Below are positions 1-64,000 of a stretch of DNA of 64,000 nt, one piece after another (position 1 is the first letter of the stretch; each line of letters starts with the position of its first letter). A model generated the notes under the pieces. The model searched no databases. It was given only the letters and a program-made list of their open reading frames with translations, and was not told the DNA's origin. The stretch is from Acidobacteriaceae bacterium (GTDB taxonomy: Bacteria; Acidobacteriota; Terriglobia; Terriglobales; Acidobacteriaceae), in contig JAOAPC010000016.1 of assembly GCA_025462735.1 (NCBI GenBank), forward strand, positions 1-64,000. Direction: 5' to 3'. The translations under genes were made by a program, and so were the position numbers.

Positions 1-2
1 AA

Positions 3-512
3 GATGAGCACCGGTTTCTGCTCACCAGGGAACGCCCGGCCGTGACGGAGGTGGTGGCGTGGGCTGCCAGTAACGGCGATCGCAGTGAAAACGCCGACTA
101 TCAGTACGGCAAGCGGCGGCTGCGGCAGATCGATGGCCGGATTCGCTTTCTCACGAAGCGAATCGAAGCCGCGGAAGTGGTGGATCCGGAAGCTCCGAGA
201 GCGGGGCGGCCGGCGACGAGGGCATTCTTCGGAGCGACGGTGCGCTATGCCAATGCCGCGGGAGCGGAGCGAATGGTGAGCATCGTGGGCACCGACGAGG
301 TCGATTTCAACCGCAACCACATCAGTTGGGTGTCACCTCTGGGGCGCGCGTTGATGAAGTCGGCAGCGGGCGACAGCGTAGTTCTCCAGGCGCCGGGCGG
401 CACAGAATACCTGACCGTGCTGGAAGTGTGTTACGAGCGCATTTCTGTGGAACCGTTCCGTGAGCCACCTGGATCCGAGGCCTCGGCAAAGGGACTCCCT
501 CGCCGACGCTAA
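3..512 (+). CDS. greB: Transcription elongation factor GreB (5' end outside window)
   Basis: GreA/GreB factors bind the RNA polymerase secondary channel and stimulate cleavage of backtracked transcripts. The frame is open to the window edge and reads DEHRFLLTRERPAV before the first internal GTG at 42, which matches the GreB N-terminal coiled coil, so the true start lies upstream and the GTG at 42 is not the start. The block GDRSENADYQYGKRRLR is the GreB-type acidic coiled-coil tip. The C-terminal FKBP-like domain follows (FFGATVRYAN, IVGTDEV, SPLGRALMKS, GDSVVLQAPGG). A basic, low-complexity tail of about 15 residues extends past the usual GreB end. GreB rather than GreA is favoured by the YQYGKRRLR block and the E-x-D spacing. 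Confidence 0.92.
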   Translation, partial: DEHRFLLTRERPAVTEVVAWAASNGDRSENADYQYGKRRLRQIDGRIRFLTKRIEAAEVVDPEAPRAGRPATRAFFGATVRYANAAGAERMVSIVGTDEVDFNRNHISWVSPLGRALMKSAAGDSVVLQAPGGTEYLTVLEVCYERISVEPFREPPGSEASAKGLPRRR

Positions 513-824
513 TCCACCTGACGAAAAGAGACGAAACGGCACAGGTGGTGAAAGAGCGACGACCGTAATAGCGCGCTATCGGCTTTTGGCGAACGACAGG
601 AGATGAGTTGAGTCCTCAGCCGGCTTGCAGGCAGAATTAACCTTTGGTTTCGAAGCCTCCGTGCCAATTTCATGCTTGGCGTGTGGACATCGCGGAGAGT
701 CAGCCCAAGAGCCAAGCGAGTGGCTCGCAAGCGTTCGCCCAGACTGGATTGGCGCTTCGGCATGACACTGCATTATCGGCTCGTAACGGGCATCCAAACA
801 ACTAGACTGAATCACAGAGTTGCG
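513..824. other. Intergenic stretch after greB
   Basis: No convincing gene. A CCACCTG/CAGGTGG inverted repeat with a loop of about 21 nt lies at 521-545, just after the greB stop, and could end the greB transcript; no T-tract follows it. Reading frames through this stretch give basic, low-complexity peptides that do not look coding. Confidence 0.4.
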
Positions 825-1181
825 ATGCCTGAGACCCCAATCCCGGCCTCCTCACGCTGGCGATTCCAAACGGCGATGATCCTCGCCGTCGCAGCGGACG
901 CCTTACAGGTGTTTGTCTTGCCATTATTCGCTGAAGGCGCGTTGTCGCCCGCTGATGATTTGCTTGATCTGGGAGTCGCAGCCATATTAGTGCGTTTGCT
1001 GGGCTGGCATTGGGAGTTCTTGCCAGCGTTCGCTGCCGAACTTGTGCCGGGTCTTGATTTGGTGCCGTTTTGGACGTTTGCAGTTGTGAATGTTTATCGC
1101 AAGTGGAAGCAAACGGCAATCGCCGCAGAAGAAACTCGCCATGAGAATCGGATAGTCGAAGGCGAGTACAAATCTTCTTAG
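825..1181 (+). CDS. Small hypothetical membrane protein
   Basis: The frame is open from 672, but the first about 50 residues are arginine-rich and look non-coding, so the ATG at 825 (MPETPIPASSRWRF) is preferred; no strong ribosome site is visible. The 118-aa product has two or three hydrophobic stretches (AMILAVAADALQVFVLPLF, the LDLGVAAILVRLLGW region, LVPFWTFAVVNVY) and a charged tail. The pattern resembles small integral membrane proteins seen in Acidobacteria, but I recognise no named family. It is the first of four small + strand genes each followed by a similar palindrome. Confidence 0.55.
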   Translation: MPETPIPASSRWRFQTAMILAVAADALQVFVLPLFAEGALSPADDLLDLGVAAILVRLLGWHWEFLPAFAAELVPGLDLVPFWTFAVVNVYRKWKQTAIAAEETRHENRIVEGEYKSS

Positions 1182-1185
1182 ACTC

Positions 1186-1240
1186 CGTGCACTGCTCAGG
1201 TCGTGAAAACGTCAATGAGCGATAACGCCTGCTATCAACG
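1186..1240 (+). repeat. Cassette-type palindromic repeat, partial copy
   Basis: Contains a 21-nt segment at 1211-1231 that is identical to the right arm of the element at 2600-2677 (core TCAATGAGCGATAACGCC). It lies within 50 nt of the preceding stop codon. The left arm is not recognisable. Confidence 0.5.
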
Positions 1241-1302
1241 TAATCTTGCCGAATCATACTCCTGCCTTTACCGTGGACAATAAGTGCTGGGGACGTTCTT
1301 GA

Positions 1303-1947
1303 ATGCTTAATTGGAAGAAGCTGTGGATTTTTGCGATCGTCGGGGGCTTTGCTTCCGCAGTCGTGTTTGCAGCCATCGAGGGTGTGCGGCATAACGACAT
1401 TATCGCGGTGGCGCAGTTTCCGGGCTGGGTGGTCGGAGCAGCGCTGGATCGGGGCGAATTAGCTTTCGAAATCGTATTGGTCCTGGTCAACACGATATGC
1501 TATGCCGTGTTGTTTGCAGGATTGATCCTGCTCGTCAGAGCCGTGAAAAGGCCGAACGGATTCGTCAGAGCACTGGTGGTCGTGCTCATTTGTGCTTTAG
1601 CATGGTTTGGAGTAAGGCAGTACCGGAGTTGGATAACCTGTAAGCGACGTGGAGAGCAGTTTAACCAGAGAGCGGAGCAACTTGAGCGGAACGCGAAGAA
1701 CCGCCTCAAAGTAGGAACCCACAAAAGCGATGTAGCGCAGTTCTTCGCAGAGAACGGTATTCCCGTTACTTTCGATCGAATAGGCTATACGACGTTTGCA
1801 ATGGGCACAATCTACACTTCTGGCTGCGGTCCAGTTTTGGTTTGCGGTTCAGATAGAGCTCTGATCGGGTTGCGGGTCGAAGTTGATTCGGAAGGCTCCG
1901 TCAAAGGAAAACCAGAAGTAGTTCCGATGTATACGGATTGCCTCTAA
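1303..1947 (+). CDS. Hypothetical membrane protein, 214 aa
   Basis: Starts at ATG 1303, with a GGGGA ribosome site 10-14 nt upstream. Predicted topology: one N-terminal helix (WIFAIVGGFASAVVFAAI), a second and third around residues 65-105 (IVLVLVNTICYAVLFAGLIL, ALVVVLICALAWFG), then a soluble domain of about 105 residues with a helical charged start (EQLERNAKNRLKVGTHKSDV) and a beta-rich end with two cysteines (SGCGPVLVCG). The soluble part weakly resembles small lipocalin-like domains that follow a K-x-G-x-x-K-x-x-V motif, but I cannot assign a family. It belongs to the repeat-punctuated small-gene row. Confidence 0.65.
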   Translation: MLNWKKLWIFAIVGGFASAVVFAAIEGVRHNDIIAVAQFPGWVVGAALDRGELAFEIVLVLVNTICYAVLFAGLILLVRAVKRPNGFVRALVVVLICALAWFGVRQYRSWITCKRRGEQFNQRAEQLERNAKNRLKVGTHKSDVAQFFAENGIPVTFDRIGYTTFAMGTIYTSGCGPVLVCGSDRALIGLRVEVDSEGSVKGKPEVVPMYTDCL

Positions 1948-1958
1948 TTGCGAGGTTG

Positions 1959-2024
1959 CTGGCGAAAAATCTCCATTAAGCTCACAATGGGGTTCTGAGT
2001 GGAATCGCCTGTTCACAACAACTA
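1959..2024 (+). repeat. Cassette-type palindromic repeat, copy 1
   Basis: Begins 12 nt after the stop of the 1303-1947 gene. Arms CTGGCGA and TCGCC enclose an inner pair GCTCA/TGAGT. It ends with GCCTGTTCACAACAACTA, almost the same end as the copy at 2600-2677. Confidence 0.6.
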
Positions 2025-2077
2025 GGAACTGTGCAGCTTTATAATCTCTGGATACCCCAGCACAGGGGTTAAATCTC

Positions 2078-2599
2078 GTGAGCGCCAAAGCTATTGACGT
2101 TCTCATTTTCATTCCACTGATACCCGCCATTCCAGTAATCGCAACGTGGTTCTTGCCGTGGGAGCGCTGGATTCCGAAGAAAATTCCCAAGAAAATCATC
2201 GGTCCATATCTGCTTTACTGTGCATTCGCTATTTGGCACTTCAAACAGTCGTGGTGGATCGTCTTAATGGCCGGGTTGGGAGGAATCGCGGTTTCCGCCA
2301 TGGCGATTTTCGACCTGAGAAAGGCGAGAATGGTGAAGCAGGCACGAGACTGGCCCGTTGCCGAGGGCTGCGTTCTTCATACCGGCCAAACCCGCGATGC
2401 AGATGGAATCCTGAAGGTAACCCTTACTTATACATACAAAGTGGATGGAGAGCGCTTTGGTGGTAGCGAGTCGTTCACATTCACCAGTGAAGACGATGCG
2501 GAGCGGTTTGAGTCCGGATGGAAAGAACGAAAGCTCACGGTTCACTACCGCCAGGAGAGGCCGGAAATTTGCCTGCTAGATCGCGACGGGATTCCATAA
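2078..2599 (+). CDS. DUF3592-like membrane protein
   Basis: Starts at GTG 2078, 9 nt after an AGGGG ribosome-site-like run. Two or three N-terminal membrane segments (residues about 8-27, 44-60 and 62-80) lead to a cytosolic or periplasmic beta domain from about residue 95. That domain has the DUF3592 pattern: W-P-V-A-E-G beginning, a D-G-x-L-K-V-T-L-T-Y-T-Y-K-V-D-G-E core and a final V-H-Y-R-Q-E-R-P-E-x-C-L-L strand. The function of DUF3592 is unknown. A second, shorter protein of the same type lies at 12476-12865. Confidence 0.75.
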   Translation: MSAKAIDVLIFIPLIPAIPVIATWFLPWERWIPKKIPKKIIGPYLLYCAFAIWHFKQSWWIVLMAGLGGIAVSAMAIFDLRKARMVKQARDWPVAEGCVLHTGQTRDADGILKVTLTYTYKVDGERFGGSESFTFTSEDDAERFESGWKERKLTVHYRQERPEICLLDRDGIP

Positions 2600-2677
2600 C
2601 TGGCGAAATATCGCCATTTCACTCATTGAGGATTGCCTGCCAGTCAATGAGCGATAACGCCTGTTTACAACAACTAC
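2600..2677 (+). repeat. Cassette-type palindromic repeat, copy 2
   Basis: Starts at the stop codon of the DUF3592 gene. Left arm GGCG..TATCG..CTCATTGA pairs with right arm TCAATGAGCGATAACGCC, with a bulge on the left side, to form a long imperfect hairpin. The end GCCTGTTTACAACAACTA is shared with copy 1. Confidence 0.65.
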
Positions 2678-2735
2678 CATTGCAGCAGAAAATGAGTCGC
2701 TAATCCAGCTCAGACTGATCGGAGATGAGGGTGCC

Positions 2736-3266
2736 ATGGCGCTGGTCGTCTTTCTGAGAGGAGTCAATGTCGGGGGCCATAGAACTTTTCGGCCAAGCGT
2801 CGTCGCAAATGAGTTGAGTGAGTTCGACGTTGTGAATGTTGGCGCCGCCGGAACTTTTGTGGTGCGGAACCGGATCAGCCAAACCAAACTGCGTGCAGAG
2901 TTACATCGACACTTGGCGTTTGAGGCCGAGGTGGTGATCTGCAAGGGTAATGATGTCCTCGATCTGGCATCCGCGAACCCGTTTGCGGGTCAGCCTGCGG
3001 GACCTAAGATCGTTCGGTTTGTGAGCATTTTGGCGAAACGCGGGCAGCCTTTGCCTTCGACACCCCTCAGGATTCCGTCGGGCCGGACATGGTCTGTGAA
3101 GATCCTCGGCACGAAAGACCGATTCGTTTTGGGTGTGTACCGGCGCGAAATGAAAACGATCCGCTACCTCGGCGAGCTCGACAAGATCTTCGGCGTCCTG
3201 GCAACGACGCGAAATTGGAACACGATAACAGCAATTGCCAGGATCCTGCAGAACGCAGAATCCTGA
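2736..3266 (+). CDS. DUF1697 family protein
   Basis: DUF1697 proteins are small conserved cytosolic proteins of unknown biochemical role. The start ATG at 2736 follows GAGGG at good spacing, and the product is 176 aa, the usual size. Diagnostic motifs are FLRGVNVGGH at residues 6-15, the V-x-N-V-G-A-A-G-T-F-V-V-R block at about 32-45 (where most members have N-S-G-N-V), and TTRNWNTI near the C-terminus (about residue 158), the family signature for the closing helix. The NSG-to-GAAG change is visible. It is the last gene of the small-gene row. Confidence 0.88.
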   Translation: MALVVFLRGVNVGGHRTFRPSVVANELSEFDVVNVGAAGTFVVRNRISQTKLRAELHRHLAFEAEVVICKGNDVLDLASANPFAGQPAGPKIVRFVSILAKRGQPLPSTPLRIPSGRTWSVKILGTKDRFVLGVYRREMKTIRYLGELDKIFGVLATTRNWNTITAIARILQNAES

Positions 3267-3281
3267 TTCAGCCTTGCGACC

Positions 3282-3355
3282 GCTGGCGACAACGAGTGAT
3301 AATCGACATTTCTCTCATTGAGGGGTTGTGAGTGAAATAGCCTGTCTTCATTCAC
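3282..3355 (+). repeat. Cassette-type palindromic repeat, copy 3
   Basis: Begins 16 nt after the DUF1697 stop. Shares CTGGCGA, CATTTC.CTCATTGAGG and TGAGTGAAATAGCCTGT with copies 1 and 2. The arms GACATTTCTCTCA and TGAGTGAAAT pair. It may also serve as a terminator between the convergent genes at 2736 and 4240. Confidence 0.6.
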
Positions 3356-3361
3356 TGCACT

Positions 3362-4240
3362 TTACCAATAATGAAAATTGAACTTGTCTAGCCAAATCGA
3401 GTACGACTCCTGTTTTTCGTTCCCGTCCTGCTGATAGTTCACCGTAATGCCAGACCACGAGGTTGGGGTAGGGCTATCGTAGCGGTTCAAGGTGGCTGTT
3501 TTTCCGTTGAACGTTATCGATTGAAACAGAAGGCGGCTGTCAGAGGTGCGCTGAACCTGAATTGTCAGATGATTCCATTGGTGGTCGAGGGGATTACAAG
3601 CGACTCCGGTAGGACGCCACTTCTGGCCTGAGTTGTCCCAAATGTCCCATTGGTTCCCACCCGCGATCCGGCATTCGTGTCCCCAAATATAGGACTGCCC
3701 ATTCACAAATTGATTGATATCGAACTCAAGCGCCTGCGCGGTGCCGATGTGATCACCAAAAAAATATACGTCATACACAAAATTGTGCGTCTTGGAGTTA
3801 ATACTATTGTCGCCATCTGGCATCCCTTTAGAAGAGAAGTCCCCGATCAGGTGGTTATTCCAGAGTGCGTCAGCGTATTTCGTCTGCCCACCGATAGTTA
3901 ACTGCATGGATTTACCGCTGAGCGAGGGAGAACTTACACCTTGATTGCTTGACCATGTGGTCTGCGGCCCTTTCGGCGAGCATGTGTAGCAAATGCCATA
4001 CCAGGGAGGCAATAGCGCATACCCGGTCCATCCGTCGCGAGTTTGCAGGTCGGAAATAATGTTCCCTTGGGTAACAGCAGTAGTCGAACTTGACGTCGAC
4101 GTTGTCGATGTGGATGTGGATGTTGGCGAGGACGTTGACGTCGAGCCCGAGTTCGAACCGATGCTCGTCATCGGAGTCGAGGCCCTTCCACCGCAGTTCA
4201 CTAACGTCAGAGCAATAAAAACGAGCAAATGGATTTTCAC
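3362..4240 (-). CDS. Secreted Ser/Thr-linker lipoprotein with a beta-sandwich-like domain
   Basis: Starts at GTG 4240 with GGAG 8 nt upstream. A lipoprotein signal (LLVFIALTLVNCGG, Cys16 acylated) is followed by a linker of about 35 residues made almost only of Ser, Thr and Pro, typical of surface lipoproteins in this phylum. The remaining about 235 residues are aromatic- and Asn-rich, with features such as WNHLTIQVQR, FNGKTATLNRY and SIWLDKFNFHYW, resembling concanavalin-like or carbohydrate-binding beta sandwiches. No catalytic motif was recognised. It is probably displayed on the outer membrane and binds an extracellular ligand; the binding role is inference. Confidence 0.75.
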   Translation of the reverse strand: MKIHLLVFIALTLVNCGGRASTPMTSIGSNSGSTSTSSPTSTSTSTTSTSSSTTAVTQGNIISDLQTRDGWTGYALLPPWYGICYTCSPKGPQTTWSSNQGVSSPSLSGKSMQLTIGGQTKYADALWNNHLIGDFSSKGMPDGDNSINSKTHNFVYDVYFFGDHIGTAQALEFDINQFVNGQSYIWGHECRIAGGNQWDIWDNSGQKWRPTGVACNPLDHQWNHLTIQVQRTSDSRLLFQSITFNGKTATLNRYDSPTPTSWSGITVNYQQDGNEKQESYSIWLDKFNFHYW

Positions 4241-4523
4241 GTGAAATTCTCCGCTTTGATTCGAGCCTAGGCAAGCTCACTAAGCGAATGTCACGCGATA
4301 TGGTGTGCGCGGAACATCTACTTACTTTTAGATCTCGGGGTAGCCAGATTCTACGGGCGCTTCTTCTCACGCTCAAGCTCTAAAAAAAATGCAAACGTTC
4401 GGATCGGACAGAGCCGGGGCCGGGTGGGTCAGCTTGGTGGGATGAGTTTCCGTACTCCAAAAGAAATGCCTACGCTGAAGAAATCTTCACGTAGGCAAGA
4501 GGCGGGTCCGAGATCCGCGAATT

Positions 4524-4787
4524 TTAGGGCCAGCGCTTGGCGCTGTCTTCCCATCCCGCGGCGCGGGCGGTCGGCTGCGACTGGTTCACGGCCGGTTGCG
4601 GTATGCGGATGGGTTGCTGCGGCGCGGCGGAAACGGCCGGAGCGAGCGTCGGTTTGGCAACGCCATCGGTCGCGATGTCTTTGTCGTCGGACAGAAGCGG
4701 CGCGGCTACCCGCAAGGCCTCAACTTCCTTTTCGAGCTTGGCCATTTCCAATTCCTTCTGCCGGAGAACCTCGTAAACATTCTTCAT
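4524..4787 (-). CDS. Small coiled-coil protein with proline-rich tail
   Basis: The ATG at 4787 (MKNVYEVLRQKELEMAKLEK) is preferred; an in-frame GTG at 4796 would add three residues. Residues 1-35 form a heptad-like amphipathic helix (V-L-x-x-K-E-x-E-M-x-x-L-x-x-E-V-x-A-L-R-V-A) and the remainder is Pro/Ala/Gln-rich and probably disordered. Many Acidobacteria carry short proteins with this KNVYEVLRQKE start, which supports a real gene. Function unknown; a scaffold or regulatory peptide is possible. Confidence 0.65.
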   Translation of the reverse strand: MKNVYEVLRQKELEMAKLEKEVEALRVAAPLLSDDKDIATDGVAKPTLAPAVSAAPQQPIRIPQPAVNQSQPTARAAGWEDSAKRWP

Positions 4788-4987
4788 ATTGGGCACCTGT
4801 GGAGATTAATAGAGCGTAAAACCTTGATCGAACTTTATGCAGCTAAGAGGAATTTGTCAAGAAATAAGCGGAAAAATGGCACGGAAGTCTCACGGAATAC
4901 ACTCCAGAATGCGCTCCGGCGGGCCCCGACGGGGTGAAGCGCCGATACAGGAATTGCCAGCCCGAGGATGGTGTACTCTGGTTGCTC

Positions 4988-5452
4988 ATGCGATTTTTGA
5001 TCGGTTCGTGTCTGCTGCTGTCGCCTCTACTTTTGTTGTCGGCCGCACCTCAATCTTCACCCCCGGCAACGGAAGACTACTCCGGAATGTACTCGTTCCT
5101 TCGAGAAGGAGAATTCGTTCAGGTCACGGTCGAAGAGAAAGGAAACGTCAGCGGCTTTATCTCGCGATTTGGCGATACGGAGAGCGACAAGAATGAATTC
5201 CTCGACCAGTTTTTCGAGTCAGGAAAGCTGGACTCCAATCACCTGAGTTTCACTACAAAGGCGGTGCATGGGACGTGGTTCACGTTTGAAGGGACACTGG
5301 CTCGGGGTGCAGGCAAGAGGCCGGAGGAGGAAGGCTACTACATTATTCGCGGGACGTTGAATCGGTTCAGGACCGACGCCGACAAGACCAAGACTAGCCA
5401 GGACTCGCGCAGAGTGGAGTTCAAGTCCTTCCCACGCGACGTATCGCAGTAG
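4988..5452 (+). CDS. Secreted hypothetical protein
   Basis: The open frame extends to 4934, but the ATG at 4988 (MRFLIGSCLLLSPLLLLSAA) gives a clean Sec signal peptide with an A-x-A-like cleavage site near residue 21. The mature part of about 130 residues starts with Y-S-G-M-Y-S-F-L-R-E-G-E-F-V-Q and is beta-rich, with a GTWFTFEGTL strand and a K-R-P-E-E-E-G-Y-Y-I-I-R-G block. This layout (short signal, then a Y-G-x-Y-x-F-L-x-x-G-E-x-V-Q-x-x-x-x-x-G-x-V-x-G-F-I-S-R-F-G-D domain) recurs in Acidobacteria, but its role is unknown. Confidence 0.7.
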   Translation: MRFLIGSCLLLSPLLLLSAAPQSSPPATEDYSGMYSFLREGEFVQVTVEEKGNVSGFISRFGDTESDKNEFLDQFFESGKLDSNHLSFTTKAVHGTWFTFEGTLARGAGKRPEEEGYYIIRGTLNRFRTDADKTKTSQDSRRVEFKSFPRDVSQ

Positions 5453-5482
5453 CGCAGCGGAGCTGCAGGGGTAACGGATCCG

Positions 5483-5632
5483 GCTCTTAGCTTTTTAGCC
5501 TTGAGCTCTAACGCTCTTAGCTTAAATCGATGTCGAATTCGCTGCGCTCGGGGTTCAATTCTGAATCAGACAGAGAGTTACCAGCACGGTTTAGCTAAAT
5601 GCTAAGAGCTAATAGCTAAAAGCTTGTTACTT
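5483..5632. repeat. Inverted AGCT-type repeat between convergent genes
   Basis: The left part (GGCTCTTAGCTTTTTAGCC and CGCTCTTAGCTTA) and right part (GCTAAGAGCTAATAGCTAA) are inverted versions of the same GCTAAGAGCTAA(C/T)AGCTAAAAGCT motif. The same motif recurs directly upstream of ychF (45005-45041). Placed between a + strand and a - strand gene, it could act as a two-way terminator, though the last few bases overlap the end of the response regulator gene. Confidence 0.55.
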
Positions 5633-6298
5633 CGCCGTCACCAGCGAATGGGTAATGGCATGCACCGACAACGCGATCCGGTTCTGGACGCCGACTTTTC
5701 TCATCAGCTTGGCAACGTGGGCTTTCACGGTGCGCTCTTCGATGCCCAGCGCAGATCCGATCTCTTTATTAGAACGCCCAGCCACCAGCATCTCCAGAAC
5801 TTCCTTTTCGCGATCGGTAAAGGTGACGCGTCCGGCTGGGAAAATCCGTCCGGGTGAGGTGCTGACCCGCTCGATAAACAGCGACAGTACCCGGCGCGGC
5901 GCCCACACTGAACCCTGATGTACGATACGCAGCGCTTGAACAAATTCAGATGCGGAAGCGGCTTCGTCCACATAACCTTTGGAGCCTGCGGCGATTGCTT
6001 TCAAAATAGTTTCTTCGTCCATCCCGGCGCCGGTCACGATAATTCGAACGTCGGGGCGCGAGGCCTTGAGGCTGGCCATCACATCAAAAAGATTTTGTCC
6101 GTTGCGGTTTCCTAGAAGTACCAGCTCGATTTCCGGCATGGTGGCGAGCTCCGCCATGCTGGCTGAGACCAGCTCGAAGTCCGGCTCGGAGTCGAACAGC
6201 GCCCGGAATCCAACGAAGCGCAGCGGATCGCTCTCGACTACGGCGATGCGAATCGCGCTCTTGCTGGGTGTTGCCTTCATCGCGGTTGCAGCTTTCAT
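5627..6298 (-). CDS. NarL/LuxR-type response regulator with degenerate receiver
   Basis: The ATG at 6298 is chosen because AGGACAGG lies about 8 nt upstream; the open frame further upstream is not receiver-like. The product is 223 aa. Residues about 15-130 have the receiver fold (IRIAVVESDP with the acidic pair). At the phospho-acceptor site the usual LLD is LLG (IELVLLGNRNG), and the conserved Lys after GY is Asp (GSKGYVDE). Residues about 155-215 are a GerE HTH (FTDREKEVLEMLVAGRSNKEI, RTVKAHVAKLMRKVGV). It therefore probably works without phosphorylation, through dimerisation or ligand binding (inference). No histidine kinase is adjacent. Confidence 0.85.
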   Translation of the reverse strand: MKAATAMKATPSKSAIRIAVVESDPLRFVGFRALFDSEPDFELVSASMAELATMPEIELVLLGNRNGQNLFDVMASLKASRPDVRIIVTGAGMDEETILKAIAAGSKGYVDEAASASEFVQALRIVHQGSVWAPRRVLSLFIERVSTSPGRIFPAGRVTFTDREKEVLEMLVAGRSNKEIGSALGIEERTVKAHVAKLMRKVGVQNRIALSVHAITHSLVTAK

Positions 6299-6437
6299 AG
6301 CTATGCCTGTCCTCGGACTTAGGGTGTCGTTAGCATATCTGTATTCGAAGGTGATGCAAGGTTCCGTAACGCATTGTGAATTACGGGAGTAACATAGGTT
6401 GCATCCAATTTCTGTGCGAGGCCGAGACTCTAACTTG

Positions 6438-6947
6438 ATGAAAATGACCCGAATTCTTCCCGTAGTAGCCCCCGTGCTGCTGGCCGCAACGATAATGATG
6501 ACGACAGCTTCGGCGCCGGCACAAACCACTTATCAACCCAAGTTCAAAAACGACCCCGCCCGCTCGGACTCCGAAGCCGCGGCCCTGGGGTATATGCGCA
6601 CGTTCCTGCGGGCGCAGAAAATTTACAAAAAGAAAAATGATCACTATGCGACTTCCCTCTTGGACCTGGCAAAAACCGGCTCGTTTACCCGCCGAATGGT
6701 CTCGACCCAACGGGGTGATTACACGGTGAAGTTCACGCCGCACAAGGAAAAAGACACGTTCGAAATTCTCATGGTTCCGAAGCAGATCGACGCAACTCAC
6801 CGGTCATTTTTCGCCAAAGTGGAAGGCACGAATCGCAGAGATGATGGCGCGATTCGCGCGGACGATCAGAAGGAAGCGGATGAGCATTCGCCGGTGCTGA
6901 AGGTGGATGCGATCACCGGCGCGGACGCCCGTAGCCCATCCCCTTAG
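6438..6947 (+). CDS. Secreted protein with pilin-like globular domain
   Basis: The start at ATG 6438 (MKMTRILPVVAPVLLAATIM) gives a standard signal peptide ending near ASAPAQ; a second ATG lies 6 nt later. The mature region AAALGYMRTFLRAQKIYKKK followed by N-D-H-Y-A-T-S-L-L-D-L matches the R-x-x-x-x-A-Q-x-x-Y-x-x-x-x-x-x-Y-A-x-S-L-x-x-L pattern of type IV pilin and pseudopilin globular domains. The prepilin cleavage motif and hydrophobic N1 helix are missing, so it should not enter a pilus. The C-terminus ends in a charged stretch. It is divergent from the response regulator, with about 140 bp between starts. Confidence 0.7.
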   Translation: MKMTRILPVVAPVLLAATIMMTTASAPAQTTYQPKFKNDPARSDSEAAALGYMRTFLRAQKIYKKKNDHYATSLLDLAKTGSFTRRMVSTQRGDYTVKFTPHKEKDTFEILMVPKQIDATHRSFFAKVEGTNRRDDGAIRADDQKEADEHSPVLKVDAITGADARSPSP

Positions 6948-6958
6948 GACGTTGGATG

Positions 6959-7071
6959 GACGGGCGAGGACGCCCGTCGCTCCAAAATCGCATGAGTGTA
7001 GAGGGACGGGCGTCTTCCGCCCGCAATCAGACTTCTCAGAATTGTGGAGGGACGGGCGTCCCCGCCCGTCC
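6959..7071. repeat. Three GC-rich hairpins between convergent genes
   Basis: Hairpin 1 at 6959-6978 is GACGGGCG-agga-CGCCCGTC; hairpin 2 at about 7004-7024 is an imperfect CGGGCG/CGCCCG; hairpin 3 at 7050-7071 is a perfect GGACGGGCG-tccc-CGCCCGTCC. They lie between a gene ending at 6947 (+) and one ending at 7099 (-), so they may terminate both. They belong to the broad GGGCG palindromic group also seen at 61223-61242. Confidence 0.7.
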
Positions 7072-7098
7072 ACAATGAGGCCCAGCCAGAACCGCGCT

Positions 7099-7803
7099 TT
7101 AACTTGCGGGGCCAGGACGAATCTCTGCTGCCTTGCCATCGCGAAAACTGATCGTGACCGGCTTGCCGCCATTCGGGTAGTTGAGGGTTTTGTCCACCGA
7201 GCCGCTGCCGGAATCGAGAAGACCTATGCCGATGGCGAAATCGGCCTGCAATTCGTTCATGCCCGGCTTGACCTGATGCTGATCGATGGCCTGCCAAATG
7301 TCTGCCGGCCAATGCTTATAGAGCTGGTGCGGGTCCTCGATGAAGAACATGTCGTCGGAATAGAACTTGAAATCGCCGCCGCTGTCGCGACCGATCGCAG
7401 TCGCATAAGACTTTCCGCTTTCCTTGAAAACTGCAAGCACCTGCAGACCACCCGTTTTGGGAGACACACTGCTAACCACATCCTTGATTTCGAGCTTCTG
7501 CAAGGGCAACAGCTTCCCTGCCTCATGAGAAAAATCCGTGTGATGGGACGTAGTGTCATACGGATAAAACGGATAAAAGAATCCCACCTTGACCCAGACC
7601 GGCTGCCGAGTCAACTGCTTCGCCGATTTCAGATCGTAGGGATAGAGTTTCTTGATGTTGACGTAGTAATCGGGATTGAGTGGTGGCGCTGCTTTTTTGA
7701 CGAGGCGGGCATTGTCCTGGTGCCGCTGGTAAAAAACTAATCCGAGGCGGATACCAGTAACGATGATGGCGAGAAGAAGAATGATGTGAATCTTTTTCTT
7801 CAT
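7099..7803 (-). CDS. Membrane-anchored hypothetical protein, 234 aa
   Basis: A short basic N-terminus (MKKKIH) and one helix (IILLLAIIVTGIRLGLVFY) anchor a periplasmic domain of about 200 residues. That domain opens with N-P-D-Y-Y-V-N-I-K-K-L-Y-P-Y-D-L-K-S-A-K, contains a QPVWVKVGFFYPFYPYD block and has a conserved-looking D-M-F-F-I-E-D-P-H-x-L-Y-x-H-W-P segment. I know this type only as a conserved acidobacterial protein without assigned function. The C-terminal end is a beta hairpin (KPVTISFRDGKAAEI). Confidence 0.7.
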   Translation of the reverse strand: MKKKIHIILLLAIIVTGIRLGLVFYQRHQDNARLVKKAAPPLNPDYYVNIKKLYPYDLKSAKQLTRQPVWVKVGFFYPFYPYDTTSHHTDFSHEAGKLLPLQKLEIKDVVSSVSPKTGGLQVLAVFKESGKSYATAIGRDSGGDFKFYSDDMFFIEDPHQLYKHWPADIWQAIDQHQVKPGMNELQADFAIGIGLLDSGSGSVDKTLNYPNGGKPVTISFRDGKAAEIRPGPAS

Positions 7804-7873
7804 CGCTGGGTAGGATAACAGCCCCGGAAGGGTTCGTCCTGGCGCTTGCTCGGGAACTGCGTCGGTTACTCCA

Positions 7874-8458
7874 TTACTCCATACTCGAGCCGAGCGGCTG
7901 GTAGCGGTATTTCTTTCCGTCCCAGAAAATGGCTGCGGTCATCTGGTCGGCGCCCGCTTCTTCCACATAGATAGCGGTTGCTAGCTTCTTGCGCTTCACC
8001 TTCATTTTTTTTACGGTAAGCGTCTTAACCGGAAGATTGATGATGACGAACTTCGCCAACGGCGTTGCCGCTCTCCAGCCGTCCGCGCCGTCACCGTGAA
8101 TCACCAGAAGCGAAACTCCGCGCAGCTTGGGATCGTCCGGAGCAAAGCTGGTGGTGATCGATGGATTGCCATAACCGAAAAACGAATCCATGGGGTCGAC
8201 GACCAGGTAGTTCTTTTCGCCCTGGTCGATCAGCACGTTCTTGCAGCGCGCGACGATCACAATGTCTTCGCTCCCATCACCGTTCAGGTCGCCCTTCATG
8301 GGCTGCCACTTGGGTTCCAGTGAGCACGAATCACCGAACTGCTGGTGAACGAAATCGTTATCGACGAGGGCCGCGGCGGGAACACTATTTTGTGCTGCGG
8401 CAAAGGATGCGCCAAACGACGCAAGGAGAAGAAGTAAAACAACAATGCGGGACGACAT
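7874..8458 (-). CDS. Secreted protein with a calcium-loop-like DLNGDG motif
   Basis: ATG 8458 (MSSRIVVLLLLLASFGASFA) gives a signal peptide with cleavage after AAAQ. Around residue 55 the mature protein has GDLNGDGSEDIVIVARC, the D-x-N-x-D-G-x-x-D loop typical of FG-GAP or EF-hand-like calcium sites in secreted proteins. Only one such repeat is present, so it is not a full integrin-type propeller. Two cysteines (Cys near 44 and 69) might form a disulfide. It is on the same strand as the neighbouring membrane-anchored and lactonase-like genes. Function unknown. Confidence 0.7.
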   Translation of the reverse strand: MSSRIVVLLLLLASFGASFAAAQNSVPAAALVDNDFVHQQFGDSCSLEPKWQPMKGDLNGDGSEDIVIVARCKNVLIDQGEKNYLVVDPMDSFFGYGNPSITTSFAPDDPKLRGVSLLVIHGDGADGWRAATPLAKFVIINLPVKTLTVKKMKVKRKKLATAIYVEEAGADQMTAAIFWDGKKYRYQPLGSSME

Positions 8459-8519
8459 GGACTTACTGTAGTCCCGCACTGTTGAGCTAGCTAGAGTTGC
8501 GTGGTAACTAAAGTCACAC

Positions 8520-9794
8520 CTATTTCGTGATCGCCAAACTGTCGACGCTCCCCACTTCAGAATTTGTAAGAAGAACGAACGAGTTCGGCACCGGAGTCAA
8601 CGCACCTGTATTGGCATTTACCTGATAAGTGGTTATACCAATGTCGCAGTGAAAGCAGGCCTGCTGGTCTCCAGTAATGGCCCAGAGGAAGTCTCCCGCC
8701 GGGCTAATTACGGGCCAATCGCCGGGGCCCAAACCGGACACCTGGGCGATGGCACCGTTGCTCTCATCAATCGAATAGATCCCGCAGTTGTCATACATGA
8801 ATTTGCCAGCGCTGGCGATGGTCATGTTGTCCGGCCCGGGAACCCCGATGGTGCCGGGAGCAACCATACTGCCGCAGCTTCCCGTGCTAAAGGGAGAACT
8901 TGAGAGCGGAGTCAGCGCACCTGACGTCTGATCAATGCTATAACCGAATAACTTTCCCGCATTCTGCGCCTGCAACTCGTAAAGATACGAATTGGTCGGC
9001 GTGATTACGATTGTCCACGGATCGGTCACAGTCGAGCCACCAAATGGTGATCCAGCGATAGGGGTTAATTGACCGGTGCTCTGATTAATCGTGTATCCCG
9101 ATATCCCGGCGCTTGTCGAGACGTACAGGAAGTGATTTGTCTGGTCCACCGCCATAAGAGTCGCGGGCTGCGAAAATCCCGGGGAACTAGGAGCGGCCGC
9201 TGGAAAAGGCGAGCCTGGAACAGCGGTCAGAACGCCGGTGCCTGACTGAATGCTGAATGAGTACACGCCAGTCGAACCCTGCGCATAGAGAAATTTTCCC
9301 TGGTTATCCACCACATCTGAAAAGAAGGCCTGCCCGGTCAGATATGAGGCCGTAGAGGCGCCGAGTGATCCGTTTGACCGGTTAATGGCATAAACGAAAA
9401 TGCCGCCTTGGGTCCCCCCGCTGTAACCTTGCGCGGTTTGGAAAATAAAGGATCCCGAGGGATCAATAGCAAGAGTGTGGGGATTGAGATTGTTGGCGGA
9501 TCCCCCTTGGACCAAGGTGAGCATCCCATTGTTCCCAATGCTTGCTGCATATGGACCGCCGCCAGGTAGCGGATTCGCATACAAGAATTTCACTGCGCTG
9601 GTTTGGCCGGAAGCCCCAGTTCCTTCGCCATAGCCAGGAACAGACTTTCCGCCTGGATTCGATCCTGAGGAAGGAGTGCCGGTGCTGGCTGAGGTGCTGG
9701 AGCTGCCGCAATTTGCTAAGAACACGACGGCAGAGAAAAGTACGATGAGAGCAACGAATTTTTCCAAGCGATCTAATTTGTTGACACTATCCAT
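8520..9794 (-). CDS. Lactonase-like beta-propeller lipoprotein
   Basis: GAGGGG sits 4 nt before ATG 9794. An N-terminal helix (VALIVLFSAVVFLANCG) ends in a lipobox with Cys29, then a Ser/Gly-rich linker of about 45 residues. From about residue 70 there are six or seven repeats of the type (K)FLYA/V..(N)..I..Y.ID..TGALTP(V)..SPF, the pattern of the YbhE/6-phosphogluconolactonase beta-propeller family. In Acidobacteria such proteins are common outer-surface lipoproteins; enzymatic activity is not implied. Repeat units are visible around Y-S-F-S-I-Q-S-G-T-G-V-L-T, GYTINQSTGQLTPIAGSPFG and YSIDQTSGALTPLSSSPFS. Confidence 0.85.
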   Translation of the reverse strand: MDSVNKLDRLEKFVALIVLFSAVVFLANCGSSSTSASTGTPSSGSNPGGKSVPGYGEGTGASGQTSAVKFLYANPLPGGGPYAASIGNNGMLTLVQGGSANNLNPHTLAIDPSGSFIFQTAQGYSGGTQGGIFVYAINRSNGSLGASTASYLTGQAFFSDVVDNQGKFLYAQGSTGVYSFSIQSGTGVLTAVPGSPFPAAAPSSPGFSQPATLMAVDQTNHFLYVSTSAGISGYTINQSTGQLTPIAGSPFGGSTVTDPWTIVITPTNSYLYELQAQNAGKLFGYSIDQTSGALTPLSSSPFSTGSCGSMVAPGTIGVPGPDNMTIASAGKFMYDNCGIYSIDESNGAIAQVSGLGPGDWPVISPAGDFLWAITGDQQACFHCDIGITTYQVNANTGALTPVPNSFVLLTNSEVGSVDSLAITK

Positions 9795-9929
9795 GATCCC
9801 CTCTTTAGAGGTACTTTGAATTTGGTTCTTTCTGGGTGCGTAGGTTGGATGAGGTATGCTCGCCGAAGTTGGCTGGAAGACGTACCTAAGGCTAGTTCTC
9901 AGGTATTTTTGATGAGTTGATGGGGAACT

Positions 9930-10973
9930 TTACTGATGCCGGAAGTGCTCCCAACCGCTGGGTTCGAGCCGCGATCGAGCACCGGCCTTACTTATGAGGG
10001 AAACCTGCTTGCGCCGGGTGATCTTGCCGATGCAGGTAATCGGCACTCCAGAAATCTGGGACGGCACACGAAGTCCCGGCCTGACGGTAAACAGCAGTTC
10101 ATAATCATCGCCCCCATGAAGCGCTAAATCCAGCTCAACTGGTTTCGGCGGTCTGCCCACTGACGCGCGCGGAATTGCGTCTGCCCAAATCTCAGCGCCG
10201 ACGCCGCTTTCCTCGCAAATGTGGTTCAGGTCGGTGGAAAGGCCATCGCTGATGTCGATCATGGAGGAGGCCATCCCTTTTGCGCGCAAGGCTCGGCCCT
10301 GTTGAACTCTCGGCACCGGGAAAAAATGAGCTGGAAATCGTTTGGGGGGGAGCTTCTTCCGTCTCGAAAACAGCAGATTGAGAACCGCTGCGGAGCCGCC
10401 GAGTGCCCCGGTCACGTAAATTCGATCTCCGGGACGAGCGCCCGATCGCAGGACGGCCTTACTCTTTGGTACCGAGCCCAGAACTACGATGTCCGCCAGG
10501 ATGCCGGTCGGCGATTGCGCAGTATCACCGCCGGCCAGTGTAACCCCGAATTGCCGGGCAAGCTCCAACAGACCTTTCATGAAGCGGTCGACCCACCTCT
10601 GCGGCAGCTTCCGAGGAAGAGCAAGAGAGAGAAAAGCAGCGATCGGCTCCCCGCCCATGGCGGCAATATCGCTGAGGCCTCGCACCAGGCAGCGATGGCC
10701 TATTGATTCCGGCGGATGCCACTCGCGGCGGAAGTGCACTCCCTCCAAGCTAAAATCAGTGGTCACGAGCAATTCGTGTCCTGTTGGAACGCGCAGGACG
10801 GCACAGTCGTCGCCAATTCCCGTCACCACGCGACTAGTTCTCGGCAGACGCCCGGCCTTTAGCGACCCGGCGGTGGGACGATTTGCAGATGCCACGCCGA
10901 TTCTCGAGATGAGCGATCTTTCTGGTAAAGGCAAAGCGAAGACATCATATGCGGAAGTGGTGCCGAGTCCCAA
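9930..10973 (-). CDS. thiL: Thiamine-monophosphate kinase ThiL
   Basis: ThiL phosphorylates thiamine monophosphate to thiamine pyrophosphate with ATP, the last step of TPP synthesis, in the cytosol. Family motifs are clear: VTGIGDDCAVL near residue 50 (Mg/ATP-binding N-terminal loop), TTDFSLEGVHFRREW, the LSDIAAMGGEPIAA block, LAGGDTAQSP, MIDISDGLSTDLNHI and LHGGDDYELLFTV. The length (about 330-347 aa) is normal. The start is uncertain: TTG 10973 opens the frame, and another TTG 39 nt later (LPLPERSLI) would match the length of typical ThiL N-termini better. It stands alone, not in a thi operon. Confidence 0.93.
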   Translation of the reverse strand: MGLGTTSAYDVFALPLPERSLISRIGVASANRPTAGSLKAGRLPRTSRVVTGIGDDCAVLRVPTGHELLVTTDFSLEGVHFRREWHPPESIGHRCLVRGLSDIAAMGGEPIAAFLSLALPRKLPQRWVDRFMKGLLELARQFGVTLAGGDTAQSPTGILADIVVLGSVPKSKAVLRSGARPGDRIYVTGALGGSAAVLNLLFSRRKKLPPKRFPAHFFPVPRVQQGRALRAKGMASSMIDISDGLSTDLNHICEESGVGAEIWADAIPRASVGRPPKPVELDLALHGGDDYELLFTVRPGLRVPSQISGVPITCIGKITRRKQVSLISKAGARSRLEPSGWEHFRHQ

Positions 10974-11420
10974 ACCTGCTCAAGAGCTCGGAACAAGAGC
11001 TTACAACCCCAGCTTTTCCACCACCATCTACTCAGCGATCTGGCAGGTTTCATTCCGGCCGAAACCCGCTCGGGTGGCCAAGACCGGGTAAGAGGTACCT
11101 TCGTAACCTCTTCCCGAAACGGTAATACGGCCTGATGGTCACGTACGATTACCTGCCCTTTGTAACTGAGGATATGGGTTCGACCTCGTTGACACGGTGG
11201 AACGTGCTTTGCTACCGTTACTTAAAGCAGTCTCCCGAAAACCTGTGGTCGAGCTAAGTGCTGAATTCGCTTTGAGTTAAGCGAAACAGTGATTTGGGCG
11301 TTATCTGGTCCAGCGTAGAAGGGCGCGTTAAAGCTTTCTAACCAGAAGCCAGACGCGTGTTCGTGCCGGAACGGGAATGCCAGATGCTCCTTTTCTGGCC
11401 ATAGAGGAATTAATAGAAAA
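10974..11420 (+). promoter_or_regulatory. Divergent intergenic region with weak promoter candidate
   Basis: No gene seen. A perfect -35 hexamer TTGACA at 11189-11194 is followed 18 nt later by TACCGT (11213-11218), a poor -10, pointing at the M23 peptidase gene with a leader of about 200 nt. The leader is moderately palindromic but no known riboswitch (including a TPP THI-box, expected only if thiL were riboswitch-controlled) could be recognised. Confidence 0.3.
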
Positions 11421-12335
11421 TTGCGTAAACGTTTCTACATCCTTTTTGTGAGCCGAGGGCCGGACGGCCAGCTCCGCAAGATCCCGATCCCTATTCACTA
11501 CCTATATGTGTTTATCGCCGGGGCGGCCGTGGGAGTTTTCGGGCTTACCGGCCTCGCGCAGTCTTATATGCGCATGCTGATGAAAACCTCGCACTTTAAC
11601 GAGCTGCGCGCCGAGAAAGATGACCTTAAGAACCGCTACACGCACCTGGAGCAGGTGGCTAAAGAGCGGGACATGCAGGTCGCGTCTCTGGGCTCGCTGG
11701 CGAACGAAGTTTCGTCGCTGTATGGCTTGAAGCCCGACCCGGTGCTGATGGCCGCAGCCTCTTCCGACAGCGTGGAGGATGACCAGGTCACCTCATCGCT
11801 TGATCGGCTGGCAACGTTGAAGACGACAGCGCTGAGCGGCGCCACTACTGCCGGCCTCACGCTCGGTCTCATTCGCAATGTAACGACCGCCGACTGGGTG
11901 CGTGCCAATTCGGCGCCCAGCATCTGGCCGGTCGAAGGTCCTATCACAGCTGCATTTGGGGAACGCATCGATCCGTTTAATGGTGAAGGCTCGTTCCATT
12001 CAGGGATTGACATTGGAGCCGCCAGCGGACAGCAGATTATTGCGCCTGCGGACGCCATTGTTGTGTTTGCCGATTTCATGGGTGGATACGGACGGGCCGT
12101 CGTTCTCCAGCACGGCCATGGAGTGACCACGCGTTACGGACATATGAAGAGCTTTGCCGTTTTCGCCGGCCAGCACATTCATCGCGGCGACACTATCGGC
12201 TACGTGGGCGATAGCGGCCGCAGCACCGGCCCGCATCTCCACTATGAAGTCCGCATCAACGACACCCCGGTCAATCCGCACAAATACCTGCGCACCACCT
12301 ACGCGCACGTAGGCGGCTTCGAAGCGGGAAGCTAA
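11421..12335 (+). CDS. Membrane-anchored M23 (LytM/gamma-family) peptidoglycan endopeptidase
   Basis: Begins at TTG 11421 (MRKRFYILFVSRGPDGQLRK), the usual start block of this family, with AGAGGAA upstream. One helix at residues about 27-47 anchors a periplasmic part. A coiled coil at about 58-100 (FNELRAEKDDLKNRY, LEQVAKERD) is followed by a linker and the zinc peptidase domain from about 168. Zinc ligands are visible: His193 and Asp197 in FHSGIDIG, and His274 in GPHLHYEV, with His241 (RYGHM) and His272 completing the active site. All catalytic residues are present, so it is likely an active D,D-endopeptidase rather than an EnvC/NlpD-type activator. Confidence 0.93.
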   Translation: MRKRFYILFVSRGPDGQLRKIPIPIHYLYVFIAGAAVGVFGLTGLAQSYMRMLMKTSHFNELRAEKDDLKNRYTHLEQVAKERDMQVASLGSLANEVSSLYGLKPDPVLMAAASSDSVEDDQVTSSLDRLATLKTTALSGATTAGLTLGLIRNVTTADWVRANSAPSIWPVEGPITAAFGERIDPFNGEGSFHSGIDIGAASGQQIIAPADAIVVFADFMGGYGRAVVLQHGHGVTTRYGHMKSFAVFAGQHIHRGDTIGYVGDSGRSTGPHLHYEVRINDTPVNPHKYLRTTYAHVGGFEAGS

Positions 12336-12475
12336 AAAACAAGCTTTTTGCTATCAGCCGTCAGCTCTCAGTAATTACTCTCCTACCTTCGTAACCAACC
12401 AGTATCTTTCCTCGGCGCGCTTCTGGGCTTATTCTTATTTCAAGAACAGAGCTCCTGGGCTCTCAACCAAACGTT

Positions 12476-12865
12476 ATGTTTCCCTTTCGTCTTTATACCC
12501 TCGTTGTGGGCGGAGCGAGCGCCGTCTTCGCCGCTTATCTCATGTTTGGCCGCAGGAAGAAAAGTTCTACAGAGATCGAGCGTCAACGGCGCGACTGGTT
12601 GAACCAGATCGGACGCATCACGGATGGCACTGTAATTGATGTTCAGGAGCTAGCCCAGAACGGACACGCACCAGCAACCCTGCTGATTTTTCAATACGAC
12701 GTTGGCGGAGTTTCCTACGAAGCGTCACAAGACGTGACCCAGTTACGCCAGCACATCAACCTGCATTCGTGCCGGCTGGGCCTGCCAACTTCGGTCCGCT
12801 ACGACCCGCAGAATCCAGGGAACTCGATTGTCGTCGCCGAAAAGTGGATGGGATTGAGGCAGTAG
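12476..12865 (+). CDS. Small DUF3592-like protein
   Basis: One N-terminal hydrophobic segment (LYTLVVGGASAVFAAYLMFG, residues 6-25) followed by a single DUF3592-type beta domain: G-R-I-T-D-G-T-V-I-D-V, LLIFQYDVGGVSYEASQDV, and G-L-P-T-S-V-R-Y-D-P-Q-N-P-G-N-S-I-V-V. It is the shortened form of the fold at 2078-2599. No clear Shine-Dalgarno precedes ATG 12476. A GGG/CCC-rich palindrome follows the stop. Function unknown. Confidence 0.75.
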   Translation: MFPFRLYTLVVGGASAVFAAYLMFGRRKKSSTEIERQRRDWLNQIGRITDGTVIDVQELAQNGHAPATLLIFQYDVGGVSYEASQDVTQLRQHINLHSCRLGLPTSVRYDPQNPGNSIVVAEKWMGLRQ

Positions 12866-12888
12866 CTAGTACTCACCATTATTTCTGC

Positions 12889-13004
12889 CGGGAAGGACAC
12901 GACTCCAGTCGTGCCGATTAGCGACCTCTTCCTGCTTGCGGCGGCTTTAGCCGCAAAGCAAGGACACCGTTCGGCACGGCTAAAGCCGTGCCCTTCCCCA
13001 AACC
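12889..13004. repeat. Nested CACGGCTTTAGCCGTG-type palindrome
   Basis: Outer arms GGGAAGG and CCCTTCCC surround inner pairs CACGACTCCAGTCGTG, GGCGGCTTTAGCCGC and GGCACGGCTAAAGCCGTGCC. Related palindromes of this family occur at 48443-48579, 58861-58939 and about 63018-63050. It lies between convergent genes and may act as a terminator. Confidence 0.7.
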
Positions 13005-13090
13005 TATTGTCTTAAACCGACAACATGTCAGTGGGTGGCGATCGGGACACCAAATGAGGTTTCGTAATGATCTGAGGAAGACTCTTGCTC

Positions 13091-13474
13091 TTACCTGATA
13101 TCGATCCGCAAAATAATGTCCACCACTTTGCGATCATCGAACTGGCTCATGCGTTTGGTGTCACTGGCCTTGCCGTTAGCCTGAGCATAGATTTCATAAT
13201 CCACATTCGTGGCTAGCGCGGGAAAGCGGTAGGTGCCATCAGGGCCAACGATGTAGGTTTTCACCGCGCGGGTGCGGGTGTCGGTGACATAAACGACGGC
13301 GTCAGGAATGGGATTGTCTTGCTTATCGAGGACTTTTCCGGTGAGCAAACGCCCGGGAGTCGTGTCCTTGGTTTTGGCGTGTGAGTTTGGCGCAGAAGCA
13401 ACCAGCGCAAGGGCGAACCAACAGATCGCGAGCATTTTTAGTCTTCTTGCCAACCCCTGAGTCCTCGTCATCAC
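13091..13474 (-). CDS. Secreted transthyretin-like (carboxypeptidase regulatory-like) protein
   Basis: Signal peptide at residues about 14-35 (MLAICWFALALVASAP, cleavage at S-H-A). The mature protein is one beta-sandwich of the CarboxypepD_reg type: LTGKVLDKQDNPIPDAVVYV, then TYIVGPDGTYRFPAL and DYEIYAQANGKASDTK. Such stand-alone domains are abundant in acidobacterial secretomes; they are structural or ligand-binding and not enzymatic. It is in tandem with the frameshifted transthyretin-like gene at 13502-13864, 28 nt downstream of it on the same strand. Confidence 0.82.
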   Translation of the reverse strand: MMTRTQGLARRLKMLAICWFALALVASAPNSHAKTKDTTPGRLLTGKVLDKQDNPIPDAVVYVTDTRTRAVKTYIVGPDGTYRFPALATNVDYEIYAQANGKASDTKRMSQFDDRKVVDIILRIDIR

Positions 13475-13501
13475 CTCTCCAGCCTTTAGCCTGAGTTGCT
13501 G

Positions 13502-13864
13502 CTATTTTAGATGCAGACCGGTATCTACGCGCTCGTCGCTTTCAACGTGCACGGTGACCTCGGGTCCGGGTTGCAAGTGCTTGTAAGCAGGGTTCTTGTA
13601 GCCTCTCAAATCAGCCCGGAGCACGTAATCCTGCTTCCCCGGTGGCACCCGCTGCTCAAATTCTCCCAAACGGTTGGAACGAACTTCCCATCGCGCCTTT
13701 TTCTCTCCGGCGCGGCGGATCTTCACCTCCACACCGTACACCGGGCGATCATCCGGCCCCCACACGTGCCAAAGATCAGCGCGTACGAGGCGGGCTTAGG
13801 CTGCTCCCTGCCCTGCAATAAACTATTGATTGTTAGGAAAAGCGTAAGGCAAGCAAGAACTAAC
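13502..13864 (-). pseudogene. Transthyretin-like secreted protein, apparent frameshift at the signal/domain junction
   Basis: The downstream frame (from GTG 13765) encodes WGPDDRPVYGVEVKIRRAGE and a further about 65 residues of a beta-sandwich (R-W-E-V-R-S-N-R-L-G-E-F-E-Q-R-V-P). It has no signal peptide. The other frame just upstream encodes LVLACLTLFLTINSLLQGRE and then PKPASYALIFGT before losing sense. Restoring one nucleotide near 13763-13768 would join them as ..ALIFGTVWGPDDRPV.., the usual junction in this family. Either a real one-base deletion or a sequencing error. The upstream frame may begin inside the 3' end of the zinc-ribbon gene. Confidence 0.72.
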
Positions 13865-13891
13865 GAGCGGGGAACGTATACAGAGATGCGG

Positions 13892-14089
13892 CTAGGAATA
13901 ATCGCCGTCTTCGGTTTCTTCTTCCTCTTCATCTTCCTCGTATTCTTCTTCCACCGGCTTGAGTTCGATGGGATTAATAGTGACCACCTCGAATTCCGTC
14001 GCACACTCAGGACACGTAATGACTTCGCCTTCATCAACCTCGTCGTCTTCAATATCGAAGCTGGTCTCGCACTCTGGACAGTACAACAT
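13892..14089 (-). CDS. Small zinc-ribbon protein, LysW-like
   Basis: ATG 14089 has a strong GGAGGG site 5 nt upstream, so the longer open frame beginning at 14158 is rejected. The 65-aa product begins MLYCPECETSFDIEDDEVDE and has the second CPEC pair at about residue 27, making a four-cysteine zinc ribbon, followed by E-F-E-V-V. This resembles the amino-carrier protein LysW. The C-terminal third is almost entirely acidic and ends D-G-D-Y-S instead of the EDWGE end whose Glu carries the substrate in LysW. No lysine or arginine synthesis genes are nearby, so an amino-carrier role is doubtful. Confidence 0.78.
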   Translation of the reverse strand: MLYCPECETSFDIEDDEVDEGEVITCPECATEFEVVTINPIELKPVEEEYEEDEEEEETEDGDYS

Positions 14090-14256
14090 TATGCCCTCCG
14101 ATCTGGCACGTAAGTTTTTATGATTGCACGTTTGTATATTTATTGCCTTTCCCGGCACAGGTCAAGTGGCCGGGAGAACCGAAGTATTTGCACTGACGAA
14201 ATCCGGAGGTCGAATGTAACGCTAGAACTCTTGCATGGCGCGCGGCTCCGTAGAAA

Positions 14257-15198
14257 TCACTGCGCGCTTGCAGGAACGTACACACGCTGGGCGCCAACCA
14301 ACTCTGTGTTCGGCAGCTCAGTGGCAAGTTTCACCCGCTGCATGCCGCTCTTCTTTTCAGGCTTGGCAAGAAAAGTCAGAAGGTACTGGTTGTTCAGGCG
14401 GTGCTCGACATCGTCGAGGTATGGGACAAACGTGACTGCGGGGCCGCTGAAGCCGATGTAGTACGATTCGCCACCGGTCTCATCCGCCACCCGAGAGAGA
14501 TAGAGCTGTCCCCAGTAGCTGTGCCAATAGCTATGCGCGAAATGGCCGGCTCCAGGGTTATAGATGGCATAAACAATTACGCCTGCGCGCTGCGCCTGTT
14601 CAATGGCATCGCTGACGTACGGGTCCTGCAAGTCGCCACTTCCATAGTAAAGATCAATGCCGTCGCTGATCATCAGGACCTCGCGCCGCGGGCTGCCTGC
14701 GGGCCAACGTTTGATCAGATCTACCAGCGAGAAATAAGGACTGCCATTCACTCCCGCAATTCCCCTGGGAAGTCGCAGGGACTTGGCCGCCTGCGCGTGG
14801 TCGGCCGTCAGTTCTTGCGCGATTTGAGCGCTCCCGTTATCCATATACGCGACTCCGACTTTCGTGGTTGCCGGTTTCGAATTGATGAACTGGCGAATGT
14901 CTTCAAATTGCGTGGCCAGCGTTGCATTCGCGGAGTCGTCGAGAAGAATGAATAGTTCAAGTCCGGCGTTGTCGCCTTTCGCGGGTGTCCACCCCGTGAC
15001 CGTGTCGCGCGTCTTCCCTTCGTAAACCATCACATCCTGGCGATCAACCGCAGGCGGGTTCATTCCGTGTCGGGCTTCCACCGTGACCACCATGTTCACC
15101 GGCGGACCGCCCGCTGCTGTAGTCTCCTGCGCGCCGGCTGATAACGTTGGAATCGCTACTGCGGCCAGAAGTGCGAAAGCAAAGTTGCGCAATTTCAT
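14257..15198 (-). CDS. Secreted VWFA-domain protein
   Basis: GGAG stands 8 nt before ATG 15198. Signal peptide MKLRNFAFALLAAVAIPTLS with cleavage at S-A-G-A-Q. Mature protein: a short beta domain (VNMVVTVEARHG, DVMVYEGKTRD) then a von Willebrand A fold from about residue 80 (LELFILLDDSAN holding a D-x-S metal-site start, VLMISDGIDLYYG, AGVIVYAIYNPG). This is the acidobacterial VWFA-related layout. The MIDAS motif reads D-D-S-A-N rather than D-x-S-x-S, so metal binding may be altered. Likely periplasmic or surface adhesion or assembly role (inference). Confidence 0.87.
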   Translation of the reverse strand: MKLRNFAFALLAAVAIPTLSAGAQETTAAGGPPVNMVVTVEARHGMNPPAVDRQDVMVYEGKTRDTVTGWTPAKGDNAGLELFILLDDSANATLATQFEDIRQFINSKPATTKVGVAYMDNGSAQIAQELTADHAQAAKSLRLPRGIAGVNGSPYFSLVDLIKRWPAGSPRREVLMISDGIDLYYGSGDLQDPYVSDAIEQAQRAGVIVYAIYNPGAGHFAHSYWHSYWGQLYLSRVADETGGESYYIGFSGPAVTFVPYLDDVEHRLNNQYLLTFLAKPEKKSGMQRVKLATELPNTELVGAQRVYVPASAQ

Positions 15199-15364
15199 GT
15201 TAGTTCTCCGGTATCGCTCTGAGTAGTGGGAAAGCCCCTATTCATATCGATGTCCTTCGCTGCAATTCGTTGCAGCTATCTCTCTTTCTACTGATTTTCT
15301 GGCAGTAGAAAAATAATCACTACAGCGGTTGGGCGCGCGATGCTAAACTCCAGAACAAATCGGC

Positions 15365-15616
15365 GTGAGAACGAAAACCAAAAGGAGCGCAGACCTCATA
15401 TCAACGGTTATGGCTCGCGTGAAGTCCGAGCATACAGCACCGGAAATCCGATTGAGAAAGGCGCTGCGTTGTCTCCACCATAAGTTCGATAACCACGTTC
15501 GCAACCTTCCAGGCCAGCCGGACTTCGTGTTCCGCAGGCACAAGCTTGTTGTTTTTGTGGATGGCGATTTCCCGAGTGTTAAACTCCGGTTGCAACCTAG
15601 CCGATTAGATGAATAA
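15365..15616 (+). pseudogene. Truncated very-short-patch-repair (Vsr-like) endonuclease
   Basis: Residues about 8-70 match the Vsr N-terminal half: VMARVKSEHTAPEIRLRKAL, L-H-H-K-F-D-N-H, LPGQPDFVFRRHKLVVFVDG. The last two include the catalytic-Asp PD-F-V-F strand. Right after VDGDF, where intact members continue W-H-G and supply the histidines, homology stops and 14 unrelated residues lead to a stop. Vsr nicks T:G mismatches made by deamination of m5C and normally accompanies a C5 methyltransferase; none is present. Remnant of a defence or modification locus joined to the restriction gene that overlaps its last 8 nt. Confidence 0.8.
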
Positions 15617-16601
15617 GGTTACGTCTTTTAAAGTTGGGGAGAACTATACGAACGATCAGATTCGGTTCTCCCTGGATTTGGAAAATCTCGGTGGTATTCG
15701 GCCATCACTGGATTCAGATCGTGGGATCCGGCATGTAGCGATCATGACTGCGGCCGAAGACTCAGGTCGCCTTGCCACTGAAAATCCGTACCGCGACAGG
15801 ATTGAGCAAAATATTCTGATTTACACCGCCCAGGGCCGTGAAGGAGATCAGACTCTGGCGGGCCGGAATAAACGCCTTGTTGAACAATACTCGGTTCCGA
15901 CGCCACTCTTCGGATTTACCAACATCGGTCGACAAACATATAGATTCCTCGGGCTCCTGGAATTGCTTCGACACTATCAAGAAAGTCAAGCCGATACTAA
16001 AGGAAATCTGCGTAAGGTGTGGGTATTCGAATTTCTAATCCACAGCAAGCCAGAAGTCGTCCCAATAGAGGAGGCCCGTTCTATTTCGGCCGCTTTGTTG
16101 GCCGAATCACGCCGAAAAGAAAAATCCGCCGGACTAGAGCGCGAAATTTCGGCGCTTCCAACTGGCAACGCGACCGAAAGCGCGACTCTCGTTGACTTGG
16201 AGACCGTTCGAGTCCGGCTGTTCCAATTTGCGCCATATGACTTCGAACGTTTCATCAAACTGGTGCTGGAGCGCAGCGGATTTGTGAAGGTCTCAGTCAC
16301 ACGAGCATCAGGCGACGGTGGCATAGATTTAGACGCTTACGTGGACGACAGAAATGAGTTCTTCGCTGGAACACACGTACAGGCGAAGGTCAAAAGGTGG
16401 AGGCACGTAGTCGGCAGTCCTGAAATCAACAATTTTAGGGGCGCTTTGAGCACAACGGCTAAAGGAGTTTTCGTCACAACCGGTCACTTCACACGGGCTG
16501 CTGTTGTGGAGGCACGGCACGAGTCTAAGCCTTCTATCGCGCTTGTGGATGGAGAGAAGCTCGCGGGCATTGTCACTCGCAACGCTGTTCCGATGAACTG
16601 A
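15609..16601 (+). CDS. Type IV restriction enzyme: SRA-like reader plus Mrr nuclease
   Basis: 330 aa. Residues about 5-160 look like the ScoMcrA-type SRA/YDG reader: FKVGENYTNDQIRFSLDL at the start, then ILIYTAQGREGDQTLAGRNK, and F-T-N-I-G-R-Q-T-Y-R-F-L-G-L and VWVFEF. SRA domains recognise modified cytosine. Residues about 210-310 are an Mrr-type PD-(D/E)xK nuclease: YDFERFIKLVLERSGF, ASGDGGIDLDAY with the catalytic Asp, and HVQAKVKRW with the Q-x-K pair. Expected function: cleavage of foreign DNA carrying modified cytosine. It stands directly after a broken Vsr-like gene; base use is visibly less GC-rich than in priA next door, suggesting transfer. Confidence 0.82.
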   Translation: MNKVTSFKVGENYTNDQIRFSLDLENLGGIRPSLDSDRGIRHVAIMTAAEDSGRLATENPYRDRIEQNILIYTAQGREGDQTLAGRNKRLVEQYSVPTPLFGFTNIGRQTYRFLGLLELLRHYQESQADTKGNLRKVWVFEFLIHSKPEVVPIEEARSISAALLAESRRKEKSAGLEREISALPTGNATESATLVDLETVRVRLFQFAPYDFERFIKLVLERSGFVKVSVTRASGDGGIDLDAYVDDRNEFFAGTHVQAKVKRWRHVVGSPEINNFRGALSTTAKGVFVTTGHFTRAAVVEARHESKPSIALVDGEKLAGIVTRNAVPMN

Positions 16602-16627
16602 CGTTAGCGTCGAGTCCAGAATGGGAG

Positions 16628-16882
16628 ATGTCGATGGCGACAAAATTGGTTGATCAAGAATTGAATGTAAAGGAGTGCATCAAATCAATAACCGGATCTG
16701 AGTTAAGCTCCCATATCGAACTTGCGGTAGTTTCCGAAGGCGGCCGACGCTGGGTAGTTTGTTCTGTGTGCGGGGGCCGATGGTCAGTCAAGTTTTCACA
16801 GGTTGATGCTGGCGATGGTTATTGCGAACAGGGTGCCACAAATTATTACAAGTCCGACGGCAAGCTGCTTAGACGCGTATAG
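16628..16882 (+). CDS. Small hypothetical protein next to the restriction gene
   Basis: 84 aa, 26 nt after the restriction enzyme stop. The sequence has a C-S-V-C-G-G-R-W segment in the middle (one Cys pair) and a G-A-T-N-Y-Y-K-S-D-G-K-L-L end; no family is recognised. Spacing and strand suggest co-transcription with the type IV enzyme. It might be a regulatory or accessory subunit, or a cargo ORF of the island. Confidence 0.45.
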   Translation: MSMATKLVDQELNVKECIKSITGSELSSHIELAVVSEGGRRWVVCSVCGGRWSVKFSQVDAGDGYCEQGATNYYKSDGKLLRRV

Positions 16883-17036
16883 CGCCTACGCGGGAATCCG
16901 GGTCGTCAAGCATGCTCAACTGTTGATGAGGTTAGAAGACGGAGAAATCACTTTTCCGGATACCGTCTCAGCGCCTTCCGAAGCGGCTCGTGCCCGGTTG
17001 CGCACCTCCGATCGCGACGAATAACCCGTCGTCGCC

Positions 17037-19514
17037 TTACATCAGCCACAGCGCGTCCACATCCACAATCATATTGGTGCGCGGAATTTTTTCTTTTTCC
17101 GCCTGGGCCAGCATGGCGCGCAGCAGCTCGTTCAGTTTCTGGCGGCTCGGGGACTTCAAAATAAAGTGGTAGCGGTAATCGCGCTTCAGACGTTCAATGG
17201 GAGCGGCGGCAGGGCCCAGCACACGCACTCCTTCGTGGCGGGTTTTCTCGAACCAGCGGCCTAGCGCGCCTGACCATCGCAGCGTTTCATCGAGCTTCGC
17301 GCTGCGGACCATCACGTTGGCGAGTGAACTGTACGGCGGATAGTGCATCCAGCTGCGGAAGCGAAGTTCTTTCTCGTAGAAGCCGGTGAAATCGTGCTGC
17401 GCGGCATATTGCACGGCGTAGTGCTCGGGAAATAAAGTTTGCAGCACAACTTTTCCCGGGACTTCCCCTCGCCCAGCTCGCCCAGCGACTTGCGTGAGTA
17501 ATTGAAACGTACGCTCGGCGGCGCGGAAATCGGGCAGCCCCAGAGCCATGTCGGCCCCAACCACGCCGACTAATGTCACGCCGTGAATGTCATGACCCTT
17601 GGCGATCATCTGCGTGCCTACGAGCACATCCAGTTCGCCTGCGTTCAACGCGTTCAGCGCGCGCTCGAAATCGGCATGGCTGCGGACGGTGTCGCGATCA
17701 AGCCGCGCGATCCGGGCCTGCGGAAAAAGTCCATGTAGCAGTTCTTCTAATTTTTCAGAGCCGGTGCCCAGGAAATACACGTACTCGCTGCCGCACGAGG
17801 CGCAATGCTTCGGCACCGGAGCCATGAATCCGCAGTAGTGGCATTCCATCCGGTGCCTGGATTTGTGGTGCGTAAGCGCGATGGCGCAATTGCTGCACTC
17901 GAGTTTTTTGCCGCAGGTTCGGCACAAGACCACAGGCGAATACCCGCGCCGGTTCAGCAATACCATGGCTTGTTCTTTACGCTCGAGGCGCAGGCGGATC
18001 TCCTCGATCAGCTTGCGGGAGATGACTTGCTCAATGCCGGTTTCCTGGAACTCCTGGCGCATATCAATGAGCTCGACTTCCGGCAGCGGACGCTTCTCGA
18101 CGCGGTCGGGCATTTCGACCAGCGCATAACGATTCTTCTTGGCGTTGAAATACGATTCCAAGGAAGGCGTCGCCGATCCTAGCACGACTACGGCATCCGA
18201 AAATTTTGCCCGCATTACCGCGACATCGCGCGCGTGGTAGCGCGGCGTCTCTTCCTGCTTATAGGAAGAGTCTTGCTCTTCATCAACAATAATGAGCGCG
18301 AGATTTGCAACCGGAGCAAACACCGCCGACCGGGTCCCGACTATAGCCCGAGCTTCGCCGCGCCGGATGCGATGCCAGTGCTCAGCGCGTTCTTTGTCAG
18401 AAAGACCGGAATGCAGAATCGCCACTTCGTTTCCAAAAACCTCATGAACATCGGCGGCCACCGCAGGAGTAAGACCGATTTCGGGGACCAGCAGAATGGC
18501 AGAGCGGCGCGCGTCTGCATCCAGCACCGACTTCATGGCAGCGAGATATACGGCTGTTTTCCCGGATCCGGTGACGCCGTGCAGCAGGATACCGGTGAAG
18601 CTCCGGGCGTCAACTGCGGCGCGAATCCTAGCCAGTGCAGCCTGCTGCGCGGAATTAAATTCCATGCCCGCAGGAAGGCTGCGCGGGTTCACGGTTGATT
18701 TCGGCAGCTCGATCGCTTCCTGGACCAGTTCGATCAACCCGCGCTTCACCAGAGTGCCAAGCGTGCTTCGCGGGACATCGAGCGCGCGCAGCTCTTCAAC
18801 TGCGAGTTTGCCGCCGGCGGCAGTGAGCCTATCGACGATCAGCCGCTGATTCGAATTCAGTTTTGGTTGCAGATCGGGCGGACGAGGGCGTCCGCCATTA
18901 CGTGGGTCGTCTTTGAGCAGACCGAACTGCCTGGTCCGCGAAGCATCGGTTGCGTGCGATACATCTTCGCGCACAATCCACTTTTTTCGAACCATGCCTT
19001 CGAGAAGCGACGGAGAAATACGGGTCGCCGAGCGCAGAGTTTCTTCCCTCGCCTCATCGCGCATGGCCAGATAATCCAGCGCCCTGTATTCGGTGTCTTG
19101 CTCTTGCGGCGTCTTTTTAGATCGCGCCGAAGATCCTCCACTTCCGGCCAGATGCAGGGCTGTGTGTCCTTCTTCTGTGATCCGGTACACCACCGCTCGG
19201 CGGAACTCCGCATTCAGCGGCAGCATGGAGCGGAAAACTTCTCCGACTGGGGCAAGGTAGTACTCGCTGATCCATTTACCTAGACGTAATAGTTCCCCCG
19301 ACAGCGCCGGCGTCTCGTCCAAAACCTGGAGGACGGTTTTTGCGGTCACTTTCGGAGCCCGGTCGTGCAGCTCAGTTACGACTCCCGCCAAGCGCTGCCG
19401 ACGGAACGGCACAATCACACGGCTGCCGGAGACCGGGCTCGGGCCCTCAGGCAGACGATAGGTAAGTACCATGTGCAAAGGCACAGGCACAGCGACATCG
19501 CAAAATTCCGGCAT
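17037..19514 (-). CDS. priA: Primosomal replication protein N' (PriA helicase)
   Basis: PriA recognises abandoned forks and D-loops and starts replisome reloading; it is a 3'-5' DNA helicase. The 825-aa product has the N-terminal 3'-end-binding domain (VAVPVPLHMVLTYRLPEG, residues 8-25), a winged-helix/linker region (about 110-280), Walker A GVTGSGKT at 313-320, the DEEQD box at 411-415 (DEEH in most SF2 helicases), and motif III GSATPSLES. It also has eight zinc-binding cysteines between about 532 and 575 (CRTCGKKLECSNC, CHYCGF, CASCG). Helicase motifs V and VI follow (VLVGTQMIAKGHD, TQVAGRAGRGEVPG). Residues 207-213 in the variable linker are coded by a palindromic element shared with murC. 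Length is at the long end for PriA. Confidence 0.96.
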   Translation of the reverse strand: MPEFCDVAVPVPLHMVLTYRLPEGPSPVSGSRVIVPFRRQRLAGVVTELHDRAPKVTAKTVLQVLDETPALSGELLRLGKWISEYYLAPVGEVFRSMLPLNAEFRRAVVYRITEEGHTALHLAGSGGSSARSKKTPQEQDTEYRALDYLAMRDEAREETLRSATRISPSLLEGMVRKKWIVREDVSHATDASRTRQFGLLKDDPRNGGRPRPPDLQPKLNSNQRLIVDRLTAAGGKLAVEELRALDVPRSTLGTLVKRGLIELVQEAIELPKSTVNPRSLPAGMEFNSAQQAALARIRAAVDARSFTGILLHGVTGSGKTAVYLAAMKSVLDADARRSAILLVPEIGLTPAVAADVHEVFGNEVAILHSGLSDKERAEHWHRIRRGEARAIVGTRSAVFAPVANLALIIVDEEQDSSYKQEETPRYHARDVAVMRAKFSDAVVVLGSATPSLESYFNAKKNRYALVEMPDRVEKRPLPEVELIDMRQEFQETGIEQVISRKLIEEIRLRLERKEQAMVLLNRRGYSPVVLCRTCGKKLECSNCAIALTHHKSRHRMECHYCGFMAPVPKHCASCGSEYVYFLGTGSEKLEELLHGLFPQARIARLDRDTVRSHADFERALNALNAGELDVLVGTQMIAKGHDIHGVTLVGVVGADMALGLPDFRAAERTFQLLTQVAGRAGRGEVPGKVVLQTLFPEHYAVQYAAQHDFTGFYEKELRFRSWMHYPPYSSLANVMVRSAKLDETLRWSGALGRWFEKTRHEGVRVLGPAAAPIERLKRDYRYHFILKSPSRQKLNELLRAMLAQAEKEKIPRTNMIVDVDALWLM
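18876..18896. repeat. GGGCGGACG palindrome inside the priA frame
   Basis: The element reads GGGCGGACGAGGGCGTCCGC then C. Its reverse complement is identical over 21 nt to the start of the element embedded in murC (47571-47591). It codes for G-G-R-P-R-P in the PriA linker between the DNA-binding and helicase domains, and the frame stays open. Confidence 0.75.
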
Positions 19515-19770
19515 TGGAAAGTTGGAAGTTGAATCGTAGCATCCCCCAATTACGTCAATGGCAGGACGTTATGTTCGGTACAGCACCTTATATGCGATAC
19601 AGACTTTCCCGACCCTACAGCGTATAAGCAGGTAAGGATGTAAAATTGACCATGGCACGGAAGTGTAATTAGTTCCACGAGGATGCGTGCTTCCGGGAAA
19701 ATTTGACCTAAGGTCTTTTACCTAAGAAATCCAAGTATCCACAGCAAACCTCGGCATCGGCCCGTTTCGG

Positions 19771-20001
19771 GTGACCCCGGATGTGCCAAAATTCTGGTTA
19801 GACGGCTCCGGCCGAGTGGTTGAACGTGGACCTTTGAAGTCTCCGCAGAAGCGCATTCCCACTTGTTTTGTTTCACTTGCAGAGGAATGTACCTGGCTCG
19901 AAGAACTTCGGCGTGATCGCTTCCGGTGTTCAGGAATAGAGTTTTTAGTTGTGGCAAAAAAACCTCACTTTGGTGCTATCGGCGCAGTTACTTTTCTGTA
20001 A
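19771..20001 (+). CDS. Possible small protein upstream of the LuxR-HTH pair
   Basis: 76 aa from GTG 19771, no convincing ribosome site. Codon use is gene-like and the peptide has ordered-looking segments (RIPTCFVSLAEECTWLEELR, GIEFLVVAKKPHFGAIGAV), but no family is recognised. Its stop lies 14 nt before a sigma54-like site that faces the LuxR pair. It could equally be a chance frame in the long region (19515-20110) between priA and the LuxR genes; apart from this ORF and the promoter I see nothing there. Confidence 0.3.
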   Translation: MTPDVPKFWLDGSGRVVERGPLKSPQKRIPTCFVSLAEECTWLEELRRDRFRCSGIEFLVVAKKPHFGAIGAVTFL

Positions 20002-20014
20002 ACCACAGGGTAGC

Positions 20015-20030
20015 TGGCACACCATGTGCA
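20015..20030 (+). promoter_or_regulatory. Sigma54-type (-24/-12) promoter candidate
   Basis: TGGCACACCATGTGCA has GG at 20016-20017 and GC at 20028-20029, the required 10-nt spacing, and matches 10 of 12 consensus positions of TGGCACG-N4-TTGCW. It sits about 80 nt before the first LuxR-HTH start. A similar site precedes the second LuxR pair at 33477. Confidence 0.55.
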
Positions 20031-20110
20031 AAGAAAGTTACAGTCCCGCAAGGCTGGCTTCTTCGACTAGGCACCACTGGTGAGGTCATTCGGGGGTAAG
20101 AGGTGACTTG

Positions 20111-20491
20111 ATGAAGGAAAAAGAGCTGCGGCCACGGGAGCAGCAGGTCGTAGAACTGCTCCTGCAAGGCTGTGACAATGATGAAATTTCCAAGGAGCTG
20201 AAGATGGCCCGGCGCACGGTGAAGGCGCACTTCAACCGGCTGTTCACTCGCTTTGGAATTACTGGCGGAGTCAAACGAGTAAAGCTAGCAACACTCATAT
20301 ATAGGAGGCGACTTTGGTCCGAGGAGAAAACGGCAGAACCTACCCAAGCGAGCGAGAACAGCGAGTCATCGCCCTCGTCGCACAAGGACTCAAAAACAAA
20401 GAAGTTGCAAGCGAGATCGGAACAACCGAACACGTCGTCAAGAATTATCTCCGGACGATCTACGACAAACTGGGGCTCTGGAACCGCGTAG
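20111..20491 (+). CDS. Stand-alone LuxR/GerE HTH protein, pair A first gene
   Basis: ATG 20111 (a TTG precedes it directly) lies behind AAGAGGTGA. Residues about 6-65 are a GerE helix-turn-helix: LRPREQQVVELLLQGCDNDE, RRTVKAHFNRLFTRFGI, then R-V-K-L-A-T-L-I-Y-R-R-R. There is no receiver or ligand domain. After about residue 70 the frame runs on for 57 Ser/Lys-rich residues that overlap the next gene by 178 nt. Its relative at 33567 stops right after the HTH, so a lost stop codon or a frameshift at about 20320 is suspected. Probably a small DNA-binding regulator working with the next gene. Confidence 0.8.
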   Translation: MKEKELRPREQQVVELLLQGCDNDEISKELKMARRTVKAHFNRLFTRFGITGGVKRVKLATLIYRRRLWSEEKTAEPTQASENSESSPSSHKDSKTKKLQARSEQPNTSSRIISGRSTTNWGSGTA

Positions 20492-20553
20492 AGCTGGCGT
20501 TGTGGTATGAGGCGCGGCGGTATGAGGGGATGTTCCTGGCGCCTGCCAATTAA
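20314..20553 (+). CDS. Stand-alone LuxR/GerE HTH protein, pair A second gene
   Basis: TTG 20314 is the start: a perfect AGGAGG lies at 20303-20308, 5 nt upstream. The 79-aa protein is nearly all GerE domain: YPSEREQRVIALVAQGLKNK, EVASEIGTTEHVVKNYLRTI, YDKLGLWNRVELALWYEARR. It starts inside the 3' part of the first LuxR gene in another frame. The same order and the second-gene signature T-E-x-V-I/V-K-N-x-L-R-x-x-x-D-K-L-G-x-W-x-R-x-E-L-A-L-x are seen in the pair at 33793, so pairing is conserved and a heterodimer is plausible (inference). Confidence 0.85.
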   Translation: MVRGENGRTYPSEREQRVIALVAQGLKNKEVASEIGTTEHVVKNYLRTIYDKLGLWNRVELALWYEARRYEGMFLAPAN

Positions 20554-20661
20554 GTATCCAACCTAAAACTGATAGTCAAGCGGTCGAGACCCAGGGACAT
20601 CGAAATGAGATGTTCTGGGGTCTCGGCTGGCCCTCCCCGTAAGCCAAATCGACACGCCGGT

Positions 20662-21492
20662 TCAGCGCGGACGCAGAACTTGATACCGTGTAATCGTGTA
20701 GCCGAGGGCCGCTCCAAGAAACACGTCCGAAGGAAAATGAGAGAGCGTGGTCACGCGAGAAAAGCTGATCGCGGTCGCGAAAGCATACGTTACAAAGGGC
20801 ACCCAGCGGTGGTTGCGATACCGGGTGGCGACGACCGTGGCCACGGAAAATACACCGGCGGCATGCCCGGACGGGAATGAGCTGCCCTTAAACGGAGACA
20901 CTCCGCCACTAAAAAATGTGTCGTTAAAAGGCGCTCCAGGTCGAACATCGCTAGGGCGTTTTCTGCGAGTGACCGCTTTCATAGCAAGATCAACTACGGC
21001 GCTGTCAGCGTAAGCTTCCCCCGCCAGTAAGGCCGTACTCACCTGGTAAGTATCGTGCCGAACGTAGCCTGCAATCAGAAGAGAAGCGGGCACCGCTATC
21101 ACTTCCCCCGTAGTAATCGGGGAATCGAAAACATCATTGATGTCGTCGAGGTTCCTCGAGTGATTGCGAAAATAGGGCATGACGTGGGGATCGGCTACGA
21201 TGAGGCCCGCGGTTCCGCCTGCGATAGCAAGCGTCGGTAACAAGTAGCGCCCTTTCGCCCACTGAGTGGGGAAAAGCCAGATGTTTTTCTGGTCTTGGAG
21301 AAAGTCCTTGGGCAATGACCGCCAAGACACTTCTCGATCAACGTCATTGCCATGTTTTGCTCGGGACGACTGCGATGGACTGTCAGGCAAATCGGCATGG
21401 CCGCCCTGCGCATAAGCCAGGTTAGGCGTAGTCCAAATTCCCGCACAAAAGACGACCACAACAAGTAGAAACAGCTTCTGTCTCGAACGCAT
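20662..21492 (-). CDS. PAP2-family phosphatase
   Basis: ATG 21492 (MRSRQKLFLLVVVVFCAGIW) gives a signal or anchor; an upstream ATG at 21585 would add 31 residues without hydrophobic character. The PAP2 signature is complete: KAVTRRKRP (K-x6-RP), SSFPSGHAAGVFS (PSGH) and SRVTTLSHFPSDVFLG (SR-x5-H-x3-D). It is a membrane-associated phosphatidic acid or undecaprenyl-diphosphate phosphatase-type enzyme with its active site toward the periplasm. Several hydrophobic helices surround the motifs. No neighbouring gene fixes its substrate. Confidence 0.9.
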   Translation of the reverse strand: MRSRQKLFLLVVVVFCAGIWTTPNLAYAQGGHADLPDSPSQSSRAKHGNDVDREVSWRSLPKDFLQDQKNIWLFPTQWAKGRYLLPTLAIAGGTAGLIVADPHVMPYFRNHSRNLDDINDVFDSPITTGEVIAVPASLLIAGYVRHDTYQVSTALLAGEAYADSAVVDLAMKAVTRRKRPSDVRPGAPFNDTFFSGGVSPFKGSSFPSGHAAGVFSVATVVATRYRNHRWVPFVTYAFATAISFSRVTTLSHFPSDVFLGAALGYTITRYQVLRPR

Positions 21493-21680
21493 CGAGCTTT
21501 GATGCACGTTTCTCAGACGGAGAAATCCATTGGGCTGGCATAAGTGCAGAGATTTTGGAACGCGTTGACTTTTGAATTGATTCACAGCTGGTCAGTGGCG
21601 GGCAACTCAGAAGCGACTATTGTAATCGGGCGATTGCACTTCAGAAATCGGTTGTGAGTGAAATGGGGATGTTGAATCCG

Positions 21681-22196
21681 CTACTGTTTTGTTATGACAC
21701 CACAGGCGATACGGTCACCGGAGTTTCCGGCAGGATCGGTTTTCATGTCGTCGGCCTTGGCATGGATAACTAGCGCCGTTCCCCCATTGCTGAAAATGGA
21801 GTGGCTGTCATTTTCCCAATTCACGTCTCTGTTGACAATCTGCGTTTTCGCCTTGCCATTAGCGTCCACGGTGAAGTTTTGCATGTCGCCCGCGTGGTGG
21901 CCTTCAGGATTCTCAAACCCATGCTTCTTGTTGTCAGGATTGAAATGGGGACCGGCCGACTTGAAATCCGGGGCGTCGCACTTTGGATTTTGGTGGATAT
22001 GGATGGCGTGCTCTCCCGGAGGCAAATTATGCAAGTCGAGCTGAATCACCATGCCATCGCTCTCATACATAAACGCCGAACCTACGCTTTTGCCTTGGGC
22101 ATCCTTCAGTTCGACCGCAACCTTGGCAGCGCTGGCCAAAGACAGAGTCAAGACGCTCAGAACCAGCATGCCAGCAAATGAGGTGTCGTTTTTCAT
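21681..22196 (-). CDS. sodC: Periplasmic Cu/Zn superoxide dismutase
   Basis: Converts superoxide to hydrogen peroxide and oxygen. Signal peptide at residues 1-24 ([14 protein letters not shown]). The fold follows: G-E-H-A-I-H-I-H (copper ligands), [31 protein letters not shown] (bridging and zinc histidines, zinc Asp), and [20 protein letters not shown] with the last copper His. A C-terminal IACGV provides the second cysteine of the conserved disulfide. All metal ligands appear present. Standing alone, monocistronic. Confidence 0.95.
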
Positions 22197-22245
22197 AGCA
22201 TTATTATAGTGAGTATAGTGCGCACGAAGATTAGAGCCGAGAAGC

Positions 22246-23478
22246 CTATCGCCCGTTGACTCGCGCCTTGAATTGCGCCTTCAAAATCGACAGCACACGG
22301 CGTGGACCTCTCTTGGCGCCCGCTACAGCTTCTTCAGCTTCAGTTTCATCCGTGTTTTGAATTTCCTTATCTTTATCCCTATCCCTGTCCCCGACGTTTG
22401 ATAAGCCAGCTTTTAGCGAAACGGGGTTGGCATCGCTTTGCTTGTTAGCGACTTCCGGGTGGACCTCGTCTATCGGCCACATGCGCTCACCTTGGTCATC
22501 CCCGGTCTCCACGACCTTCTGTGCCTGCTGCATGAACCATAGTGAAGCCCATTTGCCCTGCAGACTAAGGTCGGATGTTGCAACCAGCATGCCGCAGTGC
22601 CCGCAAAACTCGTCCTTTTCGGTCATCGGATGGCCGCAGACCCGGCACTTCACTGGGCTTGGGCTTGGCTCGACTTCGTGTCGAGCGGAGCTCGAATGGA
22701 CAGCCGAGAGCGGCTGTCCCCACATGGAAACGGCAGGCGAAGAAGATAACTCAGGAAGCGGGTCGTCAGCCTTCGGTTCATGGAGCTTTGGAGTAATCGG
22801 GCTAAGGTTTTCAGCGGAGGCATCGGCTGCAGGCGCGAGATCAGCCGGCGGCGTTGCAGCGTTCACGACGCCCGATTCGCGATCCCGGACTTCGCCAATC
22901 AATCCGACCGCGAGTTCGCAGATGCGTTCATCCCAATCCTCGAAGGCGTCTGGGTTGTTCCAGCGAAGCTCCACTAATCCCGCCACCTCGTCATTGCGCT
23001 GAATGGGGACGGCCAACAACGATCCAACGTGCAATTCCTTGCATAGCTCGGGTTCTAGCCGAATGTCGCTACGCGCATTGGCGGACTGGAAGGCGCGGCC
23101 ATTCCGCAGCCGTTCGGTCGCTACCAGCGAGTTCGAGGCCACTGAGCCGCCGGGGACCTTGGCTGCCGTCCCGGAGCAGGCGGCGCAGCTCAAGTATCCG
23201 TCGTTGACCAGGCAAATACTGGCGCCATCGGCGCTGGTCAGGCTGCGAAGGCACTCGGCAACCAGCGCCAGGGCGGTGGCGAGATCCTGGCCGTCAGCAA
23301 GAATCCGCGAGCGCGTGCTGGCAATTTCGGAGGAGATCCGCGCTGGATCGTGGCGTGCGTTTCTGGCCCGCAAAGCTTCGTTATGCTCCTGCAGGGTATA
23401 GGCCGCGGCAAGCAGTTGCTGGAACGAATTCTCGTCCAGGATCGGGTTCTGCCTGGCGCAAGGGGAGGCGAAGGTCAC
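22246..23478 (-). CDS. GAF-domain protein with a C-terminal zinc ribbon
   Basis: Starts at GTG 23478 with GGAG 9 nt upstream. Residues about 25-55 are helical; residues about 62-205 are a GAF-type sensor domain ([53 protein letters not shown]). A long Ala/Pro/Ser-rich linker leads to a double-CxxC zinc ribbon near residue 285 ([20 protein letters not shown]). The tail is charged and low-complexity. GAF domains bind small molecules or sense redox state; no output enzyme domain is visible, so it may pass signal by protein contact. Function inferred only. Confidence 0.78.
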
Positions 23479-23644
23479 AACTAATACTCCGTGCGAAACA
23501 TTCTAAAGCAATTTTCAGAGCTCAACTACAGGAAAGGGCAAACGATTCCAAGTCCTTGCTTCTAAAACGACTGCCTCAGAGTTGATCCGTTTACACCGAG
23601 AGGCCGGGCTGGCCCACCCTTTGCACCATCCCCTCTGAGGCTGC

Positions 23645-23673
23645 CCCACCCTTTGCGTTTTTCAAAGGGTGGG
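23645..23673. repeat. CCCACCCTTTG hairpin (terminator-like)
   Basis: CCCACCCTTTG and CAAAGGGTGGG flank a 7-nt loop, an 11-bp perfect stem. A relaxed half-copy precedes it at about 23611-23625, and a cousin lies at 40976-41004. Confidence 0.65.
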
Positions 23674-23739
23674 AGACCACAGGCCCAAAAGGCGAGTGGC
23701 GGGGCGGCCCACTCAAGCCCGGGTTTGGCTTGAGTGGGG

Positions 23740-23959
23740 TTCAGATCTCCCCAACTCTGTCATCCCGACCGGAGCAGATCATCGCGAAGCGATGATCTGC
23801 GGAGTGGAGGGACCTTGCGTTTGATGTTTGCATCGGACGTGTAGAGATCGAGTCGGAATAGACGGCACGAAACCGGGAACGAGCGGCACGAACACTCCGT
23901 CCAGCTGTCGAACTCCCCCACTCAAGCCAAACCCGGGCTTGAGCGGGCCACCCGTTCCC
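23740..23959. repeat. 220-bp dispersed repeat, copy 1
   Basis: Nearly identical to 25292-25511 over the whole length. It holds a perfect 11-bp hairpin CAGATCATCGC-gaa-GCGATGATCTG near its left end and ends in CGGGCTTGAGCGGGCCACCCG, which pairs loosely with the CTCAAGCCCGGGTTTGGC segment just outside it. With 23479-23739 this fills the gap before the LamG gene; no other gene was seen there. Confidence 0.85.
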
Positions 23960-23965
23960 ATTTAA

Positions 23966-24739
23966 TCAACGTGGTGCGAACGGAGGCAGCCCGTATTTGG
24001 GGTGACCGTGGACCTTTCTGCCGCCTACGCGGTAGAGCCTTTGGATTTCATTAGCCGACAAGGCGCGGTCGAATAACGCGATTTCGTCGATGTCGCCAAC
24101 GAATGGAAAATCATTGCCGCCGTCGTTGAGATTTCCGATACCAACGCCCGGAGAGCAATCGGGTTGTAATTCGGCAAAAGGACGGACGGCGGTTACTGTC
24201 TGTGCGGCGAGCACCCCATTTATATAGAGGCTCATCGTGCCAATGCTGGAATCAAAGGTCGCCGCCACATGCGTCCACCGATGATAGGGAATAGTAGCGT
24301 CAACCCGTGCGGGATTACCCTCTTCATCAGAGATCATAAAGGCCAAATCATGGTCGCCCTGCATGGAAAGATGGTACGGATCCAGTCCCGGCCGGTTATC
24401 TCCGCGCCAGAAAATGATATATCCATTCCCCTGCGGTCTGATCCATCCTGTAATGGTCAACGCACCGGTCAGCGCATAAGCCGGCCGATCTGGAATCTGG
24501 ACACCGGTCCAACCTGGAGAATTGTCCGGATCGAACGAAAAGGCTTGTCCGATAACACCTTTGACGTAGGTGCCGTTGAATAATGTGCCGTCGTTTCTCG
24601 CGACGACGTCGAACGCATTATGGTTGCCTTTCCACCATCCGACGAGTCCGTCTCTTCCAAGTTGAGCTGAGGCGGTGGATGTTTGCGCTAATAAGGTTGA
24701 CGGTAAAGATAAAACAATTGCGAGTATCAAGCGGTTCAT
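23966..24739 (-). CDS. Secreted LamG/concanavalin-like protein
   Basis: ATG 24739 (MNRLILAIVLSLPSTLLAQT) gives a signal peptide; the open frame upstream to 24937 is not protein-like. The mature protein has a single LamG/Laminin_G_3 domain: GLVGWWKGNHNAFDVVARND at the start, IGQAFSFD, ALTITGWIRPQ, RWTHVAATFDSSIGTMSLYI and F-V-G-D-I-D-E-I-A-L-F-D-R-A-L-S-A-N-E-I-Q. Such domains bind carbohydrate or act as spacers in surface proteins. The gene is bracketed by two copies of a 220-bp repeat in direct orientation, which could allow its loss or copy by recombination. Confidence 0.85.
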   Translation of the reverse strand: MNRLILAIVLSLPSTLLAQTSTASAQLGRDGLVGWWKGNHNAFDVVARNDGTLFNGTYVKGVIGQAFSFDPDNSPGWTGVQIPDRPAYALTGALTITGWIRPQGNGYIIFWRGDNRPGLDPYHLSMQGDHDLAFMISDEEGNPARVDATIPYHRWTHVAATFDSSIGTMSLYINGVLAAQTVTAVRPFAELQPDCSPGVGIGNLNDGGNDFPFVGDIDEIALFDRALSANEIQRLYRVGGRKVHGHPKYGLPPFAPR

Positions 24740-25063
24740 AATAGGTGACTCTCCTAATCCTGGAGAGTAGATGCCCTTCTCAGGACGCAGTTGTCCTTCT
24801 AAGGTGGCATGAAACCCGCTGCTGTCAAAAGAAGAAAAGGTATGCCATCTAAGAACGTCTATGCCGACCAGACGTCGGATTCGGTCTTTGAGCGGTGTGC
24901 AAACGAAAATTCCAGTTCCGTTAGTGCGCTGAGGCAATTAAAAATTGACAACTGCTGGTCGCGTCACGCTTAAAACGTCGTTGACGTTAACAGGCATTAT
25001 CACAAGCTTGCGTCCTTTGTTCGGCGGGTGGCCCACTTCTCGTCGGGAAATACTCTGAGGGTG

Positions 25064-25207
25064 CCCACTTCTCCCTTGTGTTGGGAGAAGTGGGATTCTG
25101 ACAGCGTTTTTCTCGATCCGGATCGTTAGCTTCAGAACCGATATTAGTGACCGTCATTGCAATCGTTCGTGATCGTCCCACTTCTCGCAAAAAGCGCGAG
25201 AAATGGG
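25064..25207. repeat. Pair of CCCACTTCTC hairpins
   Basis: 25064-25094: CCCACTTCTCCC and GGGAGAAGTGGG with a 7-nt loop. 25177-25207: CCCACTTCTCGC and GCGCGAGAAATGGGG. The two share the outer stem but differ in inner bases while still pairing, a sign that structure is selected or copied as a unit. Confidence 0.65.
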
Positions 25208-25291
25208 GCACCCTCATATGTTTCCCTTGACTGAGGGCATATTCCTGCTCGTATGTGACGGCGAAGTGGGCCACTGCCTTGAGTCGGGGAT

Positions 25292-25511
25292 GTTCAGATC
25301 TCCCCAACTCTGTCATCCCGACCGGAGCAGATCATCGCGAAGCGATGATCTGTGGAGTGGAGGGACCTTGCGTTTGATGTTTGCATCGGACGTGTAGAGA
25401 TCGAGTCGGAATAGACGGCACGAAAACCGCGAACAAGCGGCACGAACACTCTGTCCAGCTGTCGAACTTCCCCACTCAACCCAACCCCGGGCTTGAGCGG
25501 GCCACCCGTCC
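25292..25511. repeat. 220-bp dispersed repeat, copy 2
   Basis: Second copy of the element at 23740-23959, same orientation, about 95 percent identical by eye, including the CAGATCATCGC hairpin and the closing GGGCTTGAGCGGGCCACCCG. Confidence 0.85.
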
Positions 25512-25594
25512 CCCATATGTTTTCTATGATTGAGCTATATTCTTGCTCGAAGGGGGCGGGAGAAGGTGGGCAACCCGCCAAGTGCGAATAGCAC

Positions 25595-26515
25595 ATGAAA
25601 TATATAACTCGACTTAAGATTGCTTGGGCGAACACCACTATTGTCAATAAGTTGAGCTTCTTGCTCACCCTTGTGATAGCTGCCGCAAACATAGCGTACG
25701 TCTGCTATGCGCGCAAACAGTTCATCACCATGAGTGGACAACTTGGTGAGATGCAATCCAGCAGCAAACAAACCGACCAACTGATTGGCTTGTATGGGCA
25801 ACAAGTTGGTGAACTCCGCAGGCAGGCGAGCGACACTCATGAACTCGCGGTGCAAGCGAAAAATCAAGCTGATGCAGTCAGAGGTCAATTGCCGGAATTG
25901 AAGCTTGCCGCAAAAGCGTCCCAGAACGCTGCGAACATCGCTAGGGACACACTGCAAATCAGCCAAGGGGCCTATGTCAGCATAGGGCGCAAGGACGGAG
26001 TTATAGCTGAATTCAAGAAATCTACCAGTCCAAAGTTTAGCGACGGGCTGGTTATGTATTTTCAAAATAGCGGACATCTCCCTGCCACATTTAACTGGGG
26101 AATTGAACCATCCACCCTCCCACTGCGCCCTCATCCGTTCGCGCCAATGATGCGTACTAGAAATAAGAAAACTGGAGCTATATCGGAATCGTTTAGTGGA
26201 GCTGCCGTAATCGGCGGGGAATCCGTCCAACAATTCACTGTTGGCGATCTTCCTCCAGGCTTCATTGATTCCATGTCCCAAAGCAATCAACCCCTGACGG
26301 TTAACGGAACGTATGAATATTGCGACGAACTGGGGAGATACTCCTGCAAGATGTTCAGCCTCTACTACCAGCGAATTCCTTACGACAACTTTCGGTTATT
26401 AATTGAACAAGAATGTCCTGATCGTTCTTTCCTCGGTAAAACCGTGCCCGACCCAGAGGAAGAAACTCTGCCCGTTTGCACCAACCAACAAACTCCACGA
26501 TTTCCAAATCGCTAG
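25595..26515 (+). CDS. Membrane-anchored coiled-coil protein, unknown family
   Basis: 306 aa. One N-terminal helix (LSFLLTLVIAAANIAYVCYA, residues about 20-39) is followed by a long amphipathic coiled coil (about 45-128: Q-L-G-E-M-Q, DQLIGLYGQQVGELRRQASD, A-K-N-Q-A-D-A-V-R). A beta-rich extracytosolic domain (about 130-275) contains Q-I-S-Q-G-A-Y-V-S-I-G-R and YEYCDELGRYSCKMFSLYYQ. This anchor, coil and beta-domain order is seen in many uncharacterised bacterial proteins, often annotated only as hypothetical. No neighbour suggests a role; the next gene is convergent. Confidence 0.7.
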   Translation: MKYITRLKIAWANTTIVNKLSFLLTLVIAAANIAYVCYARKQFITMSGQLGEMQSSSKQTDQLIGLYGQQVGELRRQASDTHELAVQAKNQADAVRGQLPELKLAAKASQNAANIARDTLQISQGAYVSIGRKDGVIAEFKKSTSPKFSDGLVMYFQNSGHLPATFNWGIEPSTLPLRPHPFAPMMRTRNKKTGAISESFSGAAVIGGESVQQFTVGDLPPGFIDSMSQSNQPLTVNGTYEYCDELGRYSCKMFSLYYQRIPYDNFRLLIEQECPDRSFLGKTVPDPEEETLPVCTNQQTPRFPNR

Positions 26516-26533
26516 AACCTCTTGACATTTTCG

Positions 26534-27340
26534 CTACGGCTTCGCGCGTTGCGCTTTTGGTTTTTCCGGCTTTCGTACTTTTGGCTGCGTTTCTTCTGCG
26601 GAGCAAGTACCGCCCTGAACGGGCTCCCAATAAGCCCCCTGTGCGTCCAGCGTTAGCAGGTCAATGGGCCCGCCTACCTCTTCCGGGTCAGTTTTCTCTT
26701 CAAGCTCCACTAATTTACGCGCGATTTCTTGGTCAGAGTATCCTTTCACAAAACTCGGGTTCGTCTGCCTTATACGCGCTATTTCTCTAGTTTGACCTAG
26801 GAAAAACATGTTCCAAGTGATGTCCGGGCACTTGCCGGGACAAGTGTACGTGTGGGGAATAAACTTTAGGTTCTTTCGGGAATCGCCTGATTGCACAAAA
26901 TCCAGATGCACCATCGTAGGCACTCCATTTTCAATTCCAAAAAACAGTCCTTCGGCACATGAGAGTTTCGAGCAACCATCAATTACAGGCTGGGGTGCCA
27001 TTTTTGCGGTGCGTTTAGCCATCTCGTCGCTTTTTAGGGCAAGCCGATGCGCAGCCTCCGCGACGGTAGCTGATGTTTCCATTGCCTGCAAAGCAAAAAT
27101 CATTAATTGACGAGCATCAACCTCGCTCGTTGTAGCAACGAAATATATGTGCCCAAATCGCTGGATTTTGCACGAGAACTTATGTTCCTCCTGAGATGGT
27201 GATGCTGGGTCAACACCAATCCACAAGCTGTCCGCTGCAACGACGAAGTGCTTGGGAGTTCGGACCACAACTACCGTCGTCCCTTCCAGCTGGGCGCAGC
27301 CGAGGCACATGAGAACCGAAATCAGGGTGAGTGTTTTCAT
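26534..27340 (-). CDS. Secreted proteasome-like Ntn hydrolase
   Basis: 268 aa with an N-terminal Sec signal (LTLISVLMCLGCAQLEG). The mature protein would begin TTVVVVRTPKHFVVAADSLW, the N-terminal strand and turn of proteasome beta/HslV-type hydrolases. Thr21 would be the nucleophile (Thr1) and Asp37 falls exactly at the Asp17 position. Lys58 in F-S-C-K-I matches Lys33 with a few extra residues. Unlike HslV it is exported and no HslU-type ATPase is near. A KPEKPKAQRAKP-like basic tail follows. Removal of the signal peptide at Gly20 would free the catalytic Thr (inference). A lipobox alternative (Cys15) would leave Thr21 internal and inactive. Confidence 0.75.
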   Translation of the reverse strand: MKTLTLISVLMCLGCAQLEGTTVVVVRTPKHFVVAADSLWIGVDPASPSQEEHKFSCKIQRFGHIYFVATTSEVDARQLMIFALQAMETSATVAEAAHRLALKSDEMAKRTAKMAPQPVIDGCSKLSCAEGLFFGIENGVPTMVHLDFVQSGDSRKNLKFIPHTYTCPGKCPDITWNMFFLGQTREIARIRQTNPSFVKGYSDQEIARKLVELEEKTDPEEVGGPIDLLTLDAQGAYWEPVQGGTCSAEETQPKVRKPEKPKAQRAKP

Positions 27341-27393
27341 ACTGGAACCGTCACTTTATGGTCGGGACTCGCTGGCTCGCAAATGCCTTCCAC

Positions 27394-30300
27394 CTACCTC
27401 GCCGGCACCTTCTCCTCCACCGGCCGCGGCGCATTTTCTTCGTGGCTTAAAAAGAAGTGCACCGCTGGGGTGATGATCAGCGAGAGCACCATTGAGATCA
27501 GGATTCCGCCGATCACCGCGATGGCCAGCGGCTGCAGCATCTGCGAACCGGCTCCGAGGGCAAATGCCAGTGGCAACATCCCGGCCATCGTAGCGAGAGC
27601 AGTCATCACAATCGGCCGCAAACGGCGGCGGCTGGCTTGCAGCATGGCGGTTTCGGCGGTCGCTCCGGTAAGGCGTATCCTCTCGTCCGCGTCGAGCAGC
27701 AGAATGCCGTTCTTGGCAACGATTCCGACCACCATCACCAGCCCCATAAACGAAGACACGTTGAAGGTGGTGCCCGTCACCAGCAGGGCGATGAATACGC
27801 CTGAGGTCGAGAGCAGCGCCGAAGCCAGAATCGACAGCGGCGCGGCAAAGGTGCGGAACTCAAACAGCAGCACAATGAAGACCAGGACAATGGCCAACGC
27901 CAGCACAAACAAGAAATCGCGGAACGATTTCTGCTGCTGTTGGTAGGTGCCGCCATATTCGACGCGGATCGCCGGAGGTAGATGCAAGGCGCTGACCGCT
28001 TTCTGCACGCCTTGGATGGCGCTTCCGAGATCGGTGCCTTCGGTGCGGGCGGTGACCGAGACTTCGCGCTGCAGATTCTCACGGTGGATTTCGTTCTGCG
28101 GCGGAAGTTCAGTGACCGTAGCTAACGAACCCAGCGTAGCGGTACGTCCGCTGGCGCTGGTCAGCAAGGTGTTTGAAATCGATTCGAGCGATGCCCGTTT
28201 GTCGGCGGGAAAACGGACCCGCACCGTGTACAAGCGGTCGTTTGAAACTATCGGCGCAACCGCCGGTTCGCCTTCGACGATGGCTGCTGCATCGAGCGCC
28301 ACTTCCTCAGGCGTGAACCCGGCGCGCGCGGCAACGGCGGGAACGATCTGGAAATTTACTGCCGGAGAGCTGATGGTATTTTCCAACCCATCCAGGACAT
28401 CGACCACGCCGGGCACGCCTTTGTGGGTCTTTTCGTCGTAACCAATCGCCTCTGCAACTTTGGGGGCCCAGGTAGTGAGCAGCGATGGATCCTGGGCGAA
28501 CAACTTTATGGTGACCGGCTCGGGCTCTCCGGTCAGGTCGCCGATCATGTCCTGCAACACTTGAATAAATTCGGTGCGCACCGCCGGCTCTTCCGCGTTC
28601 ACCTTCTGCCGCACATCTGCCATCACTTCGTCGATTGCGCGGCTGCGCTTTTGCTTCAACTTCACCAGGACGTCACCGCGATTCGCTTCGGTGACAGCGG
28701 CCAGTCCTAATTCCGAACCTGTCCTCCGCGAAGTGCTCTCCACCTCCGGGATGGTTTTTATGATCTGCTCAATGTGCAGGATCATGCGGTTGGTTTCAGA
28801 GAGCGAAGCTCCGGCTGGGGTCCAGTAATCAAGGGTGAATCCGCCCTCATCCATCTCCGGCAGAAGGTCGGTTCCCATGAAGCGGAAACAAAAGTAAGAC
28901 CCGACCACTAACACCACGCTCAGGCCGACGAGCCACCACGGCTTCTGCAAAGCCCGCCGCAACCAGCGTTGATGGAACTCAATAATGTGGCGGAAGAAGT
29001 TGCCGGTCGATGCTTCTTCGGCGGCCAGCAAGTCCTCAAATGATTCCTCTTTGTTCTCGTCTTCACTATCTCCGTTGCTGTCCTTCCTTCGGATGAGGAA
29101 GCTGCTGAGGGTCGGAGTCCAGGTCAAAGCCAGCGCCAGCGAGGTGAAGAGAGATACTCCGAGAGTCAACGCCAAGGCGCGGAAGAAAGTCCCATACACT
29201 CCGGTGATCGAAATCAACGGCACCAGCACAACGATGGGGGTAACGGTTGAACCGACGAGTGGTATCGTGATTTCGCGGAGCGCGCTGCGAATGGCCTGCA
29301 GCCTGCCTTGACCGGCATCACGATGCAGAACGATGTTCTCGACTACAACAATCGCGTCATCAATTACCAAACCGACCGCTGCCGCGAGTCCGCCGAGGGT
29401 CATCAAATTGAAGGTCTGACCCAGCAGCTTGAGCACGATAAAGGTGATCAGGATGGTGACCGGGATGACCAACCCCGCAACCACCGAACTTCCCCAGTCG
29501 TGCAGAAACACAACAATGATGATCGAGGCCAGCAGCAGGCCGAGCAGGATTGCATCACGTACGCTCTTGATGGATTCACTTACGATGATCGACTGGTCAT
29601 AGAAAGGCTTGACCTCAACCCCCGGAGGCAGTGACTTTGCGATGTCCGCCATCGCCGCATGTACTTCGTTGGCGACGTCCAGCGAGTTGCTCTCGGGCTG
29701 GCGATTGATGTTGAGCAGCACCGCCGGTTTTCCGTTCGCGGTGATGATCGTATAAACCGGTTTCACCCCCGGAACCACTTTGCCCAAGTCGCCTACGCGG
29801 ATAGGAATGCCGGTGGAAGTCGACTTTACCACCACTCCCGCAAGTTCATCGGAAGTGCGCACCTGCCCGCTGATCAACCCAAGTACCAGCTGGTGATTAC
29901 GCTCGAACAGGCCAGGCGAATCGACGATATTGGTGCGCTTGATTGCATCAAGCATGTCGGTGACGGTCACGCCCGCACTCAGCAGCTTGGCAGGATCGGG
30001 CTCGATTTGAAACTCCGGCTGCTGGCCCCCTTGAACGATGACTGTGGCGACACCATCCAGCCGGTTCAATCGCGGCTTCAAGTCGTAGGTCGCGAGTTCC
30101 CAAAGCTGGGTCTGCGCCACCTTGTCCGAAGTCATGCTGTAGCCGATGATGGGAAAGCTGGCAAACGTCATCCGGTTGGCGATAACCGCGGCTGTAGGCG
30201 GAAGCTCCGCCTGGACCCGCGAGATGGCCGAGTTCACATACTGCAGCGTCTGGAACATGTCTACGTTCCAGTCGAAGAAAAGGTCAATCTCCGCCGATCC

Positions 30301-30558
30301 GCGGCTGGTGTTCGACCTGACCTGCAGTAGTCCGGGCACGCTGTTCACTGCTTCCTCAATCGGACGCGTGATCATGACCATCATTTGATCGATGGGCATC
30401 ACGCCGTTATCGACGGCGATCAGAATTCGCGGGAAGTTGGTGGTAGGAAAAACTGCGACCGGAATGGTAAATGCAAGGTAAACCCCCAGCACCGCCAGGG
30501 TGATGATGAGGAAGATGAGCGGCTTGGAGTGGCGCGCAAACCAGTGAGACTCGTTCAA
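27394..30558 (-). CDS. RND-family efflux transporter, inner-membrane permease
   Basis: About 1,055 aa. Proton-driven trimeric pump exporting substrates through the TolC-like channel. Seen: N-terminal helix with SKPLIFLIITLAVLGVYLAF, porter loops, TM4-6 region GGLAAAVGLVIDDAIVVVEN with the paired Asp of the proton relay, and the C-terminal half with SSFMGLVMVVGIVAKNGILL. The GLVIDDAIVVVEN form is closer to multidrug (HAE) than to heavy-metal (HME) pumps; substrate unknown. Start: TTG 30558 with GAGGG 7 nt upstream is preferred; an ATG at 30612 would overlap the adaptor gene by 41 nt. Last gene of a three-gene operon. Confidence 0.92.
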   Translation of the reverse strand: MNESHWFARHSKPLIFLIITLAVLGVYLAFTIPVAVFPTTNFPRILIAVDNGVMPIDQMMVMITRPIEEAVNSVPGLLQVRSNTSRGSAEIDLFFDWNVDMFQTLQYVNSAISRVQAELPPTAAVIANRMTFASFPIIGYSMTSDKVAQTQLWELATYDLKPRLNRLDGVATVIVQGGQQPEFQIEPDPAKLLSAGVTVTDMLDAIKRTNIVDSPGLFERNHQLVLGLISGQVRTSDELAGVVVKSTSTGIPIRVGDLGKVVPGVKPVYTIITANGKPAVLLNINRQPESNSLDVANEVHAAMADIAKSLPPGVEVKPFYDQSIIVSESIKSVRDAILLGLLLASIIIVVFLHDWGSSVVAGLVIPVTILITFIVLKLLGQTFNLMTLGGLAAAVGLVIDDAIVVVENIVLHRDAGQGRLQAIRSALREITIPLVGSTVTPIVVLVPLISITGVYGTFFRALALTLGVSLFTSLALALTWTPTLSSFLIRRKDSNGDSEDENKEESFEDLLAAEEASTGNFFRHIIEFHQRWLRRALQKPWWLVGLSVVLVVGSYFCFRFMGTDLLPEMDEGGFTLDYWTPAGASLSETNRMILHIEQIIKTIPEVESTSRRTGSELGLAAVTEANRGDVLVKLKQKRSRAIDEVMADVRQKVNAEEPAVRTEFIQVLQDMIGDLTGEPEPVTIKLFAQDPSLLTTWAPKVAEAIGYDEKTHKGVPGVVDVLDGLENTISSPAVNFQIVPAVAARAGFTPEEVALDAAAIVEGEPAVAPIVSNDRLYTVRVRFPADKRASLESISNTLLTSASGRTATLGSLATVTELPPQNEIHRENLQREVSVTARTEGTDLGSAIQGVQKAVSALHLPPAIRVEYGGTYQQQQKSFRDFLFVLALAIVLVFIVLLFEFRTFAAPLSILASALLSTSGVFIALLVTGTTFNVSSFMGLVMVVGIVAKNGILLLDADERIRLTGATAETAMLQASRRRLRPIVMTALATMAGMLPLAFALGAGSQMLQPLAIAVIGGILISMVLSLIITPAVHFFLSHEENAPRPVEEKVPAR

Positions 30559-30571
30559 CGTGTTTCCCTCG

Positions 30572-31888
30572 CTACTCCTTTTGGCTGCTTCCTTCGGGTT
30601 GGTTCTTGTCATCCGGCTTGGCTTCGGCGGTAGTGATTTTGGTGGCGTCGGGGAGTCCGTAGGCGCCTGTGCCGACGATCTTCTCGCCAGCCTGCAGGCC
30701 GTCGATGATCTGAACGCGGTCGCCGTCGCGAATCCCTGTCTTCACCGGCCGCTGGTGCGCCTTGCCATCGCTTCCGGCAACCATGACGGATGTGGTCCCA
30801 TCCTGCGCAGTCAGCAGGGCCACGGCAGGGATTACCAACGCGTCCGGCACAGTGCGCGCGATCATGGTGATTTGCGCGCTGGTTCCCGGCCGCAGCCGCT
30901 CGTGCGGATTCTTACCCTGCACCCAGACTTCAACCGTAGTACTGTTGGGATCAAGCGCCGGACTCACCAGCACCACCTTGGCTGTGATCGGCTGGTCGGT
31001 TCCCGAGGCCGCGATGGTGGCGCCGTCTCCCACCTTCAACTGCACCGCCTCCAATTGTGGAATGTGAGCGCGGGCAACCACTTGCGAAATATCCATCACC
31101 GTCAGCAGCGGCGTTCCCGCCGAGGCCATCTCTCCGGGATAAAGAGGACGGTCGGTTATGACACCACTGATCGGACTCTTGATCTCCGAATAGCCGAGTT
31201 GGGCCGCGGCTCCCTGAAATTTCCCCTGCGCGGATTCGAGCTGCCCTTTGGCGGATTTCAAAGTTTGTTGTTTGCCGATGGCGTTCAACGCGTCCAGGTG
31301 CCGCTTCGCGATTTCGTACTGATTTCGCGCATTGGTGAAATCCACGGCTGACTGGTCCAGCTCTTTGCGCGGCAAGGCACCCTGCTCAAACAGATCTTTA
31401 CGGCTGGCGTAAATCTTCTGCTGTGCTTCGAAGGCCTGCCTGGCGGCCTCGGCATCGAGCTGCGCCTTCTGCAATTCTTGCGGAAGATCGGCAGCAGTGG
31501 TGGCCGTGTATGCAGCTTCCGCCTGCGTATACGCGCCTTTGTTCTCTTGCGCGGCCGCGGCCAGATCGCGGTTTTCAAGCACTGCCAGCAACTGCCCCTT
31601 GCGCACATGGGCTCCGCGATTTACCAGAAATTTCCGCACCGGCGCGCTGATCTTCGGCACAATGGCGGATTGCGCAATGGGAAACAGCACGGCATCAGCG
31701 GTGACTTTCTGCTGCAACGCGGTGCGCTCCACTTGCACAATCTGGACGGGCACGGTCGGCTCTGCCTCTTTGGCTTTACTAGAGCAGCCCGTCGTCGTTG
31801 TTATTGTTAATACTGTTGCGACGGCCAGTGCGGATGAAAGCGCCAGCGGCAAAGCCCTCCGGCTGAGTTTGAATTTTTCTTGTTTCAT
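30572..31888 (-). CDS. RND efflux periplasmic adaptor (HlyD/MFP lipoprotein)
   Basis: 438 aa. Lipoprotein signal ending TITTTTGCSSKA with Cys35 for acylation, so it is tethered to the inner membrane. Features in order: a first lipoyl half (IVPKISAPVRKFLVNRGAHV, R-K-G-Q-L-L-A-V-L-E-N-R-D-L), a coiled-coil hairpin (about 120-215: DAEAARQAFEAQQKIYASRK), the second lipoyl half (GYSEIKSPISGVITDRPLYP, G-E-M-A-S-A-G-T-P-L-L-T-V), and beta-barrel and membrane-proximal domains (V-G-D-G-A-T-I-A-A-S-G, IVGTGAYGLPDATKI end). It links the permease to the TolC-like channel. Second gene of the operon, 45 nt after the outer membrane gene. Confidence 0.93.
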   Translation of the reverse strand: MKQEKFKLSRRALPLALSSALAVATVLTITTTTGCSSKAKEAEPTVPVQIVQVERTALQQKVTADAVLFPIAQSAIVPKISAPVRKFLVNRGAHVRKGQLLAVLENRDLAAAAQENKGAYTQAEAAYTATTAADLPQELQKAQLDAEAARQAFEAQQKIYASRKDLFEQGALPRKELDQSAVDFTNARNQYEIAKRHLDALNAIGKQQTLKSAKGQLESAQGKFQGAAAQLGYSEIKSPISGVITDRPLYPGEMASAGTPLLTVMDISQVVARAHIPQLEAVQLKVGDGATIAASGTDQPITAKVVLVSPALDPNSTTVEVWVQGKNPHERLRPGTSAQITMIARTVPDALVIPAVALLTAQDGTTSVMVAGSDGKAHQRPVKTGIRDGDRVQIIDGLQAGEKIVGTGAYGLPDATKITTAEAKPDDKNQPEGSSQKE

Positions 31889-31933
31889 TCTGCTTTCAAT
31901 TCTGCTGAACCGAATCCAAAGCCCGGGGGCATT

Positions 31934-33316
31934 TCAGAACTTTCCCGTAAGCGTTTGGAGATTGGCTACCGCTACACGGTAGCGCACTTGCCCGTCCCCA
32001 AAGGCATTCTGCGCCTGGGTGAGCGTGTTCTGGGAATCCACAACTTCGAGGGCCGTTGCCTCACCCGCCTGATAGCGCAAGCTAGTCAGGCGCAGGCTCT
32101 CAGCAGCGAGATCCGCCGACTGCCGCAATGAATCCAGCTCCGAACGTATGGTTTGAGCCTGGCTGAAAAAATCCTTGAGATCGGCTGCCATCTTGCGCTG
32201 AGCGAAACTCAATTCTACTTTCGCGAAGTCGCGTTGCAGTTGTGCCGATTTCACTTTGCTGCGCGACGAACCCCAGTTCCAGATGGGTATCTGCAGCGTG
32301 GCCGCAGCCGAATCGCCGAGGTTGTGCAGACGAAGGTGAGGCGTGATGGTTTGGTCAATCCCAGTGGCGGCAAACTGGTTGGCGTCGATGCCGTAGAAAT
32401 AGTCGAGCCCGAGTGTGGGAAGGAAACCGTTCCACGCCGCTGCGACTTCGTGGTTGGCCGCCTTCAAGGAGGCCAGTGCAGCCCTCAACTGAGGATTGTT
32501 GTTGCCGGCCAGGGTCTCGACTTCGGCGAACGACGGCAAGGCTCCGAGATTTTCGGGGTCATCGACCACAATGAAATTTTCGTTGAAGTTCGGGAATATC
32601 AGGACCGCCAGTTCCAGATGGCTGCGGTCCATTTCGAGCTGGGCGTCTTGCAGGGCGCGCTGCTGCTGCTGGGCCTGCAGCTGGGCTTTGATGGTATCAG
32701 CATGGGAGACTTCGCCGCCGCGCTCCAGCTTGCCAGTGATATCGAAGAAATGCTGCGCCTCGCCGGCGGCCCGCTGAGCGATGGAAAATTTGCGCTGCGC
32801 TACTACCGCTCCGTAGTAAGTCTGGGTAATTGTGACAATCAGGCCGCGTGCGGCAATTTCGGATTGCGCCCTGGCGAGTGCCTCCTGCTCCTGCGCCCGG
32901 CGGTAGTCGGCAACCGCCACCCACGAGAGCTCCTGGTGCACAGTTCCCTGGCTGATGTACTCGTGCACCCCGTTGTTGGCAATGAAGCGTCCCAAGCCGA
33001 CGCCATTGCCCTCGGTGTAAATGTAGCTCGCGTTGTAATTGACGTTCGGCAATAAAACAGCGCGGCTCTGCACTCGAGCTTCTCTGGCGACTCCATATTG
33101 AGTCAGCGCGGCCCGATATTGCGGCTCGTTGGCTTGGGCGCGGGTCAGCGCATCCTGAAGCGTGATCGTTATCGGCGTGGTGAATGCGACCTGATTTAAT
33201 TGCTGCGGGTTTGACTGCTGCGCGGGCGCAGCCCCGGATGCGCAAAGCAAAACGCTGACTGATGCAACCAACAACATTGGATTTTTTTTCAATGCTGACC
33301 GCTGTGCTGTGTTCAT
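31934..33316 (-). CDS. TolC-family outer membrane efflux protein
   Basis: 460 aa. A signal peptide (LLVASVSVLLCASGAAPAQQ) is followed by two similar halves of alpha-hairpins. Seen: ITLQDALTRAQANEPQYRAA (start of the first OEP repeat), long helical segments, and the second OEP half at about residues 260-455 (NNPQLRAALASLKAANHEVA, LRYQAGEATALEVVDSQNTL, YRVAVANLQTLTG). The LRYQAG..T.LEVVDSQ..L motif is typical of the family. It forms the outer-membrane channel of the RND pump coded downstream. Start ATG 33316; the divergent intergenic region to 33566 carries the second LuxR pair's promoter. Confidence 0.93.
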   Translation of the reverse strand: MNTAQRSALKKNPMLLVASVSVLLCASGAAPAQQSNPQQLNQVAFTTPITITLQDALTRAQANEPQYRAALTQYGVAREARVQSRAVLLPNVNYNASYIYTEGNGVGLGRFIANNGVHEYISQGTVHQELSWVAVADYRRAQEQEALARAQSEIAARGLIVTITQTYYGAVVAQRKFSIAQRAAGEAQHFFDITGKLERGGEVSHADTIKAQLQAQQQQRALQDAQLEMDRSHLELAVLIFPNFNENFIVVDDPENLGALPSFAEVETLAGNNNPQLRAALASLKAANHEVAAAWNGFLPTLGLDYFYGIDANQFAATGIDQTITPHLRLHNLGDSAAATLQIPIWNWGSSRSKVKSAQLQRDFAKVELSFAQRKMAADLKDFFSQAQTIRSELDSLRQSADLAAESLRLTSLRYQAGEATALEVVDSQNTLTQAQNAFGDGQVRYRVAVANLQTLTGKF

Positions 33317-33476
33317 CGCTTCCCAAACCTCGCGTGACTATGCGGATTTCCATTGTGGCACAACTTATTCCTGGAAAGGGCCGACGGAGAATTTTTGAGA
33401 TTGAAGACCCGGCGGTCGGAATCCCGAAGTGCTGTATTTCCGTGCAGTTGGTCGATGCGAAAGGATGGCGAAGGTT

Positions 33477-33492
33477 TGGCGAAAGACGTGCT
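33477..33492 (+). promoter_or_regulatory. Sigma54-type promoter candidate, second LuxR pair
   Basis: TGGCGAAAGACGTGCT has GG at 33478-33479 and GC at 33490-33491 with exactly 10 nt between them. It matches about 8 of 12 consensus positions, weaker than the site at 20015. Its end lies 75 nt before the first gene of LuxR pair B, at a distance like that in pair A. Confidence 0.4.
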
Positions 33493-33566
33493 TCTTGCAG
33501 AATGTGCCGGAATTTTGGCGGACAAATCGACAGAATAAGCAGAACTTAAGAGGAGACGAAAAGAAC

Positions 33567-33806
33567 ATGTTGGACCTTGATCAAATCAAAATTACTCGCC
33601 GCGACCAGCAGGTTCTCAGGCTGCTTGTCCAAGGCTGCAGTAATAAAGAAATCGCAGCCGAACTGAGCATCAGCCCGCGCACCGTTAAGCAGCACCTGCG
33701 CACGCTTTTTTTGCGGGCCGGAATCAAGCAAGGACGCAAGCGGGTGATTCTGGCTACGGCCATCTTTGAATTTCAAAAGGAGCAAATGAATCATGTCGCC
33801 TCGTGA
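33567..33806 (+). CDS. Stand-alone LuxR/GerE HTH protein, pair B first gene
   Basis: ATG 33567 with AGAGGAG about 10 nt upstream; the longer open frame from 33429 lacks a ribosome site. The 79-aa product is GerE only: ITRRDQQVLRLLVQGCSNKE, ISPRTVKQHLRTLFLRAGI, then R-K-R-V-I-L-A-T-A-I-F. Its sequence follows the first gene of pair A (same L-L-x-Q-G-C-x-N-x-E-I and R-V-x-L-A-T positions). The stop overlaps the start of the next gene by 14 nt. Divergent from the efflux operon, which it may control (inference). Confidence 0.86.
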   Translation: MLDLDQIKITRRDQQVLRLLVQGCSNKEIAAELSISPRTVKQHLRTLFLRAGIKQGRKRVILATAIFEFQKEQMNHVAS

Positions 33807-34083
33807 GCAGTTAAGGCCGAAGGAAATTCAAGTCGCGACCCTGGTATGGCAAGGCAAGACAAATCCGGAGATCGCATCGCTGCTGGGCTGTACTGAGCAG
33901 GTGATTAAAAACCAGTTGCGTGGTGTATTTGACAAGCTCGGGGTCTGGAGCCGGCTTGAGTTGGCGCTTTATGTGGCTTCCCACGGCGGGGCCGCCTGGG
34001 CCGACTGCAGCGAGACTTCTAGGCACGACGGAAAAGTCCCGCTGTCGCTGTCTACAGCCCGGAGCGCCTCAGGCGCGCTATAA
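33793..34083 (+). CDS. Stand-alone LuxR/GerE HTH protein, pair B second gene
   Basis: ATG 33793 with AAAGGAG about 10 nt upstream, overlapping the first gene by 14 nt. 96 aa. Residues about 4-65 hold LRPKEIQVATLVWQGKTNPE, L-G-C-T-E-Q-V-I-K-N-Q-L-R and FDKLGVWSRLELALY, matching the pair A partner. The last about 30 residues (S-E-T-S-R-H-D-G..) are not conserved between the pairs. Its stop overlaps the convergent PilZ gene by 6 nt. Confidence 0.87.
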   Translation: MSPREQLRPKEIQVATLVWQGKTNPEIASLLGCTEQVIKNQLRGVFDKLGVWSRLELALYVASHGGAAWADCSETSRHDGKVPLSLSTARSASGAL

Positions 34084-34764
34084 GCCGGGGCGCTTTAGAG
34101 TTGAAACCCGGGGGGCGGGCTCGGTCGGGAGAAGAGGCTCAATAAAGCGACGGAGGTGCTCTTGATTGGAAGCAGAAAGACCCAGGAAGCGTACCCCGTT
34201 TCCGAACCCAGGCGCTAGACTGGCGGCCTGACCGTGCAAGTGCATTTTGGTTTGACCCAGCCAGAGCGCGATGTCGAATCTGGTGTCGATGGGAAAAGGA
34301 ACCACCATTTCGATGAAACAGCCTCCTTGACTAAGGTCGGAGGCTTTGCCCCGGATCACGGCCTGTCCGGGAGGATGCAGCTCAGCCGAGACGTCACATT
34401 TCACTCGCGGCCAGCGGCGGCGCTCATTAATTCGTGGGGCAAGCAGAGCATCGGTCCCGCCTTGGGACAGAGGAAAATCCCATAACGGTTTGTCTGGGCT
34501 TAGGTTCAGTAGTCCGATCACACCGTCCGTCGGCGTCCCCGGAGCTCCGACCCACTTTACTTTGAAGCGGGCTTTGTTGCTGGCATAGGTTAGCCCTATG
34601 ACCTCCTCCAGTTGGAGCTTGGCCCGCAGGCCGCTTAACTTGACTCCATGCTGGCTGACGTCGACGGTGGTTACATTCTCCGAGAATGGTTTGCCATCGC
34701 AGTCGGTGCCGAAGACTCGGACGGGAACTTCTACCGCTTTTCGCGGTTCGTTCGCTTTGCCCAT
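34078..34764 (-). CDS. PilZ-domain protein (probable c-di-GMP binding)
   Basis: ATG 34764 has GGAG 9 nt upstream. The C-terminal PilZ domain shows the two-part c-di-GMP site: R-R-x-x-R (NERRRWPRVKCDVSAEL, about residue 112) and D-L-S-Q-G-G (KASDLSQGGCFIEM). The N-terminal half has a similar but degenerate pattern (RKAVEVPVRVFG, T-V-D-V-S-Q-H-G-V-K-L-S-G-L), so the protein may be a PilZ tandem with one active site. It ends convergently with LuxR pair B. It probably senses c-di-GMP and modulates an unknown partner. Confidence 0.87.
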   Translation of the reverse strand: MGKANEPRKAVEVPVRVFGTDCDGKPFSENVTTVDVSQHGVKLSGLRAKLQLEEVIGLTYASNKARFKVKWVGAPGTPTDGVIGLLNLSPDKPLWDFPLSQGGTDALLAPRINERRRWPRVKCDVSAELHPPGQAVIRGKASDLSQGGCFIEMVVPFPIDTRFDIALWLGQTKMHLHGQAASLAPGFGNGVRFLGLSASNQEHLRRFIEPLLPTEPAPRVSTLKRPGL

Positions 34765-35067
34765 ATACGTCAACTCCGAGGCTGCGCAATGTTACTCAAA
34801 AATCGGGTGATTTATCCAGATAATCCGTAACAGCAATCGCGGTGCAGCTGCGTCGGGGAAGGAACTTGCGTACGGCGCTGCAAAGGGTTGCAGAAGTCCT
34901 CCGCTTTACCTGCCTAAAAATCTCGAAAACCAAGGATTTGGCCAAGAGTTACAGCCTAACTACGGCCCTCGAATTGCTTGATCAGGTGTCTGGGGGAGTC
35001 TTGTATTCCTGATATGCCGCGCCTGCCAAATTCGAGGCGCCGAGCTTCCGGGGCAAACCAACAACGC
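34765..35067. other. Intergenic stretch, nothing recognised
   Basis: About 300 nt between the PilZ gene start and the CXXC protein gene. No repeat of the families listed here, no strong promoter and no ORF with coding character was seen. Confidence 0.5.
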
Positions 35068-35478
35068 ATGAACTACAAAGAAACTTTTTGGATGGCCTGT
35101 GATTCAACCGAACAACTCCGGGCAGAATACGGACCCTTTTACACCCGAGCAGAGGCCGAGCACGAGGCCGGCAAGCTGGGGTTCGGCTATCTCCTGCGTT
35201 ACGAACACGTAATCGGGGACAACGAAGACATTAAAGAGGTCCGCTGCATTTTCATCGAACTGCAGCCGGGGCCAGCTCGTCCTCGGTATTTGGCGGAAAA
35301 ACTGCACACCCGGTGCGCTACTTGCGGGGCCTGCGCCGTCCACGACTACAGCTGGCAAGCTGAGGTGTGGGCGGATATCCACGAATTCGAGCATTCCCGC
35401 CACCGCATCCGGCTCTTCGAACAGACCCGGGCAGAAGGCCTTAAGGAAGTTACCGGCTGGCGTGATGCCTGCGCCTAG
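35068..35478 (+). CDS. Conserved hypothetical protein with CxxC motif
   Basis: ATG 35068 (MNYKETFWMACDSTEQLRAE) is preferred to the ATG at 34978, whose first 30 residues are arginine-rich noise. 136 aa. It opens with a compact alpha/beta start (GPFYTRAEAEHEAGKLGFGY), followed by strands (R-C-I-F-I-E-L) and a TRCATCGACAVHDYSWQAEV segment with a CxxCxxC cluster that could bind zinc. No family name known to me. Confidence 0.65.
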   Translation: MNYKETFWMACDSTEQLRAEYGPFYTRAEAEHEAGKLGFGYLLRYEHVIGDNEDIKEVRCIFIELQPGPARPRYLAEKLHTRCATCGACAVHDYSWQAEVWADIHEFEHSRHRIRLFEQTRAEGLKEVTGWRDACA

Positions 35479-35724
35479 AGAGGGGGCAATATGACGCCGT
35501 TTGGAGAGGATTCGCGCTCGTAACCACCTGCTTCCCACCCCACAGTTAATACGCAACTCTTCTTGCAACCAGAAGAATTTTTTATGCGGTATTTACGCTA
35601 TTCCACAGCCGCACAGGTTTATCATAGGAACATATCCCGCCACCAAAAAGATGTGTCAGCCGTTCGGTTGTTGCGTCAGTGTGTGGCTCCAAACGCCATT
35701 TGACGAGTTTTAAGGAGTAAAGCA

Positions 35725-35967
35725 ATGCCAAAAGCAAAATCCCCCCGCACCCCGAAACCCAAAGCTGAAAAGAAGGTCTTGCAGATGCCGGAGAACGGCA
35801 ACTCGCACAACGGCTCCTCGCCGCTCGATCTTGAGGGTGAAATACGGCTGCGCGCTTACCAACTGTACGTGGAGCGTGGATCCCTTGCAGGATTCGAAGA
35901 GGAAGATTGGCTGAGTGCCGAACGCGAAGTGTTGGCCCGTTACGCTGGCCACTCCCATACCGCGTAG
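35725..35967 (+). CDS. DUF2934 family protein
   Basis: 80 aa. A basic, Pro-rich N-terminus (KSPRTPKPKAEKK) leads to the DUF2934 core: EIRLRAYQLYVERGSLAGFE then E-D-W-L-S-A-E-R-E-V. TAAGGAG lies 6 nt before ATG 35725. DUF2934 proteins are widespread and of unknown function; the basic tail would suit nucleic-acid contact (inference). Confidence 0.88.
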   Translation: MPKAKSPRTPKPKAEKKVLQMPENGNSHNGSSPLDLEGEIRLRAYQLYVERGSLAGFEEEDWLSAEREVLARYAGHSHTA

Positions 35968-36165
35968 TACGCCGGTCGCGGTAGAGCTCTTCGCTAGCGA
36001 TCGGTATTGCTGTCGCGCTGCCAGTGTCTGGGTCGAACGTTGTCGGACCAGCAACTACGCTTGATAGGGTGACGAGCAACCGCGCTCGGTGACGGACAAT
36101 CTAACGGCCAAGATACGTGTACGTTTGCGTCCCTGTAGCAATTCTGAAAAAATGAAAGTCTTCCC

Positions 36166-38202
36166 ATGGCAGAGATTGGTAGCTTCGTCCTCCTGCTGGC
36201 CCTAGCCCTTGCGGCTTATTCCTTTTTGGCAGGCCTGATCGCACTCATCAGAAAACAGCCCGGCTCGGAGCGCCTGAGTGAAACCGCGCGGCGAGCCGGA
36301 ATAGCCAGCTTCGGCACCGTGTTTCTCGGAGCCGTCGTTCTGGTAACGTCGGCCTTCCGCAACGACTTTTCGATCTCCTACATTCTTCACCACAGCAACC
36401 GCGACCTGCCGTTGCCGTACAAATTTGCGACGCTGTGGTCGGGGCAGGAAGGTTCGCTGCTTTTCTGGTCCTTGCTGCTCTCGGGCTATGGGCTGGTGTT
36501 GCGCCTGCGGCACAAGACTGATACCCGCCTTTTCGCTCACGCTTCGGTGGTGATTGCCGCAGTCCAAGTCTTCTTCCTGTTGCTGTTGAATTTCGCGGCC
36601 AAGCCATTCGCAGTCACCCAAGGGGCAATACCCGCCGACGGCAACGGTCTCAACCCGCTGCTGCAGTATCCCGAGATGGTCATCCATCCTCCCATGCTCT
36701 ATCTGGGATACGTGGGCTTCACCGTGCCATTTGCGTTCGCGCTGGGCGCGTTGGCTATGAAGTATCCGGGCGAGAAATGGATTCACATCACCCGCCGCTG
36801 GACCATGGTGACATGGGGCTTTCTGACTTGCGGCGTCTTTCTCGGCGCGCACTGGGCCTATTCGGTGCTTGGCTGGGGGGGCTATTGGGGATGGGACCCG
36901 GTCGAGAACGCGTCCCTGATGCCGTGGCTGACCGGCACAGCATTTCTGCATTCGGTGATGATGCAAGAGAAACGCGGGATGCTGAAGACCTGGAACATGT
37001 GGCTAGTGTTCGGCACTTTTTGGCTGGCGATTCTCGGGACGTTTCTCACCCGAAGCGGGATCATTAGTTCGGTGCACGCTTTCGCGCAGTCTTCAATCGG
37101 AGACTGGTTCGCCTGGTTCCTGGTGATCAGCCTGGGAGCATTCACCTTCTTCTTCATAAAGAACCGTTCGCACCTGCGCAGCGAGCACAAGCTGGAATCG
37201 CTGATTTCGCGCGAATCGAGTTTTCTGTTCAACAATCTCCTTTTTGTTTTGGCTTGCTTCACTGTGCTTTGGGGAACGTGGTTCCCAAAAATTTCTGAAC
37301 TAGCGCAGAACACAAAAGTCACCGTCGGCCCGGGATTCTATAACAAGGTGACGATTCCCGTCGCCCTGCTGCTGCTTTTGCTGACAGCTGTTGGCCCGTT
37401 GCTGGCGTGGCGCAAAACTTCGCTTGAAAGCCTGAAACGTAATTTTCTTTGGCCGAGCCTGGGCGCGCTGGCAGTTGGAATCGTGTTGCTCGCACTCGGC
37501 ATCAAGCCCTGGAACGACGTTTCTTACTTCTACGCGTTGATCGCCGCCATGCTTGCCGCTCTGGTTGCATTCACTGTCATCTCGGAATTCCTGCGCGGCG
37601 GGCGCGTTATTTCACGTCACACCGGGCAGAACCTCGTCGCTTCCATTGCGCATTTGTGGCATCGCAACACGCGGCGCTACGGGGGTTACGTCGTCCACTT
37701 TGGAGTCGCGCTGGTTTTCATCGGAATTCTCGGTACGCCCTTCAATCGCGAGGCGGAAAAGGAAATGGGCTTTGGCGACAAGCTGGCACTTGGTCCCTAC
37801 ACGCTGCTGAACCGCTCTTACACACAAGAGGAAAATGGGAATTACAGTAGCGATCTCGCGATCATTCAGGTATTCAAAGGCGACAAGCAGATTGACACTC
37901 TCTATCCCGAAAGCCGCTTCTACACTGCAAGCAAGCAGCAGCAACATATGCCGGCAATCCGCTCGACCCTGAAAGAAGATTTGTATGTGGTGTACGAAGG
38001 CCAAAACCCGGACACTGGTCACCCAATCATTAAGGCGCACCTGAACCCGATGGTGTCCTGGATTTGGATCGGGCTGATTACGATGGTCTTTGGGACAATC
38101 TTGTCGCTGGTTCCGAACGCGGCGCCAAGCCGCGCTACCGTACGAGACAGCGTAGAGGCAGGCGTTCACGTCCGCCCTGCTCCCGTGGGAGCGGGAGACT
38201 GA
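36166..38202 (+). CDS. ccmF: Cytochrome c maturation heme lyase subunit CcmF
   Basis: 678-aa polytopic membrane protein of the heme-handling family (system I). It takes heme from holo-CcmE and, with CcmH, ligates it to apocytochrome c on the outer side of the membrane. Seen: about 14 hydrophobic segments, the tryptophan-rich WWD segment WGGYWGWDPVENASLMPWLT at about residue 243, conserved histidines before and after it (MVIHPPMLYLGYVG at about 170), and a periplasmic C-terminal loop (about residues 520-625) before the last helix. No good Shine-Dalgarno is visible before ATG 36166. First gene of a small ccm cluster; ccmABCE are not in the window. Confidence 0.95.
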   Translation: MAEIGSFVLLLALALAAYSFLAGLIALIRKQPGSERLSETARRAGIASFGTVFLGAVVLVTSAFRNDFSISYILHHSNRDLPLPYKFATLWSGQEGSLLFWSLLLSGYGLVLRLRHKTDTRLFAHASVVIAAVQVFFLLLLNFAAKPFAVTQGAIPADGNGLNPLLQYPEMVIHPPMLYLGYVGFTVPFAFALGALAMKYPGEKWIHITRRWTMVTWGFLTCGVFLGAHWAYSVLGWGGYWGWDPVENASLMPWLTGTAFLHSVMMQEKRGMLKTWNMWLVFGTFWLAILGTFLTRSGIISSVHAFAQSSIGDWFAWFLVISLGAFTFFFIKNRSHLRSEHKLESLISRESSFLFNNLLFVLACFTVLWGTWFPKISELAQNTKVTVGPGFYNKVTIPVALLLLLLTAVGPLLAWRKTSLESLKRNFLWPSLGALAVGIVLLALGIKPWNDVSYFYALIAAMLAALVAFTVISEFLRGGRVISRHTGQNLVASIAHLWHRNTRRYGGYVVHFGVALVFIGILGTPFNREAEKEMGFGDKLALGPYTLLNRSYTQEENGNYSSDLAIIQVFKGDKQIDTLYPESRFYTASKQQQHMPAIRSTLKEDLYVVYEGQNPDTGHPIIKAHLNPMVSWIWIGLITMVFGTILSLVPNAAPSRATVRDSVEAGVHVRPAPVGAGD

Positions 38203-38690
38203 TGCAGTTCTTATCGGCTCACGCAAGACGCCTGCAGTTGATTCCGGCATTGCTGGCGGGAGTGCTTCTCCTGCTCGGCGCGGGAGATAACTCTGCGCGG
38301 ATCGACCGGCTCGGCCATCAGATGATGTGTGTCTGCGGCTGCAACCAAATCTTGCTGGAATGCAATCACGTCGGCTGTTCCTATTCGACCCGAATGCGTG
38401 ACGAATTGACCGCCGCGGTTACTCGCGGGGACAGCGACAACGGGGTTCTGCAATGGTTTATTCAGACCTACGGGACCACGGTGCTCACAGTGCCGACGAA
38501 TCGCGGCTTCAACCGAGTTGCCTGGATCATGCCATATCTCGCGCTGGTGATGGGCATTGCGTTGGTTGTCTTTATTGTTGGCGTGTGGAAGAAACGGCCA
38601 CTGGCGATTCGCGCAGGCGTTCCGGCCACGGTCCGAGGAGCGGAGCTCGATCGTTTTCGCGAACAGGCGCGCAAGGAGACTGAACTATGA
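38202..38690 (+). CDS. ccmH: Cytochrome c maturation protein CcmH
   Basis: The ATG at 38202 shares a base with the ccmF stop (TGATG), so translation is coupled; the open frame upstream is ignored. 162 aa: an N-terminal membrane or signal segment (LIPALLAGVLLLLGAGDNSA), the redox region MMCVCGCNQILLECNHVGC, helices R-M-R-D-E-L-T-A-A-V, then a membrane anchor (IMPYLALVMGIALVVFIVGV). Standard CcmH has LRCxxCQN; here C-V-C-G-C-N-Q is followed by a further C-x4-C, giving five cysteines. CcmH keeps apocytochrome CXXCH thiols reduced for heme attachment. Confidence 0.9.
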   Translation: MQFLSAHARRLQLIPALLAGVLLLLGAGDNSARIDRLGHQMMCVCGCNQILLECNHVGCSYSTRMRDELTAAVTRGDSDNGVLQWFIQTYGTTVLTVPTNRGFNRVAWIMPYLALVMGIALVVFIVGVWKKRPLAIRAGVPATVRGAELDRFREQARKETEL

Positions 38691-38974
38691 TCCCGTTTCT
38701 TTGCGCCTTAGTCGGTGCTGCCGCCCTGTTCTACGTTTTCAGTGTTCCGGAAATTGTAATTGCCGGCCCGGAGAAAACTCGTGCCGCATATTTACGCGAG
38801 CGCAAAGAGGTGGTCTACGAGAATTTGCGTGATCTGAATTTCGAACACAAGGCCGGCAAAATTCCCGAGGTTGATTACAAGTCAATGAAAAGTTCTCTGG
38901 AAGAAGAGGCGGCGGCACTCCTGGCGGAAATCTCGCGACTGGAATCCGGAACTCGCGCGCGAGTTCCTCGGTGA
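38687..38974 (+). CDS. CcmI-like short protein
   Basis: 95 aa, overlaps the ccmH stop by 4 nt (ATGA-type), so it is in the same operon. A signal-anchor (MIPFLCALVGAAALFYVFSV) is followed by a coiled coil: VVYENLRDLNFEHKAGKIPE, DYKSMKSSLEEEAAALLAEI. The Y-E-N-L-R-D-L-x-F-x-x-x-A-G-K-I-x-x-x-D-Y motif is the start of CcmI, which chaperones apocytochrome c. The TPR domain of full CcmI is absent. The same motif reappears at the C-terminus of the 410-aa protein at 39726. Confidence 0.8.
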   Translation: MIPFLCALVGAAALFYVFSVPEIVIAGPEKTRAAYLRERKEVVYENLRDLNFEHKAGKIPEVDYKSMKSSLEEEAAALLAEISRLESGTRARVPR

Positions 38975-39095
38975 GGGAAGCCGAACGGTGTTCTCTGGTG
39001 GTTACACGAGTTCCTCTGTGAAACTCTGTATCCTCTGATCAAGATGCTATATTCCGCCGACGAGCAATCTTGTGCCGGTCCCGTGAGGGGAGCTA

Positions 39096-39659
39096 ATGAA
39101 AACACTCACCGATAACGAAGCGGTGGAGTGGTGCAAACAGTGGCCGTTGCAGCTTGAGTTCGATAATAGTGGCTTGCCCTGCGCTCCAGGGGGAGGGCCT
39201 ACCTACCGGGTAGACATATCGAAGATCCGATGGCGGGAACTTCTTCCAACGGCACGCTCGTTAGCGTTTCTGGGGTGTCACGATATTGAGGCGTTTCGCG
39301 GCGGTTTGGTATGGATCAGAAGAACGCATATAGCAGTACCTGAAATGGAAGAGGTCGCGCTGCGAGCACTTGAACGATTCAGACTGGGTTACGGCGAAAA
39401 TAGATCCCTTGAAACGACACCAGCTCACTTTTTCAGAAACGATGAATCAGCCGAATTTGCTGCGGTTCTGCTGTTTGTTCTGTTAGCCGAATGGGACGCC
39501 TACGTAGTTCATCCGTCTGGTGACTGGGTTGCATTTATCAGTAACGATGACCAGATCACCGTGACTGCGAGGTCGGCGGAGATAGCCGAGGAACTGAGGG
39601 GCAGCCTGGAGACTTGGGGACCAACTACGGCAGAACTCAATCCCCCAAGGTTGTTTTAA
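39096..39659 (+). CDS. Hypothetical protein inserted in the ccm region
   Basis: 187 aa. Soluble, with many aromatic residues and no signal peptide. Features: EAVEWCKQWPLQLEFDNSGL, W-R-E-L-L-P-T-A-R-S-L-A-F-L-G, A-A-V-L-L-F-V-L-L-A-E-W-D-A-Y-V-V, and HPSGDWVAFISNDDQITVTA. The last block recalls SUKH/immunity-like or other small alpha/beta proteins, but I cannot place it. It has its own ribosome site (AGGGGAG before ATG 39096). Base use is slightly lower in GC than in the ccm genes around it; probably not functionally linked. Confidence 0.6.
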   Translation: MKTLTDNEAVEWCKQWPLQLEFDNSGLPCAPGGGPTYRVDISKIRWRELLPTARSLAFLGCHDIEAFRGGLVWIRRTHIAVPEMEEVALRALERFRLGYGENRSLETTPAHFFRNDESAEFAAVLLFVLLAEWDAYVVHPSGDWVAFISNDDQITVTARSAEIAEELRGSLETWGPTTAELNPPRLF

Positions 39660-39725
39660 TTGAGCAGGGGATACTGCCATAATCCTCGTTAAGATTTAGG
39701 TTTTGTGTAACAGAATCGAAAACAC

Positions 39726-40958
39726 TTGTGTACTAACAACATTTCGATTAGGCAAATAAATTTCGCGCTCGCGATTCTACTTATCGCCAGCGCTTGCCAC
39801 GCTACAACACTTACCGGCACGGTGACCAATGGCACGACCAGCAAGCCATCCGCCGGAGACCAAGTGGTCCTGATCAAACTGGCTGCCGGAATGGAAGAGG
39901 CCGCCCACGCGAAGACCGACGGCCAAGGCAAATTTACTTTAACTTTCAATGACGAGACCGCTCCTCACTTGGTGCGAGTCATTCATCAAGGAGTCACTTA
40001 CCACCAGCCGGCGCCGCCGGGAACGAAATCGGTCGACATAAAGGTTTATGACGCGAGCAAAAAAGTCGCAGGCGTGAACGCAGTTGCCGATCTCATGTAT
40101 TTGCAGGCCGGCAAAGGCGATCTCGCGATTATGCGGCTCTTTGCCGTCGATAACACATCGAAGCCCCCTCGCACTCAGATGAGTGACAACGCCTTCGAAT
40201 TCTATGCACCCGAGAATGCCGAGATCGACGACGCGCAGGCCCAAACTGCAGGCGGTCAGTGGGTGAATACTGCACCGGTACCGCAGAAAGAAAAGGGCCG
40301 GTATGCGTTTGTGTTTCCGATACGCCCGGGGCAAACGCAATTTCGAGTTACTTATCACTTCTCGTACGCTGGAAAAGCGACGGTAAATCCGCGTGAGGTC
40401 TATCCGCTGCAGCACTTCGTCGCGATAATGCCGCGGGCCCTGGGCTTCACTCCCAATCAGTCCGGGATATACCAAGACAAGCAACCGCCCGATCTGCAGG
40501 ACGCCATTGCAGAAGTGGCGAGCAATCCGCAGCCCGGGCAAAATCTGGCTTTCGAGATTTCCGGAGAAGCCATGCTGCACGACCCAAACCAGAACGCACC
40601 AAACGGATCTTCGGGCACGACTTCCACTCCCGCAAACAATCTTCCTGGCGGCGGTCTGGGAAGGCCAGGCGAGGATCCCGATCCGCTGGATCAATACCGG
40701 TGGTGGCTCCTTGGGGGCTTCGGTATCGTGCTCGCTGGCGGGGCTGTTTATACGACCTCGCGCTATAAGATTCCCTCTACGGCCGTCGTAGCTGCCGGCG
40801 CCAGCGGCGCATCAAGCACGCTGTTGGACGGTTTGAAAGAAGAACTCTTCCAGCTCGAAATTGAACACAAACAGGGACAAATTTCCGATCCGGAATACGC
40901 AAAGGCCAAGTCCGCTCTCGATCAGACACTCGCCCGCGCGATCAAGCGCAAACGCTGA
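39726..40958 (+). CDS. Transthyretin-like secreted protein with a membrane anchor and CcmI-like tail
   Basis: 410 aa. Frame opens at TTG 39726, start uncertain. A signal segment (FALAILLIASACHA) is followed by a CarboxypepD_reg-like beta domain (TLTGTVTNGTTSKPSAGDQV, D-G-Q-G-K-F-T-L-T-F), a second beta domain, a Pro/Gly-rich linker and a membrane helix (WWLLGGFGIVLAGGAVYTTS) near residue 330. Its C-terminal end LKEELFQLEIEHKQGQISDP continuing E-Y-A-K-A-K-S-A-L-D mirrors the CcmI-like protein at 38687. Membership of the cytochrome maturation set is supported by that tail and by location (inference). A hairpin at 40976-41004 follows the stop. Confidence 0.75.
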   Translation: MCTNNISIRQINFALAILLIASACHATTLTGTVTNGTTSKPSAGDQVVLIKLAAGMEEAAHAKTDGQGKFTLTFNDETAPHLVRVIHQGVTYHQPAPPGTKSVDIKVYDASKKVAGVNAVADLMYLQAGKGDLAIMRLFAVDNTSKPPRTQMSDNAFEFYAPENAEIDDAQAQTAGGQWVNTAPVPQKEKGRYAFVFPIRPGQTQFRVTYHFSYAGKATVNPREVYPLQHFVAIMPRALGFTPNQSGIYQDKQPPDLQDAIAEVASNPQPGQNLAFEISGEAMLHDPNQNAPNGSSGTTSTPANNLPGGGLGRPGEDPDPLDQYRWWLLGGFGIVLAGGAVYTTSRYKIPSTAVVAAGASGASSTLLDGLKEELFQLEIEHKQGQISDPEYAKAKSALDQTLARAIKRKR

Positions 40959-40975
40959 ATGACTCTTGCGGGTGC

Positions 40976-41004
40976 CCCATCCTTCGCGATTTTCGAAGGG
41001 TGGG
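40976..41004 (+). terminator. Hairpin after the ccm cluster
   Basis: CCCCATCCTTCG and CGAAGGGTGGG flank a loop of about 7 nt, just after the 410-aa gene. It belongs to the CCCACCCTTTG family at 23645. No T-tract follows, so termination is only suggested. Confidence 0.5.
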
Positions 41005-41094
41005 AGAAACAAAAGCCATTTCCGAACTCTGGTCGCATATAGGCACTGAACCGCATTGTTAGCGGACGGCATCTACTCAACTGGGGCAATCTTT

Positions 41095-41961
41095 ATGGGG
41101 AACACGTTTAAAACCGCATTCCTGCTGACCGCGCTAACACTTCTGCTGATGTTCGTTGGGCGAATTTTCGGCGGGCAAAACGGGATGTTGATCGCGCTGG
41201 TCTTCGCTGCGGTGTTGAATTTCGTTTCGTATTTCTTCTCGGACAAAATCGCGCTGGCCATGTACCGGGCGAAACCGGTCACACGCGAAGAACTGCCTCG
41301 CGCCTACCAGATCGTCGAGCGGCTTACCCAGAAGATCGGGATTCCGATGCCGAAGATTTACGTGATTCCCTCCGACTCTCCGAACGCCTTCGCCACCGGA
41401 CGCAATCCTAATCACGCATCGGTCGCAGTCACCCAAGGAATTCTGAATCTTTTGAATGATGAAGAATTGGAAGGCGTGCTCGCCCACGAACTGGGCCACG
41501 TCCGCAACCGCGACATTCTGATTAGTTCCATCGCGGCGACCATCGCTGGAGCGATTACGTATCTCGCAGAAATCGCCCGCTGGGGAATGATCTTCGGAGG
41601 TTATGATCGCGATCGGAACGAGCGTGGCGGAGGGGGCTTGGCGGCTGTGCTCATGTTGATCCTCGCGCCGCTTGCGGCCATGCTGATTCAGCTTGCGGTT
41701 TCGCGTTCGCGCGAATACCAGGCAGATGAAACCGGCGCGCATTTCACTGGGAATCCATACGCGCTGGCGAGTGCGTTGGCCAAGCTGGACGCCTACTCCA
41801 AACGCATTCCACTGCAAGCCACTCCATCTACCGCGCATCTTTTCATTATTCAACCGTTCTTAGGTATGAGCCTGGGAAGCCTGTTCTCGACCCATCCGCC
41901 CACCGCCAAGCGGATCGAGCGGCTGACCGGAAGACCGGCGGAATTCACCATGCAAGGATGA
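41095..41961 (+). CDS. htpX: HtpX-type membrane zinc metalloprotease
   Basis: ATG 41095 gives MGNTFKTAFLLTALTLLLMF, the normal HtpX start; the open frame from 41056 is rejected. 288 aa, the standard size. Two N-terminal helices (about 8-25, 31-49), zinc motif HELGH at 131-135, two further hydrophobic helices (about 140-155 and 175-200), then the third-ligand region SRSREYQADETGAHFTGNPY with the zinc Glu, and STHPPTAKRIERL at the end. It degrades misfolded membrane proteins in the inner membrane, with FtsH in many bacteria. Stands alone with its own leader. Confidence 0.95.
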   Translation: MGNTFKTAFLLTALTLLLMFVGRIFGGQNGMLIALVFAAVLNFVSYFFSDKIALAMYRAKPVTREELPRAYQIVERLTQKIGIPMPKIYVIPSDSPNAFATGRNPNHASVAVTQGILNLLNDEELEGVLAHELGHVRNRDILISSIAATIAGAITYLAEIARWGMIFGGYDRDRNERGGGGLAAVLMLILAPLAAMLIQLAVSRSREYQADETGAHFTGNPYALASALAKLDAYSKRIPLQATPSTAHLFIIQPFLGMSLGSLFSTHPPTAKRIERLTGRPAEFTMQG

Positions 41962-42693
41962 TAAAGGATAAGGTGAACGGTGACAGAACACTAAAGATGC
42001 ACTAAAGAATGAAAGCTAAAAGATGACCGTGTAGAAACGTACGTCTCGCCCGTTTGGCCTGGCACAGAAGCCAAAATACAAAACCGACGCGAGGAACCAC
42101 CGTGGAAGAGCGGCCATTTATGGCCGCGTGAAGCGTGCAATATTAGAAAACGAGCTTTAGCTCGCACAAGCTAAAGAGAACTCTCGGCTGCCAGCAACGT
42201 CCAGCCGCGATGCGGCAGATTATGCAGTCATCGTTCAACGAAACTCTTTGCAGCGCGAAATGTCCCAGCCGCGATGCGGCGGCATATTGTTAGCCCGGCA
42301 CGTAAGTGCCAGGAAAGCTGGAACGGAGATCGGAGTCCCACAAGGGACGGCACTTCCCCTAGGCGCTCCGAGCAGAACCGTGGAAGAGCGGCCATTTATG
42401 GCCGCGTGAAGCGTGCAATATTAGAAAACGAGCTTTAGCTCGCACAAGCTCAGAGAACTCTCGGCTGCCAGCAACGTCCAGCCGCGATGCGGCAGATTAC
42501 GCAGTCGTCATTCAACGAAGCTCTCTGCAGCGCGAAATGTCCCAGCCGCGAAGCGGCGGCATATTGCTAGCCCGGCACGTAAGTGCCGGGAAAGATGGAG
42601 CGGAGAATGAGTCCCGCAAGGGACGGCACTTTCCGAAACCCGCGTCACTAAGGTAACCAATCGTTCGCATCGCCACATAGTAGAATCGCCTTC
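41962..42693. other. Intergenic region between htpX and the MoxR gene
   Basis: No gene. About 540 nt of it is the tandem hairpin repeat listed separately (42101-42636). The last 57 nt before ATG 42694 are the leader of the MoxR gene; no Shine-Dalgarno is obvious. Confidence 0.6.
42101..42636. repeat. Two tandem copies (278-bp period) of a multi-hairpin element
   Basis: Copy 1 begins at 42101 (CGTGGAAGAGCGGCC) and copy 2 at 42379; each is about 258 nt with about 20 nt between. Each holds a series of short hairpins: GCGGCCAT/ATGGCCGC, CGAGCT/AGCTCG, two GCCGC/GCGGC, GGCAC/GTGCC and GTCCC/GGGAC. Differences between copies mostly fall in loops (for example CCGCGATGCGG against CCGCGAAGCGG) or extend a stem (GTGCCAGG to GTGCCGGG). 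Confidence 0.85.
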
Positions 42694-43653
42694 ATGTCCC
42701 CGGAAACTGTGATTGCCGCGTCCGATCGGGCTTCCCGCCTGGAAACTGAACTCAAAAAAGTCATTCGCGGCAAGGATGAGGTGGTCCGCCTGGCCATGGT
42801 TTCGGTGCTGGCGCACGGGCATCTGCTGATCGAAGGCGTTCCGGGTGTAGGCAAAACAACTCTGGCGCATGCTCTGGCGCGCTTATTGGGCTGCAGTTTT
42901 CAGCGCGTGCAGTTCACCAGCGACATGCTTCCCTCAGACATCATTGGTATTTCAATTTACTCCGCCACCGAGCAGAAATTCGAATTCAAGCGTGGCCCGA
43001 TTTTCACCAACGTTCTGCTGGCCGACGAAATCAACCGCACCACGCCGAAAACTCAGTCGGCATTGCTCGAAGCGATGAACGAAGGCCAAGTCACAGTCGA
43101 TGCGATCTGCCACCCGCTGCCGCAGCCATTTTTGGTTATCGCGACCCAGAACCCGGTCGAGCACCACGGAACTTATCCGCTACCCGAGTCGCAGCTTGAC
43201 CGATTCCTGATGCGCGTGCAAATGGGATATCCCGACAGCAAGTCGGAGCGCCACATTCTTCGCGCCGAAGCCGGGACCGCGCAACTTGAGAATCTGCAGC
43301 CGGTGCTGACCGGGGCCGATGTTCTTGAAATGCAGCACCAGGTGACGCAGGTGGAAGTGGACGATTCTCTGGTGAGTTATGCGCTTGAAATTGTGGCCCG
43401 CACGCGCAAGCATGAAAAGCTCACGCTGGGAGTTTCACCGCGCGGCTCGCAAATGCTTTACCGGGCCGCGCAGGCCATGGCATTTATGGACGGACGCAAC
43501 TTCTGCGTTCCCGAGGACTTTAAGCCGCTCGCAGTGCCGGTCTTCGCCCATCGCGTCGCTATTCACGGGATGAACTCGTCCGGCCTGAAGAAATCGGTTC
43601 GCGCCGAAGACGTCATTCAGGAAATCGTCGAGTCAGTACCGGTGCCGGTATAG
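42694..43653 (+). CDS. MoxR-family AAA+ ATPase
   Basis: 319 aa. MoxR ATPases act as chaperones that activate partner proteins, often with DUF58 and VWFA proteins coded downstream. Walker A GVPGVGKTT at 48-56, then TSDMLPSDIIGISIYSATEQ, Walker B LLADEINRTTPKTQSALLEA with the MoxR insertion, sensor 1 LVIATQNPVEHHGTYPLPES and the arginine-finger region SQLDRFLMRV. The lid domain follows (YALEIVARTRKHEKLTLGVS, P-R-G-S-Q-M). Unusually no DUF58 or VWFA gene follows: a REP cluster and a RAYT transposase gene lie there instead, perhaps having separated the operon. Confidence 0.93.
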   Translation: MSPETVIAASDRASRLETELKKVIRGKDEVVRLAMVSVLAHGHLLIEGVPGVGKTTLAHALARLLGCSFQRVQFTSDMLPSDIIGISIYSATEQKFEFKRGPIFTNVLLADEINRTTPKTQSALLEAMNEGQVTVDAICHPLPQPFLVIATQNPVEHHGTYPLPESQLDRFLMRVQMGYPDSKSERHILRAEAGTAQLENLQPVLTGADVLEMQHQVTQVEVDDSLVSYALEIVARTRKHEKLTLGVSPRGSQMLYRAAQAMAFMDGRNFCVPEDFKPLAVPVFAHRVAIHGMNSSGLKKSVRAEDVIQEIVESVPVPV

Positions 43654-43666
43654 TTTTGAACATGCA

Positions 43667-43788
43667 ATTTGAACATGTAGGGGCGGCCCTCCAGGCCCGC
43701 CCTAGTATCTTTCTAGAATCTCCGATAATTTGAACATGTAGAGGCGGCCATCCAGGCCCGCCCCAGTATCTTTCAGAATCTCCCAGAA
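43667..43788. repeat. Tandem 60-bp REP palindromes
   Basis: Two direct copies (43667-43726 and 43728-43788) beginning AATTTGAACATGTAG. Each holds a GGGGCGGCCCTCCAGGCCCG-type palindrome and ends AGTATCTTTC. The second overlaps the 3' end of the RAYT gene. Same family as elements at 44334, 61185, and inside murC and murF. Confidence 0.85.
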
Positions 43789-44255
43789 TCAACCGGCGAA
43801 TCGATCGGCTTTCTCCAGAGCCACGGATATTCAGCAGGAAGACTCACCAAACCTTCGCGTACTGGATTCGCCAAAATGTAAGCAATCTTCGCATCCAGGC
43901 TTTCGGATGAGCGGAGTACGCGGTCGAATGATTCCTCTTGCCAGAGAGTTTGGCTACCGAGCCTCGCGTTGATCTGGCGTGCCGAGAAGCTCTTGATACT
44001 TCTCATGATTTTGTGGAGCGGCCAAATCTGATTGCAATTCAAATCAACCAGGGGCGTAAGGATAAGGTGGACGTGATCGGGCATTATCACGGCCACGTAG
44101 AGGTTGTACTTGGTTCCGTGTCCGTGACGACAGCAGTTCAGTACAATTGTCCGCGCCCAATCGGGCAAGATAACGCCGTGCCTCGTGACGAATGTGATGA
44201 AGTGTCGGGAATAATCCTTCTGAATATGCGGCAGATTGCGGCGGTAGAAACGCAC
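43773..44255 (-). CDS. REP-associated tyrosine transposase (RAYT, Y1_Tnp)
   Basis: 160 aa, GTG start at 44255. Y1 transposases nick single-stranded REP sequences using one tyrosine and an HUH metal site. Seen: MPDHVHLILTPLVDL (the H-V-H form of HUH) at about residue 58, KIMRSIKSFSARQINARL, LWQEESFDRVLRSSESLDAK and IAYILANPVREGLVSLPAEY, all typical. The catalytic Tyr is probably Tyr127 of the helix KIAYILANPV (inferred by family alignment memory). The end of the gene overlaps a REP copy, which probably reshaped its C-terminus. Confidence 0.9.
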   Translation of the reverse strand: MRFYRRNLPHIQKDYSRHFITFVTRHGVILPDWARTIVLNCCRHGHGTKYNLYVAVIMPDHVHLILTPLVDLNCNQIWPLHKIMRSIKSFSARQINARLGSQTLWQEESFDRVLRSSESLDAKIAYILANPVREGLVSLPAEYPWLWRKPIDSPVDSGRF

Positions 44256-44333
44256 GGTTCGATTGTCTACCCGGTACTGACCAACCTGACGCGAAAATCA
44301 ATGTGCGCTTCAATTCGGGACAAGCTAGTCTCT

Positions 44334-44364
44334 GTGCGGACCTAGAGGGCCGCCCCTACACGGC
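44334..44364. repeat. Inverted REP half-copy
   Basis: GGACCTAGAGGGCCGCCCCT followed by ACA is the reverse complement, with about three mismatches, of the REP at 43667-43726. It lies between the RAYT start and the DUF4149 gene. Confidence 0.75.
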
Positions 44365-44382
44365 ACGAATTATATTCATACT

Positions 44383-44868
44383 ATGACTTTCCTGCGATTT
44401 CTGATGCTCCTGTCCCTCGTCACCTGGATCGGTGCACTCATCTTCTTCCCTGTTGTCGCGCAGATCTCGTTTACGGTATTGCCGTCGACGCATCTGGCAG
44501 GACTCGTCGTCCGCAATTCGCTGATTGCATTGCACTGGATGGGCTTTGTATCCGGAATTGTCTTTCTGGCGTGTTCGTCGATCTACAACCGCGTAGCGAT
44601 CGGGAGATTCCGCGTTACAGCTCTGAGCCATATCCTGGTGATCGTTATGCTGGGACTCACCGCGATTTCACAATTCAAAATCATCCCCCGCATGGATGCG
44701 CTGCGCGTTTCGGCTGGGGAAATATCCGCGCTCCCTGCAGGCAGTCCCGTCGGGGCGGAATTTAATTCGCTGCACACTTGGTCCACTCGCATTGAAGGAG
44801 CCGTGCTGATTCTCGGGCTGCTGGTGCTGTACTCTGTCGCGCGGCGCTTTTCATCCTCACACGCGTAG
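44383..44868 (+). CDS. DUF4149-type membrane protein
   Basis: 161 aa, four helices: FLMLLSLVTWIGALIFFPVV, A-L-H-W-M-G-F-V-S-G-I-V-F-L-A, LSHILVIVMLGLTAISQFKI and G-A-V-L-I-L-G-L-L-V-L-Y-S. The pattern W-I-G-x-x-x-F-F-P-V-V-A in helix 1, a conserved basic loop after helix 3 (I-I-P-R-M-D-A-L-R), and the F-N-x-L-H-x-W-S-T pre-helix-4 segment identify DUF4149 (TMEM205-like) proteins. Function unknown. Confidence 0.85.
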   Translation: MTFLRFLMLLSLVTWIGALIFFPVVAQISFTVLPSTHLAGLVVRNSLIALHWMGFVSGIVFLACSSIYNRVAIGRFRVTALSHILVIVMLGLTAISQFKIIPRMDALRVSAGEISALPAGSPVGAEFNSLHTWSTRIEGAVLILGLLVLYSVARRFSSSHA

Positions 44869-44920
44869 ATCGCGCTAATCATTTATTCTGTTTAATTGCT
44901 GTTTGGCCTTCTGGTATTCC

Positions 44921-45000
44921 CTCCGTGAACCTCCGTGGTCTCTGTGGTTAGGTCAAAAAGCCTGAACCACAGAGACCACAGAGTTACACCGAGGAATCAC
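44921..45000. repeat. ACCACAGAGACCACAGAG palindrome
   Basis: CTCTGTGGTTAGG and CCTGAACCACAGAG pair, continuing into GTGGTC/GACCAC, around an A-rich loop. Family members occur at 52289-52322 and 59691-59760. Between DUF4149 and ychF it might act as a terminator. A GCTAAGAGCTA-type motif (45005-45041) then leads to ychF. Confidence 0.7.
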
Positions 45001-45042
45001 GGATTTGCTAAGAGCTAGGAGCTAACAGCTAAAAGCTGCATT

Positions 45043-46125
45043 ATGAAAACTGGCATCATTGGCCTGCCACAGGTAGGCAAGACATCGTTGTTTAGGATTC
45101 TCACCAAGGCATCTGTTTCCCCGGCGCGCGCCAATCCCCGCGAGGCCCACATCGGAGTCGCCAAAGTTCCTGACGATCGCCTGGACCGCCTCGCCGCACA
45201 GTGCAATCCGAAAAAGCTGACCCACGCTGCGGTTGAGTACGTGGACCTCGGCGCTATCGGCCAGGATGCACTCAAAGAGTCGGGTTACATCGGCCATCTG
45301 CGCAACGTAGATGCTGTCGCCCACGTGGTGCGGGCTTTCGAGGATGACTCCATTCCTCATGCCGGGCCGATTGATCCGCTGCGCGACATCAAGAACGTGG
45401 AATTCGACCTGATGGTCAGCGACCTCGGCCAGATCGAAAAGCGCTTGGAGCGGGTAGAAAAAGATTTGAAAAAGATGCGCTCGGCCGATCTCGAAAAAGA
45501 ATTGGAGTTGCTGAAGCGCGCAAAAACCCAGATCGAAAGCGAACGCCCGCTGCGTGAAATGGAAATGACGCCAGAGGACAAAAAGCGCTTCCGCGGATTT
45601 ATGTTTCTCAGCGAGAAGCCAATTCTCTACGTGCTGAACATAGGCGAAAGCACTGAGCTGGGGAAAGACCTGGAAAACGCCGTGCAAAAGTACAAATTAG
45701 GCGATGTTGCCGCTCGACCGAATGCCGGAGCAACGGCAATCTGCGGCAAAGTCGAAGCCGAACTGGCCGAAATGAGCGACGCTGATGCCGCCGAATTCCT
45801 CTCTAGCTACGGACTTCAGGAGAGCGGCCTCACCCGACTGATCCGCACCACGTACGCATTACTTGGTCTAATTTCTTTTTTCACGGTCGGCGAAGACGAA
45901 TGCCGCGCCTGGACTATCCCGGTCAACACCCGCGCTGTTCAGGCGGCGGGGGCTATTCATTCAGATCTTGAACATCACTTCATCCGCGCCGAGACCATCG
46001 GCTGGAACCAACTGCTCGAAGCCGGATCAGAAGCCAATGCCCGCGCCAAAGGCACTCTGCGCCTCGAAGGCAAAGACTACATCGTGCAAGATGGGGATGT
46101 GATGCACATAAGACACTCGGGTTAG
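45043..46125 (+). CDS. ychF: YchF-type P-loop ATPase (OLA1/YchF)
   Basis: 360 aa. YchF hydrolyses ATP rather than GTP and associates with ribosomes and stress responses. P-loop GLPQVGKTS at 7-15; the nucleotide-specificity motif is N-x-x-E (LYVLNIGEST) instead of N-K-x-D, as expected for YchF. A helical arm (about 128-175: LGQIEKRLERVEKDLKKMRS) and a C-terminal TGS domain (LISFFTVGEDECRAWTIPVN, D-L-E-H-H-F-I-R-A-E, V-Q-D-G-D-V-M-H-I) complete it. The switch II segment reads YVDLGAIGQDALKES instead of the canonical D-I-A-G-L-V-K-G-A-S, an unusual departure. Confidence 0.9.
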   Translation: MKTGIIGLPQVGKTSLFRILTKASVSPARANPREAHIGVAKVPDDRLDRLAAQCNPKKLTHAAVEYVDLGAIGQDALKESGYIGHLRNVDAVAHVVRAFEDDSIPHAGPIDPLRDIKNVEFDLMVSDLGQIEKRLERVEKDLKKMRSADLEKELELLKRAKTQIESERPLREMEMTPEDKKRFRGFMFLSEKPILYVLNIGESTELGKDLENAVQKYKLGDVAARPNAGATAICGKVEAELAEMSDADAAEFLSSYGLQESGLTRLIRTTYALLGLISFFTVGEDECRAWTIPVNTRAVQAAGAIHSDLEHHFIRAETIGWNQLLEAGSEANARAKGTLRLEGKDYIVQDGDVMHIRHSG

Positions 46126-46187
46126 ACAACGTAGCGGGAGTGCAGACAGCTCAGCTATGCGAGAATTTAGTGCTAAACTTCTGTCGC

Positions 46188-46922
46188 ATGTCAGTGTACT
46201 CCTACAGTGAACGGCATATCGAAGAGAGAGTCAACCGGGCTAGGCGAATTCGTTTCTGGTTCGTCGTTGTTGTCTCCCTGGTATTTGCTGCAGTGTGCCT
46301 GCTGTACTTCTACTCTCCGGGTTCTCCAATTCTGCGCATACCAATTTGGGGTCCACTGTTAGGTATTGTCATCACACTCTTTCTGCCTTGGAATTGGAGG
46401 GCTTGGCCCGAGAACCTGAGAAAGTCGCTCGGGCAAACGAGTATCGAAATATCTGCTGGTAGCGTAGCTATGTCTGGCCCTCAGGGATTCAAGAGAGAGT
46501 TCAGCAGTGGGGAGATTGTACTAACTGAAGAACCTTCTTTGGGGACAGGTCTCTATCTGCGGACATCCAACCGCTACCGTTGGATTGCGATTCCACGCAG
46601 GCTTGCTGGCTACGAAGCTATCAAGCAAGAACTCGGCGCGGTGGGATTTTCAGTGGTCAGGACGACTATTCCACCCAATTGGGAGGAATTCGCAGGTATG
46701 CTGCTGTTTGCAGGGACGGTAATCTGCTCATTCGCTGTGCACAATATCCGAGCGCTCAGTGTGAATCTTTTGGTCGCTTTGCTGCTCTCTGTCGGATGGT
46801 TTTTCGTCATCAACGCAAATCCAGATGTTCTGAAATTGCCTCAGATGCGTTGGGCTAGGTTCGGTGCGTTCCTTCCGGTCGTGTTTGCGGCGGCAGGCCT
46901 GTGGTCGGCACTGCACGACTAA
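46188..46922 (+). CDS. Hypothetical membrane protein
   Basis: ATG 46188 (MSVYSYSERHIEERVNRARR) is preferred to the upstream frame start. 244 aa: two helices (RFWFVVVVSLVFAAVCLLYF and I-W-G-P-L-L-G-I-V-I-T-L-F-L-P-W) separated by a short loop, a PH-like beta domain (about 80-160: SIEISAGSVAMSGPQGFKRE, RTSNRYRWIAIPRRLAGYEA), then three helices (residues about 165-240). Domain order recalls bPH_2/YdbT-like membrane proteins. Its stop TAA and the murC stop TAG overlap (CTAA at 46919-46922), with no spacer between convergent genes. Confidence 0.7.
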   Translation: MSVYSYSERHIEERVNRARRIRFWFVVVVSLVFAAVCLLYFYSPGSPILRIPIWGPLLGIVITLFLPWNWRAWPENLRKSLGQTSIEISAGSVAMSGPQGFKREFSSGEIVLTEEPSLGTGLYLRTSNRYRWIAIPRRLAGYEAIKQELGAVGFSVVRTTIPPNWEEFAGMLLFAGTVICSFAVHNIRALSVNLLVALLLSVGWFFVINANPDVLKLPQMRWARFGAFLPVVFAAAGLWSALHD

Positions 46923-48400
46923 GAGATTGAACTGGTTTCTGACTCTCGCATTCCAGCCGCTTCCAGTTTCTCCAACAGCATAGGCGCGAGCTGTGACACC
47001 GACCCGGCACCCAGCGTCAGGATCATGTCGCCTTCGTGCGCATTCGCGGTTACCGCCTGAACGGCATCTTCGAAAGATCCGGCGTATTGGGCTGAGGCAT
47101 CCCCCTTCTCAGAAATTCTACGTGTCAGCGTTTCGCCCGTAATGCCTTCGATCGGTTGCTCACTCGCAGGATAGATATCCAAAACGTGTAGCGAGTCGGC
47201 ATCTTCAAAAGCCGTCGCGAAGTCATCCATCAGATCGCGGGTGCGGGTATAACGATGCGGTTGGAAGATGACGTGAATCTTCCGGTATCCACATTGCCGC
47301 GCCGCGGCCAGCGTCGCACGAATCTCTGTTGGGTGATGGCCGTAATCATCAATGACAGAAACTCCACCTGCCTTCCCGCGCAATTGAAAGCGCCGGTCCA
47401 CGCCACGAAAATTCTCTAACGCCTCTTGAATCTGAGCGACGGAAATGTCCAAACCCACTCCGACTGCAATCGCCGCAGTTGCATTCAGCACATTGTGCAA
47501 GCCGGGCACCTGCAAGCGGAATTGGCCGAGATCTCCTCCGCGAAACGTGACTGAGAATTGGTTTGCGTAGGGGCGGACGCCCTCGTCCGCCCGACCCATG
47601 GGTCGTTCCTTCCCGGCGAAAATCGCGCCGGCCCCCGGATGTGGGCGTCCGGGGCTACATGGCTTGATATAGAAATCCGAGCCTTTACGCGTGCCATAGC
47701 TAACCATGCGGCGCTTCAATTTAGGAAGAATGCGCCGCAGCATAGGATCGTCATTGCAGGCCACAACAATTCCGTAGAAGGGCACGCGATCCATAAAGTC
47801 CAGGAACGCGCGTTTTATGTCCGTCAGATTGCGGTAACAATCCATGTGCTCGCGATCGATATTGGTGACGACTGCGATGATTGGCGAAAGCTTCAGAAAC
47901 GACCGGTCGCTTTCGTCCGCCTCGGCGACGAGATATTGTGATCGCCCCAGCCTCGCGTTCGAGCCCATTGCGTCCACGCGCCCACCGACAACAACCGTTG
48001 GATCAAGTCCGCCCGCCGCGAGTACGGCCGCAATCATCGAGGTGGTTGTCGTCTTGCCATGCATGCCGGCGATGGCAATGCCGTACTTCAATCGCATCAG
48101 CTCTGCCAGCATCTCCGCGCGCTGAATCACAGGAACATGCAGCCGGCGGGCTTCTTCGACTTCCGGATTACCCGCCTGGATTGCTGAACTGGTAACGACG
48201 ACTTCCGCGCCCGAGACGTTTTCGGCGCTATGGCCTTCAAAAATGGTTGCGCCAAGTCTCTGCAATCGGTCCGTGACCGAAGATCGCTTCAGGTCCGAGC
48301 CAGAAATTTTGTAGCCGAGATTCAGCAGCACCTCGGCAATGCCGCTCATGCCGATGCCGCCGATGCCGACAAAATGAATACGTTGAATCTTGGCAAACAT
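46919..48400 (-). CDS. murC: UDP-N-acetylmuramate--L-alanine ligase MurC
   Basis: Adds L-Ala to UDP-MurNAc, the first peptide step. ATG 48400 (MFAKIQRIHFVGIGGIGMSG) is the normal start; the open frame upstream is not used. Motifs: N-terminal Rossmann G-I-G-G-I-G-M-S-G-I-A-E, ATP loop AGMHGKTTTTSMIAAVL at 111-127, V-A-E-A-D-E-S-D-R-S-F, N-I-D-R-E-H-M-D, H-N-V-L-N-A-T-A-A-I-A and FQPHRYTRTRDLMDDFATAF. Residues 248-278 are a 31-residue extra stretch coded by a palindromic repeat, in the loop after S-D-F-Y-I-K. The length (493 aa) is about 30 over the norm, matching that insert. Last gene of the dcw cluster here. Confidence 0.96.
   Translation of the reverse strand: MFAKIQRIHFVGIGGIGMSGIAEVLLNLGYKISGSDLKRSSVTDRLQRLGATIFEGHSAENVSGAEVVVTSSAIQAGNPEVEEARRLHVPVIQRAEMLAELMRLKYGIAIAGMHGKTTTTSMIAAVLAAGGLDPTVVVGGRVDAMGSNARLGRSQYLVAEADESDRSFLKLSPIIAVVTNIDREHMDCYRNLTDIKRAFLDFMDRVPFYGIVVACNDDPMLRRILPKLKRRMVSYGTRKGSDFYIKPCSPGRPHPGAGAIFAGKERPMGRADEGVRPYANQFSVTFRGGDLGQFRLQVPGLHNVLNATAAIAVGVGLDISVAQIQEALENFRGVDRRFQLRGKAGGVSVIDDYGHHPTEIRATLAAARQCGYRKIHVIFQPHRYTRTRDLMDDFATAFEDADSLHVLDIYPASEQPIEGITGETLTRRISEKGDASAQYAGSFEDAVQAVTANAHEGDMILTLGAGSVSQLAPMLLEKLEAAGMRESETSSIS
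47567..47658. repeat. 92-nt double-hairpin element inside murC
   Basis: Starts GTAGGGGCGGACGCC, continues with CGTCCGCCC (first hairpin), a variable middle, then CCCCCGGATGTGGGCGTCCG (second hairpin) and GGGGCTAC. The two ends match the murF element. The murC frame stays open throughout and the other frame on this strand is open as well. Confidence 0.8.
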
Positions 48401-48442
48401 AAGCCTGCGGTTTCCTTCGTACATAGCCCGACGAATACGCAT

Positions 48443-48579
48443 CGGGAGGGGCATGACTTCAGTCGTGCCATTTTGCGCAACTTAAATCTGGCTTTAGCCA
48501 CTGAGGAAAATTCGATCTGGACCTCAGGGGCTAAAGCCACAGTAAACGAATCGGTTTTGGCACGGCTAAGCCCCTCCCG
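48443..48579. repeat. Nested palindrome between murG and murC
   Basis: Outer arms CGGGAGGGGC and GCCCCTCCCG are perfect; inner arms TGGCTTTAGCC and GGCTAAAGCCA pair as well, with CTGAGG/CCTCAG next to them. Same family as 12889-13004 and 58861-58939. It takes up nearly all of the murG-murC spacer, so murC translation or stability may depend on it. Confidence 0.8.
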
Positions 48580-48588
48580 TTCAAAACA

Positions 48589-49668
48589 TCATGGGGTAGT
48601 TTCAACTCCTGCCACTTTTGCCGCCAGCTCCGCAATTTCTTTGGAAGCGTTTGGATGCGACATTGCCCGCGCCGCATCGCCCATTTTCGCCAGCCGCGAC
48701 GGATCATCGAGCAGCGCGCAGATCGTATCCACCAACCAGACTTCATCCAGCCGAGTTTCCTCAAGGACTACTGCCGCGTTTTCCTGTTCCATGGCTTCAG
48801 CATTCCGACGCTGATGATCGTCGGCAGCGAGCGGAAAAGGGACGAAGATGGCCGGCTTGCCTGCGGCCGCAATTTCCGCGACCGTGCTGGCACCTGAGCG
48901 GCACAAAACCAAGTCGGCGCGGGCAAAAAAGGCAGGCATGTCGTCGATGAACTTGTGGACCTCGGCGGAAATTGCAGTCCCGGCGTAAGCAGCTTGCACC
49001 TCATTATAGTCACGCTCGCCGGTCTGATGGATCACGTGCAGCCCCGGCAAACGTCGCGTCAGCTCTGGGAGCGAGCGCATCATTGCGTGGTTGATGGCAC
49101 GGGCTCCCTGGCTTCCGCCGAACACCAGCAACGTTGGCGCACCAGGAGAATAGCGCTTCTTTGGGATTTGAAAGAATGCCGGACGTACGGGAACTCCGGT
49201 CACCACGGCATTGCGGAAATGTTCGGCGGTCTGCTCAAAATGCACGGCGGCTGCGGACACAAAATGCGCCACCATACGGTTCGCAAATCCGGGCACCAGA
49301 TTCGGCTCAAAGGCCAGAGTTGGAATATGCTTCAGAAGAGCTGCCAGCATTGCGGGGCCGGAGGCGTATCCGCCCACCCCGATCACCACGTCGGGCTGAA
49401 ACTCGTTCAGCATTCCGGCTGCAGCAAAGATAGCGCGAGGGAGATCGAAAGCAGTTCGCAGCCGCGTCGCCAGACTCACCCGGTTCAGCGCGCCGACTTT
49501 AACCAGTTGCAGAGGAAATCCCGCGGCAGGCACGAGCCGGTTCTCCAGACCCCGCGCCGTGCCGATAAATAGTACTTCGGCCTGATAGCGGCGCTGCAGC
49601 TCCTGTGCGATAGCGAGAGCGGGAATAACGTGGCCGCCAGTGCCTCCGCCCGCCAGAATGGCTCTCAT
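48589..49668 (-). CDS. murG: MurG N-acetylglucosaminyltransferase
   Basis: Adds GlcNAc to lipid I to form lipid II at the inner face of the membrane. ATG 49668 ([20 protein letters not shown]); a TTG 9 nt upstream is possible. GT28 fold with [18 protein letters not shown] at the N-terminus, [25 protein letters not shown] in the centre (second glycine loop) and [20 protein letters not shown] with [15 protein letters not shown], the UDP-GlcNAc site. Length 359 aa. ftsW lies 58 nt upstream on the same strand. No clear Shine-Dalgarno. Confidence 0.96.
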
Positions 49669-49726
49669 GAAAGGCAACTATATCTGAGCTGCCAGCTCTG
49701 CGTTCTCTGAGCTGCTCGTCCCGCGT

Positions 49727-50818
49727 TCACTCGGCCTGTTTCGTGATGTTAAGCAAAACGCCAACGCACGCCAGTGTAATGAACAGCGACGAGCCACCGT
49801 AGGAAATCAGCGGCAGCGGAATTCCCTTGGTCGGCATCAGGCCGAGCACCACGCTCATGTTGATGAAAGCCTGCACCACGACCATGCTTGTGATCCCGAC
49901 CGCGAGAAAGCGTCCGAACATGTCTTGGGTGCGCAATGCAGTGCGGACGCCACGCCACAGCAAGGTCGCAAATAGGGCCACAACGACCATGCAGCCCAGC
50001 AGTCCCATTTCTTCGCCGAGAACGGAAAAAATAAAATCTGTGTGAGGCTCGGGCAGATAAAAAAGTTTTTCTTTGCCTTCCATGAGTCCCACACCGGTCA
50101 AACCGCCGGTAGAAACCGCAATAAGCGATTGAATGATGTGAAAGCCACGGCCTTGTGGATCGGAGTAAGGATCCAGAAATGCCAGAATACGGTCGCGCCG
50201 GTAAGCTACGTGAAATATTAAGAAGTACAGCGGCAGCAGGGATCCCACGAAAGAATAGGCCAGATATTTTATTTCCAGTCCGGCGACGAACAAAATGCAA
50301 ATTGTGATTGCGGCGCAGGCAATCGCCGTGCCCAAATCGGGTTGAAAAACAATTAGCCCGATAAAAGCTAACGTAGGCACGATGGCAGGAATTAGAGTAT
50401 TGCGCCAATCGTCCATGGACCTTGTCCGGTTCTCTAGAAAAAATGCCAGGAACAGGATCAATGCGGGTTTCGCAAGCTCCGAAGGTTGGAATGAAAATCC
50501 GGCGAGGTGAATCCAGCGGTGGGTGTGATGTAAGCGGTCGAGAAAGAAAACCAGGATCAGCATCACCGTAGTGAGGCCGAGCAAACAAAAGACCACTGCA
50601 GGATGCTTGAGCCGCTTGTAATCAACCCTCATTCCGATCATCATGGCGATGAAACCAGCGATAGCCCATCCCATTTGGCGCAGCAAGAAGAAATATCCGG
50701 AGTGATATCGCTCCTTCGCGATAACCGCCGAAGCGCTAAACACCATCACCAGCCCAATAAAAACCAGCAGTAGGATGACGATGAACAGCAAGCGGTCGAC
50801 GCTGACGCGTTTTGCCAT
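49727..50818 (-). CDS. ftsW: Septal peptidoglycan polymerase FtsW (SEDS family)
   Basis: 363 aa, about 10 membrane segments. SEDS glycan polymerase acting with FtsI. Seen: LLFIVILLLVFIGLVMVFSA (helix 1), G-W-A-I-A-G-F-I-A-M-M, HRWIHLAGFSFQPSELAKPA with the R-W-I-x-L-x-x-x-x-x-Q-P-S-E motif, FQPDLGTAIACAAITICILF with the essential Asp after QP, and a large loop (RILAFLDPYSDPQGRGFHII, Q-S-L-I-A-V). C-terminal GIPLPLISYGGSSLFITLAC is the SEDS signature. Gene order next to murD and murG is typical for FtsW rather than RodA. Confidence 0.95.
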   Translation of the reverse strand: MAKRVSVDRLLFIVILLLVFIGLVMVFSASAVIAKERYHSGYFFLLRQMGWAIAGFIAMMIGMRVDYKRLKHPAVVFCLLGLTTVMLILVFFLDRLHHTHRWIHLAGFSFQPSELAKPALILFLAFFLENRTRSMDDWRNTLIPAIVPTLAFIGLIVFQPDLGTAIACAAITICILFVAGLEIKYLAYSFVGSLLPLYFLIFHVAYRRDRILAFLDPYSDPQGRGFHIIQSLIAVSTGGLTGVGLMEGKEKLFYLPEPHTDFIFSVLGEEMGLLGCMVVVALFATLLWRGVRTALRTQDMFGRFLAVGITSMVVVQAFINMSVVLGLMPTKGIPLPLISYGGSSLFITLACVGVLLNITKQAE

Positions 50819-50888
50819 GCGAATTTCATTTCAACACGGAGGCGTTAGGCGAAGGAGAATTCTTTGGGTCAGAATTCCAGCGAAGGGT

Positions 50889-52283
50889 TTACTTCTGTGG
50901 TTCCCGCGAGGGAGAACTCACATTTGAGATCCCAGCCAGTTCGCGTACGAGTTGCTTGAAAGCTCGTCCGCGGTGTTCGTAATTCTGGAACTGGTCGAAG
51001 CTGGCGCAAGCCGGCGCGAGTAAAACCACGTCTCCAGGCAGGGCAGCGGCCGCCGCCTGCTTCACCGCCAATGCGATTGTGCCCGAGGAGACAATTTGAG
51101 TCGCGCTCTTGATATGAGACTGAATCTTCTCCGCCGCAGCTCCGATGGTGTAAGCCGACTTTACCCGCTGCCGCAACAGGTCGTTCAGCACCGTGTAGTC
51201 GCTGCCTTTGTCCTTTCCACCGAGGATCAGGTGAATGTTGGCTGGAAAGGATTCCAAAGCCTTGATGGTGGCGTCGACGTTCGTAGCTTTTGAGTCGTTG
51301 TAGTACTCAACCCCGCGAACGGTGGCAACGTACTCCAGACGATGCTCGACCGCTTTGAAGTTGCGTATCGCGGCGCAGATTTTCTCGGATGCACATCCCA
51401 TCAGAGCGCTTGCGCACGCCGCAGCCAGGACGTTTTCAAGATTGTGCGAGCCCTTGAGCGGAATTTCGGAAACAGGCATGACTGGATGTTCCGGTCCGTT
51501 GCGTCGGAAGGTAACCTGGCCGTCGCGAACGAATGCCCCAGATTCAACTTCGGCCTTTCGGCTGAACCAGAACACCTGCGCCCGAGTGCGCCCGGCAAGT
51601 TCGACGGTCGTGGGATCGTCCGCATTGAGCACGGCGAAGTCATCCGGTTGCTGGTTCTCAAAAATCCGGGCTTTCGCGTCAACGTAGGCTGCGAATGTGC
51701 GGTGACGATCTAAATGATCGGGAGTGACGTTCAGCACCACAGCAATCTTCGGGCGGAAGGTGTTAATGGTCTCTAGTTGAAAACTCGAGACTTCCAGCAC
51801 GATGACTGTTTCGGAAGTGGCCTTATCAGCCAACGAGATTGCGGCCGTGCCAATGTTTCCGCCCACCAGGGTCTTCAAGCCACTCGCGATGAGAATTTCG
51901 CCAACTAACGTGGTCGTGGTCGTTTTCCCATTTGACCCCGTGATCGCGACGATTGGTCCCGGAAGAAACTGCGAGGCAAGCTCGATTTCTCCAATAACCG
52001 GCTGACCCAGAGCGCGGGCCTGCACAAGTGGTTCGGCATCGACGGGAACGCCCGGACTCACAACGATCAAGTCCTGATTTTGAAATGTGCGCTCCCCATG
52101 GGCGCCGGTTTCAACCGCGATCCCTGCGTCCAGCAGTGCGGGAATCTGCTCGCGAAGCTGATCTTCGGATTTCGCGTCAGAAACCGTGACCCGAGCGCCT
52201 CGCGACTTTAGAAATAGCGCCGAAGCCACGCCGGAGCGCCCGAGTCCGACTACCAGCACGCGTTTGTTATTCAGCTCGATCAA
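50889..52283 (-). CDS. murD: UDP-N-acetylmuramoylalanine--D-glutamate ligase MurD
   Basis: Adds D-Glu to UDP-MurNAc-L-Ala. TTG 52283 is the only plausible start (MIELNNKRVLVVGLGRSGVA). Motifs: N-terminal VLVVGLGRSGVASA, ATP loop ITGSNGKTTTTTLVG at 114-128, LEVSSFQLETINTF, LNVTPDHLDRHRTFAAYVDA, H-N-L-E-N-V-L-A-A-A, VEHRLEYVATVRGVEYYNDS, K-A-T-N-V-D-A-T and L-I-L-G-G-K-D-K-G. C-terminal LAPACASFDQFQNYEHRGRA is complete. 464 aa, normal length. A CCACAGAG-type repeat (52289-52322) separates it from mraY. Confidence 0.96.
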   Translation of the reverse strand: MIELNNKRVLVVGLGRSGVASALFLKSRGARVTVSDAKSEDQLREQIPALLDAGIAVETGAHGERTFQNQDLIVVSPGVPVDAEPLVQARALGQPVIGEIELASQFLPGPIVAITGSNGKTTTTTLVGEILIASGLKTLVGGNIGTAAISLADKATSETVIVLEVSSFQLETINTFRPKIAVVLNVTPDHLDRHRTFAAYVDAKARIFENQQPDDFAVLNADDPTTVELAGRTRAQVFWFSRKAEVESGAFVRDGQVTFRRNGPEHPVMPVSEIPLKGSHNLENVLAAACASALMGCASEKICAAIRNFKAVEHRLEYVATVRGVEYYNDSKATNVDATIKALESFPANIHLILGGKDKGSDYTVLNDLLRQRVKSAYTIGAAAEKIQSHIKSATQIVSSGTIALAVKQAAAAALPGDVVLLAPACASFDQFQNYEHRGRAFKQLVRELAGISNVSSPSREPQK

Positions 52284-52288
52284 AATCT

Positions 52289-52322
52289 AAACCACAGAGG
52301 ACACAGAGTCACACAGAGGAAG
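52289..52322. repeat. ACCACAGAGGACACAGAG-type repeat between mraY and murD
   Basis: AACCACAGAGGACACAGAG followed by TCACACAGAGGA; same family as 44921 and 59691 but with only one arm obvious. Confidence 0.6.
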
Positions 52323-52367
52323 ACGCCTCGATGTTATTTCCGTGTCTTCGTCCTTTTGTGGGGAGAA

Positions 52368-53501
52368 TTATCGCAGTTTCAACGTGGTCAGCGCGAACAA
52401 GGCAAACACCAACGATGCGATCCAGAAGCGCACGATTATTTTGGATTCCGACCATCCCATCAACTCAAAATGATGATGGATCGGCGCCATCTTAAATATC
52501 CGTTTCTTGCGAAGCTTGTACGAAGCGACCTGCAGAATTACCGAGAGCGCCTCAATCACAAATACGCCGCCAATAAATGGCAGAAGTAGTTCCTGCTTGA
52601 TGATCACCGCAATGGTGCCGATCGCCCCACCTAGCGCAAGCGATCCAACGTCACCCATGAAAACTTCGGCCGGATGGGCGTTATACCAGAGGAAGCCGAT
52701 TGAGGCTCCGACCATAGCGCCGCAAAATATCGTCAACTCGCCGACCTGTGGCATGCGCGGCAACTCGAGGTAAGTAGAAAAAGTAGCATGACCGCTCACA
52801 TAAGTGAGCACGGTCAGTGCGCCGGCGGCGATCACCGTGCAGCCAATTGCCAATCCATCCAGACCGTCGGTGAGGTTGACCGCGTTGCTGGCGCCGACAA
52901 TCATCAGTACGACAAAGACAATGAAGGGAAGAAACGCGATCGGCCAAAGGTTCGGGTTATGAACCAGGCGATCTACAACCAGATCGGGATGGAATTGTTT
53001 GATGAACGGCACTACCAGACGCGTGGAATACATCCCGCGGTTCTGCATGGCGATGAGGGCCACAGCAATCAAGACGCTCGTCAAGAATTGCAGTCCAAGT
53101 TTCGCCCTTGCCGTCAGTCCAAGATTTCTTTTGTGAACAACTTTGGTGTAGTCATCAGCGAATCCGATGGCGGCGAAGGCCACGGTAGAAAGCACCGCCA
53201 TCCAGACAAAAGGATTGCTAAGGTCTGCCCACAACAGGGTCGGCACAATGATTGAGATGGCGATGAGAACACCGCCCATGGTAGGTGTTCCGGCCTTCTT
53301 CTGATGCGCCTTGGGGCCTTCTTCGCGGATGTATTGGCCGATTTGAAATTCGCGAAGCCGATTGATGACCAGCGGGCCGATAATCAATCCCGTAAAAAGC
53401 GCAGTGAGGCTGGCGAACGCGGTGCGGAAGGTCAGATAACGAAAAATTCGGAACGGCGGAAAATAATGAAACAGTTTTTCGTACAGCAGCCAGTAGAGCA
53501 A
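52368..53501 (-). CDS. mraY: Phospho-N-acetylmuramoyl-pentapeptide transferase MraY
   Basis: Moves phospho-MurNAc-pentapeptide to undecaprenyl phosphate, giving lipid I. Starts at TTG 53501, with CCGGAGG about 4 nt upstream. 377 aa, ten membrane helices. Motifs: [29 protein letters not shown] (Asp pair, Mg), [20 protein letters not shown] ([10 protein letters not shown], catalytic Asp), [20 protein letters not shown] and [20 protein letters not shown] (the HHH region). 11 nt separate it from the murF stop. Confidence 0.97.
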
Positions 53502-53512
53502 TCCGCCTCCGG

Positions 53513-55009
53513 TTATTTGTTAGTAGTACCTTGTCCGTCGTTCGCTTTCGTTTTCCTGATGCCTGGTGGTCGCTGACTGACGGCGGACTGCATCCATTTC
53601 TCCAGCGCCTTTTCCAGCTTCACCCCGCGCGAGGCTTTCAGGAGGACGACGTCCCCGTCCCGTGTCTCGCGCGCCAGCCATTCGCCGGCTTCCTCAGCGG
53701 TCGAAAGGAATTCAGCTCGGATCCCTTCCTGCTTCGCCGCGTTCACCATCTCCGCCGCCAGACCCCGAACCCCAACCAGCACATCAATCCCCTTCTCCGC
53801 AATATGCCGGCCAGCATCGCCATGCATGATTTCGCCCTGCGGCCCGAGTTCGAGCATCTCCCCGGCAACTACGATCCGGCGCTTGGCAGCCATATCGGAC
53901 AGCGCGTCCACCATCGCAGCCAGAGCTTTTGGGTTTGAATTGTAGCAATCATTAATGACCGTGATGTTGCCAATGCGGACAACCTGTCCCCTTTTATCGG
54001 CAGGGGTCATCGTGGCTAGTGAAGCCACGGCCTCGGAGAATGCAATCCCCTGTTCCAGAGCTACCGCAATTGCCGCCAGCGCGTTCTGAACATTGTGGCT
54101 GCCGACCAGTGGCAGAGTGGCGTGCTCAACACGGTTTCCTACAAGCACATCAAAAACGGACCCTTGCTCGCCTCTAGATTCAAAATTCTCCGCGCGGACG
54201 GTCGCCGGACCAAACCCATAACTGACAACTCTCCCTTTGAAATCTCGACCGAACTGCGAGACATACTCATCGTCGGCGTTCAGCACCGCCGTGCCACTGG
54301 GAGGAAGTGATTCGATCAGCTCGTATTTGGCGCGCGCAATCTCGGAAATATCTTTAAAGAATTCCAAATGGACTGGCGCGACGTTGGTCACCACGCCAGT
54401 TTCGGGTTCGGCGATCTGAGCCAGCGCGGTGATCTCGCCCAGACGTGACATGCCTAATTCGACTACAGCGCAGTCGTGCTCAGGCTCAAGCTTCAGCAGC
54501 ATGAGCGGCAATCCAAAGTGATTATTAAAATTTCCCTCTGACTTGTGGACCTGAAATCGCGTGGCGAGGACGTGAGCAATGGCTTCCTTGGTGGTGGTTT
54601 TGCCAGCAGATCCAGTCACAGCGATCAGCGGCCGCTCCCACAACCGGCGCACCGCCTGCGCAAGGAGCTGCAGCGCAAGCAGAGTATCTTCGACCGGGAT
54701 AAGAGCGGATGTAGGGGCGGAAGCCTTCCGTCCACCCCGGACGGGGGCGTCCGGGGCTACGTGTGCTGTGAGCGTAACCAGCTTCTCTTTCGAGACGACC
54801 GCGGCAAGTGCACCTTTTTCGAGCGCTTGATCGACGAAATCATGGCCATCCATCTTTTCGCCGCGCACCGCAAAGAAAACTTCACCGGGGCGGATGGTCC
54901 GAGAGTCGATAGAGTAGCCGGTTGCGAGGGCTTCTCTCTGGAAAGGAGCGCCGAGTTCGTTCTCTTGAACCCCCAGATATTCTGCGACTCGCCACAACGG
55001 AAGCTTCAT
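53513..55009 (-). CDS. murF: UDP-MurNAc-tripeptide--D-Ala-D-Ala ligase MurF
   Basis: Adds the D-Ala-D-Ala dipeptide. ATG 55009 ([20 protein letters not shown]) overlaps the murE stop in ATGA, so translational coupling fixes the start. N-terminal domain has [20 protein letters not shown] and H-D-F-V-D-Q-A; ATP loop [13 protein letters not shown] at 132-144; then [31 protein letters not shown] and [20 protein letters not shown]. Residues 84-100 ([17 protein letters not shown]) are encoded exactly by a 50-nt palindromic repeat, sitting just before D-T-L-L-A-L-Q. 498 aa, somewhat longer than usual. Confidence 0.95.
54711..54760. repeat. 50-nt palindromic element inside murF
   Basis: GTAGGGGCGGAAGCCTTCCG followed by TCCACCCCGGACGGGGGCGT and CCGGGGCTAC. 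Same ends as the murC element (GTAGGGGCGGA.., ..GGGCGTCCGGGGCTAC) but a shorter middle. It encodes MurF residues 84-100 in a frame different from that used in murC. Confidence 0.82.
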
Positions 55010-56505
55010 GCGCCCTTTTTGACCCCATCGCAATCATAACCAAGATCACGCAAAACCTCTGTTGCGACCTGACGATCGTCGAATGGAAGGTTCGCGTTGG
55101 CCATAATTTGCACACGCTCATGTCCTTTGCCGGCGAGCAGAACGATATCCCGGGCGTGAGCCTTGGCGATTGCAATCTGAATCGCCGCGCGCCGATCGGG
55201 TTCTATTGCATACTTCGCGCCCGACCGTTGCAGACCTACGGCCGCATCGTTAATGATTGCCAGTGGGTCCTCGCTGCGTGGATTGTCGGAGCTCAGCACC
55301 ACGAAATCGCTGCCGCGCCCGGCGGCTTCGCCCATCAGCGGACGCTTGCTGCGGTCACGGTTCCCGCCGCAACCGAACAGGGTGATCACGCGCCCGCCAT
55401 CCTGCTTTACGAATTCGCGAGCCAGCGAAGTAAGATTCCGCAACGCGTCATCAGTATGAGCGTAATCGACTACGACCGTGAATGGCTGGCCGCAATCCAC
55501 TCTCTCGAAACGGCCGGGAACCCGCGCTAAACGCGCAATCCCATTCGCAATCGCTTCTGCCGGGCATCCTCGGGCGTACGCAGCAGCGCTCGCGGCAAGA
55601 ATGTTGTAAACATTAACGCGCCCGATCAGCGGCGATGACAGCGGAATCATGTCATCAGGAGTGATCAGTTGAAAGCAGTTTCCTCGCGGTGTAACTTCCA
55701 ACCGGGAGGCATGGAAGTCGGCGGTCGAGATTCCATATGTAATCACTTCGGAGCCGCCGCCCTTGCAGATTTTCTTGAGTCGCATGCCATATTCGTCGTC
55801 AACGTTGAGAATTGCCACGCGCGGCGCGCGACCGTCGCAATCAGAGAACAAAATGCGTTTGGCGGCAAAATATTCATCCATGGTGCCGTGATAATCGAGG
55901 TGATCGCAGGTCAGGTTGGTGAACACAGCAACGTCAAACGGAATACCAAACGTCCGCTGTTGCGCGAGAGCGTGAGATGAAACTTCCATCACGGCCTCTG
56001 TTCCGCCCAACTGCAGCGTCTCGCGAAACACGCGTCGCAGCTCAAGCGCTTCTGGCGTGGTGTGCGGCGCGGGAAGAACTTTTCCGCCGACGTGATACTC
56101 GATTGTCCCTAGCAGCGCACTCTTTCTGCCGGCGGCTTGCAGAATCGATTCCAGCAGGAAAGCGGTAGTGCTCTTGCCATTGGTCCCGGTGATTCCAGTG
56201 ACCGCGAGCTTCTCTTCCGGGTGATCGTAAAAGTTGGCGCTTACAGTCGCCAGGGCGCGGCGTCCATGAGGCACCTGTGCCCATGCGACATTGGCGGGCG
56301 TACTGTCTGAATCCGTAATTACGGCCACGGCACCTGATGCAATTGCCTGCTCGACAAACCGATTGCCGTCACTCGATTCACCTCTCATGGCCACAAACAC
56401 GTCTCCTGGTTTCACGCGGCGCGAATCGTATTCGACACCGGTGACCTGCGGGTTCCCACTCTGCGCGAGAATTTCCGCTCCACTCAGGAGATCGAGGAGA
56501 GTCAT
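55006..56505 (-). CDS. murE: UDP-MurNAc-L-Ala-D-Glu--meso-DAP ligase MurE
   Basis: Adds the third residue of the stem peptide. 499 aa. N-terminal YDSRRVKPGDVFVAMRGESS, ATP loop ITGTNGKSTTAFLLESIL at 105-122, MEVSSHALAQQRTFGIPFDV, N-L-T-C-D-H-L-D-Y-H-G-T-M and VVVDYAHTDDALRNLTSLAR. The substrate motif is D-N-P-R at 407-410 (SSDNPRSEDP), which specifies meso-diaminopimelate, so the wall is expected to be DAP type. C-terminal LLAGKGHERVQIM. murF overlaps by 4 nt; ftsI ends 98 nt upstream. Confidence 0.96.
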   Translation of the reverse strand: MTLLDLLSGAEILAQSGNPQVTGVEYDSRRVKPGDVFVAMRGESSDGNRFVEQAIASGAVAVITDSDSTPANVAWAQVPHGRRALATVSANFYDHPEEKLAVTGITGTNGKSTTAFLLESILQAAGRKSALLGTIEYHVGGKVLPAPHTTPEALELRRVFRETLQLGGTEAVMEVSSHALAQQRTFGIPFDVAVFTNLTCDHLDYHGTMDEYFAAKRILFSDCDGRAPRVAILNVDDEYGMRLKKICKGGGSEVITYGISTADFHASRLEVTPRGNCFQLITPDDMIPLSSPLIGRVNVYNILAASAAAYARGCPAEAIANGIARLARVPGRFERVDCGQPFTVVVDYAHTDDALRNLTSLAREFVKQDGGRVITLFGCGGNRDRSKRPLMGEAAGRGSDFVVLSSDNPRSEDPLAIINDAAVGLQRSGAKYAIEPDRRAAIQIAIAKAHARDIVLLAGKGHERVQIMANANLPFDDRQVATEVLRDLGYDCDGVKKGA

Positions 56506-56603
56506 TTATTGTGATTGTATTGCACGGTATCTGCCTGACATCCGTTTGCACGCTGGAAAGGTCGATTCCATCAAAGCTGCTCATTCCACTCGGGTTGCCG
56601 AAG

Positions 56604-58829
56604 TTACCGCCTGAACTTCACCGTGATCTTTGCTCCTGACGCGACGTGTGCTCCGGGAGGAGGGGATTGCTGCTGTGCCACTCCGCTGCCGACGATCTCC
56701 AGATCGAGCCCGCTGAGTTCGGCGATCTCGATTGCCGAGCGCACCGACTTACCCACAAACGACGGCACTGAAATCCCACCTTGCTCCACATCCAAGACGA
56801 CGGTACCGTTCGCGGGCAAAGTCGCCGCGCTGCTGGTCAAAAGCTGCGAATTTGCGCCCGAAGCAGTCTGGCTGAATGATGTGGACCGACTTGTCTGCCG
56901 CAGTGATGCTGGAACGATTCGGCTGACCGTAGCGGCGTGGTCATCTCGACTGTTGGATTGAGCAGCCGCGGCTGACCTTTTCTCCGGAAGCGCCGGGGCG
57001 ATCGCGTCATTGCTAGCTGACTCGGCTGCGTCAATCGCCTCACCAGGATGGTCTGGCGACCCCTCTTCCAAATCCTTCTCGCTGGCCTTAGCTTGCGCAA
57101 GCCAAACCTGGCGACTCGCCGGAATTTCAAGGTCGTGCGGCGTGTGCAGATATTCAAGCACCTGCTGCGCAATGCGAGTGAACACTGGCGCGGAAACCTG
57201 TCCGCCTTGATGTAGTCCAACCGCGGAGTCGAGAACCACGGCAATCGTCACGGCAGGATTGTTGACTGGCGCGAAGCCGGCGAACGAAGCAACGTACTTA
57301 GTATGCGAATACGCGCGGGTCGCAGGATCAACTTTCTGCGCAGTGCCGGTTTTTCCCGCAGAGCTGTAACCGATCAGCAGCGCCTTCTTCCCCGTTCCGT
57401 GCAGTACGACGCCTTGCATCATCTGGCGCATCTCGGCGGCTGTGAACGTTGATATTACGCGGCGCTCATTTGCAGGATGGAAAGCAATCGTCTGTGGCGC
57501 ACTCTGCGGCTGCGTGGTAGCCGCCACGATTCTGGGAGCGACATAAACTCCGTCGTTTGCCATGGTCGACACCAGACCGACGAGTTGCAGCGGGGTGATC
57601 CCGATCTCCTGGCCCATGGAGATCGCCGCGATTGAAACCTTCGACCATCGGCTCACAGGTTTGGTCAGGCCGCGAGTTTCTCCGGGAAGCTCAATTCCGG
57701 TTTGCTGTCCGAATCCGAAAGAACGAATGTATTTGTAGAAGCGCTCTTCGCCGAGCCGGAGAGCTATCTTGATCGATCCGACGTCGCTCGACTCTGCCAG
57801 GACGTCAGAAACCGGCAGAAGGCCATGCGGCTTACTATCGCGGATCCGCATGCCGTTGTACACGATCGATCCCATCTGGCAGTCAAAGACTTCGTCTGGA
57901 CGGGTAACTTTTTCTTCGAGCGCGCCGGAAATCGTCACCAGCTTGAATGTCGAACCGGGCTCGTACACATCGCTGACGGCGTGGTTCTTTAGCTTTTCCG
58001 GATTAATTTGCCGCGAAAGATTCGGATTGAAGGTTGGCCGATTGGCGAGCGCCAGGATTTCGCCGGTCCGCGGATTTTCCACGATCACGGTGCCGGAGAT
58101 CGCGTGTGTCTGCTGCATTGCGGTTTCAAGTTCGCGCTCGGCAATGTACTGAATTTTTTCGTCGATGGTGAGGACGACGTTCTCACCCGGCTCCGGTTGC
58201 TTCTCGACGCTGCCGAACCACCGCTTGCGCGCGTCAACCGAAATCAGCATCTGCCCCGGACGCCCATGAAGCTGGCCTTCGTATTCGCCCTCAATTCCGC
58301 TCAGGCCCGCATCGTCCATACCCACATAGCCAAGCACCTGGGCCGCGAGTTCGTTTTTGGGGTAGTAACGCTTCGATTCCTTCTGGAAGTACACCCCGCG
58401 CAGATTGAGAGAGCGAATACGCGCCGAGATCTCAGGATCGGGCTTACGCGCCAGCCAGCAAAAGGTTTTGGCGGCTTCGCATCGCGGGAGCAGTTCACGT
58501 GGGTCCTGCTTGGTAATACGCGCAATCAGGGAGATGGTGCTGGTCGGCTTTGGCATCTCCGCCGGAACCGCGAACACGGAGTCCACGTTGATGGACATGG
58601 CCAGCTCGCGCCCTGCCCGGTCATAGATGATGCCGCGACGGGCGGAGACTTCTTCAGTGCGTTGTTGTTGATGCTGGGCGCGTTGCTCGAAGGTACCGTA
58701 GCGGAAGACTTGCAGATAAACCAGGCGAACGCAGATCGCGCAGCACCAGAGCACGAATACGCCAGCCAAAATATACAGACGAAGGTTCGTGCCACTGCGG
58801 ACTGTGCTGACGGACACGGATTCCCTCAC
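56604..58829 (-). CDS. ftsI: Septal transpeptidase FtsI (PBP3-type) with PASTA domain
   Basis: About 740 aa. GTG 58829 opens the frame, but GTG 58817 (12 nt later) has GAGGGA 3-5 nt before it and may be the start. One membrane helix (LRLYILAGVFVLWCCAICVR), a PBP dimerisation domain (from RRGIIYDRAGRELAMSINVD), then the transpeptidase domain: Ser293-x-x-Lys296 in EPGSTFK, S-S-D at 347-349 in place of the usual SxN, and KTG at 493-495 (SSAGKTGTAQK). After an Ala/Ser-rich linker (about 560-675), residues about 685-741 are a single PASTA domain (SVPSFVGKSVRSAIEIAELS, S-G-A-K-I-T-V). It crosslinks septal peptidoglycan with FtsW. Confidence 0.95.
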   Translation of the reverse strand: MRESVSVSTVRSGTNLRLYILAGVFVLWCCAICVRLVYLQVFRYGTFEQRAQHQQQRTEEVSARRGIIYDRAGRELAMSINVDSVFAVPAEMPKPTSTISLIARITKQDPRELLPRCEAAKTFCWLARKPDPEISARIRSLNLRGVYFQKESKRYYPKNELAAQVLGYVGMDDAGLSGIEGEYEGQLHGRPGQMLISVDARKRWFGSVEKQPEPGENVVLTIDEKIQYIAERELETAMQQTHAISGTVIVENPRTGEILALANRPTFNPNLSRQINPEKLKNHAVSDVYEPGSTFKLVTISGALEEKVTRPDEVFDCQMGSIVYNGMRIRDSKPHGLLPVSDVLAESSDVGSIKIALRLGEERFYKYIRSFGFGQQTGIELPGETRGLTKPVSRWSKVSIAAISMGQEIGITPLQLVGLVSTMANDGVYVAPRIVAATTQPQSAPQTIAFHPANERRVISTFTAAEMRQMMQGVVLHGTGKKALLIGYSSAGKTGTAQKVDPATRAYSHTKYVASFAGFAPVNNPAVTIAVVLDSAVGLHQGGQVSAPVFTRIAQQVLEYLHTPHDLEIPASRQVWLAQAKASEKDLEEGSPDHPGEAIDAAESASNDAIAPALPEKRSAAAAQSNSRDDHAATVSRIVPASLRQTSRSTSFSQTASGANSQLLTSSAATLPANGTVVLDVEQGGISVPSFVGKSVRSAIEIAELSGLDLEIVGSGVAQQQSPPPGAHVASGAKITVKFRR

Positions 58830-58860
58830 AATAAATACGGCGGCCGGTTAGCCGCCTTGC

Positions 58861-58939
58861 TTTGAAAGGGTGCGGCTTTCAGCCACACCGTATGAAGGTT
58901 GTACGACTTACGGCACGGCTGGAAGCCGTGCCCTTTCAA
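58861..58939. repeat. TTTGAAAGGG palindrome between ftsL and ftsI
   Basis: Outer TTTGAAAGGG and CCCTTTCAAA pair perfectly; inner GTGCGGCTTTCAGCCACAC and GGCACGGCTGGAAGCCGTGC are each palindromic. It fills almost all of the ftsL-ftsI spacer. Same family as 12889, 48443 and about 63018. Confidence 0.8.
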
Positions 58940-58945
58940 ATCTCT

Positions 58946-59404
58946 TTAGCGGATCGACACCACTGATACCGGCGTCAAACTGGCTACTACCGAAGTCGAC
59001 GGTTCAGGCATTGCCGTGTCCATGCGGACCACTTGTCCGGCTTGCGGCGATTGCAGACCCAGATCGCGCGCCATCCGGTCGATGCGCTCCGGATCACGCA
59101 GCGAAGCTTCTTCCAGGCGCAGAGCGCGATTCATCTCAACCAGACTCTCGCGCTGCGACTTCATCGCTTCAACCTTGTACCCATACTCGATGGCCTTGAA
59201 ATGCTGGAAAGCATACGCCATCACAAACAAAAACAAACAAGCGAGGGCGAAGCCAAACTGCCGCATTTCGCGGGAGCGTTGCGGGTCTTCCATCTTCACG
59301 AGGCGCGAGTTGTCGATGGCCTTGGTGAAATAGATTTCCGGCGTCCCTGCCCAGCAAGGACGCCGCCCAACTGCCATGCGTGTTTGGATCGCCGCGGCCG
59401 CCAT
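58946..59404 (-). CDS. ftsL: Cell division protein FtsL
   Basis: 152 aa. FtsL joins FtsQ and FtsB to activate FtsWI. After about 45 residues of cytosolic tail comes one helix (FGFALACLFLFVMAYAFQHF), then a leucine-zipper coiled coil (YKVEAMKSQRESLVEMNRAL, R-L-E-E-A-S-L-R-D-P-E-R-I) and the family end M-A-R-D-L-G-L-Q-S-P. The C-terminal 30 residues are Pro/Ser/Val-rich. Position between rsmH and ftsI supports the call. GGGGTGG precedes ATG 59404; the 55-aa ORF stops 2 nt before it. Confidence 0.9.
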   Translation of the reverse strand: MAAAAIQTRMAVGRRPCWAGTPEIYFTKAIDNSRLVKMEDPQRSREMRQFGFALACLFLFVMAYAFQHFKAIEYGYKVEAMKSQRESLVEMNRALRLEEASLRDPERIDRMARDLGLQSPQAGQVVRMDTAMPEPSTSVVASLTPVSVVSIR

Positions 59405-59406
59405 GG

Positions 59407-59574
59407 TTAAGCCACCCCGGCAAGTGGGCGCCCACTATCGAGGTTCGCCAAATCGCTCTGCGCGACGGCGTACCAGTAGGCTAGTTGCAGTTCCTGCTTC
59501 GGCTCGATGCGGATGCTGGCTTCCGCACGCTCAACCGTCGCCATCAGATCGTTGATTAGATTTCCTGTGTACAT
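59407..59574 (-). CDS. Small 55-aa ORF between rsmH and ftsL
   Basis: ATG 59574 has GGAG 7 nt upstream. The peptide begins MYTGNLINDLMATVERAEAS, then I-R-I-E-P-K-Q-E-L-Q-L-A-Y-W-Y-A-V-A-Q-S-D-L-A-N-L. It ends SGRPLAGVA with TAA at 59407-59409, 2 nt before the ftsL start, suggesting translational coupling. Likely one amphipathic helix; soluble. No known dcw gene matches. Codon phase and the ribosome site argue for a real gene; a regulator or FtsL partner is possible, but nothing in the sequence proves it. Confidence 0.6.
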   Translation of the reverse strand: MYTGNLINDLMATVERAEASIRIEPKQELQLAYWYAVAQSDLANLDSGRPLAGVA

Positions 59575-59690
59575 CGAGGTTCTCCGTGTTGCTGAATTCC
59601 TACCTACAGAACTGCTCGTGTGGGGCTGGCGCCTCGCCCGCCTCCGGCTTTTACTTTTTAATGCGTTGTGGCACTCTTTTATTTAGTTTT

Positions 59691-59760
59691 TCTCTGTGTC
59701 ACTCTGTGCCCTCTGTGGTTAAAGATTTTTAAAGAGCCTTAACCACAGAGGTTCACAGAG
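59691..59760. repeat. CTCTGTGGTTAAAG hairpin between rsmH and the 55-aa ORF
   Basis: CTCTGTGGTTAAAG and CTTAACCACAGAG flank a T/A-rich loop; adjacent CTCTGTG/CACAGAG copies add outer pairs. Same family as 44921-45000. Terminator-like, yet within the dcw cluster. Confidence 0.7.
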
Positions 59761-59766
59761 CAACTT

Positions 59767-60732
59767 CTAAACTCGTTCCGCTGCCCTCATCTTTGCGCTG
59801 CGGGCCCGCGGGTTGCGATCGATCTCGTCTTCACTTGCCGTCACTGGCTTTTTTGTCAGCAACTTGTATCGCCCCTGTTTTGCGCCTTCACGCATAGCAT
59901 CTTTCACGATGCGATCTTCCAGCGAGTGGAAGCTGATCACTACCAGCCTTCCGCCCGGTTTCAGCAACTGCGGCGCCGCTTCGAGCAACTTCCGCAGGTC
60001 GTCCAATTCGCCGTTTACGAAGATTCGGAGAGCTTGAAAAGTCCTGGTCGCCGGATGAATACGCTCATGTTTCATTGACCGGGCCGCGGTCGAAATCACG
60101 GCTGCTAGTTGGGCAGTCGTCAATATCGGCCGCGACCGGACAATGGCTCTGGCGATTCTCCGCGACCTCCTTTCCTCACCGAATTCGTAAATCAGATCGG
60201 CAAGCTCGCGCTCGTCGAACTGGTTTACCACTTGTTCGGCGGTCAGCTCCGACATCGGATTCATCCGCATGTCGAGCGGGCCTTCCGCCTGAAAACTAAA
60301 GCCTCGCGCAGGATCTCCGAATTGCAGGCTGCTTACGCCAATGTCGGCTAAAATCCCGTCAACCTTGTCGTTGGTCGTTCGTCGTTGGTCGTTCGCCAAA
60401 TCAGCGAATGATCCATGCCGCAGTTCGATGGTCGGCCAGCCTGCCTCTTCGTTTTGGCCAACGACCAAAGACCCACGACCAACGACGCCTTCCAACCTTT
60501 CCCGCGCAATCTCCAGCGCCTTGGGATCTTTATCGAGGCCAATCAAATGACCCGGTGCGCCGAGGCGTTTTGCGATTTCTAAGCTGTGCCCGCCAAGGCC
60601 CACCGTGGCGTCGATATAAATCCCGCCACGCCGGACGGCTAAAAAGTCGATCGCTTCTTTTAAAAGAACCGGAACATGGCCACCCTGCCCATGCCCAACC
60701 CCCTGAGGGGTGTCTGTTGAACCCTCGCCCAC
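59767..60732 (-). CDS. rsmH: 16S rRNA m4C1402 methyltransferase RsmH (MraW)
   Basis: Methylates N4 of C1402 in 16S rRNA using SAM. GTG 60732 overlaps the mraZ stop (TAGTG). 321 aa. Motifs: GHVPVLLKEAIDFLAVRRGG at the start, YIDATVGLGGHSLEIAKRLG (SAM site), H-L-I-G-L-D-K-D-P, VDGILADIGVSSLQFGDPAR, G-F-S-F-Q-A-E-G-P-L-D-M-R-M, RTFQALRIFVNGELDDLRKL and PGGRLVVISFHSLEDRIVKD. Two variable stretches, about residues 82-92 and 113-122, are coded by inverted copies of a GTCGTTGGTCGTT repeat that flank the conserved R-H-G-S-F-A-D-L segment. Confidence 0.96.
   Translation of the reverse strand: MGEGSTDTPQGVGHGQGGHVPVLLKEAIDFLAVRRGGIYIDATVGLGGHSLEIAKRLGAPGHLIGLDKDPKALEIARERLEGVVGRGSLVVGQNEEAGWPTIELRHGSFADLANDQRRTTNDKVDGILADIGVSSLQFGDPARGFSFQAEGPLDMRMNPMSELTAEQVVNQFDERELADLIYEFGEERRSRRIARAIVRSRPILTTAQLAAVISTAARSMKHERIHPATRTFQALRIFVNGELDDLRKLLEAAPQLLKPGGRLVVISFHSLEDRIVKDAMREGAKQGRYKLLTKKPVTASEDEIDRNPRARSAKMRAAERV
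60366..60488. repeat. Pair of inverted GTCGTTGGTCGTT repeats inside rsmH
   Basis: 60366-60396 (TCGTTGGTCGTTCG twice) and 60456-60488 (GGCCAACGACC.. and ..CGACCAACGACGCC) are inverted copies about 31 nt long with about 60 nt between. They code for A-N-D-Q-R-R-T-T-N-D and G-V-V-G-R-G-S-L-V-V-G-Q. The frame remains open. Confidence 0.75.
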
Positions 60733-61172
60733 TAGATGCCCAATTCGTCGAGCGTCTTCTCATCCTCAGGCGTGAACTTGTCTTCCTCGATCTCCCGGCG
60801 GTACTGCTCCAGGTTGCGCACTACCAGATACGTCAGCTGCCCGGTTACCGCCACTTCGCCCTTGATCTGCGCCGACTCGCGCAGCAACTGCGGAATCAAG
60901 AGCCGGCCCTGAGCGTCCATCTCTATCTGCTGACCCCAGTAGTTCGTTCTGTCGAGAAACTTTTTCTTCGTGGGATTGAAAGTGGAGAGCCCTGCCAGCT
61001 TCTGCTCGATCCGCTCCCATTCCTCGAAGGGATAAACGTGTGCAACCTTCCCGTCGAAGCTCGTGATGTAAAATTGCTGACCATACTTCTCGTCGAGCAC
61101 GCGCTTGAATTCCGCGGGGACCTTGAGCCGTCCTTTTTCGTCGATGCGAGTTGGGTGATTGCCGCGAAACAT
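60732..61172 (-). CDS. mraZ: Transcriptional regulator MraZ
   Basis: 146 aa, two SpoVT-AbrB-like halves: FRGNHPTRIDEKGRLKVPAE then FKRVLDEKYGQ, FYITSFDGKVAHVYPFEEWE; second half QQIEMDAQGRLLIPQLLRES. The D-x-K/Q-G-R-L-x-x-P motif appears in each. MraZ is the autoregulator of the dcw operon and forms a ring that binds tandem repeats. The operator is visible upstream (61396-61419). No clear Shine-Dalgarno precedes ATG 61172: a palindromic element starts 13 nt before it. Confidence 0.97.
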   Translation of the reverse strand: MFRGNHPTRIDEKGRLKVPAEFKRVLDEKYGQQFYITSFDGKVAHVYPFEEWERIEQKLAGLSTFNPTKKKFLDRTNYWGQQIEMDAQGRLLIPQLLRESAQIKGEVAVTGQLTYLVVRNLEQYRREIEEDKFTPEDEKTLDELGI

Positions 61173-61184
61173 GACTTATCTTGT

Positions 61185-61242
61185 GTAGGGGCGGCCCTCC
61201 AGGCCCGCCCGGCTTGCGTGGTGACGGGCGCCCTCGCCCGTC
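61185..61242. repeat. GTAGGGGCGG REP in the mraZ leader
   Basis: GTAGGGGCGGCCCTCCAGGC then CCGCCC, the same unit as beside the RAYT at 43679, followed by a perfect GACGGGCG-ccct-CGCCCGTC hairpin at 61223-61242. In the dcw mRNA the structure lies 13-70 nt before the mraZ start codon. Confidence 0.8.
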
Positions 61243-61395
61243 GGAGTGTCGAGTTGCAGCGACCAGAACGGAGGCAAAAACGGTGACGAGTTGGGTTGTT
61301 TCAGTTTCATTCGGGCCATTTTTGGGGATATCAGCTATGAAATCCACCGGCACTCCGATTTTGTTCGTTACCGCCCACGACCTCTACTGTCGTAG

Positions 61396-61447
61396 CCACT
61401 TTCTACCACTTTTGTCCACATCTTACGCCTAACCGCTTTAGTGTCAA
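61396..61447 (-). promoter_or_regulatory. dcw promoter with MraZ operator (three GTGG repeats)
   Basis: On the - strand the -35 is TTGACA (61447-61442, perfect), spacer 16, -10 TAAGAT (61425-61420, 4 of 6). Immediately downstream, GTGG occurs at 61419-61416, 61409-61406 and 61399-61396, exactly 10 bp apart, in the form GTGGN-N5-GTGGN-N5-GTGG with A-rich spacers (AAAGTGGTAGAAAGTGGC). This matches known MraZ boxes (tandem short G-rich repeats at 10-bp spacing near the start site). The boxes cover about -7 to +18 if transcription starts near 61413, fitting autorepression. The leader is about 240 nt. Confidence 0.85.
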
Positions 61448-61618
61448 TAGGAAACTTGTAGGTCATGCACGGGTCATTTGTCTCAATCTGAAAAGCCCAA
61501 CAAATTGCGGATTACTGCTTTGACGACTACTAGGGGTGGTGTTTAGAAGTGTGGTTCGCGCGGGAATAAACTCAATCAGGTGAGTAGCGGAGACTGTGGA
61601 AAACGGAGAGGCCCTACT

Positions 61619-62722
61619 CTAGGGTAGTTGCAGAGCTTGGATTGGGATCTTTAGGGCTTTCTCTAGCCTAACAGCCGCGTCGATCAACCGATCCTGAAGT
61701 TCAGGCCATTCACCTTCTGGGCTGCCCCATCCGCCCTGGATCTCCTTACAGATGCGGCAAGCTCGGCTGTCCTGCAATTCCTGCCAATCGAGTTGTCCGC
61801 CAAAAGCAGATTCAATCCTTTCCTTTTGATGTTCGAGGTGCTTCAGAGCGGTTAGGTTCCTTTCGTCAGAGTCCTCACCCATGTCGATGTAGCACTCAAC
61901 CCTCGAGTCATCTCGACGGAGAACAACATTCAGGTTGAATCCCGTGCGTCCGATGCTGACACCGATCCATTGGTCTTTGCTTCCGGTGCGTCCGGCGAAA
62001 AGTGCGGTTTTTCCGTGTGTTCGCTCGATCAATTGCTTCCAGAATCGCCGGAACATTTCGTGGCGGCTCGATTCTGCAAGCCGACTTTCTTGCTGCTGAG
62101 TTCGGATTTTTGTTTCGTACTCTACAGCCTCTGGCAACGGTATGAGTTGCTGGATATCCATCAAAACCTGCCCATCAAGGCGATACGGTTTTAGCCGAAT
62201 GCATGAGATGTCTAGGCCGCGTTTGTTAAGCCACAAGACTGCTGTTGTAAGCTCGACTGAGAAGTTGGCTGAAACCAGAACGATTTTCACTTCGTCGGAG
62301 AGTTTTGCGTCGGTAGTTGATTCAAAATCGAGGAATCTCAAAATGGCTGATTGCGCCTTCTGGTGCGCATCTTCCCCGCCAAGGAAGTGAGCATGGGCAT
62401 CCACCAGTTGTTCGAAGGTCATGCTGGAAACCATTGCAGCGTACCGAATCGCCTGCAATTCCATGTGCCCACCGTCCTCGGTTCGCTTTAGCTCCACGAC
62501 CACGAGATGGGCTTCTTTATCCAAACACAGCAGGTCAATTCTACGGCTACTGTCCTCCCATTCTCTGTACTCCTCCTCAACGACCATGAGGTCAGTCGCC
62601 AGTACTGAAATATCTGCCTTCAAAAGACGCTGAAGGTCATGCCGTTCGAGCACCTTTTCCTGCGCAAAAGTCGTCTCTGTAACTCTTTCGATTGAAGATT
62701 CTGTGATACGAAAAATGGCCAT
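61619..62722 (-). CDS. PD-(D/E)xK nuclease plus DUF4268 protein
   Basis: ATG 62722 (MAIFRITESSIERVTETTFA) is preferred; the frame continues to 62752. 367 aa. Residues about 20-150 carry a NucS/RecB-like nuclease: LKADISVLATDLMVVEEEYR, W-E-D-S-S-R-R-I-D-L-L-C-L-D, and HLVVVELKRTEDGGHMELQA with catalytic Asp and E-x-K. The C-terminal about 150 residues match DUF4268 (MFRRFWKQLIERTHGKTALF, W-I-G-V-S-I-G-R-T-G-F, GVSIGRTGFNLNVVLRRDDS and R-V-E-C-Y-I-D-M). Such proteins are often found near restriction or defence genes; the exact substrate is unknown. Divergent gene neighbours give no clue. Confidence 0.82.
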   Translation of the reverse strand: MAIFRITESSIERVTETTFAQEKVLERHDLQRLLKADISVLATDLMVVEEEYREWEDSSRRIDLLCLDKEAHLVVVELKRTEDGGHMELQAIRYAAMVSSMTFEQLVDAHAHFLGGEDAHQKAQSAILRFLDFESTTDAKLSDEVKIVLVSANFSVELTTAVLWLNKRGLDISCIRLKPYRLDGQVLMDIQQLIPLPEAVEYETKIRTQQQESRLAESSRHEMFRRFWKQLIERTHGKTALFAGRTGSKDQWIGVSIGRTGFNLNVVLRRDDSRVECYIDMGEDSDERNLTALKHLEHQKERIESAFGGQLDWQELQDSRACRICKEIQGGWGSPEGEWPELQDRLIDAAVRLEKALKIPIQALQLP

Positions 62723-63305
62723 TTGCGGATGGTACGTTCCTCGGAGATTCAAGACAACCCAAAAAACGCCGATGCCTCAAGGCTAAGGGCGAACTGGTTT
62801 AGAACGAATATACAAATATCGATCAATGATGATCTTTGGCAACAAACGACTCGTCGCGCTGTACGAATGTCGAGCGACTCGTGTCCAAGTTCCTTCGGGA
62901 GTTCGCGGGTAGCTCACATCTAGACGTTTTTGCCGACGAATTCCATCGGTTGACGCGCGAGTCAAAGGGCAATTCACACGGCTGGAAATTCAATCGCGAA
63001 GAAATTCAGGATCGGACGCTTTGAAAGGGCGCGGCTTCAGCCGCGCCGCAACATCCCCTTTCCTTTGTCATCCTAAGCGAAGCGGAATCATTCGCTTGAC
63101 GAATGATTCCGCGGAGTCGAAGGACTTGCTGTTTGCGTGCACCATACAAAGCCTCGTGAGTTCTCACGGTCCGCCTGTGCGCGTGGTCAACACCAGAAAA
63201 GCAGGTTCCTCGACTTCGAGGATCGTTCGCCTGGCGAACGATCCCACTCCGCTCGGAATGACAAAACTTTAGAGAGGAATGAGAAAAGTTAAGGATTATT
63301 GAGAA
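62723..63305. other. Gene-free stretch with palindromes
   Basis: No gene recognised. Holds a GAAAGGGCGCGGCTTCAGCC palindrome at about 63022-63041 and the GTCATCC-type hairpin pair at 63067-63267. The first 250 nt are plain sequence with no clear signal. Confidence 0.6.
63067..63267. repeat. Inverted pair of GTCATCC..GCGGAGT..GGAC hairpin elements
   Basis: Left copy (63067-63124): GTCATCCTAAGCGAAGCGGA, hairpin GAATCATTCG/CGAATGATTC, then GCGGAGTCGAAGGACTTGC. Right copy (about 63213-63267) is inverted, with hairpin GATCGTTCGC/GCGAACGATC and ending CTCGGAATGAC. The frame GTCATCC..GC[stem]GCGGAGT.GA.GGAC.TTGC matches the 220-bp repeats at 23740 and 25292, but the stem sequence differs while still pairing. 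Confidence 0.75.
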
Positions 63306-64000
63306 CTAGTACTCTGCCAGTTCCTTCATCGCCAAATACAAATCTTGCACTTGCGGCAGGATCGCGCTTTCGAGCACCGGCTGATATGCGACGAAGGTGT
63401 CTTTCGCGGCGACCCGCTTCACTGGCGCATCCAGATTTTCAAATAATTCGTCGGCGATTCTCGCGGCAATCTCTGCGCCGTATCCCCAGCTCAGCGTGTC
63501 TTCGTAGGCGACAATCACACGACTGGTTTTCTGGACTGAAGCCGCAATCGTCTCCCAGTCATACGGATTCAACGAGCGCAGATCAATCAATTCGATCTTG
63601 ATCCCCGACTCGCGATCCAGCTTTTGCACTGCCTGTAACGCGCGTGGGACCACGGCGCCGTAGGTGATCACGGTCAGGTCCGTCCCGGGGTGGACGATTT
63701 TCGCTTTGCCGAACGGAATCATGTACTCCGGCCCTGGATACGCCGCCCGGCCATAGCTCTCCCGATAAAGGCGCTTGTGCTCAAGGAACATCACTGGATC
63801 ATCGCAGCGGATTGCTGTCCGCAACAGACCCGCCGCATCCAGCGCATTCGATGGAAAGATCACGCGCATTCCCGGCGTGTGGGTGAAGATGCTCTCGCCG
63901 CATTGCGAGTGATAAATGGCGCCGCCGGTCAGATATCCGCCAATCGGGACCCGCATCACGCAGGGCGCGGAAAAAGCTCCATTCGAGCGCCAGCGCATCA
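63306..64000 (-). CDS. 2-oxoacid dehydrogenase E1 beta-type subunit (5' end outside window)
   Basis: Thiamine-diphosphate-dependent E1 of pyruvate or branched-chain 2-oxoacid dehydrogenase. The frame continues past the window edge. Seen: [80 protein letters not shown], then the C-terminal domain [33 protein letters not shown], and [11 protein letters not shown] near the end. The short C-terminus ([14 protein letters not shown]) is normal. Whether it is the separate beta subunit or the C-terminal half of an alpha-beta fusion cannot be decided here. Confidence 0.9.

Follow-up and report, generated by a model that had tools for sequence, protein, structure and literature searches.

The window, a stretch of 64,000 nucleotides from an Acidobacteriaceae bacterium (contig JAOAPC010000016.1), carries on its minus strand a gene for a protein that begins MKTLTLISVLMCLGCAQLEGTTVVVVRTPKHFVVAADSLW..., and the features of this gene are collected in Table 1. 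The original prediction had read it as an exported proteasome-type Ntn hydrolase, and the elements that it named, namely the open reading frame, a signal-peptide-like N terminus, and the residues Thr21, Asp37, and Lys58, are all present in the sequence. No promoter or terminator pattern was found in 26300-27700. Upstream, 53 bp from the start of the gene, lies a block encoding an RND efflux pump (PF00873) together with adaptor-like and outer-membrane-factor-like proteins (27394-33316, minus strand), a neighborhood taken as chance context. Two other open reading frames on the same strand were assigned by eye, one with a signal peptide as a Cu/Zn superoxide dismutase (21681-22196) and one as a PAP2-type phosphatase with a PSGHA motif (20662-21585).

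Table 1. Features of the gene and of its protein; counts refer to the 41 acidobacterial members of the family, or to those that reach the position.
Feature	Position	Strand	Basis or remark
ORF, exported proteasome-type Ntn hydrolase (predicted)	26534..27340	-	268 aa + stop; stop codon 26534-26536, coding part 26537-27340
Predicted signal peptide, residues 1-16 (MKTLTLISVLMCLGCA)	27293..27340	-	putative signal peptidase I site A16|Q17; sequence, Gln +1 bias, pattern in 14 relatives
Proposed propeptide QLEG, residues 17-20, last residue Gly(-1)	27281..27292	-	class B alignment; model overlay on beta5 propeptide
Thr21, equivalent to catalytic Thr1	27278..27280	-	Thr in 38/41, Ser in 3/41; residue-1 position picked by eye from the motif; superposes on Thr1
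Asp37, equivalent to Asp17	27230..27232	-	kept in 40/41
Cys57, near-universal, likely disulfide with Cys246	27170..27172	-	40/41; 12 relatives with exactly these two Cys
Lys58, equivalent to Lys33	27167..27169	-	kept in 41/41
Thr71, at the position of oxyanion-hole Gly47	27128..27130	-	Gly in 37/41; alignment column nearly invariant G
Cys123 and Cys128, possible local disulfide	26957..26974	-	pair absent from relatives; cysteine positions
Cys167 and Cys171 (CPGKC), possible local disulfide	26828..26842	-	common to many relatives; alignments, cysteine positions
Cys246, C-terminal partner of Cys57	26603..26605	-	36/37

As had been proposed, no ATPase gene is apparent beside the gene, and neither a ring partner nor an ATPase was found at the locus. 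The genome encodes its HslV, the sole PF00227 match that it holds, on another contig (C11:427129-427638), where it adjoins an AAA_2 match representing an HslU-type ATPase (C11:425964-426821), and the ordinary HslVU system is thus separate from the gene in the window. Among the homologs, no neighbor gene recurs, except where the loci are close copies of each other.

Across 396 genomes of the phylum, eight clear, full-length relatives were detected in seven genomes, with 22-27% identity. A profile search, run first on the same 396 genomes and next on 398 genomes of the window's family, enlarged this set to 41 sequences, the window protein included and four of them fragments. The distribution of the gene is patchy: 67 of the 398 family genomes match at E 0.001, a count in which many matches are weak and some are probably HslV, and the seven other genomes of the window's genus among those listed have no match. 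When a genome-contig collection was scanned with one protein, no relative was found; the same scan with a small alignment returned five loci only, all acidobacterial, and a search of viral contigs, plasmids, and phages returned none. One locus (L057) carries two different family members in tandem on its minus strand, one of class B and one a divergent class A protein (TIIVVIYTPDGYWIGSDS) that resembles members at two other loci, L025 and L027 (both classes are defined below).

Taken alone, the window protein has no Pfam match at E 1, hence no PF00227 hit, no match to PDB sequences, and nothing meaningful in NCBIfam, with no match to the HslV model. A profile of nine sequences matches chains of proteasomes, BPH, and HslV with Thr1, Asp17, and Lys33 aligned, and a profile of 34 sequences matches 163 PDB sequences; among the 60 matches listed, all are proteasome, BPH, or HslV. 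Singly, 10 of the 34 members match PF00227 at E 0.1 or better (best 7e-4), all below the Pfam cut-off, and a comparison of the family with the HslV of a related genome by hhalign gives 8e-8. Given these profile matches and the conservation of the triad, the proteasome-type resemblance goes far beyond chance. Structure prediction, on which the claim of an Ntn fold had been made to depend, returned a proteasome-type fold. A first AlphaFold model, from nine sequences (pTM 0.65), already matched proteasomes, and a second, from 34 sequences (mean pLDDT 87.2, pTM 0.82), superposes on beta5 of the yeast proteasome over 174 residues (Z 17.8, rmsd 2.8), with Anbu close behind (Z 16.8). In these structural alignments, among the matches listed, residue 21 of the model is paired with residue 1 of the chain, and its residues 15-20 overlie the propeptide remnant of beta5 in yeast proteasome mutants. 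Judged by its predicted structure, the window protein is a member of the proteasome-like family (PF00227 in the broad sense), with a four-layer alpha-beta-beta-alpha fold.

The catalytic triad is in register, as had been claimed: Thr21 and Asp37 are 16 residues apart, and the positions of Asp17 and Lys33 are conserved throughout nearly the entire family (Table 1). Lys58 does align with Lys33, though it lies 37 residues past Thr21 instead of 32, five residues further along, because the S3-S4 loop is longer. A feature that the earlier reading had overlooked is Thr71, which occupies the position of Gly47 in the oxyanion hole, a residue that proteasomes are reported to conserve strictly (PMC4792962). 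Because of this replacement, we are unsure whether the window protein is active. It may have kept the fold as a weak or inactive enzyme, for instance a binding protein, having lost the oxyanion glycine that most members keep, and inactive subunits do exist in proteasome families. Yet Thr1, Asp17, Lys33, and Gly(-1) are all retained, the oxyanion group is a backbone NH, available from threonine as well, and one relative (L053) likewise has threonine at this position with its triad intact. A weak or inactive enzyme seems unlikely to us, though activity should not be presumed.

The prediction of export is supported by two lines of evidence: a hydrophobic core lies immediately ahead of the catalytic residue in nearly all members, and the cysteine pattern agrees. 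In the window protein, a charged start, a hydrophobic core, and an AxA-type site were recognized by eye and with a simple scan. From their N termini and cysteines, most members look exported. Cys57 and Cys246 are both near-universal, and 12 relatives contain exactly these two cysteines and no others, which suggests a disulfide between them. The number of cysteines is even in 32 of the 34 exported full-length members (binomial p = 3e-8, a value that treats related sequences as independent and makes too strong a case), and the 12 proteins with two cysteines make the better argument. One relative (L020:1504-2154) begins with Met-Thr and lacks both the signal peptide and the two conserved cysteines; it is probably a cytosolic member, in which Thr1 would be exposed by removal of the methionine. 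The signal peptide of the window protein also raises the question of lipidation, in which case the mature N terminus would be Cys15. The sequence CLGC|A has glycine at -1, and the corresponding position in another member (L056) holds a better lipobox (LSAC). However, the window protein's own lipobox, judged by eye, is atypical in having cysteine at -3, most relatives lack a cysteine there, and even a lipidated enzyme could still be released by autolysis at Gly20-Thr21. We regard a lipoprotein as very improbable.

How the N-terminal threonine becomes exposed appears to divide the family into two classes. Among the 38 sequences not read as cytosolic, the residue at -1 is alanine in 17, glycine in 17, serine in two, glutamine in one, and cysteine in one. 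Class A comprises about 20 relatives whose AxA-type signal-peptidase site ends immediately before Thr1 (AVVSA|TT, SQATA|TT, AAEA|TT, AKAHA|TT). In class B, an AxA-like site is followed by glutamine (14 of 15 proteins; glutamate in the other) and a stretch of 3-12 residues with Gly(-1) last, and then by Thr1 or Ser1 (AGA|QVEAG|T, ALA|QVQHG|T, LWA|QYVHG|T, AVA|QDG|S). Histidine is common at -2 in class B, a residue that also occurs there in proteasome beta5 (PMC4792962). The window protein reads GCA|QLEG|TT, with glutamine past the AxA-like site and Gly(-1), and by this pattern, which it shares with 14 other relatives, it belongs to class B. A tree built from the mature domains only places nine class B proteins in one well-supported group (100/99), and the class label switches few times on it; the window protein is not placed within that group, which counts against the self-cleavage proposed for it below.

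The original prediction held that signal peptidase could directly create the catalytic N terminus. This part of it fits the class A sisters, where that activation route is best seen (VSA|TT, ATA|TT, AHA|TT), better than the class B arrangement of the window protein. A crude scan of ~464 kb of the same genome (the window and L070-L089) gave 79 candidate signal peptides, and glutamine follows the AxA-type site in 19 of these 79 sites, the window protein included, compared with 4% glutamine overall. A similar bias, the Q-rule, has been described in Bacteroidetes and was called specific to that group by its authors (PMC5837995). The excess of glutamine at +1 across this genome favors A16|Q17 as the signal-peptidase site; if the cut falls there, QLEG would have to be removed at Gly20-Thr21, the bond equivalent to that cleaved in proteasome beta subunits, where Thr1 attacks Gly(-1) (PMC4792962).

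The cut at Gly20-Thr21 could also be made by signal peptidase I itself, with autolysis unneeded. The enzyme tolerates glycine at -1 and leucine at -3, both found here, and Gly20 could thus serve as its -1 residue, a point against autolysis of QLEG. An AxA-type site abuts Thr1 in about 20 relatives, and some proteins of this type are among those with the shortest tree paths to the window protein. On the other side, the residue at -1 is glycine and not alanine, that at -2 is glutamate, a better AxA-like site with glutamine lies four residues earlier, and the Q...G|T pattern is retained in 14 other relatives despite variable spacing. A direct cut is a serious but rather unlikely reading of the window protein, for which autoproteolysis after removal of the signal peptide seems more likely on the sequence patterns.

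We propose, with a probability of roughly 55%, that the window protein is an exported, stand-alone proteasome-like Ntn hydrolase that removes QLEG from itself, Thr21 then being active outside the cytoplasm. Sec export and cleavage by signal peptidase I past Ala16 would produce an N terminus of QLEG-Thr21, on a folded domain held by the Cys57-Cys246 disulfide. Autolysis at Gly20-Thr21 would then strip QLEG, in the manner of the Gly(-1)-Thr1 self-cleavage of proteasome beta subunits, and the freed Thr21, together with Lys58 and Asp37, would hydrolyze a peptide or amide outside the cytoplasm with no ATPase; the nature of the substrate is a guess. Proteasome subunits gain activity only upon assembly, a point against this proposal.

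Compared with the beta subunits of the 20S proteasome, the window protein has the same predicted fold, the Thr1-Asp17-Lys33 triad, and a Gly(-1) ahead of Thr1, but it is predicted to be exported and is likely disulfide-bonded, its predicted propeptide is just four residues long, Gly47 is replaced by threonine, identity is 13-19%, and no alpha subunit or ATPase partner is seen. The triad and N-terminal strands of HslV align with the family, but HslV acts in the cytosol together with HslU, and the genome has its own, separate copy. Anbu and BPH resemble the family in predicted fold (Anbu) and in profile match (BPH), while the description of them in PMC8665760 includes neither a signal peptide nor a propeptide. 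That study reported 22 new proteasome homologs, reported no co-occurring AAA partners, stated that no members other than proteasome beta and HslV have propeptides, and mentioned neither signal peptides nor the periplasm nor Acidobacteria (Fuchs et al., 2021; PMC8665760). Those 22 homologs are likewise stand-alone genes, with no neighboring AAA ATPase and no conserved context; the family of the window protein, predicted to be exported and in part to carry propeptides, differs from them as the paper describes them and may be one of the 22. No exported proteasome homolog was found in the open-access literature searched, and the present protein is most safely called an exported proteasome-like variant.

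For the phylum, we consider it probable, if well short of assured, that Acidobacteriota hold secreted or periplasmic proteasome-type hydrolases with a conserved disulfide, and that over evolution these have alternated between self-processing, by way of a short propeptide ending in glycine, and a Thr1 made by signal peptidase. Within the family, there seem to be two routes that expose the N-terminal threonine, cleavage by the export signal peptidase or self-removal of a tiny propeptide. The proteasome-like relatives known so far are regarded as intracellular enzymes, and this branch is predicted to be exported. Its two N-terminal designs would offer a way to ask how self-processing of the proteasome type arises or disappears, and the branch itself a way to ask whether such enzymes work alone where ATP is absent.
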